This document shows, in pieces, positions 1 to 64,000 of a stretch of DNA of 64,000 nt (position 1 is the stretch's first letter; each line of letters opens with the position of its first letter). The notes beneath the pieces were generated by a model. It had not been told where the DNA came from. It did not search any database and worked only from the letters and a program-made list of their open reading frames with translations. The stretch comes from Medicago truncatula. Taxonomy: Eukaryota > Streptophyta > Magnoliopsida > Fabales > Fabaceae. The stretch is from positions 33,084,576 through 33,148,575 of the forward strand of contig NC_053043.1 of assembly GCF_003473485.1 (NCBI RefSeq), written 5' to 3'. Made by a program: the position numbers and the translations under genes.

Positions 1-494
1 GAAACGGCTCAACAAATTTGTGGTTGTGTTAAAGCTTTCTTAAGTAGTCGGTGGAATGCGTAAGAGATGCGACATCAAGGTGCCTGCAATATGGGTCAAA
101 ATGAGTTGATGAAATGGATTAATCCAAGTGCAGGAAAATTTAAGTGTAAGGTAGACACCTCTTTTTCTGATTCACTTAATAAAGTTAGGTCTGGAGCATG
201 TATCACGGATGCAGCAGGTAATTATGTCATTGCCATAACTGAATGGGTGAAGCCTATTTTGGATGTGGATTTGGGAGAAGCTTTGAGCCTTCTACCTGTC
301 ATGCAATGGGCAAGAGATCTTAATTTGGTGAACATGGATTTTGAAACAGATTCCAAACCGGTGACTGATAGTATTTACAACAATAATGATGGTGTCCATG
401 ATTCCATAACTATACTAAAAGATTGCAGACACCTACTAATGATCGATTTAGAGAACTCTGATATTAAGTTCATTTGAAGACAAGCCAACGGTAT

Positions 495-1769
495 TGATAA
501 GTGCTCAAAAGTGATATATTTCTTATGTTAATTTAGGCATTTTAGTGACTTGTTCTACAAGTTATCTATGGAAAAGCTCCAATTTTATGCATTTACACCA
601 TTTATGCTTCATATGCCTTACTATACCCTTTTTGTGTAGGAAACAAGCCAGGATCCAAGAATCAACCAAAGTGCAGAAGTTTTTTTGACTCAAGCCATAA
701 AACTCGCTTAAGCCAGAATTGTCCAGAGAGAGCTCGCCCCAAGCAGGCTCAAGACAGATCTAGAAATGTCAACAAGCTAAGGTTACGTGGCAGCCATCTA
801 TTGGAGCTGCGTGAGATTTTCCGCATCTGGCTTAAGCGAGCTGAGCTGGCTTAAGCCAGATTACCCAGACTCAGCCCATATAAATAGATTTTTCTCTTCT
901 TTTTCATGAACTTATTGTTTTATCAATACATTTTCTGGTTTTTAGAGAGAGAATATGACATTTTCTAGAGAGAGAAACACAAAACAAGGTAGTTTGGAGG
1001 AGATTTAACCCAAGATTCATTGAGACATCATGAATCTAGGCATGGAATCTTCATCTTTTCTTCATCCTTTGCAAAGCTATCATAGACATATGTAGCTACA
1101 TCTACTCTTGTGGTTTTGAGGTATTCAAACAAGCTATTATGTAATCTTTTGATCTTTTAATATATAGTTCTAGCTATTTATTCAATATTGTTGTTATTCT
1201 TAAATTTAATGTTTTATTGAGATTCAAAATGATATGGACACATACTTTTAAATCTAGAAATAGAATAACAATCTATCTTAAATTATCACTCTAGACATGG
1301 ATGTTAATATTTGATAATCACTTTTAATCTAGAACTTAATGCTTTTGGATAATTTAATCGGTTGGGAAATCGTCGATTAAACTATCCAATCGACTTTGTG
1401 ATCGTTTAAATGTTTGGGAAATCGATGTTTAAACGATCCCTTAGAAATAACGATATCATTTGGACACGAATGATATTGTCGAGTGATTGTGATAATATCG
1501 TTTAAAAGCTAGAACTCATTAATCAATCGAGAGATTGCAGCTGTTACGTTTGGTTGATGTCTCTAACCCCAAGTGAAATTGCCCTATCTCTTCTCGTTTT
1601 ACTTTTATGTCAAATAGGAAAATAGTTTTACACAAACAAACACTTTATACCCAAACACTTAATATGATAAATATTGTGAAAATGCTTATGAAATACGCAA
1701 CTTCCTGCGGAAACAATCATATTATACTTACGTGTAAATAGTTTTATGACATGTAAAAATCTTACATCA
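495..1769 (+). mobile_element. Solo LTR A (LTR retrotransposon fossil) inside the RNase H domain
   Basis: This 1,275-bp block starts TGATAAG and ends CTTACATCA, so it has TG...CA ends with imperfect terminal inverted repeats. It is flanked by near-identical 5-bp target repeats (490-494 and 1770-1774). It interrupts the RQANGVAHS motif of the RNase H domain exactly. A TATA-like CATATAAATAG lies at about 876-888, just downstream of a cluster of GCTTAAGC/GCTCGC palindromes (700-870). No internal retroviral genes remain, so it is a solo LTR left by recombination. The still-recognisable target repeat suggests moderate to young age. Confidence 0.75.
877..889 (+). promoter_or_regulatory. TATA box of solo LTR A
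   Basis: An ATATAAATAG motif is followed about 25 bp later by a CT-rich stretch (TTTTCTCTTCTTTTTC). This is the usual layout of an LTR promoter. It belongs to a fossil and is not linked to any host gene seen here. Confidence 0.4.
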
Positions 1770-1871
1770 GGTGTTGCCCATAGTTTAGCAATGGCAGCCT
1801 CGTCTCATGCTAGTCGCCATATTCATCATAACATACCATTTTGATGAAGGTTTTCTCTGCATCATTGTGAG

Positions 1872-2541
1872 TAGAGCTGTCAAAACGGGCGGCCTCGCCT
1901 GTTAAGGGTCGGGCCTAACGGGCTTCGGGCATTAGCTGGCTAGACCAAAAAGCCCGGATGGAAAACGGGCTTGAAATATACTATCCGAGCCTGGCCCTAC
2001 ACAGGTCGCGGGCTAAACGTGTCGACCCGTATTAAAAATTATATTTTTTTATTTTAAAAAAGTACTATAAAATACTCTTATAATTTTTTTATAAATAATA
2101 TTTTTAATAAGTTTAAATAATGTCTAGCACAAAAATAAATTTTAAACATTTTCGTACAAACGTCGTAAACTAAAACGACGAGGAAAATGATTTTAAAAAA
2201 AAATTAGATACGTTGTGGTTATAGATATTTATATATTCGATCTTTAAAACTATAAATAACGAAACGAGTAAATATAATTTTATATTACATTTATCTTTGT
2301 GTTAATTCATTGAATTTTCACTTTTGTTTTTTACTTTGATAATCAACTAAGTAAAGAATTATTTGAAAAATATATATAATTTATAGGATTTTTTTGTTAT
2401 GCGGGCTAACGGGCTACCCGCGGCCCGTTCGGGCTAGCCCTAACGAATACCGGGCATTTTAGGGTCGGGCTAAAAAGCCCTATTAAAATACGGGCTCAAT
2501 ATTTAAGGCCCAAGCCTGATAATTAATCAGGCTAAACTCTA
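1872..2541. mobile_element. Non-autonomous hAT element (MITE-like, 670 bp)
   Basis: The element begins TAGAGCTGTCAAAACGGGC and ends in CTCTA. It is bounded by an exact 8-bp target duplication, attgtgag, at 1864-1871 and 2542-2549, the hAT signature. GGGC/GCCC-rich subterminal repeats occupy both ends (1885-2030 and 2400-2515) around an AT-rich core. There is no transposase ORF, so it depended on a hAT transposase supplied elsewhere. The intact target repeat implies a fairly recent insertion into the boundary between the RNase H remnant and the next LINE. Confidence 0.85.
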
Positions 2542-2615
2542 ATTGTGAGAGCTTTTGTGTTTCTTTTCTTGTAAGAGTGTGTGTTGTTGTTATTATTTTT
2601 TCAAGTGTGCGTACG

Positions 2616-3720
2616 ATGGCAGAGGTGAATTTGAAGGACTTATCACTGAGTGATGATGAGGGACTAAGTTTTGACATTGTGGAGGAAGAGGAACTGAGTT
2701 TCAACATTAAGAAGGAAGAGAGCTTTGAACATGATCCTCGCAAATGTCTGGTCGGACGTTTTCTTGTCCACCGTCCTGTTTGAAGGGGGTGGTGGTGAAC
2801 GAAGCATAACCAAGGCTATTCTTGTTCCAATTCTTTCACAAACCGGATATGGAGAAGGTATTGAAGGGCGGTCCGTAGACATATGACATACATTCTTTGG
2901 TTCTGGAAAAGCTGCGAATAGGGGTGTCGTTGAAGGATATACAATTGAACTATATGAATATATGGATCAGGGTTTACAGTTTGCCAACTGGTATGATGAA
3001 GGACAAAGTCGGAATGGGGTTAGAGAACTATATTGGAGAGTTTTTGGAGTATGATGGAAATAATAATTCTAGCTTCTAGCGTGAGTATATGAGGTTGAAG
3101 GTAAGGTTTGATATCAGACAAACATTGAAGATAGGGAAGAAGATGAAGGTGAATGGGGGAGAATGGTGCATGGCGAATTTAAAGTATGAGAAGTTAGGAA
3201 CCTTTTGTTTTGTGTGTGGGGTGCTAGGGCATAGCAAGAACAAGTGTGAGGTTAGGTTCTCTCAGCCAGATGTTGCGATACTGAAACGCTGGTTAAACAC
3301 TATAAGGGAATATCCATTGAAGCCGGGAGGGAGGACTTCATCACAGTGGTTGCGGGAGGATGGGGTTCTAAGACTGGTGGGGAAAAGGGGGGAGGGAGGA
3401 GAGCCAAAACAGATAAACAATCTCAGTCTAGTAGGTAGCAGGCATCTTCGACTTATGTGGAGACGGTGACCCTATGTCAGGTACTGGTGGGCAAGCAAAC
3501 TGGTTCTACACTTGTGTCAGGTGGGGCCAACAATGGTGTTAAAGAGTTAAGGCATACAAACGTTCCTTTACTAACTTTTACTAAAGATATAAGGTAGATT
3601 ACATCATGTTCAGCCATTTCCTCGACTATTGATAACCAACACTATAACACTCCTATTTCTATTAAAGCAATTAAACATGCGAATAATACATTTATTCAAG
3701 AAATAGAGGTTACGTCACCT
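2616..3720 (+). pseudogene. LINE ORF1: DUF4283 plus CCHC zinc knuckle, frameshifted
   Basis: The start ATG at 2616 opens MAEVNLKDLSLSDDEG, followed by a DUF4283-like region (LVGRFLVHRPV, then LEKLRIGVSLKDI and NIWIRVYSLPTGMM). The zinc knuckle CFVCGVLGHSKNKC lies at 3209-3250, the CCHC type found in plant L1 ORF1 RNA-binding proteins. The frame is lost after HRPV at 2783. It recovers at 2897-3079, is stopped once (SSF*REYM) and runs on to 3469. The tail to about 3720 is degraded. In an intact element this protein coats LINE RNA. Confidence 0.75.
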
Positions 3721-6292
3721 CAAGGTCGTCACCTTTGATGCAACAAAAACATCGTATGTAAGATTTCACACTCGTCTTACATAATCTCCGAAGTAAAAGA
3801 GTTCAACCCTTTTACAACTACAAACACAACATGACTATGATGCATGAACATGTAACAAGACTCGATAATGCGACAACAATCCACAATTTTCACCATAATA
3901 TATAGGACAACTCCCAATTATATTGACCATCTCCACAACATTTGCATTATCAAGAAAACATGTCCATATACAATCAATTCATAGTATTCATCATCACACA
4001 ACAATGTCATTCAACATCAACTATCACATATAGTTTCACCATTTCAAGCATCCCTTGCATTCTAGTATGATAGCATACACCTCTCATGATAAACATCATA
4101 TCCAATAAAATCGTTCATTCATACAACTTCACTTAGTCATATAAGAATAGTCACAACAATTCATAAGGTAATTGACTTGAAAGAACCATTTCCGATAAAG
4201 TCTGTGTCAAGTGGCAATCGGCCAACATTGACAATTCCCAAAACAAGGTAACAATATAAAGTTCGAAAACTCTCAAAACAATCTTAATCAATCATGTAGT
4301 CATGAGCTTAATCCACTTACAAACTATTAAACATTAGTTCAAAGAATAGCTTAAGTTCGTATGAGAAAACTCAAGTTCACATTTTCCACAATCCCACCCG
4401 AAAATCAAGTTTGACATGTTTAAGACATTGTACTAACCTTACAAGCCTTGTCTAAGTCTATATGAACTGTAGACCAAGCTTGCAATCCTTTTTGTTCACA
4501 AAATTCCAAGTTCTGACAATTTCCGAAAAACCGAAACGACACAAACTCAAGTTTCAAACCATTTAGAAAATCCAAGTTTTGACCATGTAAAATATGTTCC
4601 AGAAAAAATATGAATCAAAACAGCAAAATAACACATCATTTTCAACTATAACATCTCAAGTTCAATTTCCAAAACATAGCTTATTTCACGTGATCACTTA
4701 AAAGGACATTTTAGCTCAAAACTCGTTTTCACCGATTCAATTCCACCCAAAATATTTCTCAAACCATCAACACATTCACATTCCCAAATACATAAATGCA
4801 TACTCAATTATTCACTCTAAGTACTTCATTAAACCCAATATCAAGTTTGGAAAAGTTCCACGGCTCATAGAAAAAGTTATGATAAGTTTTCACAAAAATC
4901 CACATGACCCATGTGTAGTAATTTGATCATAACTCAAGTTATAAAAATTATTTGGAAGTCAAACCAAAGCCATTAGAAAGCTAACATAATTATCTAAAAT
5001 TTTCATGTTTACACCAAAGGCCAATTCAAAACAGAAATATGTGAAAAAGACACAAGAACGTGAAATAAGAAATGCTGTCAGAGAGCATTTTGCTTAAGCG
5101 AAGGATTCTTCGCTTAAGCGAACTACTTACAGTAGTTGTTCGCTTACAGCTCGCTTCTGGCTCGCTTAAGCGAACAATCATCAGTTCTGCATAATTTTTC
5201 ACAGGTTTAAACCATTTTTCACCCCAAAACCCAAATTTTGATCTCTCAATGCCCAAATGTGTTTCCAGATGTTGTTTACAGGTCAATATGACTTAAAAGG
5301 ACTCACAAAGACTCAACAAACATGAAAACAATTGACATTAGGACCAATTCACCAAGTTTCACCAAAACACCAACAACATCTCATTTCTTAACAACAAATC
5401 ATGAATCATGCAAACCCAAGCCATGAATTATCATCAACAACATGACTTAGCAACAACAATATCAATTGATCATGAAACTTATCAATTTCTCATACTTTGA
5501 GCATAATTCACCAATGAGCATATTTTCAACATATACCAATTTCTCATACTTTGAACATGTAATTGAACTAACAACAATTCAATTATCCATAACTTTATAC
5601 ATCCAAACATGTCATCATAATTAGGGCACAAATTTCATCATCCATGAACAATTAATCAATTCATCCAATTAAGCACTTATTCATACAATAATTGAAAAAT
5701 TGCAATAAATGATTATGATGAATTCTAACTCCCTTACCTTAGTTAGATTAATCTCCCTAGCTTAGGCTTCAATTTAGCTCCTAGCTTTCCCCCAATCCTT
5801 GATTCTTCAAGTTCCTCTTCTCTCTAACCCTTGCTCCTCTTGCTCTCACTTTCTCTCTCTAACTCTCTCAAAAATATCTTATGAAATGAAAGTGTGAGGA
5901 AATTTCCTCTAAGACAAGGTTTTTATAGCAAGTCCCCTTAATGGGCCTAACTCTCAAACTTAATGGATTTAACCCATTTCAACTCAATCTAAAATGTTTC
6001 TACACACACAACGGTGTTTCACTATTAACGGTCAATTAACGATAAAACATCATCAACGGTCACTAAACGGTAAAATATCAATTATTACTCTAGTAACTCG
6101 GTAAAAATAATGGCCCCCAACAAATACTAAAATAATTCTCACCGAACTTATAATTTTACCCGTTCTCACAAAATGACCAAAATACCCCTAAGTCCAAAAT
6201 GACTAAAATACCATTCTAACACGGAAACCCACGAAATGCACCCAATGATGAATAATCGCACACAAGCACATATAAACACGTAATAAAAGTAA

Positions 6293-6545
6293 GGCTTAAT
6301 ACATGCTTTGGTCCCTCAACTTATTTTTGAATTTCATTTTGGTCCCTTAACTTTAAACCGTCTCAATTTGGTCCCATAACTTTACCTCCGTTTACCTAAG
6401 TGGTCCCTTCTGTTAAAAAAACTAACCGAAGGGACCACTTAGGTAAACGGAGGTAAAGTTATGGGACCAAATTGATACGGTTTAAAGTTAAGGGATGAAA
6501 ATGAAATTCAAAAATAAGTTGAAGGAACAAAGCATGTATTAAGCC
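6293..6545. mobile_element. Palindromic Mutator-like MITE, family M1, copy 1
   Basis: This 253-bp element folds into one hairpin. It begins GGCTTAATACATGCTTTGG, ends with the reverse complement, and the arms meet at a short TTAAAAAAACTAA spacer near 6415-6428. It is flanked by taataaaagtaa and taataaaaataa, a 12-bp AT-rich direct repeat with one mismatch. Related families in this window have clean 9-bp duplications, which points to the Mutator superfamily. It is non-coding. Confidence 0.75.
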
Positions 6546-6621
6546 TAATAAAAATAATTTTAATATCTATACCTATAATTTTAATCTAAATCAAAATAAT
6601 TTCAATTAAAAACAAAATTTA

Positions 6622-6626
<5 letters not shown>

Positions 6627-6689
<63 letters not shown>
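6627..6689. repeat. (TAA)n microsatellite
   Basis: About 21 uninterrupted AAT/TAA trinucleotides. It lies inside LTR B just right of the M1 MITE. It is likely length-polymorphic. Confidence 0.95.
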
Positions 6690-6691
<2 letters not shown>

Positions 6692-6971
6692 AATTAACAT
6701 ATACAAAAGAAATATATTCCAAAATCTATATAACAAGAATCTAAATTTAATTATTGAGTACAATAATTATTGATCAGACTTTCCTACCTATTAATCGAAC
6801 TTCAAATTACCACTACTTCTTTCTCCCAAAATCGGATGGTATATTATACTATAACACTTTTTTTTCTAATGAGTCAAATGTAAAAAAATAAAATTATTGC
6901 AAGGTATATTAACTTATTTTTTAATTTCATTTTGGTCCTTTAACTTTAAACCGTCTCAATTTGGTCCCATA

Positions 6972-9001
6972 TGTAACACCCTGTTTTCCCAATATGAAAA
7001 TTTCTTAAACATTTATCAGAGTAAACAACATAAACAAACGGGATATAACATTTAACATAATCCAATAATAGTTAAATAACAATTTAACCAAATAACTTAA
7101 ACGTTGCAGCGGAAAATTGTTTCATAAACCATAAATCGTTTTTGGCACGTAGGCCCCATTAAAATGTTTCAACAGCTAATCAACATCAAAAATAACATAA
7201 TTGTCATAAATGTTCACGTAAGAGAATGAAGCATGCATATCAAACACCCCATCCCGTTACGTATCAGAGCGACCTAGACGACACAGTGAGGCAAGGCCAC
7301 TCACAAACAGCAACTGCACACTAAGCACGATCACCTGCAAGTTACTCATACGAAGATCAACATTTTCAAGCAGAAGGGGTGAGATTTCATAATACAATAA
7401 TATCAATCATTATAATTCAAAAATCATAACTAACATCATAATCAGTCTTAATCAACTTTGCATCTTTGATAAACAAGTATCACATAATCACAACTTCAAT
7501 CTTCATCAATAACATAAACACCTTTAAACCTTGACAATGCGACAATGCAACTTAGGCACTTATATGCATGTGGTACCAATCGTCATCATAAGTATTAATA
7601 TACTTTAATCGCGCGGAGGACAAAGCTCCTAAAACGTGTGGAGGACAAAGCTCCTATCATGGTGAGGACAAAGCTCAATGAATGCTAATGCATGGACTCT
7701 AACAACAAAACACCTTAATCAACTTATCACTTATACTTCCAATAATTTGGAGTTCATCATCAACTTATTCATATTCATGCAACTTAGTTTAATAACAATT
7801 GCAGCATAATCAAATCACATCAGGTTAAATAACAAATCATTCTCAATAGTTTCTTGATCATTCAACAATAAATTCAAGCAAGTATATTTCAATCCATAAT
7901 TCACTTCATAATCATTTAACAATCCGTAAAGCTTCACAGTTCTCAGTCAATATCATTATTAGGTCTCATTAGCACCTAAAGTTCCTTTCCTAACTAATCC
8001 AAACAACTCAAGTCTCACAATCCTCAAAAACACTCAGTTCTGGAAGTGCTCGCGAGGCGAGTACAAGCCAGAATTCCAACTAAGGTTGTTCCAGGTTCAA
8101 TCTCGTTCTAAATCATTCCCTAATCAATAGTAGGCACCTAAAGGTACTCAAAGGCATCTAAGGTTCAACTCAAAAGTCAAAAACTCAGAAAACAACTTGC
8201 TCTCTGGTCAAGCTCGCTATGGCGAGTAAGGTTGCTCGCCATGGCGAGCTACACCAAGTAACTCGCGAGGCGAAAGGTTAAGGCTCGCGTGCCGAGCGAT
8301 GAAGTTCATCACTCGTGAGGCGAGAATCATAGCTCGCTATGGCGAGTGATGAATTTTGGCTCGGACAGAATGCAGTTTGTACACGAAAATCATCATCTAA
8401 CATAGTTCTAAGCCTAGTTTCAAATCCAGAATTCATCCTAAACATATTCGAAGGTTATAGGACGGTTTCTACATCAATCTAACACAATTTTACCATTTGA
8501 TCATCAATTTTTAGGGTTTTGACGTAATTCCAAAACTTCTCTAAATCAATCATAACCTTGTCAATTAATCATCAGAACTACAACAATTAACATTACTGAA
8601 TTATTAGTCTCACCCTTACCTTATTGTGTAGAAATCGCAGCCCTCCAAGGTCTCTCTTGCTTTTCTCTTGGTTTTTCTCCCTTTTCTCCAAAAACGTACG
8701 TACAACAATGTTTTTTCTAAAACTAGGTCTATCTCTTATATACATCTTCCTAATATCTTATCTTATCTCACTTTCTCCCCCAAAACTATCTAAAATCTCA
8801 AAACAGCCCTCAACTAAATATTTTTATTTTCTTATCAAATCTTATTTTATTTAACAATAAAATAAGTCTCATAATCTCATCAAATCATCCAAATCAACCT
8901 AAATCATCTTACTTCAACAAAACTCACACATATATTATAAAAATATAATATAATCGCTTAAACTCGATTAAATAAATAATTAAACGAAAGTGGGCGTTAC
9001 A
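6972..9001 (-). mobile_element. Solo LTR C (TGTAAC...GTTACA family), 2,030 bp
   Basis: It starts TGTAACACCCTG and ends GGGCGTTACA, with an exact 5-bp target duplication ccata at 6967-6971 and 9002-9006. On the minus strand a TATATAAGAG box (about 8731-8740) precedes a purine-rich leader and a GGTAAGGGTGAG splice-donor-like motif (about 8611-8622). Seven CTCGCNNNNGCGAG-type palindromes follow at 8048-8346. No internal genes are present. Perfect target repeats and insertion into an already inserted MITE make it the youngest layer of this nest. Confidence 0.8.
8041..8350. repeat. Cluster of CTCGC...GCGAG palindromes in LTR C
   Basis: Near-perfect short palindromes occur at about 8048, 8214, 8236, 8262, 8283, 8312 and 8333. 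Examples are CTCGCCATGGCGAG, CTCGCTATGGCGAG and CTCGCGAGGCGAG. They are GC-rich islands in AT-rich DNA and recur in LTRs E and F. Confidence 0.85.
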
Positions 9002-9383
9002 CCATAACTTTACCTCCGTTTACCTAAGTGGTCCCTTCTGTTAGTTTTTTTAACAGAAGAGACCACTTAGGTAAACGGAGGTAAAGTTATGGGACCAAAT
9101 TGAGACAATTTAAAGTTAAGGGACCAAAATGAAATTCAAAAATAAGTTAAGAGACCAAAGCATGTATTAAGCCTTAAAAGTAATTAAAATAAATCTAGCT
9201 AAAAACCGGGTTGTTACAACTCCAGGTGCACAATACTAGTGAGGAGGAAGATAATGCATATATGGAATATCAGTTTCATTGAAACTGTATGCGATAGGAC
9301 AAACAACCTGTCAAGGATTCCATAAATCAGACTAACTATCATTTTTTATCGGCATGTCCTGGCAGCCAGGACTGTCGGGACCA

Positions 9384-10483
9384 ATGATTATTTTGAGTTG
9401 GAACTGTCGGGGATTGGGCAGCTCAAGTGCAGTTCCAAATCTTTGAAACTTGGCACGGGGACACAAACCATGCATTCTTTTCCTATTTGAAACGTTGGCT
9501 AATACACGAATCATGAAAATATTTGTGCCATGTTGGGATATGATTCATGCCTAGCGGTTGAAGTGGAAGGCATGAGCAGTGGGCTGACAGTGTTTTGGAA
9601 GATATTGCTAATTGTCGTGTGTTAAATTACTCTCGAAATTTCATTAATCTGATTATGGAGGATAGAGAAGCTAGTGATTAGAGATTAACTTGTTATTATG
9701 GTTTTGCTGAACGTGCACGTCATCGTGATGCTTGGGATTTACTTCGAGAGCTACGGGATATATCATCACTTTCGTGGTGTATCATTGGGGACTTTAATGA
9801 TTTGTTGTCTCAACAACACAAAGCTGGTATTCATCATCATCCTAATTGGTTGTGTATTAGTTTCCGTGAAGCAATTGATGATTGTGCCTTATCTGATATT
9901 AAGAGTCCGGGTACCAATCGAGTTCTCGAAGAAATATTGGATATGGCTATGGGAAACTTCGAATGGATGCAACGTTTTTCAGAAGTCAAACTTACAAACT
10001 TGCTTGCTTCTCACTCAGATCACACTCTAATACTGCTTGTTATTGTCCCTGGGGATCGTCAAAGGTATAATTATTCTTTTAAATTTGAAAGCAGTTGGCT
10101 CTTATAGGACAATATTAAAGAGGTGGTGGTGGATGGTTGGGGGTGGTATTATGGGGTTGGAGCACGGTGATAGAGTTGTGAATTGTTCTACAAAGTTGCA
10201 AAGTTGGGGTAGGAGGAAGAGTGTTCGGTTTAAGGAAGAAATTAACCAATGCGTTCATATTTTAGAGGAATTACGTGCCCAATTGAATGGTATGATGTGT
10301 ACGTAATATGTCACAACATGTGAGAAGCATGCTCAACTACTTGTACATGAGAAGGCCTTTTGGAAGCAAAGAGAAAAAATGCACTAGTTGAAGGAAGGGG
10401 ACATGAATACTAAGTTCTTTCATACATCAACGATAGCCCACGACAAGGTGAAGAAGGTTAGTGATAAAATCTCGTCATTACGT
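9384..10483 (+). pseudogene. LINE ORF2 endonuclease domain, frameshifted
   Basis: The ATG at 9384 opens MIILSWNCRGLG, the classic N-terminus of the plant LINE apurinic-type endonuclease. Later pieces include WCIIGDFNDLLS (about 9775-9810), SDIKSPGTNR, NLLASHSDHTLILL and LKEGDMNTKFFHTST (about 10387-10430). The last is the linker leading into the reverse transcriptase. Stops and frameshifts separate the pieces, and the domain ends at SSLRN where another element enters. In an intact LINE this domain nicks target DNA to prime reverse transcription. Confidence 0.7.
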
Positions 10484-11610
10484 AATTTTATATGTAATTT
10501 GATCACATTTTGGAGTTCACAAAGCAACTTATGCAGTAAGAAAAGCAGAAAAACTGAAAAAATTGCAAAGAAGAAAAATGTGTCACGATTTGTCAAAGAT
10601 GTGACACGATTTAACAAGACCAAAAGCATGCTCTCGACATTAAGGAAACGTGTCACAATGGCAAAAACGTGCCACGATTTGGTGAAACCCTAATTCAGCT
10701 GTTTGTTACAAAAGTGAAAACGTGTCACGATTTCCTTAAAATGTGACACGATTTTGGGCGAATTTCTGAGCCTATTTAAGTTGAAGTCTATTATGAAGAC
10801 AAGGGTTACAAATTGAGTAGAGCAAAGTGCGATTTTGAGACCTAAAGACGGCTAGGAGGACGATTTCTTCAACCTTCTATCAGTTCATGCATGTTTTGAT
10901 TCCGTTATTGATTATGCTATTTGTAAACTCAATTATGAGTAGCTAAATCTCTTAGAGATTAGGTCTGAGATGATTCTTTGTAACCCTAATTGATCCATGT
11001 TGATGTGAAACTCTATTTATTGTGAATGACAATCTAGTTTTTATTCAATTAAATTGTTCTTAATGTTTTTTATATCCTGATCAAATATAAACATGATTTA
11101 GTGAGAACGAATGACTACCGACCATAGATTTCGACTTAGACCTAATTGAATTGTTCTAATAAACATGGTTAGTCTAAGAATGGATAATCGTTTATTAGTG
11201 ATAATAGGTTAACGTACTTAAAACTTTCAAAGATTATTAGACCACCTAAGGAATTAGGGGTTGTAGTTTGAGAAGAGGGTCCTAACTCAAGGAATTTATT
11301 AGGACTATTTTGTTAACTATCGTGGAACTAGAAAGTCATTCATAAGAATAGCTGCATTATACCAATTAGGGGAACATAGATGATTTGAAAGACCTGATCT
11401 CATCTCTCTCTTATTCTTTTAAACCAATCTTTACTTTCCACTAATTACTTTTATGCAATTAAACCAATCAACTGCCTAGTGGCAAAAAAAAAAAAATCTT
11501 TATACATCCTGAACGATAACGTCTTTGAATTATTGAGATTAAAAATAGTCCTTGTGGGAACGATATTATTTACCACTTCGATAGTTTTTTGTACACTTTC
11601 CAAACTTCTA
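10484..11610 (+). mobile_element. Probable solo LTR D (LTR retrotransposon fossil) in LINE ORF2
   Basis: About 1.1 kb of unrelated DNA separates ISSLRN from KLCIDDGRTATLQEEM of the LINE. It carries six GTGTCACGATTT/GTGACACGATTT motifs (10580-10754), an AGCCTATTTAAG TATA-like site (about 10769-10780) and an LTR-like 3' part ending CTTGTGGGAACGATATTATT with TACCACTTC just after. Exact ends and target repeat could not be fixed. No internal coding region was seen. Confidence 0.5.
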
Positions 11611-11619
11611 TCAGTTAGT

Positions 11620-12040
11620 AAGCTCTGCATAGATGATGGGAGGACTGCTACGTTGCAAGAGGAGATGTGTAACGTGGCACAAGGTTATTTTGAGCAACTA
11701 TTTTCTGTGAATGCGGGAGTCCATGAACCGGTGCTAGATTTGATGAGCCAGTGTGTTTCGTGGGATGACAATATAATGCTTACAACACCTGTTACAAAGG
11801 AAGAATTGCGTCAAGCCCTTTTCAGATGCACCCGGACAAGTCCCCATGTTCATATGGTTTTAACCCTGTATTTTTTCAGAGATACTGACATGTGTGTGGT
11901 GATGATATTTATCAGGCAGTGGTTTCTTGGTTGGACCGCGATTACTTTCCTTCAAACCTAACAAAAACAAATATTTGTTTGATCCCGAAGTGCGAAGACC
12001 CAAATAAAATGAAGAATCTTAGGCTTATAATTGACCGTTA
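11620..12040 (+). pseudogene. LINE ORF2 reverse transcriptase, N-terminal piece only
   Basis: The reading runs KLCIDDGRTATLQEEM, YFEQLFSVNAG, then LTTPVTKEELRQALF. A frame change at about 11823 shifts the expected 'hPDKSPG-DG' motif out of frame, and the sequence then carries FFQRYWHVCGDDIYQAVVSW and NKTNICLIPKCEDPNKMKN in other frames. It is cut off near 12,040 before the catalytic YADD box, so there is no activity. Confidence 0.65.
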
Positions 12041-12069
12041 ATTGATCGCTAAGTCATATGATATCAAAT

Positions 12070-12197
12070 TATCCCGGTGAGCATAAGTCATTTGTAAGGA
12101 CATTATAACATATAATGATCGGGGTTTAAACCTCATATTCCTTACTTATTCACCTGAAAGGGTGAAATTCAAACCAATAGGCTACTAAGGAAAATAA
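12070..12197 (+). mobile_element. tRNA-derived SINE, degraded (Au-like family)
   Basis: The sequence ATCCCGGTGAGCATAAGTC resembles the 5' tRNA-like end of the SINE at 41650. It keeps an A-box-like part (about 12079-12092) and a B-box-like CGGGGTTTAAACC. The tail GGCTACTAAGG matches the family ending. It is an old copy. Confidence 0.5.
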
Positions 12198-12369
12198 ATA
12201 CTAACCAATTAATATATGTGAAAATGTTGCCAAAAGGATTTATATATAAAAAAAAACGGAGAAAGTATGACAAAAGGAACGTATCATCTCCAATAAGTGG
12301 ATGGTCTACTGAAATTTCAAACACTTATCTAGATCTACAGAACCCATGTATGTTTTATTATTATTTTTT

Positions 12370-12845
12370 TAGGGAAACTTGCTTATAGTTTCAATACAAT
12401 TGGGTATTTCATAATAAACAATGGGACTAACTAGTAACGTGGCTTCTCTTGCAAGTGTATGAGCAACCTCGTTAGCTTGTCACCTAACAAACTCCACCCT
12501 AGAGTTAGAAAATAAAGAAATAAACAAAGAATGACAAGAAGAAATAATGCAAACCAAATTCGGACGTGTCATTTCTGTCAGAGAGAAAAGCATCAGACGT
12601 CAACTTAAAATCCGTTTCAAAATCCACATTATCAAACTTCATGTCACTTAACCATTGCAAAGCTAAGTGCAATCCGAGGCTTCGCCCACATCTACCGGAA
12701 TAAGGCAAGGATGCGTCATAGTTTTTGCCAACACAAAACTACCATCTGACTCCCGAATACAAATACCAATACTTGTTCGATTAAGGGAGTTAGAGAAAGT
12801 GGCATCGATGTTACATTTGTACCTCCCGGGCATAGGATGTTGTCT
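12370..12845 (-). pseudogene. LINE RNase H (RVT_3) domain fragment
   Basis: On the minus strand, 12845 downward gives GRYKCNIDATFSNSLNR, SIGICIRESDGSFVLAK, LGLHLALQWLSDMKFDNV and FETDFKLTSDAF. A frame break is followed by SNSRVEFVR, QANEVAHTLAREATLL and YYEIPNCIET down to about 12370. It is the same domain type as at 1-1844 but in opposite orientation and from a different copy. Stops are present and it is inactive. Confidence 0.65.
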
Positions 12846-13129
12846 ATGAATTTGGTTTTCTAATAGAAATATATTTATCTATTAAAAAAAGAAATATATT
12901 ATTGTGAATTTGTAACTTGTATACGTAATAAAAATGTGTACCGACACCCAAAAACTTAGATCTGTAATAAAAATAGTTTTATATTTAATGCTTTTTAATA
13001 TGTAAATTGGCCCACTTGAATATTTTGATACTACTTTTTTTTGAATTATTAAAGATTTCCATACTATTAGGCTATTCTTTTGACAGTATAAGAATATTTA
13101 TCTGCTGCTTGCGGGATTCAAATGGTTTT

Positions 13130-13384
13130 GCATGACATGCAATTTGAAAGCTCAACTTGGGGTGGTACAATGCATCAAACTCGTGTCTTTGTCATTTGGT
13201 TTGCATTTGCATTTATGTGAAGGATTGGAAAACAAAAAATGGTATGTTATTTCAAAGAATTGTAAGTGATTATTATTTAGACACACAATTCAAAGTTAAA
13301 ATGATAAATATGGTCGAAGAAGTAGAACTAGGTTGGTTGAAAATAAAAGAGTCATTTACTCCATTTCATAGTAGGTATGGATAA
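13130..13384 (+). pseudogene. Possible LINE zf-RVT C-terminal fragment
   Basis: A short reading with WKTKNGMLFQ and LGWLKIKESFTPF resembles the tail of plant LINE zf-RVT domains (compare LQLYWWLKTNRPSFVF in the element at 14763). No start, flanking domains or poly(A) tail are visible. It could also be chance. Confidence 0.3.
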
Positions 13385-13789
13385 TATTTTTTTTAGATAA
13401 GCAAAGATTTTACTTATAAGAGGTATAAGGGGTATTCTAACACATTAACAAAACAGTACAAGTTAAATGGATTGTAGACAATATAATTACACCCATAATT
13501 ATGCCACGGTGCAATTACACCGATAATTTGGCTCAGTTATACCACGGTGCAATTACATGGATAATTATACTCTTATGGCACATATTAAGAAACCCAAAAA
13601 AAAAAAAAAAAATTCTAAAATTTTGTGCATCTAATTCATTAAAAAGTTAAAGGTTAAATGAAATGCACACATTTCAATAAATTATTTATACCATTGATTC
13701 ATTAACTTATGCGTTAAGGGCGTAAGTTAGGATTTTCCATTAAAAAAAAATTATATGAGTGACAACTTTAATTAAATCTGATATGTCTC
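13385..13789. other. Intergenic, AT-rich, one local duplication
   Basis: No gene is seen. CCACGGTGCAATTACA occurs twice, at about 13505 and 13540, with similar flanks, indicating a small tandem duplication. The rest is AT-rich spacer with A runs. Confidence 0.6.
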
Positions 13790-13805
13790 CTTTGAAGATT
13801 AATCT

Positions 13806-14031
13806 TATTTTTTTAAAAAAAAAAACTCGGTATCCTATCCAAGAATCGACTAATCCGAGGGGATCAATCCCACCGCCCACTTGCGGGAGGGCTGTTTAAA
13901 GCCAGAGCAAGTTCTATATGGACTTAGCCCACCGAAATTGACACCGACACCAGAGGGAATCAAACCTAAAACCTTTAGAGGAGCAAACTCGAAGATCCCA
14001 AGCCAACCACTATGCCAACCCCAAATGGGTT
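13806..14031 (-). mobile_element. SINE (family 1), with 16-bp target duplication
   Basis: Read on the minus strand, it has a tRNA-like head (GGCATAGTGGTTGGCTTGGG, then a degraded B box), a body ending GGATACCGAG and a T/A tail at 13806-13825. Exact 16-bp repeats ctttgaagattaatct flank it at 13790-13805 and 14032-14047. A second copy lies at 35062-35260 on the plus strand. Open reading frames across it on both strands are shadows. Confidence 0.8.
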
Positions 14032-14049
14032 CTTTGAAGATTAATCTAT

Positions 14050-14750
14050 TTCTCATTTCCAATAGACACCAAATAACAGCCAGCTAACCGGTATAATGAA
14101 TGCATTCTCCGACACCATTAGCATGTGTGGGAATGACTCGATGAAGCTAAAGATTCAATCAAAACCAATTAAATTGGTTCTATTTTTTCCATGTCCGAGT
14201 CTAAACCATACCAGACCAATCAAAGACTATCTCTTTTGGTTTGAGTATCAATTTTTTCGTTATTAAAAACCCGAATCAAACCATTATATTTTAATTTATA
14301 CTATCTTACACTATATTACTAATTTTATCTTGAACAATAGAGTTAAATATGTATTTCATTCCGATAATTTGAAAAAAAATAAAAATAATTAGTTCCTATA
14401 ATTTTTCCAACTTTTATAGCTCCATAGTATTTTCATTCTACAATTTTAGTCCATGTAAAATCAAAATAAATTGATGTCATATTGAAATGCCATCAACTTT
14501 TTTGATAAGTTCTACGCAAAATATGAATGTGTGTATTATGGTTTCTTGAGCTTTTGGTGTTTAAAAAATTTACAATTAATTGATCTTATAATAAAAAATT
14601 ATAAATGGTTTTTCAAAAAAGGATTAATTTGTATGTGTTTATAAATATAAAGGACCTATGTGGGAAGAAAAAAAAAAGATAAATGACTAATATGTTACAA
14701 TTAAATAAGGTAAATGACCTTTGATGTAATTTTGCCAAAATACTATAAAC
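14050..14750. other. Intergenic AT-rich DNA
   Basis: No coding, RNA or clear repeat structure was recognised. This is the target DNA into which the LINE at 14763 inserted. Confidence 0.55.
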
Positions 14751-14762
14751 ATGTTTGCGAAA

Positions 14763-16084
14763 TCATTCTTTGGGTGGTCGTTTAGTTCTCCTAAAGTCTG
14801 TCTTGTCCTCTCTTCCGATCTACTTTATTTCCTTCTTCAAAGCTCCTATAGGTATCGTTTCTTCCATTGAATCTATATTTAATTGTTTTTTTTTTTTTTT
14901 TGGGGTTGTGAGGAGGTTGGGAAAATTTATTGGATTAATTGGGACACTATTTGTTCCAAAAAGGAGGAAGGAGGTTTAGGTGTGCGAAGGATCCAGGAAT
15001 TTAATTTGGCTTTACTTGGTAAATGGTGTTGGCGGATGCGGGTTGAAAATAGGAGTTTGTGGTATAGAGTTTTATCAGCTAGATACGGTGAGGTAGGAGG
15101 TAAAATCGCCGAGGATCGGCAGTTTAACTCTGTTTGGTGGAATAATTTGATAAATGTTAAAAATGGAGCTGGTGTGGGAGGTGGGAGTTGGTTTGATGGA
15201 AATGTTGGGCGGGAGGTAGGAGATGGGGCCCAAACTTTATTTTGGTGGGATCCTTGGATTGACGGGTTAGTTTTGAAGAATAGTTTCAGTCGCCTTTTTT
15301 ATCTTGCTACTAATAAAATGGCAACGGTGGCTGAAATGTATTCTTCTAGGTGGGGGGTTGAGGGTGAAGCTTGGTAGTGGCGGCGTCGTTTGTTGGCCTA
15401 GGAGGAAGAGAAAGTGTGGGAATGTTGTGATTTTTTATCTATTATTGTTTTGCAGCCTACTCATCTTGACATGTGGATTTGGCACTTGCATGCCTCCAAC
15501 CGTTATACAGTCACAAGTGCTTATAATCATCTATTGACATTCACCAGTAACAACTTGGTAGTTAATCACATGACCAAAATTTGGAACAAGGAAGTGCCTC
15601 TAAAAATCAGTCTCTTCACTTAGAGCTTGTTACATGATAGATTACCAACAACAGACAATTTAATCAAAAGACACATTTTACATCTGAATGTTCAGTTATG
15701 CGTGGGTGGATGCGGCATGATAGAAGATGCAAAACACTTATTCCTCTCTTGTGATTTTTTTGGCAAACTTTAGTATGGCATTTCTCACTGGCTTGGTTAC
15801 CAATTAGTGTTTTCTGAAAATGTGTCAGACCATTTATATCAATTTGGCACCTTTAGCGGCTTTTCTAACAGCAAACGCTCAGCTCTTAATCTTATTTGCC
15901 TAACTTGTGTGTGGGTGATTTGGCTTAAAAGAAATGCTCGAATATTTCACCAAAAAGAAGCTTCTTTTAATCAATTGTTAAAGCTCCAATTATACTGGTG
16001 GCTGAAAACGAACCGTCCTAGTTTTGTTTTCTCCTACCTTTCATGGTGGTTGAACCCTTTACCTTGCTTGGGAATACTTATGTA
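14763..16084 (+). pseudogene. LINE ORF2 C-terminal part (RT thumb plus zf-RVT)
   Basis: Visible motifs are SIESIFNCFFFFF (14867-14905, a poly-T run that shifts frame), then EEGGLGVRRIQEFNLALLGK, WCWRMRVENRSLWYRVLSAR, FWWDPWIDG, TSAYNHL and WNKEVPLKISLF. Near the end come WVIWLKRNARIFHQKEASFN and LQLYWWLKTNRPSFVFSYLS, with a stop at 16082. Frameshifts lie at the poly-T tract and around 15375-15410, with stops near 15376, 15621 and 15772. The catalytic YADD motif is upstream of the truncation. Confidence 0.75.
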
Positions 16085-16226
16085 ACAAGATAGTCTTCTT
16101 TTTTATTCCTGTTTTGGCCATTTTGACACTTTTGGAATTGACTCTTTCAGCTGGAGTTTTGACACTCCTTGTGCTGAAATCTCCAGGCTTTCAGTAATTT
16201 AATCTATTTTAGTTTCTTAAAAAAAG
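14763..16226 (+). mobile_element. 5'-truncated LINE with 11-bp target duplication
   Basis: Identical 11-bp repeats tgtttgcgaaa lie at 14752-14762 and 16227-16237. The element starts inside ORF2 at the RT thumb (LGGRLVLLKSVLSSLPIYF), continues through zf-RVT and ends in a short untranslated region with an A7 run at 16219-16225. Severe 5' truncation with a target duplication is the normal outcome of aborted target-primed reverse transcription. Confidence 0.88.
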
Positions 16227-16237
16227 TGTTTGCGAAA

Positions 16238-16554
16238 AATCACTCAAAAATTCATAGAAGTACACATGAGTTGACGACTTAACATAGTAATATAACTAAA
16301 GTAGTTGGTGGAAAATATTGTGGAAACTAAAAGTTGAAGATTAATTTTATTAAACTAAAATAAAATTTTGAAATTTATTGCAATTAAAATTATATTTAAC
16401 CCTAAAATAATGTTCTTTTAGAAAACCCTAAAATAATGTTGTATTCAGTAAATTTTTAATCATCATATATGATTTTTTTTTAGCTTACATTTTTAGTTTG
16501 ATGGATACACATAATCTACGGTTTTTTTATTATCTATATAGAATATAGATAATA
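16238..16554. other. AT-rich spacer
   Basis: No gene was recognised. CCCTAAAATAATGTT occurs twice (about 16400 and 16424), and an inverted TATCTATATAGAATATAGATA sits near 16530-16551. Confidence 0.5.
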
Positions 16555-17961
16555 AAATCTTCAATTGAATCTAACATCCTAACATCAAATACATCATCTT
16601 GCAAATATAAGTATATAATTCACAAGCAACAACAAACATCATCATGATCAACAATATGGCAACTACATCCAACAACAAAGACTCATGCATGACATCACTA
16701 CACCACTAAGAATCCTCAAATATGCAATTATGCATGTGGTACCAAACAGGACCGAAGCCCTCACCGCTTTTGAATGGTTAAAGCATTCATCAGGACCGAA
16801 GCCCTCACCGCTGTCGAGCAACCAGTGCTCTAGGACATGAGTCCTCTCCGCTGTTTATGCATATGCAATGGACCTACTTGTGTATATCTACATACAACTT
16901 GACCATGCATACATACTCCATATGACTCCACTTAAACAACATATATGATTCAATAATTTTAGCATACATCACAGTCATCAACAACAGCACACAAAACTGG
17001 GTAGCTCGCCTTGCGAGCACATCTGCTCGCTATGGCGAGTTCACAAAACTGGTTGCTCGCCATTGCGAGTTCAAGGCGAACTCGAGGCGAGTGAAAAATA
17101 GGTGCTCTCGGGAATTTTGACATTTTTCTCACTCAGACCTCAATTTTAAGCTCCCTATTCATCTTTTTAACCTAAAACTTGCTCCAGTCATCATTAAAAT
17201 CATTTATGCACATTAAACCATCCCCAAAACATCTTATAACAACATTTCAAAAATCAAGTTTTGATCTGGCTTGCTCGCCACGGCGAGTTGGTCTGCTCGC
17301 AAGCGAGCCATGATGTTGTTCACTCGTGAGGCGAGACATGAATGCTCTCGAGGCGAGCGATGAACATCAGTACGAGCAGAAAGCAGGTTTTTCCCAAAAA
17401 TCCCTTTTTTCTTCAATTCACTCCCCAAACTGGTTTACAGATGTGAGTTAACTTACTGTATGCACTCAGAACCTATTTCTAACATCAAAATCATCTTTAC
17501 AACTCCAAAATCAACATTCCACCATAAAACCCCAAAATCCCAATTCTCACCAAAACTCTGTTAAATTCAAATTCAGAAATTAAAGTCTATACTACTGAAG
17601 TAAACCTCACCCTTACCTTAGAATTGCAGAAAGAAATGCACAGCAAAAATGGTTCTTGAGTTCTACTTGCTCTTCTCTCCTTTTCTCCCAAAAGTTGGTT
17701 TTCACGTAAAACTGCTTCTGATTCTATTTTCCTAACTTCCCTCTTACTTAACTCCCTTTATTTCCATTTAACTCCCTTTAATTCTATTTAATATTAAATA
17801 ACTCCCCAAACTCCAAAATAATTATTATTTCTCACTTAATCCAATTATTATTAAAATAAACCATATAATAAAATAAACACACCACATAAATCACCAAAAA
17901 TCATATATATATAGACTCCACATAAATCAAAATAATTAAATATATCGACTAGGGCGTTACA
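16555..17961 (-). mobile_element. LTR E, truncated copy of the LTR F family, inserted in the MULE gene
   Basis: It ends AGGGCGTTACA at 17961. Read on the minus strand it matches the start, leader and palindrome cluster of the LTR at 39289-41235, but the far portion beyond about 16,555 is missing. CTCGC...GCGAG palindromes occur at 17005-17350, and a GGTAAGGGTGAG-like motif lies at about 17610-17622. It cuts the OTU-like part of the MULE protein. No target repeat can be assigned because one end is lost. Confidence 0.7.
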
Positions 17962-20142
17962 CAATGTGTCCCATGTCCGGAAAAGTCAACCACTTATCAA
18001 CAAGATGTGCACAAGTTTTTGTATTTGCGGGAGGATGTAAGCCGTTTAAGATGTGTACGGATCATGAGATGATTTTTTTCGGTCAAGCCCATGAACTCGG
18101 CTATAGCCCGGAATCCACAATGTCCATCGCCGATAACATCCACCACTTTTTCAATAAATGGAAGCATGAAGCGTGGCATATAATCAATAGGACTCATAAC
18201 CGGATAGCCTTAGGCTTTGGATACCGAGTAGGTGGTGGAAGTGGGGAAAGTGATGTTTTACCAAGACGAGCACCTTTTTTTCTTTTATACGATGATGTTG
18301 TTGGTGATGGTGACGGTGGCTATCCGGATTTTGGGAATCAACAACCTCCCACGAAGAAGGGATCCGACTAGTCGATGTAATTTTTCCTTTAGACCTCGCA
18401 ATGTCGACTTTTTTCTTTGCTCCCTTGGTTGGTACTTTTCGTGGTGGTGGAGACATCAAGGTGGTTTCAGGAAATGCCAACTGCCGCAAACCCTCTTTGA
18501 CCTCAAGCTTCATTTGGAAAGGGAGTTTCTTTAGACGTTCTACAATAGCCTTCAACTCAACCTCGACACAAAAAGCAACTTCGTTACTTTCTTCACCCAT
18601 AGATAACCTAATCCAATGGTGGTATATCTCATCCAATAAAATTGGCTTCTCTTCAAGGAGCTTAGTAGCAATTTCGCATGCACATGGTTTCCCTACAACG
18701 TGTCTCTTCCAAAGCAATGTTGTCCAAAGCATATCTAGACACATGACCACCTAACCCCGAGTACAAAGTGACATCTTTGAATCTATGTTCCAACACGCTA
18801 ACGCTATGACCAAAGGATGTTTGTATAGCAGTGAACTGAAGCAACAACATGTCATGTATTTTCTCCCAACAAGTACCCAAATCACCCACACTATTGTCCA
18901 AGTATTTCTTCAATAAAGCATGAGCCGATTCGACCCTGTTCGTGGTCCTGCAACCAAGATGCAACACATGGTCTGTCCATGCCCTCACAATTTTGTCCTT
19001 CACTTCATTCAAGGTGGTCATGGCATAATTTTCAAAAATTGGGAAATCACTACATGAATCTTTGAACTCCACTAATGCATTTGCATATAACTGTTGAGTG
19101 GGCGATTCAACCATAGTTTTCCATACCCTCATTATCTTCTTGACAACATCGTGATTGCTCACCTCTTTCCCATCCTTTTTAAAACCCAAAGGATATTTAC
19201 AATCTAAGACACACCTTTGTTTAACATTTGCTTGCACATGAAAGTAACAATTCATTGCATAACTTTCGGGAAAAACATGTGAAACCGCTTTCATCAAAGA
19301 CATATCCCTGTCGGTAACAATCACCTTAGGCATATTCATCTTTGACGAAAGAAGTTTACGCAACATTTTTAAAACCCAAACAAAGTTTTCCTCTTTCTCA
19401 TGTGTCATAAATCCAAACCCAACCGAATATGTCAAATCGGTCGAAGTGACCCCAACTACCTCAAACATTGGTATCCTATACATGTTGGTTTTGTAGGTGG
19501 AGTCCATAACCAAAACCGTTGGAAAATTGTTAAACAACTTAATGGATGTTGGATGAGCCCAAAAGATATCTTCGATTGTATTACTTTCACTTTGTGTTCT
19601 TGAGTAATAAGTATAGTTGTGCTCCTCCAATTTCGAGATTAGATATTGCAACGACTTCTTGTCACCTCTATTTGCCTTCCATATTTGTTGACGTTCATTG
19701 TACACTTGCTTCACATTTGTCATGCAATGTGGTCTTTTGTTCTTCAAATGTATCAAAATATTTCTTGGAAGCATCTTGCTCTTGGTCAAGTCACGTACAA
19801 TCTTCTTGTCGTCCTCCTTTAATCTACCGGCAAGAATGTGTCCTTCTAAAGCCGGCTCCATGGGATGGTTGTGAACTCCATTAAGAATGTTCAATCCCCA
19901 TTCCCTTGTTTGCTTACTTTGATATCCATTAATCATGAACAAGCACCCACATTTTCTTGAGCCCGTTCTCGCATGCTTCGGTTTTTTTTTCGGCACTTTG
20001 TGAGTTCCACTCCTTTCACACACTAGCCGGAACATTGGATTGATCAAGCTTGATCTTTGTGTGACAATTGTAAATCCCGCCTTATTTGCATGACGACGCA
20101 CCCACTCAAGCAATTCATCTCTATCTTTCGACTTAACGTCGT
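17962..20142 (-). pseudogene. MULE transposase with FAR1-type zinc domain and C-terminal OTU-like protease domain
   Basis: The long reading frame 20113-18662 (483 aa) holds, in order: a FAR1/WRKY-GCM1-like DNA-binding region (LLEWVRRHANKAGFTIV, CERSG, RKCGCLF, HNHPM, about residues 1-90), then the MULE DDE core. The DDE residues appear as VMDSTYKTN (~200), VTDRDMSLMKAV (~265) and TTNRVESAH (~400). A frameshift near 18,700-18,740 puts the SWIM-type KPCACEIA part and PETTLMSPPP in another frame. A second shift near 18,200-18,300 precedes an OTU-like domain with the nucleophile motif VIGDGHCGFRAIAEFMG. LTR E then removes the rest. A splice-acceptor-like TTTTTTTTTCAG ends at 20143 and an upstream exon may lie at 20160-20346. 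It is inactive as it stands. Confidence 0.75.
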
Positions 20143-20479
20143 CTGAAAAAAAAACCTAGCCGTGTCGAACTCGTGGGCTTGAAGTAGGAGGACACCGGAG
20201 CTGCCAACATACTTTGAAGCTTCAACATGGACGGAAGCTCCATCAATGTTTGGTTTCGCTTCAACCTTAGCTGGTTTGACATCTCCGGAATTTTCGACAA
20301 AATTTTGTTTTGTCTCTCCCGGAACATCTTTCGCGTTCTCTACCATTACTATATTTAATCAACACATAAATATGAATTAACAACTAACTAATGTATAAAC
20401 ATCAATGCCATAATGAATTAAAACAAAACAAAAAACAAAATAAAAACAAAATAAAAAAAAATTGAAAAATTGGCAGTAG

Positions 20480-20960
20480 CTGCCATTTTTTCGTTGTGAA
20501 AATTTTTCACAAGAGTTCCTCGGCACCTTACTACCGAGGTTTTCCTTGGCACTACACTACCGAAATTTTCCTCGGCAGTTAACTGCCGAAGATTCCCATG
20601 ACAGGGTTCTACGTAATTGACGTAGATACCCATAAAATAGCCAAAAAATCAATCGAATAAAATGCACAATACTTGTTTTTTTACGTCAAAAGTGTGTTGA
20701 TACCTCCTATGCTTGATGCTTGAATGATTTTGGATCAAGAATTGATTAAAAAAAAAATTTAGATTTTGGGATTGAATGGAGGTGGAAATGAAGTTGATGA
20801 AGAAAATAGTGTGTAGGGGGAGCAGGTGGCTGTTTCATATGAAACATTTCCTCGGCAATTAACTCCCGAGGTTTTCCTCGGCAGTTAACTGCAGCCGGAT
20901 TTCAAATTCCTCAGCAGTTAACTGCCGAGGGGGTAAAATCGTATTTTACTAGTGTGGCAC
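20480..20960. repeat. CTCGGCAGTTAACTGCCGAG palindrome cluster at MULE 5' end
   Basis: Motifs occur at about 20519-20541, 20544-20566, 20570-20592, 20850-20870, 20875-20895 and 20910-20931. One half is TTCCTCGGCA and the other TGCCGAGG. They sit in the subterminal DNA upstream of the transposase and could be transposase binding sites. This is inference from position and repetition only. Confidence 0.7.
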
Positions 20961-22019
20961 AGCCTTATCACATGTGGGAACAACAATTCTCTTCAAAATT
21001 TTCACATGAAAAATTGGGACCGAAAAGGGAGACCTATTAAATATAATCCATCCGATTTTCCAATGTTAATTAATCATTAACAATTGAATGGATACTTCAC
21101 ATCAATAACATTGTAATTAGTTTGTTATAATTATTTATTCGATGGATGTTCACATGGGAGAGCCTAAAACTTTCCCACGATGGAAAAGTTTATATTGACC
21201 TTTAGATCAAATCAAGAACACATAATTATAATACTCTCTCCACACTAAAAATTTTTACACACTTCCACACCACTGTTCTCTCTCCTCCGTTCTTCATTTT
21301 ATTCTTTCCTATATTTCTCCCCATCACATAATTTTGTAAACCTGCAACTCACCTACCACCAACTATTACTTTAACCTCATTTTCTTCAACTTAATATCTT
21401 CAACCTCCATGAAACTACAACAAGTACATTTCCATCTTCATCATTTGTTCTTAAAAAATCTTGAAAAATAAAAAGAAACAAAAAAATTAAAATTAAAGAA
21501 CAATTCAAAAACAATCTCCATGTGTTGCAATTGAAAAACCATGGTGTTTATGGAACCCACAATTAAAAACAATATTCTACCTTCAATCTAATTAAAGAAC
21601 CTAATCCTCTGTTTAGGTTTGTTTTTGTAGCATGATAGTTTCTCCATTTATATGGGTTTCATAGATTCCTTCTGATTGTAGCTCACCAGTATTATGTTAT
21701 TTTGATTAATAGCACGTTTTTGTTGATAAAATGAAATTGGTTAGGCATACTAGATCTATTATTACCAAAATTAAGGTAATAGTTCCAGATCTCAAATTCT
21801 AAATCAGAGTTTTAGATGAATGAGAGAGAAATGATGAAAGGGAGAATATGAAGTTGTTGGATAAACAATTTTGCCCAAATTCATGAGTTGTGATTTTTGT
21901 GTTCTTTTATGAATTGAAAATGAAGACCAAGATGGAGAGATGAAGGAAAGGAATACGGTTGTGATGGTGAGTGTAGGAGAGAGAATGGTGGTGGATGATA
22001 TAGTGTGGACTTACCATAG
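20961..22019. other. Intergenic DNA, no gene recognised
   Basis: AT-rich sequence with CT-rich tracts (21270-21420). No conserved reading frame, tRNA or clear repeat ends were recognised. Confidence 0.5.
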
Positions 22020-22028
22020 TAAAATTTA

Positions 22029-22528
22029 GGGTTAAATATGTTTTTGGTCCCCATAAATATACAAACTTTTCGTTTTAGTCCCTCTAAAATTTTCCTTCAA
22101 CTTTTAGTCCCTTAAAAATTTTCCATCTTCACTTTTGGTCCCTCTTTTAAAGTAAACTCATATGTAGAATTCATATTTTTGAATCAAATTTTCCAGAAAA
22201 ATTCATAATATTATATGAATCTCTCCCAAAAAAAATTAGAATTTTTTAACAAACATGAATTTAATATGAATTTTTATATTTTTTATGGTTAAAAATTCAT
22301 ATTTAATTTATGTTTACTTAAAAAATTCTAAATTTTTTTGGGAAATGTTTTTACAATATTCTACACATTTCTGTACAATTTCGTTAAAAAAATACTAAAA
22401 TTTACTTTAAAATAGGAACCAAAAGTAGTGATTCAAAATTTTATAGGGACTAAAAGTTGAAGGAAAATTTTAGAGGGTCTAAAACGAAAAGTTGGTATAT
22501 TTATAGGGACCAAAAACATATTTAACCC
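22029..22528. mobile_element. Mutator-like MITE, family M2, copy 1
   Basis: It begins GGGTTAAATATGTTTTTGG and ends with the inverted ATATTTAACCC. The 9-bp flanks taaattta-type (22020-22028 taaaattta; 22529-22537 taaaatcta) differ at one base, the Mutator-superfamily duplication length. Both ends carry TTTTAGTCCCT/AGGGACTAAAA blocks, and the core is a second inverted repeat around TTTTATGGTTAAAAATTCAT (near 22276-22300). It is non-coding. Confidence 0.82.
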
Positions 22529-22537
22529 TAAAATCTA

Positions 22538-23959
22538 TGTTCATATTTAATCTAATGGTAAAGATAAACTTTCCTATGGTAGGAAGTTTTTAGACTTTCC
22601 CATGTGAAATGCACCCTATTTATTCACCTAATAAAAGTTAGTTATAATTATTTGTATGGAAAATTTAATTGAGAATTTACATGCACGTGCATGCATGATG
22701 CATATATGGAATTTACATATAAATAACTTGGGTTGCTCTAGGATGATTTGTCAAAAGTACCTTTTAGGATTTAATGGCATTTGAGTCTTTATTGTAACAA
22801 ATGTAGTCAAAAAAAAGTGGAAATGAGGTCATTGAATAGAAGGATGTGCATCCATAGTGCCAAAATATGTCATTTCTACAAAAGATGAACAAGACTGATT
22901 TTTATGAACTTATGTTGACAATATGTTGTCATGCAAACACCTTAACTAATGTAATTAACCTAATATTAGTTCATTATGTGTACTATTTTGGTTAAGATGT
23001 CGATATAATGTCTTTGCTTCTCAAACATCAACCTTTATTTCCATTATAAAAAGTGTACCTTACGTTGAATATATTAGGCAGAAAGTTAAAGCACTACTCT
23101 TTTAGGGGATAGCTGTTACAAAAGTTATCTTCTTATTGATTGATTATTTTCCAAAGTTTTCAACAAATATACATAAAATTACACATTTACCACCACTAGG
23201 TTCAAGTTCGTTTAGTTACGTAAAATTATGATTTTTCTTGTGTTATTAATTGATTATATATTTTTTTTAATAAAAAGATATTTTTTATTTATTAAAGTAG
23301 GACTTACATTGTACCCAAAATAAAAGTAGGACTTATATTATTTATTTTCTTAAGATATGTTAATAATAACATTGTTATCCTTGATTTCAAGGTTAAACGG
23401 TTGACGATCGAGAAGGTGATGGAAATGTATTTAAGGTACCTATGATTTATTACCTAAAGTGTATTTTCCTAATATGTTATATTGGTTAGTAGATACTAAC
23501 CCTTATTTTCTTAAATAAATATATACCTCGAAGAATAACTAGTCTATAGTTTCTCTCAAAAAAAAAAAAAAACTAGTCTATAGTTTGTGGTTGGAGATAC
23601 AATGTCCAACAATAAAAATTGTATGCTGTAAATTATTCTTACTATTTTTTATGTTTTCTTTGTGTACTTGTTACTTTTGACAGGAAATGGTGGATTTAGT
23701 CTCTCTGGAATTGAACAACACCATCCATTTTGCAAAAATGAATGATTCACAATTTCCTAGTGGTATTCAACCAAACTGCTCCTACACATGTAGGCTTCTT
23801 CTATTTTCTTTACACTCATATATTTCATAATCCACTCAAAGTTTACCAAATACGTACAATTTTATCTGCACACAATATAGTCCAATGGTTTGGGTATCTA
23901 TGCAGGAAGTTTGGGATTCAATCAATGGAGTTAATATTTTCTCTATTCTCCTAAATAAT
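22538..23959. other. Intergenic DNA with a single arm of a foldback repeat
   Basis: About 22979-23060 (TTGGTTAAGATGTCGATATA and flanks) matches both arms of the inverted pair at 24600-25018. A small ORF at 23742-23954 has no recognisable domain and is not called as a gene. Confidence 0.5.
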
Positions 23960-23961
23960 TA

Positions 23962-24102
23962 TTCCCTCCGGTCACATTTATAAGCAAAAAATAATTTTTT
24001 AGGTTCATTGAATAACTAATGTATCCGATCATAATTATAGGTCAGATACATTAATTATACTTAAAAAGTTGTTTTTTGCTTATAAATATGACCGAAGGGA
24101 GT
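23962..24102. mobile_element. Stowaway-like MITE S1 (Tc1/Mariner type)
   Basis: Terminal inverted repeats TTCCCTCCGGTCAC... and ...GACCGAAGGGAG are bounded by TA duplications (23960-23961, 24103-24104). It is 141 bp, hairpin-forming and non-coding. Confidence 0.85.
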
Positions 24103-24433
24103 AATTAATAACATTTACCTAAAAAAATATCACGTAAAAAAATTTAGAAAATAAATACAAATTTTACACATGATTAACTTTGATTTATTCTAGGTTCACA
24201 ATATATTTTATCACGCCAAAAGCCACTAACAAAATGCAAGATCTATGATTTTACACTAGCAAAAACCCACTAAAAATGCAGTGAACCTTCTTATTAGTAT
24301 TATTTTTTATTTTATTTTTTTTTTACAATGGAAGGGTCGACTTGACGAACTAACCTTATAATATCACAAAAATTATGTCAATCATATGTCTTGATAGCCA
24401 TACAACACTCACCAATATGATGAGCATAACATA

Positions 24434-24561
24434 CTCCATTCGACTCTATTTATAGGAGACATTTGGGTCAAGAAAAGTTGATGTATCTGGTCTAATGTTT
24501 TAACCAGATACATTAACTTTTGTTGACCTAAATTTTTTTTTATAAATAGAATTGGATGAAG
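24434..24561. mobile_element. Stowaway-like MITE S2
   Basis: CTCCATTCGACTCTATTTAT at one end and ATAAATAGAATTGGATGAAG at the other, with TA on both sides. The interior GATACATTAACTTTTGTTGA is the inverse of TCAAGAAAAGTTGATGTATC. It is more diverged than S1. Confidence 0.75.
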
Positions 24562-24597
24562 TATTTACCAACTTGACGATATTTGATATTAGTATTA

Positions 24598-25020
24598 TTT
24601 GTTAGTTTGGTTAATATGTCGATATTATGTCTTTGCTACTTCAACATTTCACACTTCATGCCCATTATGTAAAGTTTCTCTATTGATTTGATTATTGTTA
24701 GAGCATATGTAAAGTTTCTCTATTGATTTGGTTAATATAGCTAGCAAAAAAGTTAAAGCATATGTTTGTATGTATAGAAAACCATCAATCTAGATCACAT
24801 ATAAAGCTCTTAAATAAAACCATAGTTTCACCACCTTTATGATAAATATAAAACTTTAGATAAACATAAAAAATAATCACATTGATATGATATTAACTAA
24901 AGTATTCTCAATAAAGTATCATCTTTATAGTATTAGCTTTTTGTATAATGGGCATGAAGTAAGCGATGTTGTAGAAGCAAAGACATAATGTCGACATATT
25001 ATAACCTTACCTAATGAACT
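24598..25020. repeat. Foldback element with ~75-bp inverted arms
   Basis: The left arm 24600-24675 (TTGGTTAATATGTCGATATT ... ATGCCCATTATGTAAAG) is inverted at 24945-25018 (TATAATGGGCATGAAG ... GACATAATGTCGACATATTA). Between them TGTAAAGTTTCTCTATTG is duplicated at about 24669 and 24709. A third arm copy is at 22979. It could be an unclassified MITE. Confidence 0.6.
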
Positions 25021-26039
25021 AAATATAATATAATATAATATAATATGAGAGATCATTATATGGACCGACCCTACGAAAATTTACTAAAACCCTTACTTTA
25101 GACCTTCGTTTTACCTTCATAATCTCTCTATATATTTAACCATCAAATTTTATGACCTTACTTACATTTTGATATCTATCTAAAATTGCACATTAGTCTC
25201 ATTTTCATAATTTTTATCAACAATTCTACAATTTTATCTTCATTCTTATACTTAGTCAAAGGTGTATATATATGTGGCCTATGCCCCTCTTTACCTCTCG
25301 TACCATGATTTTCCCACTAGTTAAATAATTTGGTCTCAATTTTTATAGTTAACAAAAAATTGTACATTTGTCAAAAAAAAAAAAAAATTGTACATGTGAG
25401 GTCCCCACTTGATTTGCTCCCATTAGTTTTATGTTTTATGACCTCACTCTCCCTTTGATACCTAACAAAAATTACACATAGGAGGCCTCTTCTCATGAGT
25501 TGTTCAATCTTATATCACACTTAGTTTTAGGTCTCATCTTACCTTGACGCAATCATAAAATTATACCTAATAAAATTATTTCACGAAATATTGGTTAAAC
25601 ATGATTGGCGTATTTACAAAAAAAATGTACACTATCAATATGTAATTATTACACTCGTATATGTGTAAGATTTAACTGGCAAACATTGTCGTAAAAAGAA
25701 CTTGTATTTGTCAACAAATCATAAATCATCTTATGCGTGATATTCATGATAGTTGAGATTAAACTCAACGTTTTTATTGATGTGTCAATTTATGATCGGT
25801 TGATAATGTATAAATTCTTTACAACGATAGTGTATCGAAGATATACTCATATCATCACATGTATACGTGTTTGTATGTGTGTTTTGCAAGTAATCAAGTA
25901 CAAAAAAAAAAACCAATTCTCTCAAAAAAAAAAAGTTATAAAAACTCCCAATTATATATAAATATAGTTATTATTATAAAATAGGCGAGAAAGCTATTAT
26001 GTTCTATTTCTCTCACCTTTTTGTAGGTTTTTTGACGTG
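25021..26039. other. Intergenic AT-rich DNA
   Basis: A TATAA-rich run lies at 25025-25046. No conserved ORF, RNA gene or bounded repeat was recognised. Confidence 0.5.
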
Positions 26040-26380
26040 ATTACAATATAATAAAACAATGCAATGCAAGTACACTCGTTCAAATTAGTCAAGTTAGATC
26101 ATCTCAAAGATATTTGGGCAAAGCCTGATTCTCAAGGCGAATTGTGAGTGAAGTAGGGAAAGCAAGTACAAACAAAGAATCCATGGAAAATACTTAAGAG
26201 TATTTTGCTAGGCGAGCAACGGTTGGCTCAGCTAACTAAGGTGGTTTCAGAAAATGACATAGGACGGCTGACTTTTCCCTCTATTGAGCAAAGCTTGATT
26301 TACTAGGCGAGCATCACTTTCGTCCAACGAATGTACACTTGTAGAAACATTATAAATAGGAGTGTGATTAATTTTTTTTT
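26040..26380 (+). mobile_element. Possible LTR fragment with GGCGAGC motifs
   Basis: TTTGCTAGGCGAGCAACGG (about 26203) and TTTACTAGGCGAGCATCAC (about 26300) are followed by CATTATAAATAGGAG (26350-26364), a TATA-like site. The layout resembles other LTR promoter regions in this window, but no ends were found. It is a fossil fragment at best. Confidence 0.3.
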
Positions 26381-26424
26381 ATCAATTCACTTGTAACTTA
26401 AGATACTTTAGATAGATAACATTA

Positions 26425-26779
26425 ATTTATATTTTTTAGAAAAATTTATAATATTATAAGAATGTCTACAAAAAAAATAGAATTTTTTAACAAAACATGA
26501 ATTAAATATGAATGTTTATATTTTTTGCGGTTAAAAATTTATATTTAATTCATTGTTTTGTTAAAATTTTCTAATTTTTTTGAGAGAGATTTTTACAATA
26601 TTCTACATATTTCTCCACAATTTCATTAAAAATACAAAGGTTAAACATGAGTTGGCTTAAAAATAAGGACTAAAAATGGTGATTAAAATTTTTATATGAA
26701 CTACAGAGTCAAAATAAAATTTTAGAGAAACTAAAACGAAAAATTCGTATATTTATAATGACCAAAAATATATTTAACC
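26425..26779. mobile_element. Mutator-like MITE, family M2, partial copy
   Basis: The interior inverted repeat (GAATTTTTTAACAAAACATG ... CATTGTTTTGTTAAAATTTT) and the right end ACCAAAAATATATTTAACC match the M2 copy at 22029. The left terminal block is missing. Confidence 0.65.
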
Positions 26780-26999
26780 GAAAAAATAATAATAATCTTT
26801 GGTCACATTTTTTTTTGGGTACAATCTTTGGTCACATTTTACCAGTAAATAATAATGAAGTACAACTATATAATTTTTTCCCCTAAAAAAAGTAATTCAT
26901 TTGAGGAATTACACTTGCGAAGTTGCATTGCAATTTGATACCCAAAAACACATAATAACAAGGCATCATATTTCCTATCAGGGAAAAATTCATCAACAT

Positions 27000-27073
27000 G
27001 GCCCATTAGCTCAGTTGGTTAGAGCGTCGTGCTAATAACGCGAAGGTCGCAGGTTCGAAACCTGCATGGGCCA
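27000..27073 (+). tRNA. tRNA-Ile (AAU)
   Basis: 74 bp. Acceptor arms GGCCCAT/ATGGGCC pair fully with discriminator A. The D arm is GCTCAGTTGGTTAGAGC, the anticodon loop CTAATAA gives AAU, and the T arm CGCAGGTTCGAAACCTGC is intact. Box A (TAGCTCAGTTGG) and box B (GGTTCGAAACC) are present, and a T-rich Pol III terminator follows at 27075-27082. It has no intron. It looks functional and nuclear. Confidence 0.97.
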
Positions 27074-27090
27074 ATTTTTTTTCTTTTTTT
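27074..27090 (+). terminator. Pol III T-tract after tRNA-Ile
   Basis: An uninterrupted T run begins two bases after the tRNA 3' end. This is the standard RNA polymerase III stop. Confidence 0.85.
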
Positions 27091-27130
27091 CAGTTTTTAA
27101 TGTTAATTTGAAAAAATAAAATAAAAAAGT

Positions 27131-27138
27131 AAAAAAAA
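27131..27138 (-). terminator. Pol III T-tract after tRNA-Asp
   Basis: Eight A residues on the plus strand read as TTTTTTTT two bases beyond the tRNA-Asp 3' end. Confidence 0.8.
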
Positions 27139-27140
27139 GA

Positions 27141-27212
27141 CGCCGCTGCCGGGGATCGAACCCGGGTCACCCGCGTGACAGGCGGGAATACTTACCACTA
27201 TACTACAACGAC
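27141..27212 (-). tRNA. tRNA-Asp (GUC)
   Basis: 72 bp on the minus strand. The 5' arm GTCGTTG pairs with CAGCGGC (with G-U pairs), and the discriminator is G. The anticodon loop CTGTCAC gives GUC, and the T arm CCCGGGTTCGATCCCCGG is typical. The A run at 27131-27138 is the T-tract terminator on this strand. It faces the tRNA-Ile gene, with 67 bp between their 3' ends. It looks functional. Confidence 0.96.
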
Positions 27213-27696
27213 TTTTTGATGTCTATTTTATATCAGAATAATATATAAATGCAATCAACTCCATTATACTTGTAGTTTCTCGTAGACTAATTCTATGTGA
27301 ATAGACATTATAAGATTGAAGATACTTTTATCATTCATAAATCATAACACTTGTTTTTTAGTTGAGCTATCATGAAAAGCTCTCCTTTATACACATTGAG
27401 TATAATTTGAAATGAAAATACTCCATGGTACAAAGAGTTACTAGCATGATTTTTTTTTTAACAAGTTGCATGATGATACACCATATGTCTGTCATGAGCC
27501 AGTAGCCCTATAAATTCTGCCAAATGGTAACTGATTTGTTATTTTACTTTTCTAAAACAGTGTCTTCATGCAACTCGTCCACAAAACTCTTTCGTGCCAT
27601 ATAGCAATGCTCTTTCAATTCGAGGTTGTATGCCGAATATTTAGACAGGATAGGTGCTTCATGTTTGTTTTTCTACTTTAACAACCATTGTTTCCG

Positions 27697-27780
27697 AAGG
27701 ACTAGTCTAATGGTATGGATTGAGGCATTGAATAAATTATATGTTGGTGATCCGAAATTTGATCCTTGACACTAACATTT
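27697..27780 (+). mobile_element. SINE-like tRNA-derived fragment
   Basis: TCTAATGGTATGG (A-box-like) and GAAATTTGATCCT (B-box-like), about 40 bp apart, suggest a decayed tRNA-derived SINE. No tail or target repeats could be fixed. Confidence 0.3.
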
Positions 27781-27789
27781 CACCCTCTT

Positions 27790-28910
27790 CCTAACAAACT
27801 AACCGTTAACATTTTCCTACAAAAGAGTTGGGGAATGGGGATAAAAGGAGAAGTGTGATCTACACTCTACAACCAAGTGCTATGGATATCAAAATTTAAG
27901 AAACATATGATTAGAAAACGATCAAAAGCAAAATTGTTCTCCAGTCATAAAATTGTGCAGGAGATCTTAGCTTGCACCAAGGCCCCAATCCCCCGGCTGT
28001 AACGCAGCTGACACGGACTCTGAAGTGACCTCCTTAGCTGGAACGATGCTGCCATGCTGGCTGTTTCGACAATGGTCATGCATGCTAGGGATTGATAGCT
28101 AGGAGTCATGATGGTATTGTGAGCGCCGCGGGTAGTAAAAGCGGCCAAACAATTTCCGAGACAATGGGGTTGAGATGGTGCCTCAATTGGGCCTAGGAAC
28201 AAAACTTGTGCGATGTGGTGATTGAAATGGATGGAAAATGTGGTTAATTGTGTACGCGGAAAACTCAAACTTGTGGCTATTGATTTTATTATTGCTGATT
28301 GTCTAGATATCATGTTTAGTTTGTTAAATGTTAGTAAATTTGATTGTATGAGTATGTTTTTTAAATATTTTTAATAAGTCAAAACAAACCCAGGTCTATG
28401 TATCTGATCGCGAAAAAGATCAAAAGAAATTGGATTCTACAAGACAATTTATACGACAAATCATATTTTACCATTTCCAGATTAACTTATCTTAGAGAAA
28501 AAAATGCTGCTCAAGGAAATAATCACCAAAATCATAAGCCGAGTTTCAAATGTTTGAATTAAAATTGGCTACAGAACTACAATACAGAATGCATAAAACT
28601 TACTACCGTAAAACAATTACAGAATCTTGTTCCATTTAATATATAAGTGTGATCCATACTACCATACATCAATTATGCAAGAAAAAATGACCAGATTCAA
28701 ACTATAAGAGTCAAAGAAAATATAAATTATTAAATTAACTTTAGAATACGAACTGTATATCATATATATCATCAAACATAGGAATCTACATTTCCTCCAA
28801 CAACAGAATGAGCAACTTCAACACTTCTGTATCCTTGCCTATCTATATACACTCTTATCATTGAAGAAAAACCATTTAAATTCGTTATATCTAACCTATT
28901 AAGCTCAGCT
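27790..28910. other. Intergenic DNA, one unrecognised ORF
   Basis: A 122-codon reading frame on the minus strand (27945-28313) is unusually GC-rich for the area but matches no family I recognise. It may be a decayed repeat. The rest is AT-rich and probably contains the 3' flank of the gene at 29101. Confidence 0.4.
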
Positions 28911-28915
28911 CTATA

Positions 28916-29089
28916 CACGGGCGGATCCACATAGCCGACATCGATAAACTCAATATTATAGTGTATATATTGTAATATATTGGTAGCCTCAACATGTACT
29001 ATACACCATATATTATACGAGTATCACTCCTACAACTTTACAGATACGAGTTATACCTCTGCGACTTAAAATTTCTGGATCCGTCCCTG
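28916..29089. mobile_element. MITE with CAGGGACGGATCCA-type inverted ends, in the 3' flank of the DUF2358 gene
   Basis: CACGGGCGGATCCAC at 28916 and the inverse of CAGGGACGGATCCAG at 29089 bound 174 bp with no ORF. Its right end lies 11 bp from the stop codon of the minus-strand DUF2358 gene, so it probably forms that gene's 3' UTR. The superfamily is not certain (hAT- or foldback-like) because no clear target duplication was found. Confidence 0.6.
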
Positions 29090-29100
29090 ATAGATGATAC

Positions 29101-29584
29101 TTACGAGCATGGAGCTAGACCATCTTGTGGTAGCAAACTCCCTTCTTGATTCAAAGTCTCCCTAACTGCCTTATATAAAGTTATCCATGAAGAAGAGTAA
29201 ACATCCACACGACCCCACAAAAATGTAGGGTTTGGACTAGCAGGGCATGAAGTAACAAAATCCAAAACTGAAACTGGTTTAATATTTTTGGGAAAATTGA
29301 ATGCCAAGTTATCAACTTTGTGTTCATAAATTTTGCCATTCTTGTCCAATTTATACTTTGAAGTACCTTGAAATTCTCCTTTAGCTTCCCAAGGGACACG
29401 CGGCACGCCCTTAAGGTTCCACCTAATCCATATCACATTCTTTGAAGGTTGCCACACTCTATATACATCAAGTGCTATGTCATGAAACAAGAGTTTTCCA
29501 TGAAACCTCAATGCCCAGAAGATCAATTTGTACTTTTCAATTCCAGTAAATGTGTTCAAAGAGTCCAAAAATGTTATATCATCC
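29101..29584 (-). CDS. DUF2358 protein, exon 2 (of 2)
   Basis: This is the second exon of the gene starting at 30397. It begins after acceptor TTTTTCAG and reads DDITFLDSLNTFTGIEKYKL, then WALRFHGKLLFHDIALDVYR. Next come a beta-rich stretch (VIWIRWNLKGVPRVPWEAKG) and LWGRVDVYSSSWITLYKAVR, ending LAPCS and TAA at 29101-29103. The sequence CTCGTAAGT at the stop could look like a splice donor, but the in-frame TAA ends the protein. The fold is the DUF2358/SnoaL-like type seen in plant plastid proteins of unknown function. Confidence 0.85.
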
Positions 29585-29751
29585 CTGAAAAATGATCAAA
29601 TTTTAATGAAAATAAGCTCCTTAAAATTCACTACTAGTAATAAGCTCATTTTACTAACAAACAAAAAATTAAAAATATAAACATCATTTCAAATTACTAG
29701 CTATCTTTTTTTAAAAAAATTATATCATTTATCAATAGTTTAATACTATTG

Positions 29752-29860
29752 GAGTCTAGCGCAAGTGGTTGGTACATATGGTGTGTCAATGTTACATGCT
29801 CTAGTGTTGTAAATATCGAGATCCCAAGTTCAACTCCTAAGCATCAAAAAACTTGTCTTA
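29752..29860 (+). mobile_element. SINE-like fragment in the DUF2358 intron
   Basis: AGTCTAGCGCAAGTGGTTGG (A-box region) and CCCAAGTTCAACTCC (B-box region) lie about 55 bp apart in the intron, followed by an A-rich stretch. A decayed tRNA-derived SINE is the best reading. Confidence 0.4.
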
Positions 29861-30077
29861 GAAGAAAAAAAATAAAAATTGAACATATCTTTGTATATAG
29901 TACAATTTATTTATTTTTGAAAACTCGATGTCCGGTCCTGTATATAGTACAATTTAATAATATTCGTAGGCTAATAATAGGGATAATGACATAATAAAAG
30001 TTAAAATAATTATCAAAAATAATCAAAAAAAGATGTTATAATAAATGGTGAAATGAGGCGAGAAAGAGTGAAATAAC

Positions 30078-30397
30078 CTATAGATATCATAATTGAGGTC
30101 TTTGATGAAGATCATAGGCATGTCTTCACGTAGAGTTCTCACAGCAAGTCCAAGGTTGACATAGAATTCATCTTTTGGCAGCTGTTGTTGATGTTTATCT
30201 TGAACACTTGGTGGTGTGTTAACCTGTGAAGTTGGAGTTTGAAGGGTGGCTAAGGGAGAAGAAGAATCATATGAAGTGGAAGATACAAGAAAATGTGAAG
30301 TGGGTTTTAGTGATGAAAGAGTTTGGTGAAGGAGTTTGTCTTTGGATTTTGATTGAGTTAGGAGATAAGGTTGTAAGTTTGGTAGAAGAAAAGCCAT
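30078..30397 (-). CDS. DUF2358 plastid protein of unknown function, exon 1
   Basis: The start is at 30397 (MAFLLPNLQPYLLTQSKSKD). The first ~70 residues are Ser/Thr-rich and poor in acidic residues, as in chloroplast transit peptides. The conserved part starts at DEFYVNLGLAVRTLREDMPM and FIKDLNYDIYR, then donor TATAG|GTTATT. Spliced to 29101-29584 it gives 804 nt, 267 residues plus stop, in the range I would expect for this family. The biochemical role is unknown. The frame and both splice sites are intact, so I regard it as a live gene. Confidence 0.85.
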
Positions 30398-30700
30398 AAC
30401 CTTTTAATGCTTCAATGGTTTTCAATGGTACTAGTATTAACTTTGTTTTTGTGTTTGTGAGTATGAGTGATGAAGCAAATTGAGGCTGTTGTTAAGTTAA
30501 CTTTGTTTTATTGTGTGATGTTTGAGTGGCTTTGAATGTTGGAATGAGATTGCCAAGAATAGAAACAAAGTTTGTCATTTTGCATATTTGACCTTGCATT
30601 TTATAATATGTTAACTTTCAATTAGGGAGTAATTTTTTATGGAAAAATAGATACCAGAAAAAGTCCTTCCCACAACATTATTATTTTTTAGTTTGGAATT
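30398..30700 (-). other. Upstream region of the DUF2358 gene
   Basis: AT-rich sequence with CAAAACACAATAA-like tracts and no unambiguous TATA box. The promoter presumably lies here, but no motif is strong enough to call. Confidence 0.35.
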
Positions 30701-30870
30701 ATGAAGCACAGACACTCTTTAGATTAGATATGTCCCGGTGTCGGACATGTGTCGTGTCCGACATCGACATGACATTGACACCTATAATTACACTTAATTA
30801 TGTGATCTTATCAAATTATTAGCGTTGTCGGCGTATCAGTGTCCGTATCGTGTCTGTGTCCGTGCTTCAT
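30701..30870. mobile_element. Foldback MITE, ATGAAGCAC ends, 170 bp
   Basis: ATGAAGCACAGACAC at the left is inverted as GTGTCTGTGTCCGTGCTTCAT-like sequence at the right. GTGTCCGACAC-like palindromes fill the left arm. It is non-coding and lies about 300 bp upstream of the DUF2358 start, close enough to affect its promoter. Confidence 0.65.
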
Positions 30871-32280
30871 AGGTTTGAAAAAGTTTAAGCGACTTAGGTT
30901 CCAAATTTTATTAGAGACACAAAAAGCCTCAAAGCTAAGAAAAAACTGACAGCGATACTTCATATTATCCACTAACGAGATTCTCACATCGACAACAAGA
31001 TTCAAACTCAGTTCCTCGTAGAATCTGAACTGAATTATTATCAACTATACTAAAAGTTCTCTCCTCATTTCCATATATCTAATACCGAATTTACTTATAC
31101 ATTAGCTTTTTTATCACAACATTTACATGTCTTTTTTTTTTCTCTTTTTTATTGCTACATCATTACATGCCTTAGTAGTGATACAAATTTCTTTAAAATT
31201 TGATATAGTTTTGTATTGTATATATCACCAAAATTTGAACACAATTGAAGGGTAAGGTGCATAATAATGTTGTAGTACTATTTTGGATTAGGCTCCTAGA
31301 ATTGAAAAGGACACAATAAACAGAAACCAGACAAACAAAGAAGGTCCTTCCCAAAAGGATTTCTAAAATGGATATTCTTAAAGATTCTAACTTCTTTCAA
31401 AGAGCCAATACAATGAAGGAGCACATTCCTTTTCAGGATACCTTGCATTTAAGCATCTTTTTGTTTTGTTTCTATTATAGCTATTATAAGTGCAATAACA
31501 ATACCATTATAACAAAGTAATGTTGTAATGGTTTTGACAAATTCAGATTAGTTTCCTTCAACACATTAGTAGTGCAATATCATATGCCAAAATTGCATTC
31601 AACACTTGGATTTAATTGACCATGGACCAGGACAACTTATATGTTATCACTTACACCAAATATAAAGAAGTGTTTTGGAATAGGTACCAAGTTGCATAAT
31701 TTTAGCAATGATATAAGTCAATTATATGTCCAATACAATAAGTTTTGGGGGAGGTGTCGTGTCCTTGGTCATATATTATTGTTATTTGTTTAGAGGCTCT
31801 ATATAATCTGACTTAGAGTCAAATAACCCTTTATAAGGGAGAAAAATTCTCCTATCATTTATTTTTTTTCATTCACAAGATTCAAAACCAAAACCATCCT
31901 TACGCACAAAAACAAGTTCATTTTCACGTGAACCGACAAACCTTAGTTTGGTTGTATAGAGGAGTGTCAGCAACACGGCCTTCAATACATTATTTTCAAT
32001 ACATTCTAATTAAAAGATTGAAACGATCAAATGAGCCGTATTATTTTGGAAACGGGTCTCACTAAATTATGTTGGTCTCGCATTAATATGAACTCATGAA
32101 TTTCAAAATGCCTTATTTGTCAATATCTGAATAGAAAAGTCCGTACATTGTTGCTGCATATAACTCATGCAAGAATTTCTCCTCAAATTAGCATTAAAAC
32201 TGGATTTTAGCCAAAATAAGTCATCAACACAAATCTTCTATGCCTTAAAAAAAAACTCTTAGATCTCGGACTCAGAGTGA
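30871..32280. other. Intergenic DNA
   Basis: No gene or bounded repeat was recognised. Short ORFs on the minus strand here lack any domain. Confidence 0.5.
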
Positions 32281-32835
32281 ATCCAAAGTCCCTTAACCTA
32301 GAGGAAGACTAGTAGCAGTTCCCTGTAATGAAATGTCGGCCTCGTGTTTATAAGACTCAAACATCTGAGAAGAAAGGTAACGCGCTCTGAAACCAGGGAA
32401 CACCACCTGAACCAAACAAAACAACGCGGCAGTGACTGATAAGATTCACACATAACTAATATCAAGTATTCTCTGGTGTGGCATTAGAAAAACATAATAT
32501 GCCTTGCTTTTTCAAAGTAACTTTTACATATTTATGACATAAAATTGAAGGTGTATGTTTTTTAGTGACAAACTGTTTCATAATTGTGAATATACCATTC
32601 CCATATTGTTTTTGAAGCTTGTAAACCGACATACAGCAATGAGCTTCCCGGTATTTTCTGGTCTCTTTCCTAACATAAACAAGGGGAAACATAACTTTCA
32701 ACATAAAGAGACGGAATATGTTGAAAAACATTGAAGTGCAACAGTAATGACTAACAGGAAAACACAAACGTAGTTTTCGCTTATGGTATAAGTGATTATG
32801 TATATGCTATTTCTATAACAAAAAATAAAGTTAAA

Positions 32836-32938
32836 AACCAAATATTCAAATCATGTGTAAGACTCTTAGAGAAGAAGTTTAGGAAGAAGTTTAAAACCAA
32901 ATATTCAAATCATGTGTAAGACTCTTAGAGAAAAAGTC
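32836..32938. repeat. Direct duplication of ~44 bp
   Basis: AAACCAAATATTCAAATCAT with the following GTGTAAGACTCTTAGAGAA appears at 32836 and again at 32894, 58 bp apart. It is a recent local duplication. Confidence 0.85.
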
Positions 32939-32994
32939 CTTCTCTAAGATTGATTGCAAAAGAAGTTTAGGAAGAAGTTCCTAATCAATCCTTG

Positions 32995-33236
32995 TTGGAT
33001 AGACAACTTATTTTAGCGCGTATAGCAATGACACTTATCCTATAAGTGCTTATGTAAAAGTTGTTTCTATAATAAAAGATAAAATAAAATCAAACTGTTT
33101 ATATAAGCTATGATCTGTTTTCATAAGTTATCATGTAGAGTTTACGGAAATAAGCTGAAAACAACTTATAAAAGCTCTTGCAAGTGTTTATGTCATTTGA
33201 TAAGCTCAAATAAGTCAATTTAAATAGACCCCTAAA
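32995..33236. mobile_element. MITE of the 'ggatagacaacttatttt' family
   Basis: TTGGATAGACAACTTATTTT at the left and TCAAATAAGTCAATTTAAAT plus AGACCC at the right are imperfect inverted ends. The interior is full of AAGCTTAT/ATAAGCT-like repeats. Two related and overlapping copies lie in the DCN1-like intron (61957-62567). Confidence 0.55.
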
Positions 33237-34805
33237 TAGATGTAAATTTTAAGTGGCCATAGGAGTTAGTGTCCTACCTCATTTCAAATAGTTCATCGTG
33301 AGAATAATAAAGAAATAGGTAATTCAGTCAATTTCATCAACTGTTTTGTGGCATGTCGTAACTTCTAAGCTGAGATACTTTTGGCTTACTAAGTGAATAG
33401 CATCTCAAATCCAGACAAAACTCGGCAAGGGAAGAAAGTAAAGTCTTATGAAGTGATCGTGAGAAAGATGTTAATCATTTGGGGGGTTAGATAATTCAAC
33501 TAATTTGAGCGAAGAGTTGAAGGAGTAGAAGGAGTTAAACCTTGATTCCAGGGTTTCTCTCCTTGAGGAATTTCCCTGCACCTGTTATTGTTCCTATTAC
33601 CGGCTACAAGGGCATCAACTTTCCCTGCAGAGTCTCTCCATATCTCAGGGCCAGTAGTTTCCTGATGAATCGACAAGAATGTTTTAAAGTTTATAGATTT
33701 TAGATAAAAAAAGAGGATAGAAATAATAAAAGCTTTAATATTATTGATTCTAGTTTGATAGTAACTTGAATATAGGGAGGATACAATCAGAAAACAGTTT
33801 ATAATAATATCTGTAAATAAAAACTAATCCTAAAAGTTAATATAAGACACTCTAAATTTTAAATTGATCTTATGAGATAAACTAAGATGCTACAATATAA
33901 TTAATAAAAATATATTATAAGATATTTTATAACATTCATACAGACGTCGGCCTTTTGATGACTACCATTAAAGCCTAGCAGGATCCGTGATATGCAGCTC
34001 ACCTCAGCTACAAAAGTGTGAAGCAAAATTCTTCTCTCAAGGCTCATGGAAGCCGGCATTGTTAATGTTAGCTTGTAAGCTGCAATGAATGCCACTGCCA
34101 ATGGTTCCGCTAGTAGTTTCGACAAGAACATTCTATCAAATGTATAGAAAAGAAGTGCCTCAGAATATGAAAATGCTAAAGAGTGTCATTAAACATTGAT
34201 TAATGAAATAAATATAGAAACGTTGAATTGAAAAGTGATGAATTCACCTTTTTAAAGTTTAAATATTGTTGTTTCTATTATAAAACTATAGAGAACTCTC
34301 AAGAAGAGTTGGTGAAAAGTTGTGCATAATGAATCTATCTTTGGAATGGCACGCAACTGTCTTTATATAGTGGTGCTCGATCAAGATGGATCACCTGGAC
34401 CAATGATGTCAACTTCAAGTTTGCTACTTCGGTCTTCGCTTCTTATTTTTATAAGCTCATTCTCCAAGTAAGGGGGGTTACCTACAAAGACACTCTCATG
34501 CCAAAGTAATAAAAAGGTGTAAGTAGGGTTTTAAATAGGGTAAGAGTGTATGATCATACCTGGAATCGAACCCATTACTAATAGTGATTATGAGTTTAAC
34601 TACGCTATTGATTGTTTTTATCATCACTCATATGTCGTTGAGGTCACATTGGAATAAAAGGTCACACATTTGTGTATTTGATAGCTAAAATAACAAAGGC
34701 ACATTTGGATGATGCTTATCATTGATGATGAAGTTAGGGGCTACTTACGCCCCACATCATCCCATTTGAATGATGCTTCGACATAGGATTTTATCCGTTG
34801 TACTA

Positions 34806-35520
34806 AAAATTTGGGTTTGTCTCATTTATGCAGCGTTGATATGGATCGTGCATGACCTAATCTTTATTTAGGTTGCGCCTCCTAGGCTTATACTGTTAAA
34901 AAATTTAACTCATTTTAACTAAAATATTTTCTGTTTTCGAACTTTATTTAGGTGTGTGACCTAATCTTTATTTAGGTTGCGCCTCCTAGCAATTTATTCA
35001 AAATTAATTTTTCATTTTATCAAAAATTTATTTAGGTTCCGCGAAATTGACAGGAAGCTAAGACCTAATTCTTTAGCCTAGTGGTTGGCTTGGGATCTTG
35101 GAGTTTGCTCCTCCAGAGGTCTCAGGTTCGATTCCCTTCGGTGCCAATTTCGGTGGGCTAAGTCCATACAGAGCTTGCTCTGGCTTTAAACGGGCCCCCC
35201 GCAAGTGTCCCCTCGGATTAGTCGATTCTTGGATCGGATACCGAGTTTTCAAAAAAAAAATCAGTAGATTTTGACTCCAAACATGACTTTTGAACTTGAA
35301 TTATTGTTCAACTCGTTTACGTAAATATCTTCAAATATAAATCACATAACAGTCAACTAATTTTTAACTAAAATATTTTCTGTTTTCTTATTTTCGTTTG
35401 TAACAAAAAAAAAAATCATACTGAATATTCACTCGAAAACAAATTAGAAGTGTGGGTAGAACCAAAATAAACAAATGAGACGTGTATGTAAGAAAAAGTG
35501 GGGATAGTGATAGTAATCAC
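34806..35520. repeat. Segmental duplication unit, copy 1 (upstream flank of snoRNA unit 1)
   Basis: TTTGGGTTTGTCTCATTTAT with GCAGCGTTGATAT, then TTATTTAGGTTGCGCCTCCT, recur at 41447-41530. ACTCCAAACATGACTTTTGA through TTTTTAACTAAAATATTTTC and GAAGTGTGGGTA recur at 41811-42010. Both lie just upstream of a snoRNA unit. Within this copy TTATTTAGGTTGCGCCTCC is itself repeated (about 34862 and 34968). Confidence 0.75.
35062..35260 (+). mobile_element. SINE (family 1), copy in segmental unit 1
   Basis: The tRNA-like head TTTAGCCTAGTGGTTGGCTT, B box GGTTCGATTCCC, body GGTGGGCTAAGTCC, end GGATACCGAGTTTTC and an A10 tail match the minus-strand copy at 13806. It is absent from the paralogous position in unit 2, so it inserted after the duplication. 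Confidence 0.8.
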
Positions 35521-35539
35521 CAAACGAAAACAACTCCAC

Positions 35540-35605
35540 AAATGAGAAGCCCAAAAAGATTGATTAGGGTTTCGGTGTTGCTTTCTTCCCTACCTATTTA
35601 AACCC
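35540..35605 (+). promoter_or_regulatory. snoRNA unit 1 promoter: telo-box plus TATA
   Basis: AAGCCCA (35547-35553, part of a site II-like element), telo-box TTAGGGTTT (35564-35572) and TATTTAAA (35595-35602) lie within 60 bp. Telo-box plus site II promoters are known for plant snoRNA and ribosomal protein genes. The same order recurs in front of units 2 and 3. A Pol II start is expected about 30 bp after the TATA box. Confidence 0.75.
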
Positions 35606-35868
35606 TTCGCCATCTTCTTCAGTTCTCAATCACCGCATCTTCTTCAAGCTCTCCTTTTCAATTCGCATAAATTTTTTCAATTTTTTTTCTTCTGATTCTT
35701 AGTTTATATAGTTATGGTTTCATCTTTGATTTTGCGGCAGTGATGATCAATTATGTATACCATCAAACTTTGAAAGCTAAATAAGCTTGTTGATGCCAAC
35801 TCATACAATCTGAGCCTATTTTTACTTTACTTGTTTTATTGATTTGATTTAGCTTTTGAGCTTCTAAA

Positions 35869-36008
35869 GGCAACAATTTAGAGTCTCTGATTCGCTCGAT
35901 CAATAGTGATTTCAGTGCTGTACGTTGCCGATAACAATTTGGAACTGAGATTCTGGCATTTGCCTTAGATTTTTCTTCAGGCTTATGCATTCAGATGTTG
36001 CTATATTT
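35869..36008 (+). ncRNA. H/ACA snoRNA, family a, copy 1 (unit 1)
   Basis: Two hairpins. Hairpin 1 is closed by GGCAAC/GTTGCC, with an inner stem CTGA/TCAG and a pocket between. The hinge reads ATAACA (35931-35936), fitting the H box ANANNA. Hairpin 2 starts GGAAC at 35941, with inner GGCAT/ATGC. The terminal box is ATA (36003-36005) three bases before the end, where copies 3 and 4 have ACA. The base of hairpin 2 has one mismatch. It presumably guides pseudouridylation in rRNA or snRNA; the target was not worked out. Confidence 0.75.
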
Positions 36009-36304
36009 TCAATTTTATGTTATATCAGTGCTTATGTTGGTTCTTATCGTAGCTATGATTTAAAAGCTTATATCAGTGTTTTGAGATTTCTTTTTTGATT
36101 AATCGTTGGTCTTACCCTATAATTATTTCAATTCAATATCAGTTAACACTCTTATTCGCATTTCATTAGTCCCACTATGTTCTATTTGAGTTAATTTCTG
36201 GTGATTATTTGTTTCATTAATGGTGACTTATGGTTATATAGTGTTTCTTTTCCAATTCAATATCATTTAATACTCTTATTTCCGTATCCTTTCTCTCCCT
36301 AAGT

Positions 36305-36395
36305 CCTATATGAGGAGATTTCCTTGAATACCAAGGGCCATTTTGGGTGCGTAATTAGTGTGTTGAATGTTCTTGATTTGGAAGTCTGAAACAAA
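36305..36395 (+). ncRNA. Candidate C/D-like conserved segment, unit 1
   Basis: ATGAGGA (C box-like, one mismatch to RTGATGA) and TCTGA (D box-like, about 36386) lie ~80 bp apart, and similar pairs occur at the matching place in units 2 and 3. The C box is imperfect and unit 2 has TTTGA for the D box. It may simply be conserved spacer in duplicated DNA. Confidence 0.25.
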
Positions 36396-36459
36396 ACTTG
36401 GGCCCTTATTTTAGTCTAATTGAGTGTTTAGGATTTTAGTATGTTGAGATAAACAAAAA

Positions 36460-36600
36460 GGCAACAATTTAGAGTCTCTGATTCATTTATTTGATAGTGA
36501 TTTCAGTGCTGTACGTTGCCAATAATAATTTGGAACTGAAATTCTGGTATTGGCCCTTGTTTTATACCCCAGGCTTATGCATTCATATGTTCCTATATTT
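36460..36600 (+). ncRNA. H/ACA snoRNA, family a, copy 2 (unit 1)
   Basis: The GGCAAC/GTTGCC hairpin (36460-36520), hinge AATAATAA, then hairpin GGAAC/GTTCC (36532-36593). The terminal box is ATA at 36595-36597. It duplicates copy 1 inside the same unit, about 590 bp downstream. Confidence 0.78.
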
Positions 36601-36687
36601 TCAAGATATTCATTGCCATATGTATACCTTTAAGATCTCTAAATAATCTAATTTCTTCAATTGTTTAATGTTGTTGAGAGGGTAAAA

Positions 36688-36826
36688 GCCAATTTGCAGA
36701 GCAAGAGGGTCTACTAATGGCTTGTACTTGCATTGAAGGTTGGCAAAATTAAGAAACATTGGCGATTCTCCGTGCCTATCAAATTAATTTAATTTTGAAT
36801 ATGGCCTCGAACAAGTCGCTACAATT
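36688..36826 (+). ncRNA. H/ACA snoRNA, family b, copy 1 (unit 1)
   Basis: 139 nt. Hairpin 1 is GCCAA/TTGGC (36688-36744) with inner CAAG/CTTG. The hinge AAAATTA fits the H box. Hairpin 2 is GGCGA/TCGCT with a clear pocket on both sides of the inner GCC/GGC stem. Box ACA lies at 36821-36823, exactly three bases before the predicted 3' end. It is identical in sequence to the unit 3 copy across the whole RNA. The target is unknown. Confidence 0.82.
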
Positions 36827-36849
36827 TAAATTGTTAATTTAATTTTTCT

Positions 36850-39168
36850 GATATAATCCAGCAAATCTTCTGTTGATTTTGTGGAATAACTATAAAATGG
36901 ACTATTATTTCATTGCTTAGTAATAAGTTATGGCTTGGCATTGCAATTAAGGGACAAAAGAGTATATGAGAATTGGTATAAAAATTATGTTATGCTGATA
37001 TAAAACGTAAAAAACTTCTGTTAATCCAATTTTTGACTTTTTATATATCAATTTTTGAATAGATTATTATTATTTTTAAATTGATTGATTCTTGTTTCAA
37101 TTATTGTGATTTCAATGCCTCAACTTCAATTCTTGAATCAAAATCAATCAATTTAAAAATAATAATAATCTCTTCACAAATTGATATCTGAATAAAGTAT
37201 CAATAAATTGAAAAACCAAAATAAATTAGCAAGATATTAATTTTAATTAAAACTGTTAAATCGACAGTAACTCCTCTATTGAAAAATCAACTAATATATG
37301 GCATTGCATTGAAAATTGCAGTTACAAGAAAGAGACGTTGTTCCTGGCTATTTGTTGAATTAATGCATTTTTGGCTTCTTAACTTTTCATTAGTTGCCCC
37401 CTATCTTCTCCTCCTTTTGCATTTTTCAATTTTGACTTGATTAAAGTTGATGTGAGGTGAACGTCATGTACGTAATTTTTTTAATTAAAAAAATTGTATA
37501 TCAAGAGCCACCACCTCATCTTCTCTACCTCCTCATCTTCCAAGGGCCACCACCTCTATTCTCACCACTTTAACATCAATCATCCACCATACATACCATT
37601 TTCCATTCAACAACACCACCATCCATAACTTCATAGAATTCACCCCCAAGAACACAACCATAATCTTTCTCATCCAATAAAAATTTGTTTAATAAGGAGG
37701 TCTGTTGATCTATATGATAATTAAGGGGTTAACTTTTTAGTTTAATCGTGAATAAGTTGAATGTTTATAAACTTTAATAACAAATTGAGATTAGGTTAAT
37801 GCAAAATTAACACTCACAATCAAATGGTATATATCACAATTAGATTGTTGAAAGTAAAAGGATAACAGAAATAAGAATGTGGGTGTAGAGGGTTGTCATG
37901 AAAATTAAATAAATTAGAGAAACTTTGAATTAATTCAAATGATTATATGAAGATTGAATAGATTCAAAATAATTTGAATCGATTCAAAATCAATTTTCAT
38001 GAGCCAAACAAGCGGGAGCTTGAATGATTCGATTCAAAGTATACATGAATTGAATCAAATCACTTAAAGAATAGATTTTGTACAAATTTTCACCCAAACT
38101 GTCGAGAGCTGGAATGAGTCATGCCACATATGAATCGAATCAAATCACCAAGAAAAAAAATTTGGACAATTTGAACACAAAACTCTAAACTTCACAACCC
38201 TTCTAACAACACACTTGTGAGGAGTACGTGATCTAAATTGAAATGGTGCTTTGCAAATACTAATGACATCACTCGAAACATAAACCACTAATTAATCAAA
38301 AGATAGAACAACTTTCACATTATTGATCAGTATCATGCTAGAGAGCATCCCTCCACACCGAGTATCATACAAGACGGATTCAACATGGCGAATGAGGTGT
38401 TGCGTGATGGTCAGAAAGTCGATGAATATCATGGTGTCATCATGAGGATGATGCGATGATTCTGGCCACTACGTATCAGATAGTCAAAAGGAGGCGGCAA
38501 CCCATGGAGATTTAGTGTTATGTTTAGTTATTCTTGATATTTGGTTGAAAATAATGAATTTGATTTGGATATGTAGTTCTTTTTTATTTGAATTTTGTTT
38601 TGTTGTAATAAATTTTCGTGTGAATGAATTTGGCTGAAAATAATGTTTTTATTTGAATTTTGTTTGATATTTATGAATGTATGAAAAAGGAGTTAAGAAT
38701 GAATTAATGTATGAAAAAATAGTTAAGAATGAATGGATGTATTAATTTGTGAAGGCTTGACACATAAATTTAGGTCCAGTCTTTGTGACCAGAGCGATGC
38801 GACAGTTAATTAACTTTGGTGCTATCGGCTGGTAACAGTCCTTGGTGCCAGCGATTGTTAATTGTCGATGTTGTAGTTGATTTTGTGTTGTTGAGGTTGC
38901 ATTGACAGTTTGGGTGGTCCATGATGCACATAAGCTAGTATAAATAGACGTGTTTAGTTAATTTGCTGTAAAATACAACAAAGAACTACGATACGGTGGA
39001 TATGAACACCAAGCGTTCGCTTTGAACTTGATCATAATGCCCAGATAAATGACGTATTTCTATTGGCAGGGCATCATAATCGAGTGTAAAATAACTTCTT
39101 GAAACATCTTACCTTTCTTCATCACTCATCTTATATCATTTACCATTTTCTCTTGTATCAGTTGAAGG
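36850..39168. other. Intergenic DNA between snoRNA units 1 and 2
   Basis: Homology with unit 2 runs to about 36990. A hairpin lies at 37040-37190. Near 38335-38500 a reading with REHPSTPSIIQDGFNMANEV and GQKVDEYHGVIMRM may be the tail of a transposon-related protein I cannot name. The rest is AT-rich with no gene. Confidence 0.45.
37040..37190. repeat. Inverted repeat/hairpin (unclassified MITE)
   Basis: AGATTATTATTATTTTTAAA plus TTGATTGATT is inverted as AATCAATCAA plus TTTAAAAATAATAATAATCT, with ATATATCAATTTTTGAATA / ACAAATTGATATCTGAATA as outer arms. The loop is about 50 bp. Confidence 0.65.
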
Positions 39169-39288
39169 TGAGAAAAACACAAGAAGGGGGGGTTGAATTG
39201 TGTTAGTTTTTTCTTCGTTTTCTCCTAAGCTAAAAACACTGATCAGAAACATATAGATTTTTACTTCTAAAGTGATGTTCATAACTAA

Positions 39289-41235
39289 TGTAACGCTCTA
39301 ATCATTATTTAATTATTTTTGATTATGTGGTGTCATTTATATGGTTTTTGGTGATTTATGTGGTGTATATATATTTATTATATGATTTATTTTATTAAAT
39401 AATTATAATAAGTGAAGAATATAATTAATTAGAGTTTGGGGGGTTATGTTATAATTAATATAGTTAGTGGGGAGTTATTTGCTAATTAGGGGAGTTACAA
39501 GTTGGGAGTTAAGAAAGGAAAAACCAGAGAAACGTTTTACGTGAAAACAAACAAGTTTGGGAGAAAGCCAAGAGCAAGGGAGAGGAACTTAGGAACCGAT
39601 TTCTGTTGTGTTATTTCTGCAATTCTAAGGTAAGGGTGAGGTTTACCGCAATCTTATAGGTCTGAATTCTGATTTTGTTCTAACAGGTTTATGTGAGAAT
39701 TGGGAGAAGTTAGGTTTTTGTTGATTAATGGGTTCTGAGTGTAGGAATCGTTGAATTGGGGTTAGAAATGGGTTCTGAGTGCATAAAACCTTTCATTGCA
39801 TATCTGTAAACTAATTTGGGGAGTGAATTGAGGAAAAATGGGATTTTTGGGAAAAACCTGCATTCTGCCCGTACAGAAGTTCATCGCTCGCCTCGCGAGT
39901 AGCCTATGCTCGCCTTAGTGAGTGAACAACTTCATCGCTCGCCTCGCGAGTGATACAACTCGCCATGGCGAGTAGCCTTGTGAAAATCTGGATTTTTAAA
40001 ATGTTGTTATAAGCCGTATCTTGGGTAGTTTCATGTGCCTAGAGGATTTTTAAGAGGACTGGAGCAAGTTTTAAGTTTTAAAAGATGATTAGGGAGCTTA
40101 GAATTGAGGTTTGAGTGAGAAAAATATCATTTTTCCCGAGAGCACCATATTTCTGTTCGCCTCGAGTTCGCCTCGAACTCGCCATGGCGAGTACCTGATT
40201 TCCTGAGTTCGCCATAGCGAGCAGATGTGCTCGCGAGGCGAGCTGCCCAATATATTGTTGGTTTGATTTATGTTGTTGTTTGGATGGTTTATATTGTTGA
40301 ATTAAGCATGCCTTGTATGTTGATATATATTTCCCTGGATGTCCTGGTTGGTTGTGATGAATAGATGCTGACTGAATGTCTGTTGTATTTAATTAAAATT
40401 CACTTAAATGTTGTAAATTGGATGGTGAATCATATATATGTATATGTTAGATTGGTTGGTATGTAGATATACTCAAGGGGATTAGTTGCATAAACATAAC
40501 AGTGGGAGAGCTTCGGCTCTGGAACGCTCGGTCGTTCAAAGTGGTGGAGTACTAGTTACTCAAAGTGGTGTTAGTGGTGAGGACTTATGTCCTGATGAGA
40601 ATGCTTTAACCATTCGACAGAGGTGTGGGTCACGGCCATGATTTTTGGTACCACATGCATGGGTGTTTAGAGGAGTCTTAGTGGAGTGGTGATGGGTTGC
40701 ATATGTTGTTGAGAGGCTTATAAATTAATATTGTTGATGATATGTGAAAATGATGATATTTATATAATATTGCTGATGAATTATCTGATAGGGTGTTAGA
40801 TTCAATTGATGCATTCTTTACCTATATTTTGTTGTGAATCTCACCCCTTCTGCTTGAAAATGTTGCCCTTCCTATGGGTAACTTGCAGGTGATCCTGAGT
40901 AGTTGGTGGTGGCTCAAAGTGTCTAGGACTCTGATACGTGGGATGGTATTTATAGTTTAATTTCTACCTATGTATCAATTTTTGGAACAAGTTAATGTAG
41001 CCTTTGTTTAGTGTTGAACTATTATGTTGAGGCCTAGTGCCAAGATTTATTGTTGGATAATGGAGTTTAATTTTGAAGAATATTCCGCTGCAAATTAATG
41101 AAGTTTTATGAAAGATGTTGTTAAATAGTTTTATCCTATTTAAGAAATTTTGTATAGTGGTGTGACATGCCGTTTGGTGTTGAACTCTGATTTTATAATT
41201 ATAATTAAATTGATTTTGGGAAACGGGGTGTTACA
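39289..41235 (+). mobile_element. Solo LTR F (TGTAAC...GTTACA family), 1,947 bp
   Basis: It starts TGTAACGCTCTAATC and ends GGGGTGTTACA, with an exact 5-bp target duplication actaa at 39284-39288 and 41236-41240. Inside are a leader ending in GGTAAGGGTGAGG (about 39629-39641), then CTCGC...GCGAG palindromes at 39885-40245. It is the complete version of truncated LTR E and a relative of LTR C. Exact target repeats indicate a young insertion. Confidence 0.85.
39885..40245. repeat. Cluster of CTCGC...GCGAG palindromes in LTR F
   Basis: Examples are GCTCGCCTCGCGAGT (about 39887 and 39937), ACTCGCCATGGCGAGT (about 39959 and 40178) and GCTCGCGAGGCGAGC (about 40228). Some copies are one or two bases off. 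Confidence 0.85.
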
Positions 41236-41446
41236 ACTAACTTGCAGCGGATAAAACAGAGAGGGAAAGAGAAGAAAGACACAAAGCAATTACAACTGCT
41301 CACTCCTAAAAATGTAGTCCTGTCCCCCTTGCACTTCCAAGGAGAGTTCACTAAAAATGCAATATCTCATTACAACTGCTCACTGCTAAAACTAGCAAGA
41401 GACTTCAAACTACTCAAGCACAACTGCAAGAGATTTTCTAATCTTT

Positions 41447-42010
41447 ATTTGGGTTTGTCTCATTTATGCAGCGTTGATATTCATTCGACATGACCCAATC
41501 TTTATTTGGATTGCGCCTCCTAGGCTCATAAGGTTACAAAATTCAACTCATTTTGAAGTAACATTTTATTTACAAAAGCAATTCACTTAAAATTAATTTT
41601 TATTTTTTTAAAAAAATTATTCAAACTTGAATATAAGATTGGTAGTTCTCATCCCCGTGAGCTTAGCTCAGTTGGTAGGGATATTGCATATTGTATGCAG
41701 GAGCTGGGATTCGAACCCCGGACACTCCACTTCTCCATAATTAAACTGTGTGAGCTCTAGCGACTAAGTTACTTGACAAAAAAAAAATAAAAAAAAAATT
41801 GATAGTTCTTGACTCCAAAGATGATTTCTAAACTCGAATTATTATTCAACTCATTTACATAATCTCTTGAAACATAAACTACATTACACTCAACTAATTT
41901 TTAACTAAAATATTTTACAAAATTAATTTATTTAAAATCAAAATTTAACTAAACACAAACTTAAAACCATAATGAATATTTAGTCGAAAAAAAAATAAGA
42001 AGTGTGGGTA
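41447..42010. repeat. Segmental duplication unit, copy 2 (upstream flank of snoRNA unit 2)
   Basis: Paralogous to 34806-35460. It contains its own later insertions, a SINE at 41650 and a Stowaway MITE at 42018, at places that differ from copy 1. Confidence 0.75.
41650..41797 (+). mobile_element. tRNA-derived SINE (Au-like)
   Basis: CCCCGTGAGCTTAGCTCAG, box B GGATTCGAACCCC, CACTCCACTTCTCC, GTGTGAGCTCTAG and an A-rich tail. Near-identical 12-bp flanks attggtagttct (41638-41649) and attgatagttct (41798-41809) are the target duplication. Confidence 0.85.
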
Positions 42011-42017
42011 ATAAATA

Positions 42018-42301
42018 CTCCCTCTGTCCCTTAATGTAAACCCCCTTTGCTTTTTTCACATTTCTTAAGAAAAACTGTTAGTGTAATTAATGTGTCTGTT
42101 TTGTGTGTTAATATTACAAAATTATCCTTTGTTTGTATGTGTATTAAATTTGACTTTTCATATTTCAAGACAAGATAGTAGTATTAATTAGGGATATGTT
42201 TAGGAAAAAAATAATAAATGCATCTACTAATTTGAAAAGGAGTTTACATTTAAGGACAAAAATAAAATCAAATTGGTACTTAGATATAGGGATGGAGGGA
42301 G
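42018..42301. mobile_element. Stowaway-like MITE S3
   Basis: CTCCCTCTGTCCCTTAATGT at one end and GGGATGGAGGGAG at the other, flanked by TA. Inverted arms include GTAAACCCCCTTTGC / AAAAGGAGTTTACAT. It is 284 bp and non-coding. Confidence 0.8.
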
Positions 42302-42386
42302 TAAACAAAAAGTGCAGTTAGCAAAATTTGGCATAATGATAGCAACGACCAACGAAAATAACACCCAGTATCTGACCAAGTCGTCC

Positions 42387-42455
42387 GGGCTAAAAGGCCC
42401 AAGAAAATAAATTAGGGTTTCTTTGTTGCTTTGGTACCTACCTAGCTATTTAAAC
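42387..42455 (+). promoter_or_regulatory. snoRNA unit 2 promoter: site II, telo-box, TATA
   Basis: GGGCTAAAAGGCCCA (42387-42401), ATTAGGGTTT (42411-42420) and TATTTAAA (42447-42454) in that order. The GGGCTAAAAGGCCCA inverted pair is identical in unit 3. Confidence 0.8.
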
Positions 42456-42964
42456 CCTTCACATTCTTCTTCTTTTCTCAATCACCGCCATCTAAAAAAC
42501 TCTTATTTACAATTTCTCATAAATTTTTTCAATTTAAATTCAATTTGTTTTTCGTTTCTTAGTTTATGTAGTTTTCTTCTTTGATTTTGTGTTAGTGATG
42601 ATGAGAATAAACTTTAAAATCAGATGTCAAATCACTTTTTTAATTTGTTGGATCTACTTGTAAATGCGATTTCATAGTTTACATTGTGTCTCTTTCGGTT
42701 CAATATCAATTAATAATACATTAACTGGTCCGTGAACGTCCATGGTGTTGTTTGGTGTATCTTCCATTCCCTTTGAGGTTGCGGAAGAAAACATACTAAT
42801 ACCATGGGCGTTTGGTTCTATCAGTGTGTTAACTTTTATTGATCTGAAGGCTGAAACACAACCATTTAGTGATTTGGTGATTTTTTGTGGAAACATTCCT
42901 ATCAGAAATTATCAACATGTTTCTCTTCCAGTTCAACATCAATTAATACTCTTATTCATGTAAC

Positions 42965-43085
42965 CATAGTCTTCTTATGTTCCAAATGAGGGTGTCCTGT
43001 TTGAGATCTTCCCTTGAATATTTAGGGTGACCTTGGCTTTGTGATTAGTGTGTTAAATGTTTTTGATTTGGAAGTTTGAAACAAA
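42965..43085 (+). ncRNA. Candidate C/D-like conserved segment, unit 2
   Basis: AATGAGGG (about 42985) and TTTGAAAC (about 43077) sit where units 1 and 3 have ATGAGG and TCTGAAAC. The box consensus is poor here. It is kept only because the position is conserved. Confidence 0.2.
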
Positions 43086-43237
43086 AACAATTTTGTGCCC
43101 TTGAATTAGATAAAAGTTAGTTTATTTGACCAGTTAATTTCATTTACTAGTTTTATTAATTGTGGTTTGTGGATTAAATGATTATATGGTTAGTGATATG
43201 ATGAATGTTTGGATTGTAGTATGTTTGATATAAAAAA

Positions 43238-43377
43238 GGCAACAATTTAGAGTCTCTGATTCACTTATTTAATAGTGATTTCAGTGCTGTACGTTGCCAA
43301 TAATTATTTGGAACTGAAATTCTGGCATTGGCCCTTGTTTTATCCCCAGGCTTATGCATTCATATGTTCCTACATTT
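43238..43377 (+). ncRNA. H/ACA snoRNA, family a, copy 3 (unit 2)
   Basis: GGCAAC/GTTGCC hairpin (43238-43298), hinge AATAATTA, then GGAAC/GTTCC hairpin with inner GCAT/ATGC and GCC/GGC stems. Box ACA lies at 43372-43374, three bases before the end. This is the best-formed copy of the family. Confidence 0.82.
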
Positions 43378-43398
43378 TTCACATTTTCTTCATATAAA

Positions 43399-43537
43399 GC
43401 CAATTTGCAGAGCAAGAGGGTCAAATTGTGGCTGCTTCTTGCATTGAAGGTTGGCGAAAACAAACACAATTGGTGATTCTCCGTGCCTATCAAATTAACT
43501 TAGTTTTGAATTTGGCCTCGAACAAGTCGCTACAATT
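43399..43537 (+). ncRNA. H/ACA snoRNA, family b, copy 2 (unit 2)
   Basis: Same 139-nt layout as the copy at 36688, with ACA at 43532-43534. The apical loop of hairpin 1 and the hinge differ from the other two copies (TCAAATTGTGGCTGCTTC region; GAAAACAAACACA hinge). The closing stems and the right-hand pocket CTCGAACAAG are kept. It starts only 22 bp after the family a copy, so both probably come from one precursor. Confidence 0.8.
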
Positions 43538-43680
43538 AAAATCGTTGATTTAGTTTTTCTGATATAACCCAACCAATCTTCGAAGGGACAAGAAATGAAT
43601 ATGAGAATTTGTCTAAAAATTCCTAAATTCTGTTAATCCATTAAATGGACAATTCAACATTATCATAGTTTGTAACTAAT

Positions 43681-43712
43681 CTATGGTCTCGAACAAGTCC
43701 CTACATTTGAAG
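43681..43712 (+). pseudogene. Truncated 3' end of snoRNA family b
   Basis: ATGGTCTCGAACAAGTCCCT and ACATTTGAAG repeat the last ~30 nt of family b (ATGGCCTCGAACAAGTCGCT then ACA). The 5' hairpin is missing, so it is a fragment produced by duplication. Confidence 0.6.
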
Positions 43713-43916
43713 CTCTTAGTTTCCTCATTCCCGCCATTTCAAACGGCGGAAATGAGCCGCCTTTCTGACACATGTCACATCGTGACTGGTCAGCTATTTT
43801 TTTTAATTTTTGTTTGTCATTACCCTCATTTCAAAAAGATTCATGCCTCATGGTGTGTGAAACTGGTTTTAAAAAGGATATATATATTATTAGATTCGAA
43901 AATTAACATCAAATGT

Positions 43917-43980
43917 ACATTGGTTTAGTGGTAACACTGGCAATGATCCATATGTGCCTGTTCGATTCCCCCTGGGTGCA
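43917..43980 (+). mobile_element. SINE-like tRNA-derived fragment
   Basis: TTGGTTTAGTGGTAACACTG (A-box part) and CTGTTCGATTCCCCC (B-box part) lie 30 bp apart. No clear tail. Confidence 0.45.
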
Positions 43981-44009
43981 AAATTGAAATTTTTTCTCAA
44001 ATAAATTAA

Positions 44010-44312
44010 AAAAAGCAAAAAACGAAATTTTTAACAAAACATGAATATTTTTACAGCTAAAAATATAAAAATTCATATTTAATTCATGTTTTCGTAAAAA
44101 AAGTTCTAAATTGTTTTGGGAGAGATCCTTATAATATTATACATTTTTTTGCAAAATTTTATTTAAAAATATTAATTCTATATATGAGTTTACTTTAAAC
44201 GAGGGACCAAAAGTAAAGAAAATTTTATAGAGACTAAAAGTTGAAGGAAAATTTTAGAGGGACTAAAACGAAAAGTTGGTATATTTCTAGGGACCAAAAA
44301 CATATTTAACCC
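44010..44312. mobile_element. Mutator-like MITE, family M2, partial copy
   Basis: The interior (TTTTTAACAAAACATGAATA ... TTCATGTTTTCGT) and right end GGGACCAAAAACATATTTAA plus CCC match M2. The left block is missing. It is nested in the long-TIR element. Confidence 0.65.
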
Positions 44313-44441
44313 AAAAATAAAAAAATCGGTCCCGCCATTTGAAATGGCAGTAATGACAAAAAAATAGCTGGCCGATCACGATGTGACATGTGTCAGAACG
44401 GCGGCTCATTCCCGTCGTTTCAAATGGCGGGAACGAGGAAA

Positions 44442-45406
44442 AGGACAAAAAAAAATTGGGTCATTTTGGAAAAAAAATTTCAAAGGGGATCAGACTTGTA
44501 TCTTTTTTGGACAAAAGGGTCAGGAAAAAAAAATTTCACTTTCTTTATAAAAGAATCTGGGTTTAATTTTAAGCTTTTGCAAAAACAAGTTATACAAATA
44601 AATTTCATGTATTATTCATTACTTTGTCAAAGTAGTTTATGAAAAGGGAAAAAAAAAAACTTCTAAAAATACAATTTTTGTGAGTAATACTTAAAAATTA
44701 ACATAAAAACTATTTCTCATAGCTGAAAAATTAAGTTTATGTAAATTGACTTTTGGGACTTAAAAATTAGTATCATAACCGAAACAACGATGGGTTACGT
44801 TTGTTTGTGTACACATTGATTTAGGTTCTTGTCTTGCATCTTTTGCAGAAGGCTATTGTGTTGTAAGTTTCATGGTGTCTCCATTAGTAGCATGTGTTGT
44901 ATTGCCATCATTAATTCACCTAGGTTGCTTGCACATTTCGTAGGTACATCAACCTTGGTATCTTCGTTTTTGTTCTCTTCAAAGATAATCGAACAATGGA
45001 AGGTTTATCTCCTTTTTGGCTTTGAAGTTTGAACTCAACCAACAATTTGAGACTTGCTATTAAATCTTCATATTCAGCTTTCATTGTTGGACCATTTTTT
45101 ACTGTTTGTACATAAATTTGGTTGGATGTATTTGTGAAGATATTACAAGTATTTGGAACCCATTTTCTTTATTGTGACATGACACATCAAAATATGAGTC
45201 CAAACTTCTATAGTTTTAATGGAACATAAGTCAATGAAGAGTTGGTTAAGGGCAATCCCCATTTTTTAGAGTTCAATGGCATAAAGTGTCAATTTTTTAG
45301 GGAAGAATATGATGAAGAATGTATAAACATTGATGAGTTTTTGGGTTTAAAGAAACTTTTAATTTGATGAATTTTTTTTGAGAGCATTGCTATATATCCT
45401 GAAGGA
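44442..45406. other. Intergenic DNA, possible LTR-retroelement coding fossil on the minus strand
   Basis: Minus-strand translation near 45080-44990 gives TMKAEYEDLIASLKLLVEF, which resembles a Ty3-type RNase H stretch. It is short and unsupported by flanking domains. The rest is AT-rich with no gene. Confidence 0.3.
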
Positions 45407-45414
45407 TTATATAG

Positions 45415-46103
45415 TAGGGATGTTCAAAATCGAACCAATCTAATAGAAAAACCGCAAACCGAACCAATCCAAATCGAAACCGCAAAAAACCGCATTTGAT
45501 TTGGATGTATTCGGATCACTTTTTTCCTCAACCGCATGGTTTGGTTTGGTTTGCGGTTTTCATTTTACAAACCAAACCAAACAGCAACATAAGAAAAATA
45601 TTAATTAAATTCATGTCACCTAGATCAATACTCATAGAAACTCCATGGAAACTATTAAAAAATTACATATTTTCTCTCTTGTTAAGCTTCTTCTTTGCTT
45701 TTTATTTCAAAAATGTAGCTATGTGCTACTTGAACTTTTAGAGAATGTTAAAATCTTAGTCTTTAACCTTTCATACATAATAGAATTGCTTTTTGTCCAC
45801 GTTTTTAATTTGGTTTATGTTGTTTGGTGAAAATGAAATTGTAATATGAAATGAAATTAAAAACATTGTCGAAAATATTTTGTGTTTTACCTTTTTAACT
45901 CGATTTTAATTTTGGAAACAAAAAATTGTATTGTCTCAAAAAAACCGCACCAAACGATCTGACCCAAACCGCATTGGTTTGGTTTGGTTCAAATTTTATT
46001 TTAAAAGTCAACCGAATCAAACCAAACCGCATGCTTTTTTATCTTGCGGTCCGGATGGCTTTTAATCTCAAAACCGAACCAAACTGCAGCGCGAACACCC
46101 CTA
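45415..46103. mobile_element. Non-autonomous hAT element, 689 bp
   Basis: It starts TAGGGATGTTCAAAATCG and ends GCGAACACCCCTA. An exact 8-bp target duplication ttatatag lies at 45407-45414 and 46104-46111. Subterminal ACCGAACC/CAAACCGCA repeats fill both arms. Small ORFs inside have no transposase features. Confidence 0.9.
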
Positions 46104-46111
46104 TTATATAG

Positions 46112-47427
46112 CGAGAGTGTCCTGGATAGTTGTCTATCCAATTAAAGTATTAGCAGTCCGGAAAACATGGGGAGACATGTTTTTAATTATTAAAATTTTT
46201 ATTAAGCAGTCAAATAAAAATGGAATCCGATCGACATTATTCTGCCAACACAGTCGGGAACAATTCACAAAACTGCTTTTCGCTTTATCTATCATTTCCG
46301 TTTTCTTTTATTACAATCGAAAAAATATGCCATTAAAAAAAATACAAATTTTTCAATCAAAATAGTCCATATGTAAATTTTCAATGAAAATAATCCCCGT
46401 AAAAATTCTCAAAATTTTCAATAAAATTCGTCTTTGTATACGTGGAAGCTGACTTGGAATCCCACATCAACAACATTGTTAACAACGAGACTTGATAGAG
46501 AGACTAAATTAATTGAATGTTATAAACTCAAAGAGATTTTAGCTACTTTGATTAATTTGGAGATGAAATTGATCGATTCATAAAAATTTAAGGAGGTACA
46601 AGCATATTCCCTCTTTTTATACCCTATTTTAATCGAATGGTGAAATTAATCTCGACTTTTGTCTAAGTTACATGTTGGGGATAACACCTTGTTGGATTGG
46701 TAGTAACATGAGAATTTAACTTGGCTAAGTTATAAATTTGAAATTGGTATTGATCAGGGTCGTTCATATGAAATATGAGGCTTGATCTTTTTTTAAAATA
46801 GGCCCCTAGAAAAAATAAAATGTTATTATTTTTTTTTTTTTTTGTATAGCTATGCTTCAGTAAAAAAAATAGAATCAGAAGAACTAATAAACATGAAACG
46901 AAATTAAAAAATTAAGTGAAATAAAGGTGAAATTTACCTAACGTTGTCGTTTGGATTTGTCACTCTGCAAAAGGTGAAAATGAATGGTTTATGCGAAAAA
47001 TAAATGATTGTTGTGATTCTTTTAATGATATAGCTTTTCAAATTGACCGATTAAGTGATTATACAAATTGAGGGTGATTTGGTAGCATCGAATTTTTGTC
47101 CAGACAGAAGAATTAGAGTCTAGAAAAAACTCAAATGTGTTTCGAAAAGAAAAAAAAGTAACATGTATTTTTTTATTTAAGTGGGCGTGGGTATTAGACT
47201 TAAATTCTTTTTTGAGGCCCGTAGTATTTGTAGGCCCGACTTTATTGAGCTGCTTGCGCACCGCAAGGCTGGGCCTGGTATTGATAAAGGAAAGAGTCAA
47301 AAGAATTAAATTAAATACATAATTTAATATATGAATTTTATATTTGATTTCTTAACATGTGTTTTTTACACATAGTAAGACAAATTGAACATAAAATATA
47401 CCAAAACATGTTACTTAAATTTTTCAA
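46112..47427. other. Intergenic DNA with repeat debris
   Basis: GAGGCCCGTAGTATTTGTAG and CTTGCGCACCGCAAGGCTGG at 47213-47275 look like a piece of a GC-rich repeat, not classified. No gene was recognised. Confidence 0.4.
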
Positions 47428-47886
47428 GGTTAAATATGTTTTTGTTCTTTATAAATATTTAAACTTTTTGTTTTAATCCTTTAAAATTTTCGTTCAACTT
47501 TTGGATTCCCAAAAGTTTTACACACCACATTTTGGTCTATACTTTTAAGTCAACTTGTGTGTATCATTTGAAATTTTGAATTTTTTTCTCAATCAAATTG
47601 AGTACATTGTAAAATTCTCTTTTGCAAAAGTTTAGTTTCTTTTTAACGAAAGATGAATTAAATATAATTCTATGTTTTGACAATTAAAAATCATATTTAA
47701 TTGAAGAGATTATAATAATATTTTAAACATTCATGCAAAGAGTCATTTAAAATTTTGAATCATACATATGAAGAACAAAAAATGGTGATGCAAAACTTTT
47801 GGAAGAACAAAAGTCAAAGAGAAATATTAGGTAAACTAAAATGGAAAATTGAAATATTTATAGGGATTAAAAAATTATTTATCCCT
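47428..47886. mobile_element. Mutator-like MITE, family M2, diverged copy
   Basis: GGTTAAATATGTTTTTGTTC at the left, TTATAGGGATTAAAAAATTA plus TTTATCCC at the right, and the inverted core TTAACGAAAGATGAATTAAA. It is older than the copies at 22029 and 50492. Confidence 0.6.
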
Positions 47887-48389
47887 TAATTTAAAATTTA
47901 AACGTGTTAAATACATTATTCTAAAATAAAAAAATTCTTTAAACATTTTAACTAATGCCTTTAACATACTTGTTAGCATTTCCCTAGTCTTTCTGTTACT
48001 CTTTAAACTTTTATTCTTTAAACTTTTATTACTTGTTAACATACTACTTTTGCTAGGTCATTAGCACAAAGAAAGGTGATGTTGGGAAATGTCTTCATAA
48101 ATCACACAATTTTAATATAACAGGACACTTGCTTATCAAATTTAATCAATACACCAACTTAACACGACATTAAGATAATTACACTAAGAAGTAATAAAAT
48201 CATGCTAGTTTATTCTAATATCCTCCTAAAGTTACAAAGGACCAATGCGGCCTATTTTGTTCTGAATAACTAAACTAGATCAACGACAAATAAATCACTT
48301 TAGCATTAGTTTGAGTTATGAGTAGGAAAATATGGGTGTGGTGGTAGCAATAACCAACGAAAATTAGACTAGTATTTGAGGAAATCATA

Positions 48390-48482
48390 TATGGGCTAAA
48401 AGGCCCAAAAAGAAGAAAGGATAATACCGTAATATCAGTAGCAACAAATTAGGGTTTTACGCACTGTTGATCTATTTAAACC
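48390..48482 (+). promoter_or_regulatory. snoRNA unit 3 promoter: site II, telo-box, TATA
   Basis: GGGCTAAAAGGCCCA (48393-48407), TTAGGGTTTT (48449-48458) and TATTTAAA (48473-48480). The 40-bp gap between GGCCCA and the telo-box is wider than in unit 2 (about 10 bp). Confidence 0.8.
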
Positions 48483-48629
48483 CCTTTGTTCTCTTCTTCT
48501 CTCGTCCATTGCCGTTTCTTCATCGTTTTATTTTATTTACCCCCCTAACCCATTATCAACATGTTTCTCTTCCACTTCAATATCAATTAATACTCTTATT
48601 CGTAAGTCAGATTCCACTATGTTCTATAT

Positions 48630-48715
48630 GAGGCGATCCTATGTAGGGGATATATGGGTTTATGAACAAGTGTTTTAAATGATCTTGATCTGGCAGTCTG
48701 AAACAAAACATTTCT
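48630..48715 (+). ncRNA. Candidate C/D-like conserved segment, unit 3
   Basis: TATGAGGCGA (about 48626) and AGTCTGAAAC (about 48693) repeat the pattern of unit 1. The evidence is positional only. Confidence 0.22.
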
Positions 48716-48892
48716 TGTGCCTTTTGCGATTCAGATGAACTTTAGTCTCGTTGATTGGTTAATTAAATGGTTTGAACCTGGTTTTTACGCATGATGATAA
48801 TTTGATATAACAATGGTTGTGATTTAATTTCCGATTAATTTTCAATGATACTGTTTTTTGGTGTTATGTGAATTTGTTGAGGAAAAAAAGAA

Positions 48893-49036
48893 GGCAACAA
48901 ATTAGAGTCTCTGATTCACTTATTTGATGGTGATTTCAGTGCTGTACGTTGCCAATAATAATTATTTGGATCTGAGATTCTGGCATTTGCTTGTTTTATG
49001 AGGCTTTTGCATTCAGATGCTCATGCTCCTACATAT
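48893..49036 (+). ncRNA. H/ACA snoRNA, family a, copy 4 (unit 3)
   Basis: GGCAAC/GTTGCC hairpin (48893-48953), hinge AATAATAATTA, second hairpin from about 48966, box ACA at 49031-49033. The base of hairpin 2 is weaker than in copy 3 and the 3' strand carries a small insertion. Confidence 0.72.
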
Positions 49037-49171
49037 TCACATTTTTTCTCATATTAATGTTAAAATACCTTAAAATAAGGTTCTGTTTTTTGTTTTGGTT
49101 TTTATGGTGACATTTAGTGCAAAGTTTTGTTCGTTTTTAATTACCTAAGGTAGAATATCTAAATGGTTAAA

Positions 49172-49310
49172 GCCAATTTGCAGAGCAAGAGGGTCTACTA
49201 ATGGCTTGTACTTGCATTGAAGGTTGGCAAAATTAAGAAACATTGGCGATTCTCCGTGCCTATCAAATTAATTTAATTTTGAATATGGCCTCGAACAAGT
49301 CGCTACAATT
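49172..49310 (+). ncRNA. H/ACA snoRNA, family b, copy 3 (unit 3)
   Basis: 139 nt, ACA at 49305-49307. Identity with the unit 1 copy at 36688-36826 extends a few bases beyond the 3' end, while sequences before the 5' end differ. It probably shares one transcript with the family a copy 135 bp upstream. Confidence 0.82.
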
Positions 49311-49329
49311 TAAATTCTTGATTTAGTTT

Positions 49330-50482
49330 TTCCGATATAAACGATCAAATGTTAATCTTCTGTTAATTTAATTGACTTTTACCATAATATGGCCTCACTA
49401 CTATATCTCTTCCTCACTGAAAAATATAATTAATTTCATGCTCAAACTCAATCTCAAATTACAATATTCTAACACTAAAATATGTTCATAATGTCACCAC
49501 CATGCATCTTTTTGTCAATTTCCATGGTTGCCACCGTCAAGATCCTCTTTTTGTTTAACTTGTATAATCCATCCTTACTTTGAAAAATGACAATTGCATT
49601 CTTCAACTTTTATATTATCTCATTTTTCAATACTGAAACTCGAATTTTTTCCCTCTTTGCCTTTTGTTAGGAGGATCACCGATGACATATTTCATAAAAA
49701 CTTTTATTAAGGTTCTTAAGGCAAAGGCCACTGTGGGAGATACCAGGTTGAGATTTACAGGTTACTTGATCCGCTAAAATTCTATTTTTTAAATATATAT
49801 ATTGATTTTAAAATTATATAAATAAAACTAATATTAGTAATTAATCTTCAATTTAGTAATCAAATTTTCATTCAAATTTTTAGTTCCTCTAAAATCAATC
49901 TTTAATTTTTAGTACATTTTTAATCATTAAATTTGGTCTCTATTTTTAAGTCAATTCATATGTAATATTTGTACTTATTCAAAAAAATGTGTAATATTTA
50001 TATTTTTTAAACGAAATTGTGTAGAATATTATTGTAAATATCTCTTAAAAAAATTATTACTCTAACAAACTGGACGGTAATTATTCCAACAAAAAAAATA
50101 TTAGAAATCATTTAAAAAATAAAATGATATGTTTTATGAATAATTGCAAAGTAATATAATAGGCATTCATAAGAATTATTTATAATTTTTTTACCTCCTA
50201 AACTAGGTTAACAATATGTATCACATACCTTGTCAAAAAAATATAAAATATGTATCACCTACAAAAGCAGGTCATTTAAGTTGTCCAAAAAAAAAAACAT
50301 GTGGTCTCTCACGGTAGGAGACCTAACATGGTTTCCCATCGTAAACGCCACCGATTCTTAAAGAGTATCCTAAAAGAACTCATTAACATTTTTCTTCAAA
50401 ATATAATCATATATTTTAAGATTTGGAAACAATAATACATTACGAAACCTACAATTGGACTTTTTAAAAACACATGTAATAT
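49330..50482. other. Intergenic AT-rich DNA
   Basis: No gene was recognised. Confidence 0.5.
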
Positions 50483-50491
50483 TATATTTTA

Positions 50492-50969
50492 GGGTTAAAT
50501 ATGTTTTTGGTCCCTATAAATATACCAACTTTTCGTTTTAGTCCCTCTAAAATTATCCTTCAACTTTTAGTCCCTAAAAATTTTTTCATCTTCACTTTTG
50601 ATTCCTATTTTAAAGTAAACTCATATGTAGAATACATATTTTTGAATAAAATTTTGCACAAAAATTCATAATATTATAAGAATCTCTTAAAAAAAAATTA
50701 GAATTTTTTAACAAAACATGAATTTAATATGAATATTCATAATTAATTTATGTTTTGTTAAAAAATTCTAATTTTTTGGGGGAATATTTTTTACAATATT
50801 CTACACATTTCTACACAATTTCATTAAAAAAAATACAAATCTTAACTTAAAAATAGGGACCAAAAATAGTGATTGAAAACTTTATAGGGACTAAAAGTTG
50901 AAGGAAAATTTTAGAGGGACTAAAACGAAAAGCTGGTATATTTATAGGGACCAAAAACATATTTAACCC
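50492..50969. mobile_element. Mutator-like MITE, family M2, complete copy
   Basis: GGGTTAAATATGTTTTTGGT ... ACATATTTAACCC with an exact 9-bp target duplication tatatttta at 50483-50491 and 50970-50978. This copy fixes the boundaries and superfamily of M2. The core contains a second inverted repeat around AATATTCATAATT. Confidence 0.9.
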
Positions 50970-51190
50970 TATATTTTATCCATACTTCATATAGGCTTAC
51001 TTCATATAGGCTTAATAGTATAGAATATTTTAAGCTTCCCTCAAACAAAAAAAATGTATCGAATATTTTAAGCTGACCTGGTATATATTAGGATGTCTAT
51101 GTAATGTAGATTAGATTCCATGTCACCATTTCTATTTTTAGAAACTTCAATTTATTTTTTATGATTTTCTATAAATTACTAAAATAATTA

Positions 51191-51335
51191 CTCCATTCGA
51201 TCTTTATTATAAGAAAAAGTTGACTTTTTAGGTTCATTGAATAATTAATGTATCTTATTGTAAATATAGACTAGATACGACTTACACAATAAACCAAAAA
51301 AATCAATTGTTTCTTATAATAATGATCGGATGGAG
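51191..51335. mobile_element. Stowaway-like MITE S4
   Basis: CTCCATTCGATCTTTATTAT at one end and AATGATCGGATGGAG at the other, between TA repeats (51189-51190, 51336-51337). The arms share AAGTTGACTTTTTAGGTTCA-type sequence with S5. Confidence 0.82.
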
Positions 51336-51337
51336 TA

Positions 51338-52097
51338 TTAATTATTAAAAGAAAAGCTATAAAATTTAAAAATGAACCATTGGAATCTTAATTAACTCAG
51401 TTTCACCCTGAAGTTGATTGGAATAATACAATCTAGATTTCGTAATTAAAGTTCTAGAATCTAAATTGGGTAGATGTCACATTTTCTCTAAATTTGAAAC
51501 GATCATTACTAGAATCAAACATGTGCCCACCTTTAGATTGAAGGGGTGCAAATGGTGATTCTCATCTTAGTACCACAGAGGACATGTAGGGCATGTACAT
51601 CGTTTTGTTAAGAGCAATGATATTTATACATCCATTCCATGACAACTTTAGTGACAACCTTATTTTTCTCTCTTCTTATTGGTCAAAAACAATGGAGAGA
51701 GAGGATAAGACCATCATGTGAGTATGAGAGAGAAAGTTGTACAAAAGTTGTCACAAATTGATTGTACAAATATCATTTCTCTTTTTGTTAATTAGTTTTG
51801 AAAAAACACTTAAAACATATCCGAACATTAAACACAAGGATTTCTTGGCTTGTACAGATAAAAATCAGTTTTGGATGATATCTTCAACATTATTTTTGTC
51901 TCAATCAAAGCTTATTTATATGACATCACAAAGATCAAAGACAACAGCAATTAATTTGAAGCCAACTAAACGATGAATTATATCAGAAAACAAAATTAAT
52001 CCAAAGTATCAGCAACTATAAACATATCCATAAACCAAAACTATGTTATTTGTCTCAAACAAACAAAAGATGAAAGGAACTCTCTTCCATTCCAGCA
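51338..52097. other. Downstream flank of the MTP gene
   Basis: AT-rich sequence with no independent gene. The 3' UTR of the minus-strand MTP gene should occupy the part nearest 52097. Confidence 0.5.
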
Positions 52098-52442
52098 TCA
52101 TACTGATGTCTTATGCTCAGGTCTATGAGTGAACTCAAAATCAATGTGAACAAAAGCTCTTTCAACTTCTGGAAGTTGTTCTAGCTTCTCTTGAAGTGTT
52201 TCACCAATGTTGTGTGCTTGGTTGAGAAACATGTCTTCTGGTAAAACAATGTCAACTTCCACAAAGTAATCTGCACCAAATGTGTATGCTCTAACTGTAT
52301 CTATGTGCTTGATTTGTTCATGGTGGTTCCATATAAGGTATGTTAACTTTGCCAAGAATTCAGGTGGTGCTGTTCTTCCGATGAGTGACCAAACATTCTC
52401 CATCACCGTCTTTGTCCATGTGTTGATTGTATATAGTGCAAT
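52098..52442 (-). CDS. MTP10: Mn-type metal tolerance protein (MTP9/10-like), exon 6
   Basis: The last exon follows acceptor TTGCAG and codes residues 280-393. It completes TM6 (IALYTINTW), then the cytosolic C-terminal domain of cation diffusion facilitators: [60 protein letters not shown] and [10 protein letters not shown], stop TGA at 52098-52100. The conserved His/Asp positions of this metal-sensing domain are present. No frame damage. Confidence 0.93.
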
Positions 52443-53133
52443 CTGCAATACAAATTCAGGATAATATAATCATCGTTAGTGCATCAATCATGGAGTTTGT
52501 ATGATGTAACCAACAATCATATTAGAAAAAAGTGATTTTATCCAGACGTACACGTCCGGGCAATACAAACACCGAGTTTGTTTTCTCAATGTGTACTTCT
52601 GAAGTAACTTTGGGGATTAGTCAGAAAAGAAAAAAGGGCGACTTAATGCATGAGGCTTCCGAAAAATGGGCTCTGAGAAGATAGATGTACACAGCCTATT
52701 CCCACAAATAGAGAGATTGTTTCTAGGATCTGAATCTGTAACTTTCAGACAGTGTTTTAAAAACCAAACCAAAACAGTTCAACTGATTAAACCTTAAACA
52801 GGCCTTTACTATGGTCAGTTATTTTGGCGGATTGATCGATGTTTCGTCCTAGTTCGAGAACAGTTAAAGGTGGTTGAACCATGATTCAAAGGTCTCGCCG
52901 GTAAGACAATAACCTTACTGTCGTACCATGAATCACCCTCTAACTAGCAAAAAATCATGTGAGACAAAACCCCCTTCAACAAGATTCTGATGTGGCGCAT
53001 ATACGAAAGGATTTTACACCCATCGTGGAGTTATGGGAAATTTATTAATGGAAATACCAATTGTTGAACATGTTAAATCAATCAGAAAACCACACTGAAA
53101 TGCAAAGAAAATAAGATGAAGTTATAAACTTAC

Positions 53134-53364
53134 AAGAATAGCTCCTGTTGGATCCATCCACCAGAAGAACTTGACAGCTAGAACAGCAGCGGCTAATCCA
53201 ACAGAATTAGTAATGACATCGAAAAAATGATCTTGTGCATATGCTCTGACAATTTCATTTTTAAATCTTCGACAATAGATCATAAGAATGAACTTCACGA
53301 CAGTAACAAATACCATAATCCCGATCATCCAATTCACCTTTACTGGATCGACTTCTGGCTTAGC
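53134..53364 (-). CDS. MTP10: MTP9/10-like, exon 5
   Basis: Residues 203-279: [20 protein letters not shown] (start of TM4), [20 protein letters not shown] and TM5 [20 protein letters not shown]. It ends MDPTGAIL before donor GTAAGT. DHFFD (D247 and D251) is the second DxxxD metal site that marks the Mn-transporting CDF subgroup. Confidence 0.92.
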
Positions 53365-53482
53365 CTGTAAGAAAAAGAATGATACTGAGAAATTTATAAC
53401 ACTGCTATGCACGACAAAAATGATTAAACTCAAATTTAAACTAGTGAACAAGTAATAACAACAAAAGTTGATCTGTGATTAC

Positions 53483-53563
53483 CTTTGCAAAAATTTGCCG
53501 ACCGGACTCGATCAAAATCTGCAAGCCCAAGGTTGCCATCACGGATGCAAAAACAATGATACC
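53483..53563 (-). CDS. MTP10: MTP9/10-like, exon 4
   Basis: Residues 176-202: GIIVFASVMATLGLQILIES (TM3) and GRQIFAK. It lies between acceptor ATGCAG and donor GTAATC, and both junctions are in phase 0. Confidence 0.92.
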
Positions 53564-53681
53564 CTGCATAGAAACATAAGTGTGTGTTTTTCACTCTCAA
53601 TGTATTACGAAACTACTGGATTCACTAAAATTTTAAACAACTCATCAATCGTGTTGTAGTTTAAAATCTAAGTTGTCTTAC

Positions 53682-53927
53682 CACTGGTTGCATACGTTTC
53701 TTTCCAATCGGATAGTGATATCGGTTTGGCTTGCTCATGGCATTGGAAGTAAACCACAATATGAAACCAGACAACAGATCCAAAAGAGAATCTAGTGTTG
53801 ATGCAATGACCGCTAATGATCTGCTCTCGATGGACGCGAAAACCTTTGCTGCAAACAGCACCAAGTTGCATGCATTTGACACAAGTACTGCCGTCCTCTC
53901 GCTCTTTGCAAGTTGCTTCATTTCATC
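53682..53927 (-). CDS. MTP10: MTP9/10-like, exon 3
   Basis: Residues 94-175: [22 protein letters not shown]1 ([17 protein letters not shown]) and TM2 ([20 protein letters not shown]), then [25 protein letters not shown] (D139, D143) is the first DxxxD metal-coordinating pair of Mn-CDFs. Confidence 0.93.
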
Positions 53928-54029
53928 CTGTCAAACATAATGCAATGTTAGTCAGTAGAATTCTCTTATGGACTAAATTCAATCATTCATCTACATGTGC
54001 ATGAATCGATTAGGTTCAATTGGAAATCA

Positions 54030-54240
54030 CCAATGTTATCAAATAGGGAGGCTATAGCACTATAACATGTAAATTGAAACAGACCGTTACTATTCTACGA
54101 TACACGATTTAGTATAAAGTGTTGTCAAATAGCGGATATAATAGTGCTATAGCACTGTAGCATAGCAGAATATGAACAAACCGATATTTTCAGCAATCTG
54201 TGATTGACACGCTAGAAATTGCAATTTTTTTTAGTGACAT
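54030..54240. mobile_element. MITE-like 'AAATAGCGG-CTATAG' repeat in MTP intron 2
   Basis: TGTTATCAAATAGGGAGGCT, AGTGCTATAGCACTGTAGCA and TGTTGTCAAATAGCGGATAT recur, more completely, in the DCN1-like intron at 62960-63140. It is made mostly of short GCTATAGC inverted motifs. Superfamily unknown. Confidence 0.5.
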
Positions 54241-54320
54241 TACAGTCATCAAAACTAGTTAAATGCATCTCTGTTTATAAGAAAATTATAAGTAAATCAT
54301 AGTTATTAATAGACAATCAC

Positions 54321-54433
54321 CTCAGAGAGACCTCCTGGGAAAAAACCAGTTTCATGCATAGTTTCCATTTCGGTAAATCCTTCGAGGAGTCTCTCCTGTT
54401 TCTTGTAATACTCGGCTACCTTGCGTTGTTTCC
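54321..54433 (-). CDS. MTP10: MTP9/10-like, exon 2
   Basis: Residues 56-93: split Arg, then [37 protein letters not shown]. The [12 protein letters not shown] cytosolic motif precedes TM1 in plant Mn-CDFs. The intron after it holds a MITE-like block (54030-54240). Confidence 0.92.
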
Positions 54434-55354
54434 CTGAAACAGAGTAAATAGGCAAAGGCAAAAGTCAGAACATAATAAAAAACTTCAGAAAAAGAAAAAA
54501 AAACCACTTAATAAACTAGTATGTGTGTTTGATTTTGCGGTGACAAAAAATGATTTTGTAAAATTAATTTTAGTTCAAAGTTAGTTGAACGTGAAGTGTT
54601 TATGTTTGGATACAAAATACATTCACCTAAAAGTAAGTTGAAAAATAATTTGATAATAAAGTGATAAACCCTTCACCAAAAAAAAAAAAATTGATTATAA
54701 AAATCACCTTAATTGTCAAAAGCTACAAATTCTATTGGAATATTTTCTAGTGGCAAAATCAATTCCAATCAACATCATAGTTTTATGTGTCTGAAATCAC
54801 TTTTGACTCTCTCTACAATGAAACCAAACACACACTTATGTCATGCATGATGCTTGTAACTAGCAGTATTAACTTGATTTTAAACACAAATTTTAATTGT
54901 GCTAATTTTTTACCAGCTTCTCAGCTAAATTGATAACCATAAATTTCAAAATTAACATATCAACAACTTATTAAAAAATAAGTATTTTAAAATGTTAACT
55001 TCAAACTTTTGTTTAGTACTTAACATGAAAAACTATTTTTATCCTTTAAAGAAATATTATAAATATAAATTGGGTACAAGACAAAATAATGATCTGTAAA
55101 GGAATTAAGTGAATTAAGATTCATATCTGATTAAGCTTTGATTGTGTACAAATGGATTAAAGCAACAACAAAATAAAATAATGGAGTATATTCAGAAACA
55201 GTAACCACAACTTGAAAATAAAACAAAAAAGCATGATCTTTATCAATCATCTACTTTTGCAACAAAACAAATAATATTAGCACTATAAATTGATGAATAT
55301 CCACTATAAAGGCTCCTTCATTTAATTAAAGATCCCCACTATTATTACAATAAA

Positions 55355-55548
55355 GGCTAAAATATGGTTTTAGTCCCTGCAAATATGCCTCGTTTTGGTT
55401 TAGTCCCTGTAAAAAAAAAATTGTTTTTGGTCCCTGCAGGACTATTTTAAAAAACAAAAAAATTTCCAGGGACCAAAAACAATTTTTTTTTATAGGGACT
55501 AAAACCAAAACGAGGCATATTTGCATGGACTAAAACCATATTTTAGCC
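55355..55548. mobile_element. Palindromic Mutator-like MITE, family M3
   Basis: GGCTAAAATATGGTTTTAGT at the left, its inverse ending TATTTTAGCC at the right, and an exact 9-bp target duplication tacaataaa at 55346-55354 and 55549-55557. It is 194 bp, nearly all stem, in intron 1 of the MTP gene. Confidence 0.92.
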
Positions 55549-56056
55549 TACAATAAAACAACACAGAAATTCAAAATTATCATGATCTTACTTTTTAAGG
55601 TTTGCACAATTCAACTTATCACCACCAAAAAATGCAGAATTTAAAAGTTTTAACATTCAAGAAAATTAAAAAGGATGAATTTGCAGAATTCAACAAATAC
55701 ACAACATAAACATAAATGTTTGATATCAAGTTGGTACGTCAAAATCACGATGACCGAGGGTGATTTTTCAAAAGCTACACTTTGTAGTAAAAATAAAAAC
55801 CATGATAAATCACCGTGATTCTGACGTATACACAGTAATATCAAACATACAGAAAAACAAAACATATGCATTACACAAAAGTAGAAAACTTTATACAGAA
55901 AAAGAATTAAAAAGGTAAAAAAGCATTAACAATGGGTAATTGCAGAATTCAACAGCAACACATGCACGGCATAATCACAGAAAACTGAACAAACCCATTA
56001 CATAAAATTGAAACTTTATTCAATCAATGAAATAAATTCTTCAAAAAAGTGAACTA

Positions 56057-56203
56057 CTCCCTCGGATTCTTATTATAAGAAACAATTGACTTTTTAGGTT
56101 CATTGTACAAATGATATATCTAGTCTATATTTATAACAAGATACGTTAATTATTCAATAAATCTAAAAAATCAATTGTTTCTTGTGATAAGGACCGGAGG
56201 GAG
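56057..56203. mobile_element. Stowaway-like MITE S5
   Basis: CTCCCTCGGATTCTTATTAT and its inverse GATAAGGACCGGAGGGAG, with TA on both sides. It lies 85 bp from MTP exon 1, inside intron 1. Confidence 0.88.
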
Positions 56204-56287
56204 TACAACATAATGGGTCAGTTTACACAATTCAACACAAAAAAAAAAAAACATAAACTTTAGAACATAAATTTAAGAATGACTCAC

Positions 56288-56453
56288 TAGGTTTACGAAG
56301 AAGACCATTGAAACTGAACTTAGATTTTTTGTTTTCAAGATCAACAACATTCTGTGATGGTAGATGAAATTCTTTAACATTAAGTCTCCAAGAACCATTT
56401 GAAACTTCATCCTCAAGAAGAGGTTCACTTCGTATGCTATCACCATCAGCCAT
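56288..56453 (-). CDS. MTP10: MTP9/10-like manganese transporter, exon 1 (start)
   Basis: This opens a six-exon gene, 1,182 nt spliced, 393 residues. I chose the ATG at 56453 (MADGDSIRSEPLLEDEVSNG) because homologues start this way. An upstream in-frame ATG at 56486 adds eleven residues of low similarity. SWRLNVKEFHLPS is typical of the MTP9/MTP10 branch rather than MTP11; MTP9 and MTP10 cannot be told apart by eye. Mn-CDFs move Mn2+ out of the cytosol into Golgi, prevacuolar or vacuolar compartments in exchange for protons. Intron 1 (1.85 kb) holds an M3 MITE and a Stowaway MITE. Confidence 0.92.
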
Positions 56454-56486
56454 GTTTGGTTTTTGTGTGTTTTTCTGAACTACCAA

Positions 56487-57130
56487 GGTTTTGTGTTTGT
56501 GTTGTGTTGGTAACTATGTTGTGAATTTGTTATGACTTGATTTGATTCAAGTTTGTAACGATTTTTCCTAGATATAGGGAAAGTACACGCAAGTGGGGAA
56601 GTATGTGTCAAACGTGTGATAGTGAAATTAGGTGCATGTGTGGCAAATTGGGCAATATAGAGAATACATGTGGTTTTTAAATTTTTTTAAATTGGAGATA
56701 GAGTTTGTGTGATGAAGATCACTAGAGTTAGGTGATTTGTGGGCATTGTTGTACTTTGATGCTTTTTTACTTTTTTTTTATGAGGCTAGGAAAAATATCA
56801 ATGTCAATCAATAGTGTCTTTATATATTTAATATTTATGGCAAAATTGCTTTTTTTTTTTTTTTTTTTTCTTCACAAAATTGCATTTTTAGTCCTTTAAA
56901 TTTTTAAGTATGTGGTTTGGTCAATTATCTTTTTTCATTCTATTTTTGCCCTTTTGATTCATTTATATATGAATTGTTAAGCTTTAAATTTATAGTTTTC
57001 TTTTCTTATGACTTCTCAATCTTAAAAAATATTCTTTATTTTTTTATTTATGTTTTCATATGAATCTTATATTTGAAGTATGAAAATTTATATGCAAATA
57101 AATTAAAAGAACAAACTTGTAATAAAAAAA
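56487..57130. other. Upstream region of the MTP gene
   Basis: The MTP promoter should lie here on the minus strand. T-rich runs (56850-56870) are present, but no unambiguous TATA box or known motif was called. Confidence 0.4.
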
Positions 57131-57245
57131 GGGTTAACGGTGTTTTCTTCCTGTAATATAGGCTTTTCTGATTTCCCCCTTAAAAACTTACAAGGGAAAA
57201 ATCGAAAATGACATATATTACAAGGGGGTAAAACACCATTAACCC
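57131..57245. mobile_element. Small palindromic MITE, family M4
   Basis: GGGTTAACGGTGTTTTCTTC at the left and GGGGTAAAACACCATTAACC plus C at the right pair as arms, about 115 bp in total. The flanks are A-rich, so a 9-bp duplication is plausible but not certain. Confidence 0.7.
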
Positions 57246-58095
57246 TAAAAAAAAAAAATGACCAAATTGCTATCTTGAATTAAGTTAAAGAATTGAAAGT
57301 GTAATTTTGTCTATATTTATCACAATATATAACGAGAGAATACATGATTTTTTGATGTTATTTTCACCTCCAAATATACTCTTAAACAAATTTATCTATA
57401 AGAATGTTATATTGTTGTTGGTGTCATTCAAAAAGATAAAAATTTATATTAAACTTGATATATTGATTATGTCATTCAAAAATATAAATATTGTTTGTTA
57501 CAATATTAAAGTGAAAAGTATTGATACCTATATGTTTAATCAAAATTTCATAAAAATTATTTATTTATACGCACAACTGCAATAAAAAAAGCGGATTGAC
57601 GAATAAAGAGTGACTTCCTGAATGCTAGTTTATAAGGTTTTTTGTTGTATGTCGTTTTCACATTTACCCTAGTATGGATCTTTTTTAGTTTTTTTTTTTT
57701 CCTTTTTGTTTTTCCTTTTGTTACCAAAAAAAAAACATAAGGTATGTTTCAGAAAAAAAAATACATAAGGTTATGAACTATAAAATCGAAAAAGTAATTA
57801 TGTTCTTAATATATTTTGTATTTCTTTTTTTTTTTTAATTCTATCATAAAATAATTTTTTTTCATATATATATATATATATATATGACCCTATTCTAAAA
57901 GTCAATACACATTCAACAAATTTCCTTTATTTATTCTCATTCCAAATAAATTTTAAAAGTCAATGTTCATTAAAAAATTTCCTTTTATTTACTCTATTTC
58001 CAACTAAATACTATTATAGTCTAAAAGTCAAAATAAGATTTAAATAATATAGTGGTGTTCCTATTTTAATAATATTTAACTAAAATTATAATTAA
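57246..58095. other. AT-rich intergenic DNA with (AT)n
   Basis: An (AT)11 microsatellite lies at 57864-57885, and several long T and A runs are present. A small ORF at 57307-57585 has no domain. TTTAAAAGTCAATGTTCATT-type sequence near 57895-57985 is duplicated at about 65-bp spacing. Confidence 0.55.
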
Positions 58096-58317
58096 CTAGA
58101 TTACTAACCCGTGCGCCGCACGGGTTTTATGAGATGAAAAACATTCGTTAACAATTTAAAAAAAATGAACATTACATTATATAATATTGTCTCTCATTAT
58201 TATAGATCTCCGTGAATAGAATAAGATGATGAAATGACAAAAGAAGTCGAAAAATCAAATATTATTATTTATAGGCGAAAATTACGTAAAGAATAAACAA
58301 TAAACAACATAATAAAA

Positions 58318-58423
58318 ACTCATGTTCAATGACATGATAATAATAATTTGAATCAAAACAAATACACTCATGTTCAATGACATGATAATAATAATTTGAA
58401 TCAAAACAAATACTTTAGTTACA
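58318..58423. repeat. Two-copy tandem repeat, ~53 bp
   Basis: ACTCATGTTCAATGACATGA with the following TAATAATAATTTGAATC occurs twice back to back, identical apart from the junction. Confidence 0.9.
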
Positions 58424-58650
58424 ACCAAACAAAATATTTACTAAGATATTTAAGAAAAAATACTATTATTGATCATAAGATAAAGAAAAACGATTGAGCC
58501 TCACTAAATTTATTTATATCAAGTACAATTTTTCTGTTTCTTATTCTCAAGGTATAAATTACATATTTTAGCCATACAAACTCTCAAATTTAACAGCACT
58601 ACACACAATCCTTGACTACTTCTATCAGTTCATTTCTTGAGTTTCTAATA

Positions 58651-59560
58651 AGGTTAAACAAAGGAATTCAGCATCAGGGTTCAAATAGTAAATTTATGCA
58701 ATAGGTTTAGGTTAAAATTAGGGCTAAAATATGCTTCAGTGTTAACTTTAATATATAAGAAAATGTATCGGGAAATTGAGAAGGGGGAAAATTCAATAAG
58801 GTTAAACAAAGGAATTTAGCATCAGGGTTAAAATAGTAAATTTATGCAATAGGTTTAGGTTAAAATTAGGGCTAAAATATGTTTCAGTGTTAACTTTAAT
58901 ATATAAGAAGATATATAAGAAGATGTATCGGGAAATTGAGAAGGGGGGAAATTCAATAAGGTTAAACAAAGGAATTTAGCATCAGGGTTAAAATAGTAAA
59001 TTTATGCAATAGGTTTAGGTTAAAATTAGGGTTAAAATATGCTTCAGTGTTAACTTTAATATATAAGAAGATATATAAGAAGATGTATTGGGAAATTGAG
59101 AAGGGGGAAAATTCAATAAGGTTAAATAAAGGAATTTAGCATCAGGGTTAAAATAGTAAATTTATGCAATAGGTTTAGGTTAAAATTAGGGCTAAAATAT
59201 GCTTCAATGTTAACTTTAATATATAAGAAGATAAGAAGATATATAAGAAGATGTATCGGGAAATTGAGAAGGGGGGAAATTCAATAAGGTTAAACAAAGG
59301 AATTTAGCATCAGGGTTAAAATAGTAAATTTATGCAATAGGTTTAGGTTAAAATTAGGGTTAAAATATGCTTCAGTGTTAACTTTAATATATAAGAAGAT
59401 ATATAAGAAGATGTATCGGGAAATTGAGAAGGGGGAAAATTCAATAAGGTTAAATAAAGGAATTTAGCATCAGGGTTAAAATAGTAAATTTATGCAATAG
59501 GTTTAGGTTAAAATTAGGGCTAAAATATGCTTCAATGTTAACTTTAATATATAAGAAGAT
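58651..59560. repeat. Tandem array, six ~160-bp units
   Basis: AGGTTAAACAAAGGAATT-type unit starts lie at 58651, 58799, 58959, 59119, 59287 and 59447. Unit lengths of 148-168 bp vary mainly by extra copies of ATATAAGAAG. Shared blocks include TTTATGCAATAGGTTTAGGT and GATGTATCGGGAAATTGAGA. Units 3-4 and 5-6 form near-identical dimers 328 bp apart. Confidence 0.93.
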
Positions 59561-59887
59561 AATTTAAAAACTTAAAAATAATGTGAGAGAGAGATTAGGG
59601 CGCTATGTTTAATCTTTGTAAATTACTTCACATCTTAACCTTTGATTTGGGTTGGATTGGATTTGGTGATTTAAAATTAATCAAAAATAATAATTTACTA
59701 TTTTTTAATTTTAAATCATCATATCCTAACCAAGGCATATCTATAAGTGTAGATACATAAGTCTATAAGTCTAGATGCATGCAAAATTATAAACATATTT
59801 GACATATTTTCCTAAAGAAAACCATATTTGACATATTAAAATTTCATACATCAATATATATTTATATATTATGTATGTATCGTCTAT

Positions 59888-59970
59888 GTGAGCTTAACTC
59901 AGTTGGTAAGAACAATGCATAAAATATGCAAAAAGTTCGGAGTTCGAATCCTAGATACAATAATTTTAAT
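59888..59970 (+). mobile_element. tRNA-derived SINE, truncated copy (Au-like)
   Basis: GTGAGCTTAACTCAGTTGGT and B box GGAGTTCGAATCC match the SINE at 41650. The 3' body is missing. Confidence 0.65.
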
Positions 59971-61600
59971 GAAAATATCAACATTAACTGTTATTTGCGA
60001 ATTCAACTTGCTGCGGCTGCACTAAGGCATGCTCCGACTTTGTTGAACTTGTGTCAAGCATGAGATGACAATTAATGCGTCTCCAACAATGTATTTTTTC
60101 CGGAAAACAATTTTGATTGGGTAAATAAATAAGAAAAAAATATAATTATTTACGTAACCATACTGATAATATGTTCTAATGGCTTATTGAAAATCTTTTT
60201 TAGACAAACAATATGTTCTTACCTCCCACTTATAGTTAGCTTAAATATAGAGAATTTAGTCTTAGCCCTCTCAACCCCATTTTCATTTAGTCTTAGTTGT
60301 AGCCCTCTCAATTCCAAGAGACTTATAATGCTTAAGCACGCAGGCTAAAAACTTTTTTTACTCAAAGGGCTCCCTTAAGAGACTTCTGTTGCTATAGGTT
60401 TCATCTAGAGATTTATATTGCTCAAACACAACTGAATGAGAATTCTGTTACTCAAGGTTTCACCAAGAGACTTATGATGTTTAGGCTTACACCGGATATA
60501 ACAATTTTGGTGTAAATAGTATGTTCGTTTTTTTTAAGATACAACAATCAAAATGAAAATCCTAAGCGTTTTATGCGCTATTTGATTTGGCAAAGTAATG
60601 ACACAATTAAAATAGCAGAGTCTTGTTGGTCGTCTTCATGGTTTTCAACTCCGAAGGGATTTGAGAGACGTTGGGGAAGAGTGTTAGCGCATAAAGAATG
60701 GTTGAGAAGCTTCAGATCAAGGACGTTAAACCATCACCAGATATGGATAATTCAGTTGGATAGTCATTCAAAAATCCGTTGCTGAAACAGGAAGTATCTG
60801 TTCATTCTTCTTGTCTATGAAGTCATTTGTCTATTTCTACACATGGTCAGAAGAAGACAAAATTGTGTTCATATCTTTTGATATGGACAACTACAGAAAT
60901 ATGACAAAACACTATCACCGTCACTCAATCCTGACTATCCTAAACGCTATCTAGACTAACCATTTTAATGTTAATCTGACACATCCCTGGCTATCCTAAA
61001 TACTATCTAGATACTTAAGTTATGTAGGTTGGCATACCAGGTGTTATACATAAAAGAGTACCCTTCCATGCATTTCAACTATATTTTTCATCCTTCTAGG
61101 CCACATGTTCACTCGCTAATAGGAGAATAAATCATTTGATAAAAAGGACGTGTTTGACTAACGGAGGTATACTTGAGAGTTCGAAAAGAGCGTTTTTTGA
61201 GAAGTTGAGATCAAAATGAAAACAACAAATAAGTCAGGAAACCACATGATCAATTAAGTTAGAGTTATAATACAATTCCAATGAGATGTTCTGTGTGTCT
61301 CTACCATCGTAATCAAGGCGATGAGTTCGAATATAAACTTTGGACATGGAAGATACCAAATTTAAAAATAAAATAAAAATCATTATTGGAAAAATTCATT
61401 CAAGATTTTGAAAGGTATCCAAATCCAAATATTTTTAAACCAAAAGAATTGTTTATACTCTTCTTATGCCTGCCTACTCGAACATAAGAAGAAATCGAGG
61501 TAAGTAGGGTCCACAGTTTACACTGTTCCAAAACTATAATCCTTATATCCCTTCATTCCTTCTCACTTCACAATTTTCCATTCCGAACCAAATTCCATTT
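59971..61600. other. Intergenic DNA with retroelement debris
   Basis: CCAAGAGACTTATAATGCTT and AAGAGACTTATGATG-type motifs at 60270-60520 resemble the retroelement remnant around LTR F. An unrecognised 70-codon ORF lies at 60573-60785. The 5' UTR of the DCN1-like gene begins near the right end. Confidence 0.4.
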
Positions 61601-61683
61601 CATTCCAAAACCCTAATTTCGTTCCCAATCGCAGATCTTCACTCTCCATAGATTTTTGGCTCTTCCACCTTTCTCAAACCATG
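61600..61683 (+). CDS. DCN1-like protein, exon 1 (5' UTR plus ATG only)
   Basis: The ATG at 61681-61683 is followed directly by donor GTTAGT. The first coding exon therefore supplies just the initiator Met, and everything before it is 5' UTR (start of transcription not fixed). Spliced to 62625 it gives MHKLGRGHRDKVQQF, the known N-terminus of plant DCN1-like proteins, which supports this junction. Confidence 0.85.
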
Positions 61684-61956
61684 GTTAGTTCTTCACCTTT
61701 CACTTCGATTCACCTTTTTTCACATCATTTTTCTTCAAATTCTTAGTATTTTTTTTTAATGTTATTTTTCATTGTTTATTTATATATGCAAAATATGTAA
61801 AAGTAGTTGTTCTGTGTGTTGTTATTTTTATGAATCAGTTTGAGTGATTTTTTTGTTTTGAATTGAATGATTTGCATGTTGTAACAATTGATGATGATAC
61901 TCAAAGTGAGCTTTAATGATTTGTCGGTGACGGCAACAGCGGACATTAATATAGTT

Positions 61957-62567
61957 AGGATTTTGTTTGGATAGACAACTTATTTGCAGCTTATAACACA
62001 AACGCTTAATAACCACTTATGTATAAGCTTACGAAAACTATGAGTCTGTTTGGATTGACTTATTTTAGCTTATCTATTGGCATAAGCTTTGTGACACTGT
62101 TTGAGACAAGTTTTTTTTGGTTATTTTCATAAGTTCAACAATATAGCTTATAAAAATTGCGTATAGGTATATTGGAGAACTTATGACCTAGAATTGAGGA
62201 TTTGGTAGTTATACCTAAAAGCAGTTATAAGTTAGATATAGCTTATAAAATTCGCTTATAGGTATATATGCTTACATCATACATGATAAGCGTTTGTGCT
62301 ATAAGCTGCAAATAAGTTGTTTATCTGGATGTTACCCAAAGATAAATTAAAGTTAATTTGTTTTCGTGTATACTGTAAGTTAATTTTTTTTTTATGTGCT
62401 ATAAGTTGTTTTTATAAGCCATTTTGGACCACTTGTGAGAATAAGATAAAAAAAGTGTAAGAAAAAGGGCATAAGTTGTTTTCATAAGTTCTCTCAAACA
62501 GTCTCATAAAACTTATGTCGGTAGATAAGCTCAAATAAGTCAATCCAAACAGGCTGTTGGTAATTCT
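61957..62567. mobile_element. Overlapping MITE copies in DCN1-like intron 1
   Basis: Two inverted pairs interlock. TTGGATAGACAACTTATTTG (61967) pairs with CAAATAAGTTGTTTATCTGG (about 62309). CTGTTTGGATTGACTTATTT (about 62046) pairs with AAATAAGTCAATCCAAACAG (about 62544). Both belong to the family at 32995. They make up over half of the 941-bp intron. Confidence 0.65.
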
Positions 62568-62624
62568 TAGTGACGTAATTATGATGTGTGTTGTGTTAAT
62601 TAATTGTTGTGATTTGTTTTGCAG

Positions 62625-62686
62625 CATAAATTGGGGAGAGGTCATCGGGATAAAGTCCAGCAGTTTGTAACCATAACTGGAGCTAG
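62625..62686 (+). CDS. DCN1-like protein, exon 2
   Basis: Acceptor TTTTGCAG, then HKLGRGHRDKVQQFVTITGA plus part of Ser, then donor GTAATT. It holds the start of the UBA-like domain. 62 nt with ATG make 65, leaving phase 2, which exon 3 completes. Confidence 0.9.
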
Positions 62687-62959
62687 GTAATTTCATAGTT
62701 GCTTGTTTTGTTTAGTTTCACGTTTTTTCGGTGGATATGTTGATTTATGACTTGCTTTAGAAACTTCTAGATTTTAATGCGGTTATATATATTTATCATT
62801 TTTTTAACTAAAGAATTTGATATTGGTCTATAAATAAAACTGAATTAGATACCTCTTTGGTTTTGTATATGTTGGTATTTATTTGTTGATGGTGGAGAGG
62901 GGAGAGGAGAGAATGGAAGAATCTGTATTCAATCTTGGATTGAACGCCTGTTTGTATAT

Positions 62960-63145
62960 TTCGGATAGTCACGCTCTACTGCTATAGCATAGCGGAATTC
63001 TGGCAAACCGCTACTGTTTGCTATATGCTATTTAGTAAAAAATGCTGTCAAATAGCGGCTATAGTGGCGCTATATAACTATTGCCTAGCGGAATTTAAAC
63101 AATATGCTACTTTCTGCTATCCACAATTTACAACACTGGATCATT
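62960..63145. mobile_element. MITE-like 'AAATAGCGG-CTATAG' repeat in DCN1-like intron 2
   Basis: TGCTGTCAAATAGCGGCTAT and AGTGGCGCTATATAAC, with several CTATAGCATAGCGGAATT variants. It shares its sequence with the block in MTP intron 2 (54030-54240). Confidence 0.55.
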
Positions 63146-63327
63146 GTAATTTTGAATAATATTTTCTATTTTCTACACCAATCATGTTTCACTTTGGGTT
63201 CTATGTTGATTGTGAATTTTAGTTTGGTGAGTTGATTCAATCAAATTTATTGTGTGTTATACAATTGTTTGTCAACTTCATCCTTAACTTCTGCTGTTAA
63301 TATGGTAATCTAATTTTGTATTTTCAG

Positions 63328-63464
63328 CGAGAAAGTGGCAATGCAGGCTCTGAAGGCTAGTGATTGGAATCTTGAAGGAGCATTTGATTATTTTTACAGC
63401 CAACCTCAGCTTAGAACCTTCACTGATACTAGACACTTGGAGGAGCTATACAATAGATATAAAG
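63328..63464 (+). CDS. DCN1-like protein (cullin neddylation co-E3), exon 3; gene continues off the window
   Basis: The reading is EKVAMQALKASDWNLEGAFD, YFYSQPQLRTFTDTRHLEEL and YNRYK, then donor GTTAGC. The first part finishes the UBA-like domain (about residues 8-45), and HLEELYNRYK starts the PONY/DCUN1 domain. DCN1 proteins help transfer NEDD8 from UBC12 to cullins and so activate SCF-type ubiquitin ligases. The remaining exons lie beyond 64000. No frame damage; it looks like a live gene. Confidence 0.92.
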
Positions 63465-64000
63465 GTTAGCAATGAAGGTGAAAATATTGAGACACCTATA
63501 GCTTTTAAAATAATTGCAAGTAATCAACTTATAATCTCCATAAGCATAACATTCAATGGCTCGGTAAACATGGCAAAAGGATTGAAAACGCAATGATAGT
63601 GTTACATGTATAGGGCGGTTGACAGACAGCCACAGTAAATTTTATTTCTCTTCAGATTGAAAGCCTGTTAGAAAGCTTGTAAATTTGACCACATAATATA
63701 TTTTTTGTTACTTTGAGAGAACATGGGTGTCTTTCATCCCTATCTCAGATTAAATATGCTTCTCAAGCATTCTAAGATAAAGTATCATGGATCAGAACTG
63801 ATTCTGCGATGTAGCTAGATGAAGTCATTCTAGAAATATGTAGGAAAAAATAATTAGAGCTCCTTGTAGCCTTATGCTGATGAAAGTGTCTCTATTTGGA
63901 CATCATATTTTTCATGCATTACAAATATTGATATTCTGAATCTTTAATAGTATACTTCAATTATTCTCTCTCACTGCAGTTTTTCTTTTTACTTAAATCC
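63465..64000 (+). other. Intron 3 of the DCN1-like gene (partial)
   Basis: No exon of the DCN1 domain is found before the window ends. A 78-codon ORF here runs through the exon 3/intron junction in another frame and is a shadow. Confidence 0.7.

What the first reader, a model, noticed from the sequence alone, without database searches (positions are those of the whole stretch)
35540..49310. Three related snoRNA transcription units, each encoding two different H/ACA snoRNAs
Units at 35.5, 42.4 and 48.4 kb share order and orientation: promoter, family a H/ACA RNA, family b H/ACA RNA. In the sequence, closing stems GGCAAC/GTTGCC, GGAAC/GTTCC, GCCAA/TTGGC and GGCGA/TCGCT are kept, H-box-like hinges are present, and ACA or ATA lies three bases before each 3' end. 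Plant snoRNAs are known to be made from polycistronic Pol II precursors. That this locus is such a family is inference. No protein frame explains the conservation.
Basis: partly seen in the sequence, partly recalled or inferred. Interest (0 to 1): 0.85.

Follow-up and report, generated by a model that had tools for sequence, protein, structure and literature searches.

The report
Plant snoRNA gene cluster, three copies
Three related plant genes in a row appear to make small guide RNAs that mark uridines of ribosomal RNA for conversion to pseudouridine; one guide is absent from the RNA-family library searched and is a candidate for the guide of a mapped site in 5.8S rRNA for which a 2021 review knew none in Arabidopsis.

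Summary
Family b is the catalogued plant H/ACA snoRNA snoR86 (Rfam RF00303; 98-103 bits, cut-off 40). Family a has no Rfam match but has the hairpin-hinge-hairpin-tail anatomy, and these RNAs are better conserved between units than the spacers. All three units start with Telo-box, Site II and a TATA-like motif.

New here is a target reading. The 3' pocket of family a matches 5.8S rRNA at U78 (GUGAAU[UG]CAGAAU), ranking first of all scored rRNA uridines for both pocket variants. A 2021 review says Psi78 is mapped in Arabidopsis, one base from the yeast site, and that the yeast guide snR43 was not found there. The pocket register gives U78, not the yeast-equivalent U77. The snoR86 pockets best fit 18S U306 and U362; the 5' pocket of family a fits 25S U2419 only weakly.

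The spacers also hold a conserved hairpin of unknown role. Expression and pseudouridylation were not tested.

The parts
35548..35610 (+). Promoter of unit 1: Site II (35548), Telo-box (35565), TATTTAAACCC
   Evidence: sequence, motif positions
35735..35817 (+).
   Evidence: 81.1 bits, cut-off 47; the only match that the genome search reported, a lower bound
35869..36008 (+). Family a H/ACA snoRNA, copy a1 (ATA box; one mismatch in the 3' closing stem)
   Evidence: 5' hairpin alone z -3.29
36239..36402 (+). Conserved long hairpin in the spacer of unit 1 (role unknown)
   Evidence: z -4.85; arms 35/39, 37/41, 36/39, 34/41 identical to the unit 2 and unit 3 hairpins, loop 45/72 and 33/57
36460..36600 (+). 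Family a H/ACA snoRNA, copy a2 (ATA box); 3' pocket letters as in a3, fit 5.8S U78
36688..36826 (+). snoR86 H/ACA snoRNA, copy b1 (Rfam core 36699-36825)
   Evidence: 103.2 bits, E 1.4e-18
42396..42460 (+). Promoter of unit 2: Site II (42396), Telo-box (42413), TATTTAAACCC
42590..42602 (+). Relic of the 5' end (box C) of snoR116 in unit 2; the similarity to unit 1 ends here
   Evidence: unit 1-unit 2 match ends at 35747/42602; no snoR116 match in unit 2
42680..42875 (+). Second, diverged copy of the spacer hairpin, with a near-perfect inner duplex
   Evidence: z -4.60, inner 21-nt duplex with 2 unpaired bases
42915..43092 (+). Conserved long hairpin in the spacer of unit 2
   Evidence: z -4.30
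43238..43377 (+). Family a H/ACA snoRNA, copy a3 (ACA box; hinge not exactly ANANNA); 3' pocket fits 5.8S U78
   Evidence: 161.5 bits with R1, z -2.86, target
43399..43537 (+). snoR86 H/ACA snoRNA, copy b2
   Evidence: 98.3 bits
48392..48486 (+). Promoter of unit 3: Site II (48392, 48402), Telo-box (48450), TATTTAAACCC
48559..48714 (+). Conserved long hairpin in the spacer of unit 3
   Evidence: z -3.67
48893..49036 (+). Family a H/ACA snoRNA, copy a4; 5' hairpin intact, 3' hairpin lengthened by 6 nt, so its 3' pocket may be impaired
49172..49310 (+). snoR86 H/ACA snoRNA, copy b3
   Evidence: 103.2 bits

Best explanation
Three segmentally duplicated polycistronic snoRNA genes of a plant (probably Medicago), each read from its own Telo-box/Site II/TATA promoter and cut into box H/ACA guide RNAs. 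Family b is snoR86; its pockets best fit 18S U306 and U362. Family a is an H/ACA guide absent from Rfam; its 3' pocket directs pseudouridylation of 5.8S rRNA at U78, and its 5' pocket perhaps the 25S site equivalent to yeast Psi2416. Shown here: sequence, predicted structure, promoter motifs, conservation and complementarity to recalled rRNA. Inferred: transcription, processing and modification.
For: snoR86 and snoR116 by covariance model. Family a: two pocketed hairpins in the minimum-energy fold of a2 and a3; RNAs conserved above spacers. A Telo-box with a Site II within 150 bases occurs 3 times in 64 kb, at the heads of the three units, against a mean of 0.27 in 100 first-order Markov sequences. 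Family a also lies on C3 directly after snoR100 and snoR117 behind a Telo-box and Site II, and snoR86 on C4 behind such motifs. Target: with fixed pocket borders 5.8S U78 is the best-scoring rRNA uridine for both pocket variants, score 29 against next best 23 and 18, reached by 0 of 200 letter-shuffled guides for each; with looser borders 4 of 200 and 0 of 200. Psi78 is a mapped site in Arabidopsis and the yeast-type guide was not found there (PMC8351944 section 8). A diverged 5.8S relic in this genome keeps the core GTGAATTGCAGAAT (L016). The snoR86 hit U306 falls at yeast Psi302 by recalled 18S; the family a 5' hit falls at yeast 25S Psi2416 by hand comparison with recalled yeast sequence, which fits the spacing to Um2417 and Um2421 (yeast site list in PMC8307265).
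Against: No expression data. The other 5.8S relic (L015) differs in the core. The 5'-pocket hit of family a is not significant (72 of 200 shuffles as good; a different site ranked first, 125 of 200), the 5'-pocket hit of snoR86 is weak (23 and 27 of 200) and its 3'-pocket hit modest (7 of 200) with close rivals in 18S. No family a stem pair has changed on both sides, so covariation neither supports nor refutes the structure. Whole a1 folds otherwise; a1 has a mismatch in the closing stem and an ATA box; a4 has a broken 3' spacing. The two C3 copies lack the 5.8S pocket.
Confidence: 0.8

Rival explanations
1. The units are genuine snoRNA genes, but family a guides only through its 5' pocket; the 5.8S complementarity of the 3' pocket is chance, and Psi78 is made by another snoRNA or a stand-alone synthase.
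For: The 5' hairpin is nearly invariant in 6 of 6 copies while the 3' hairpin varies; the C3 copies do not carry the 5.8S pocket; a4 breaks the spacing.
Against: Top rank of 5.8S U78 for both pocket variants, 0 of 200 shuffles as good with fixed borders, 4 and 0 of 200 with looser ones, at a mapped site; the core letters of the pocket are kept in the four window copies although neighbouring letters differ.
Confidence: 0.25
2. Partly dead duplicates: only one unit is active and the others are decaying copies left by segmental duplication.
For: Flanks are duplicated too (34809-34916 and 41447-41554, 87%); snoR116 is decayed in unit 2 and without a match in unit 3; a1 and a4 have defects.
Against: All three promoters keep Telo-box, Site II and the TATA-like motif; snoR86 is 140/140 identical between units 1 and 3 while the spacers have diverged.
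Confidence: 0.15
3. Not RNA genes at all: repeats or mobile elements that happen to fold.
For: The region holds several other direct and inverted repeats.
Against: Rfam matches far above cut-off; the genome searches reported only 4 snoR86 and 6 family a places in 430 Mb (lower bounds by the tool's own words); linkage to other snoRNAs at further loci.
Confidence: 0.01

Closest known systems
snoR86 (Rfam RF00303), plant box H/ACA snoRNA
   Same: Family b matches the model over its full length in 3 of 3 units and at a fourth place on C4
   Different: Nothing essential seen; here it is triplicated and linked to family a
Plant polycistronic snoRNA genes with Telo-box/Site II promoters (PMC4660826, passages)
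   Same: Promoter elements, several snoRNAs (both classes in unit 1) on one strand in one unit
   Different: Family a is not in Rfam; the spacers hold a conserved hairpin
snoR100-snoR117 pair (Rfam RF01219, RF01423), here on C3
   Same: A family a copy with the same 5' hairpin follows the pair directly
   Different: Its 3' pocket does not fit 5.8S
Yeast snR43 (guide of 5.8S Psi73 and 25S Psi966, PMC8307265)
   Same: Proposed job: a pseudouridine in the same GAAUUGCAG stretch of 5.8S
   Different: Target one base further 3' (plant U78; yeast-equivalent U77); no Rfam snoRNA of any organism matches family a; a functional parallel, not a membership
Yeast snR11 (25S Psi2416) and snR49 (18S Psi302)
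   Same: The best-scoring sites of the 5' pockets of family a and snoR86 fall at these yeast sites
   Different: Weak scores; the correspondence rests on recalled rRNA sequences
Arabidopsis dicistronic sno-miRNA genes (PMC4660826, passages)
   Same: A hairpin next to H/ACA snoRNAs in one unit
   Different: Three of the four hairpins here are strongly mismatched for a miRNA duplex; no small-RNA data

Membership tests
Box H/ACA snoRNA (family a) | Two hairpins with internal pockets, joined by a hinge | tested here: met
   Minimum-energy fold of a2 and a3; in a1 only the 5' hairpin when folded alone, whole a1 folds otherwise; in a4 the 5' hairpin only
Box H/ACA snoRNA (family a) | Box H (ANANNA) in the hinge | tested here: met
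   Exact in 5 of 6: ATAACA in a1, ATAATA in a2, a4, a5, a6; a3 has ATAATT, not exact
Box H/ACA snoRNA (family a) | ACA three bases from the 3' end | tested here: met
   ACA in a3, a4, a5, a6; ATA in a1, a2 (sequences); mature ends are assumed, not mapped
Box H/ACA snoRNA (family a) | About 14-16 nt from pocket to box H or ACA (rule recalled) | tested here: met
   Counted by hand: 5' pocket 15 in a1, a2, a4 (a3 has no exact box H); 3' pocket 14 in a1, a2, a3 but 20 in a4
Box H/ACA snoRNA (family a) | Compensatory base changes in the stems | tested here: inconclusive
   0 of 28 pairs changed on both sides in 6 sequences; 98-100% of cells paired in the 5' hairpin, 70-82% in the 3' hairpin; the percentage paired does not exceed column shuffles (341 of 500 as high)
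Box H/ACA snoRNA (family a) | Stable RNA bound by dyskerin/CBF5, located in the nucleolus | not testable with these tools
   no RNA data held
snoR86 (RF00303) | Score above the curated cut-off over the full model | tested here: met
   98.3-103.2 bits against 40, positions 1-123 of 123 in 3 of 3 window copies
snoR116 (RF01422) | Score above the curated cut-off | tested here: met
   81.1 bits against 47
Telo-box/Site II polycistronic snoRNA gene | Telo-box and Site II upstream of a TATA-like motif | tested here: met
   3 of 3 units
Telo-box/Site II polycistronic snoRNA gene | One common precursor transcript | not testable with these tools
   order, strand and spacing only
Guide of 5.8S Psi78 | Pocket complementary on both sides of U78, leaving U78-G79 unpaired | tested here: met
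   a2/a3 pocket: 6 Watson-Crick pairs 3' of the site; 5' of it 5 Watson-Crick, then G-U, Watson-Crick, G-U. a1/a4 pocket: 7 and 5 pairs before the first mismatch.
Guide of 5.8S Psi78 | Psi78 lost when the guide is absent | not testable with these tools
   bench experiment
microRNA precursor (spacer hairpin) | 21-nt duplex with few unpaired bases, and small-RNA reads | tested here: inconclusive
   Best duplex has 7, 7 and 6 unpaired bases (both strands) in h1, h3, h4 and 2 in h2; no reads; in 42600-43120 the only Rfam match up to E 1 is MIR6224 at 17.3 bits, cut-off 171

The most novel reading that the evidence does not exclude
Family a is the unidentified plant guide of 5.8S Psi78: an H/ACA snoRNA whose pocket is set one base further along than the yeast site, which explains why the plant pseudouridine sits next to, not at, the yeast one. 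Its paralogue behind snoR100-snoR117 shares the 5' guide but not this one, so the 5.8S guide was gained or lost by replacing one pocket after duplication.
Probability: 0.6. Interest if true: 0.6.

Novelty: new member of a known kind. Interest (0 to 1): 0.42.

Why it matters
The 2021 review (PMC8351944, sections 8-10 seen) lists mapped plant pseudouridines without a known guide and says of 5.8S Psi78 that the yeast guide was not identified in Arabidopsis. This locus gives a concrete, testable candidate for that site, a reason for the one-base difference from yeast, and a case of guide change between paralogues. It also adds a family with no Rfam match, which annotation based on Rfam alone would pass over.

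Tried and rejected
Attempts to read real plant rRNA: 5.8S (three diverged relics, one of them below cut-off), SSU and LSU families (no usable answer), DNA queries for parts of 25S and 18S, a 5.8S pattern (none), genome contigs (none) and viral contigs (none); of real rRNA genes only the first 374 bases of 18S were read, ending where retroelement-like sequence begins. A pattern search of viral contigs for family a found none. 3' pockets of the two C3 copies: no convincing site in recalled rRNA, U2 or U6; best were 18S U512 (17 of 100 shuffles) and 18S U1229 (82 of 100). A protein-coding origin was set aside because the one frame shared by units 1 and 2 is not listed in unit 3. A dispersed-repeat origin of the spacer hairpin was set aside provisionally: 3 places in the genome, all in these units (that search skips very common words and did not report the diverged copy at 42680). 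A half-spacer of unit 1 (36010-36240) folds no better than chance (z 0.36). Human 18S Psi406 as equivalent of U362 is recalled; the passages seen in two human papers did not show it. Sun et al. 2019, the mapping paper for Psi78, is not held, so its result is taken from the review.
Full report
What is there. The window is part of a 430-Mb genome in 42 contigs, at C2:33084576-33148575. Matches to MIR2629 (above cut-off) and MIR2617 (just below), which I recall as Medicago families, and the genome size suggest Medicago; no tool names the organism. Three units at 35.5, 42.4 and 48.4 kb lie on the same strand. Unit 1: promoter, snoR116 (box C/D), a1, spacer with hairpin, a2, snoR86. Unit 2: promoter, snoR116 relic, two hairpins, a3, snoR86. 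Unit 3: promoter, hairpin, a4, snoR86.

Identity of the RNAs. Rfam's curated cut-offs are passed by snoR86 in 3 of 3 units (98.3, 103.2, 103.2 bits; cut-off 40) and by snoR116 in unit 1 (81.1; cut-off 47). Family a has no match up to E 5. Genome-wide searches, whose counts are lower bounds, report one further snoR86, at C4:42295796-42295921, no further snoR116, and two further family a places, C3:31281097 and C3:31293823. At the first C3 place family a follows snoR100 (77.5 bits) and snoR117 (67.9 bits); at the second the neighbours score 36.0 (below cut-off) and 47.6 bits and no Telo-box lies nearby, so I take that copy as probably inactive. Absence from Rfam is not absence from the literature: PMC5122169 (abstract and the first part of one section seen) counts 74 plant H/ACA families, and the plant snoRNA database and snOPY could not be searched here.

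Anatomy of family a. 5' hairpin: GGCAAC/GUUGCC closing stem, pocket AAUUUAGAGUCU / UGCUGUAC (one letter differs in a4, two in the L009 copy), upper stem CUGA-UCACU / AGUGA-UCAG (a3 letters). Hinge with AUAAYA in 5 of 6 copies. 3' hairpin of the window copies: GGAAC/GUUCC (exact in a2 and a3), pocket UGARAUUCUG / AUUCAKAU, upper stem GCAU-GGCC / GGCU-AUGC (a3 letters), then ACA or AUA. In the 5' hairpin 100% of cells pair in the closing stem and 98.1% in the upper stem; the variation is to G-U or, once, a mismatch. The 3' hairpin is looser (70.0 and 81.8%), mostly because the C3 copies and a4 differ. There is no two-sided compensatory change, and the percentage paired does not exceed column shuffles (341 of 500 as high), so the structure rests on folding (z -1.92 to -3.42 for the four family a stretches folded, a1 as its 5' hairpin only), on conservation and on the match to the class, not on covariation.

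Promoters. In 64 kb there are 9 Telo-boxes and 23 Site II elements; 3 Telo-boxes have a Site II within 150 bases, and these are the three unit heads; first-order Markov sequences give 0.27 on average over 100. PMC4660826 (passages) gives this pair as the mark of plant polycistronic snoRNA and ribosomal-protein genes. That a single Pol II precursor is made and cut here is inference from that paper.

Targets. I scored each uridine of recalled plant 18S, 25S and 5.8S rRNA (leaving out the ends) as the open U of each pocket, against 200 letter-shuffled guides. Family a 3' pocket: 5.8S U78 first for both variants (29; next 23 and 18, 23 and 19); 0 and 0 of 200 shuffles as good with fixed borders, 4 and 0 of 200 with looser ones. 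Family a 5' pocket: with fixed borders the best hit is 18S U1179, not significant (125 of 200); with looser borders 25S U2419 (8 pairs on one side, 3 on the other), 72 of 200. snoR86 5' pocket: 18S U306, 23 and 27 of 200. snoR86 3' pocket: 18S U362, 7 of 200 in both, with two close rivals in 18S (U1688 and U1107). The looser rule was brought in after the first scan because I had seen the 25S fit by eye; that hit should be discounted accordingly. The genome's own 18S fragment has the U306 stretch unchanged, and U306 scores the same on it; the U362 stretch differs from the recalled one at one base (356) outside the pairs, and lies too near the end of the fragment to have been scored on it. By recalled sequences U306 falls at yeast U302 and U362 at human U406. 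PMC8307265 lists yeast 18S Psi302 (snR49), 25S Psi2416 (snR11) and 5.8S Psi73 (snR43) (passages of its table).

Why 5.8S U78 matters. PMC8351944 (section 8 read in full) says two 5.8S pseudouridines were mapped in Arabidopsis, that Psi78 corresponds to yeast Psi73 but lies at the adjacent uracil, and that snR43 could not be identified in Arabidopsis. In the pocket of family a the pairs GAAU and CAGAAU leave exactly U78-G79 open. The recalled 5.8S has the expected letters at the four positions that the review names (A47, U78, G79, G155). For 18S and 25S the recalled numbering drifts from published positions (best 11 of 15 at an offset of 3 and 4 of 5 at an offset of 2; 18S 1219 entered as G after PMC7464842, the review has C, and 25S 1465 taken from PMC4660826), so those site numbers are approximate. 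PMC12273003 (passages) reports two 5.8S pseudouridines conserved in rice, maize, Arabidopsis and soybean, without positions in the text that I saw. Consecutive uridines are ambiguous with BID-seq (PMC11541003, passage), so U77 versus U78 needs a method that resolves them. No guide for Psi78 turned up in the listings and passages that I saw (searches; openly licensed full texts only, supplements not read); that is not proof that none is published.

Evolution. Flanks are shared between units 1 and 2, so the units arose by segmental duplication. The 5' hairpin is kept in six of six family a copies; the 3' pocket differs between the C2 and C3 copies. Which state is older cannot be told from one genome.

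A further feature. Each unit's spacer holds a long hairpin (z -4.85, -4.30, -3.67, and -4.60 for a second one in unit 2). Among the first three the arms are 32-37 of 39-41 identical and the loops 34/64 to 45/72. With the fourth included, 91.3% of arm cells pair (98 of 500 column shuffles as high), with two two-sided changes, which 60 of 500 shuffles also reach, so covariation is suggestive only. The genome search with the unit 2 copy reported the three units and no other place. Its role is open: processing signal, precursor of small RNAs, or another RNA.

Verdict.

Noticed in passing
36239-36402, 42680-42875, 42915-43092, 48559-48714: Conserved long imperfect hairpins in the spacers of the snoRNA units, arms better kept than loops, reported nowhere else by the genome search; role unknown.
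   Followed up: partly
35735-35817: Box C/D snoRNA snoR116 at the head of unit 1, the only match reported in this genome; decayed in unit 2, no match in unit 3.
   Followed up: yes
24330-24451 (-): Match to the minor-spliceosome U11 snRNA, 46.7 bits against a cut-off of 39; the central GUAUGGCUAUCAAGACAUAU part fits well, the 3' stem poorly; gene or relic not decided.
   Followed up: partly
26999-27074 (+) and 27141-27212 (-): Two neighbouring tRNA genes on opposite strands, tRNA-Ile(AAT) and tRNA-Asp(GTC).
   Followed up: no
43682-43731: A 50-nt partial copy of the 3' end of snoR86 (TATGGTCTCGAACAAGTCCCTACA...) about 145 bases after the unit 2 copy; looks like a relic.
   Followed up: no
20864-20935 and 41154-41239: Matches to MIR2629 (60.8 bits, cut-off 60) and MIR2617 (44.6 bits, below its cut-off of 46.5).
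   Followed up: no
L021 and L022 (C9): Two 18S rRNA fragments, alike where compared by eye, both ending at the same point about 374 bases into 18S, where retroelement-like sequence begins.
   Followed up: no
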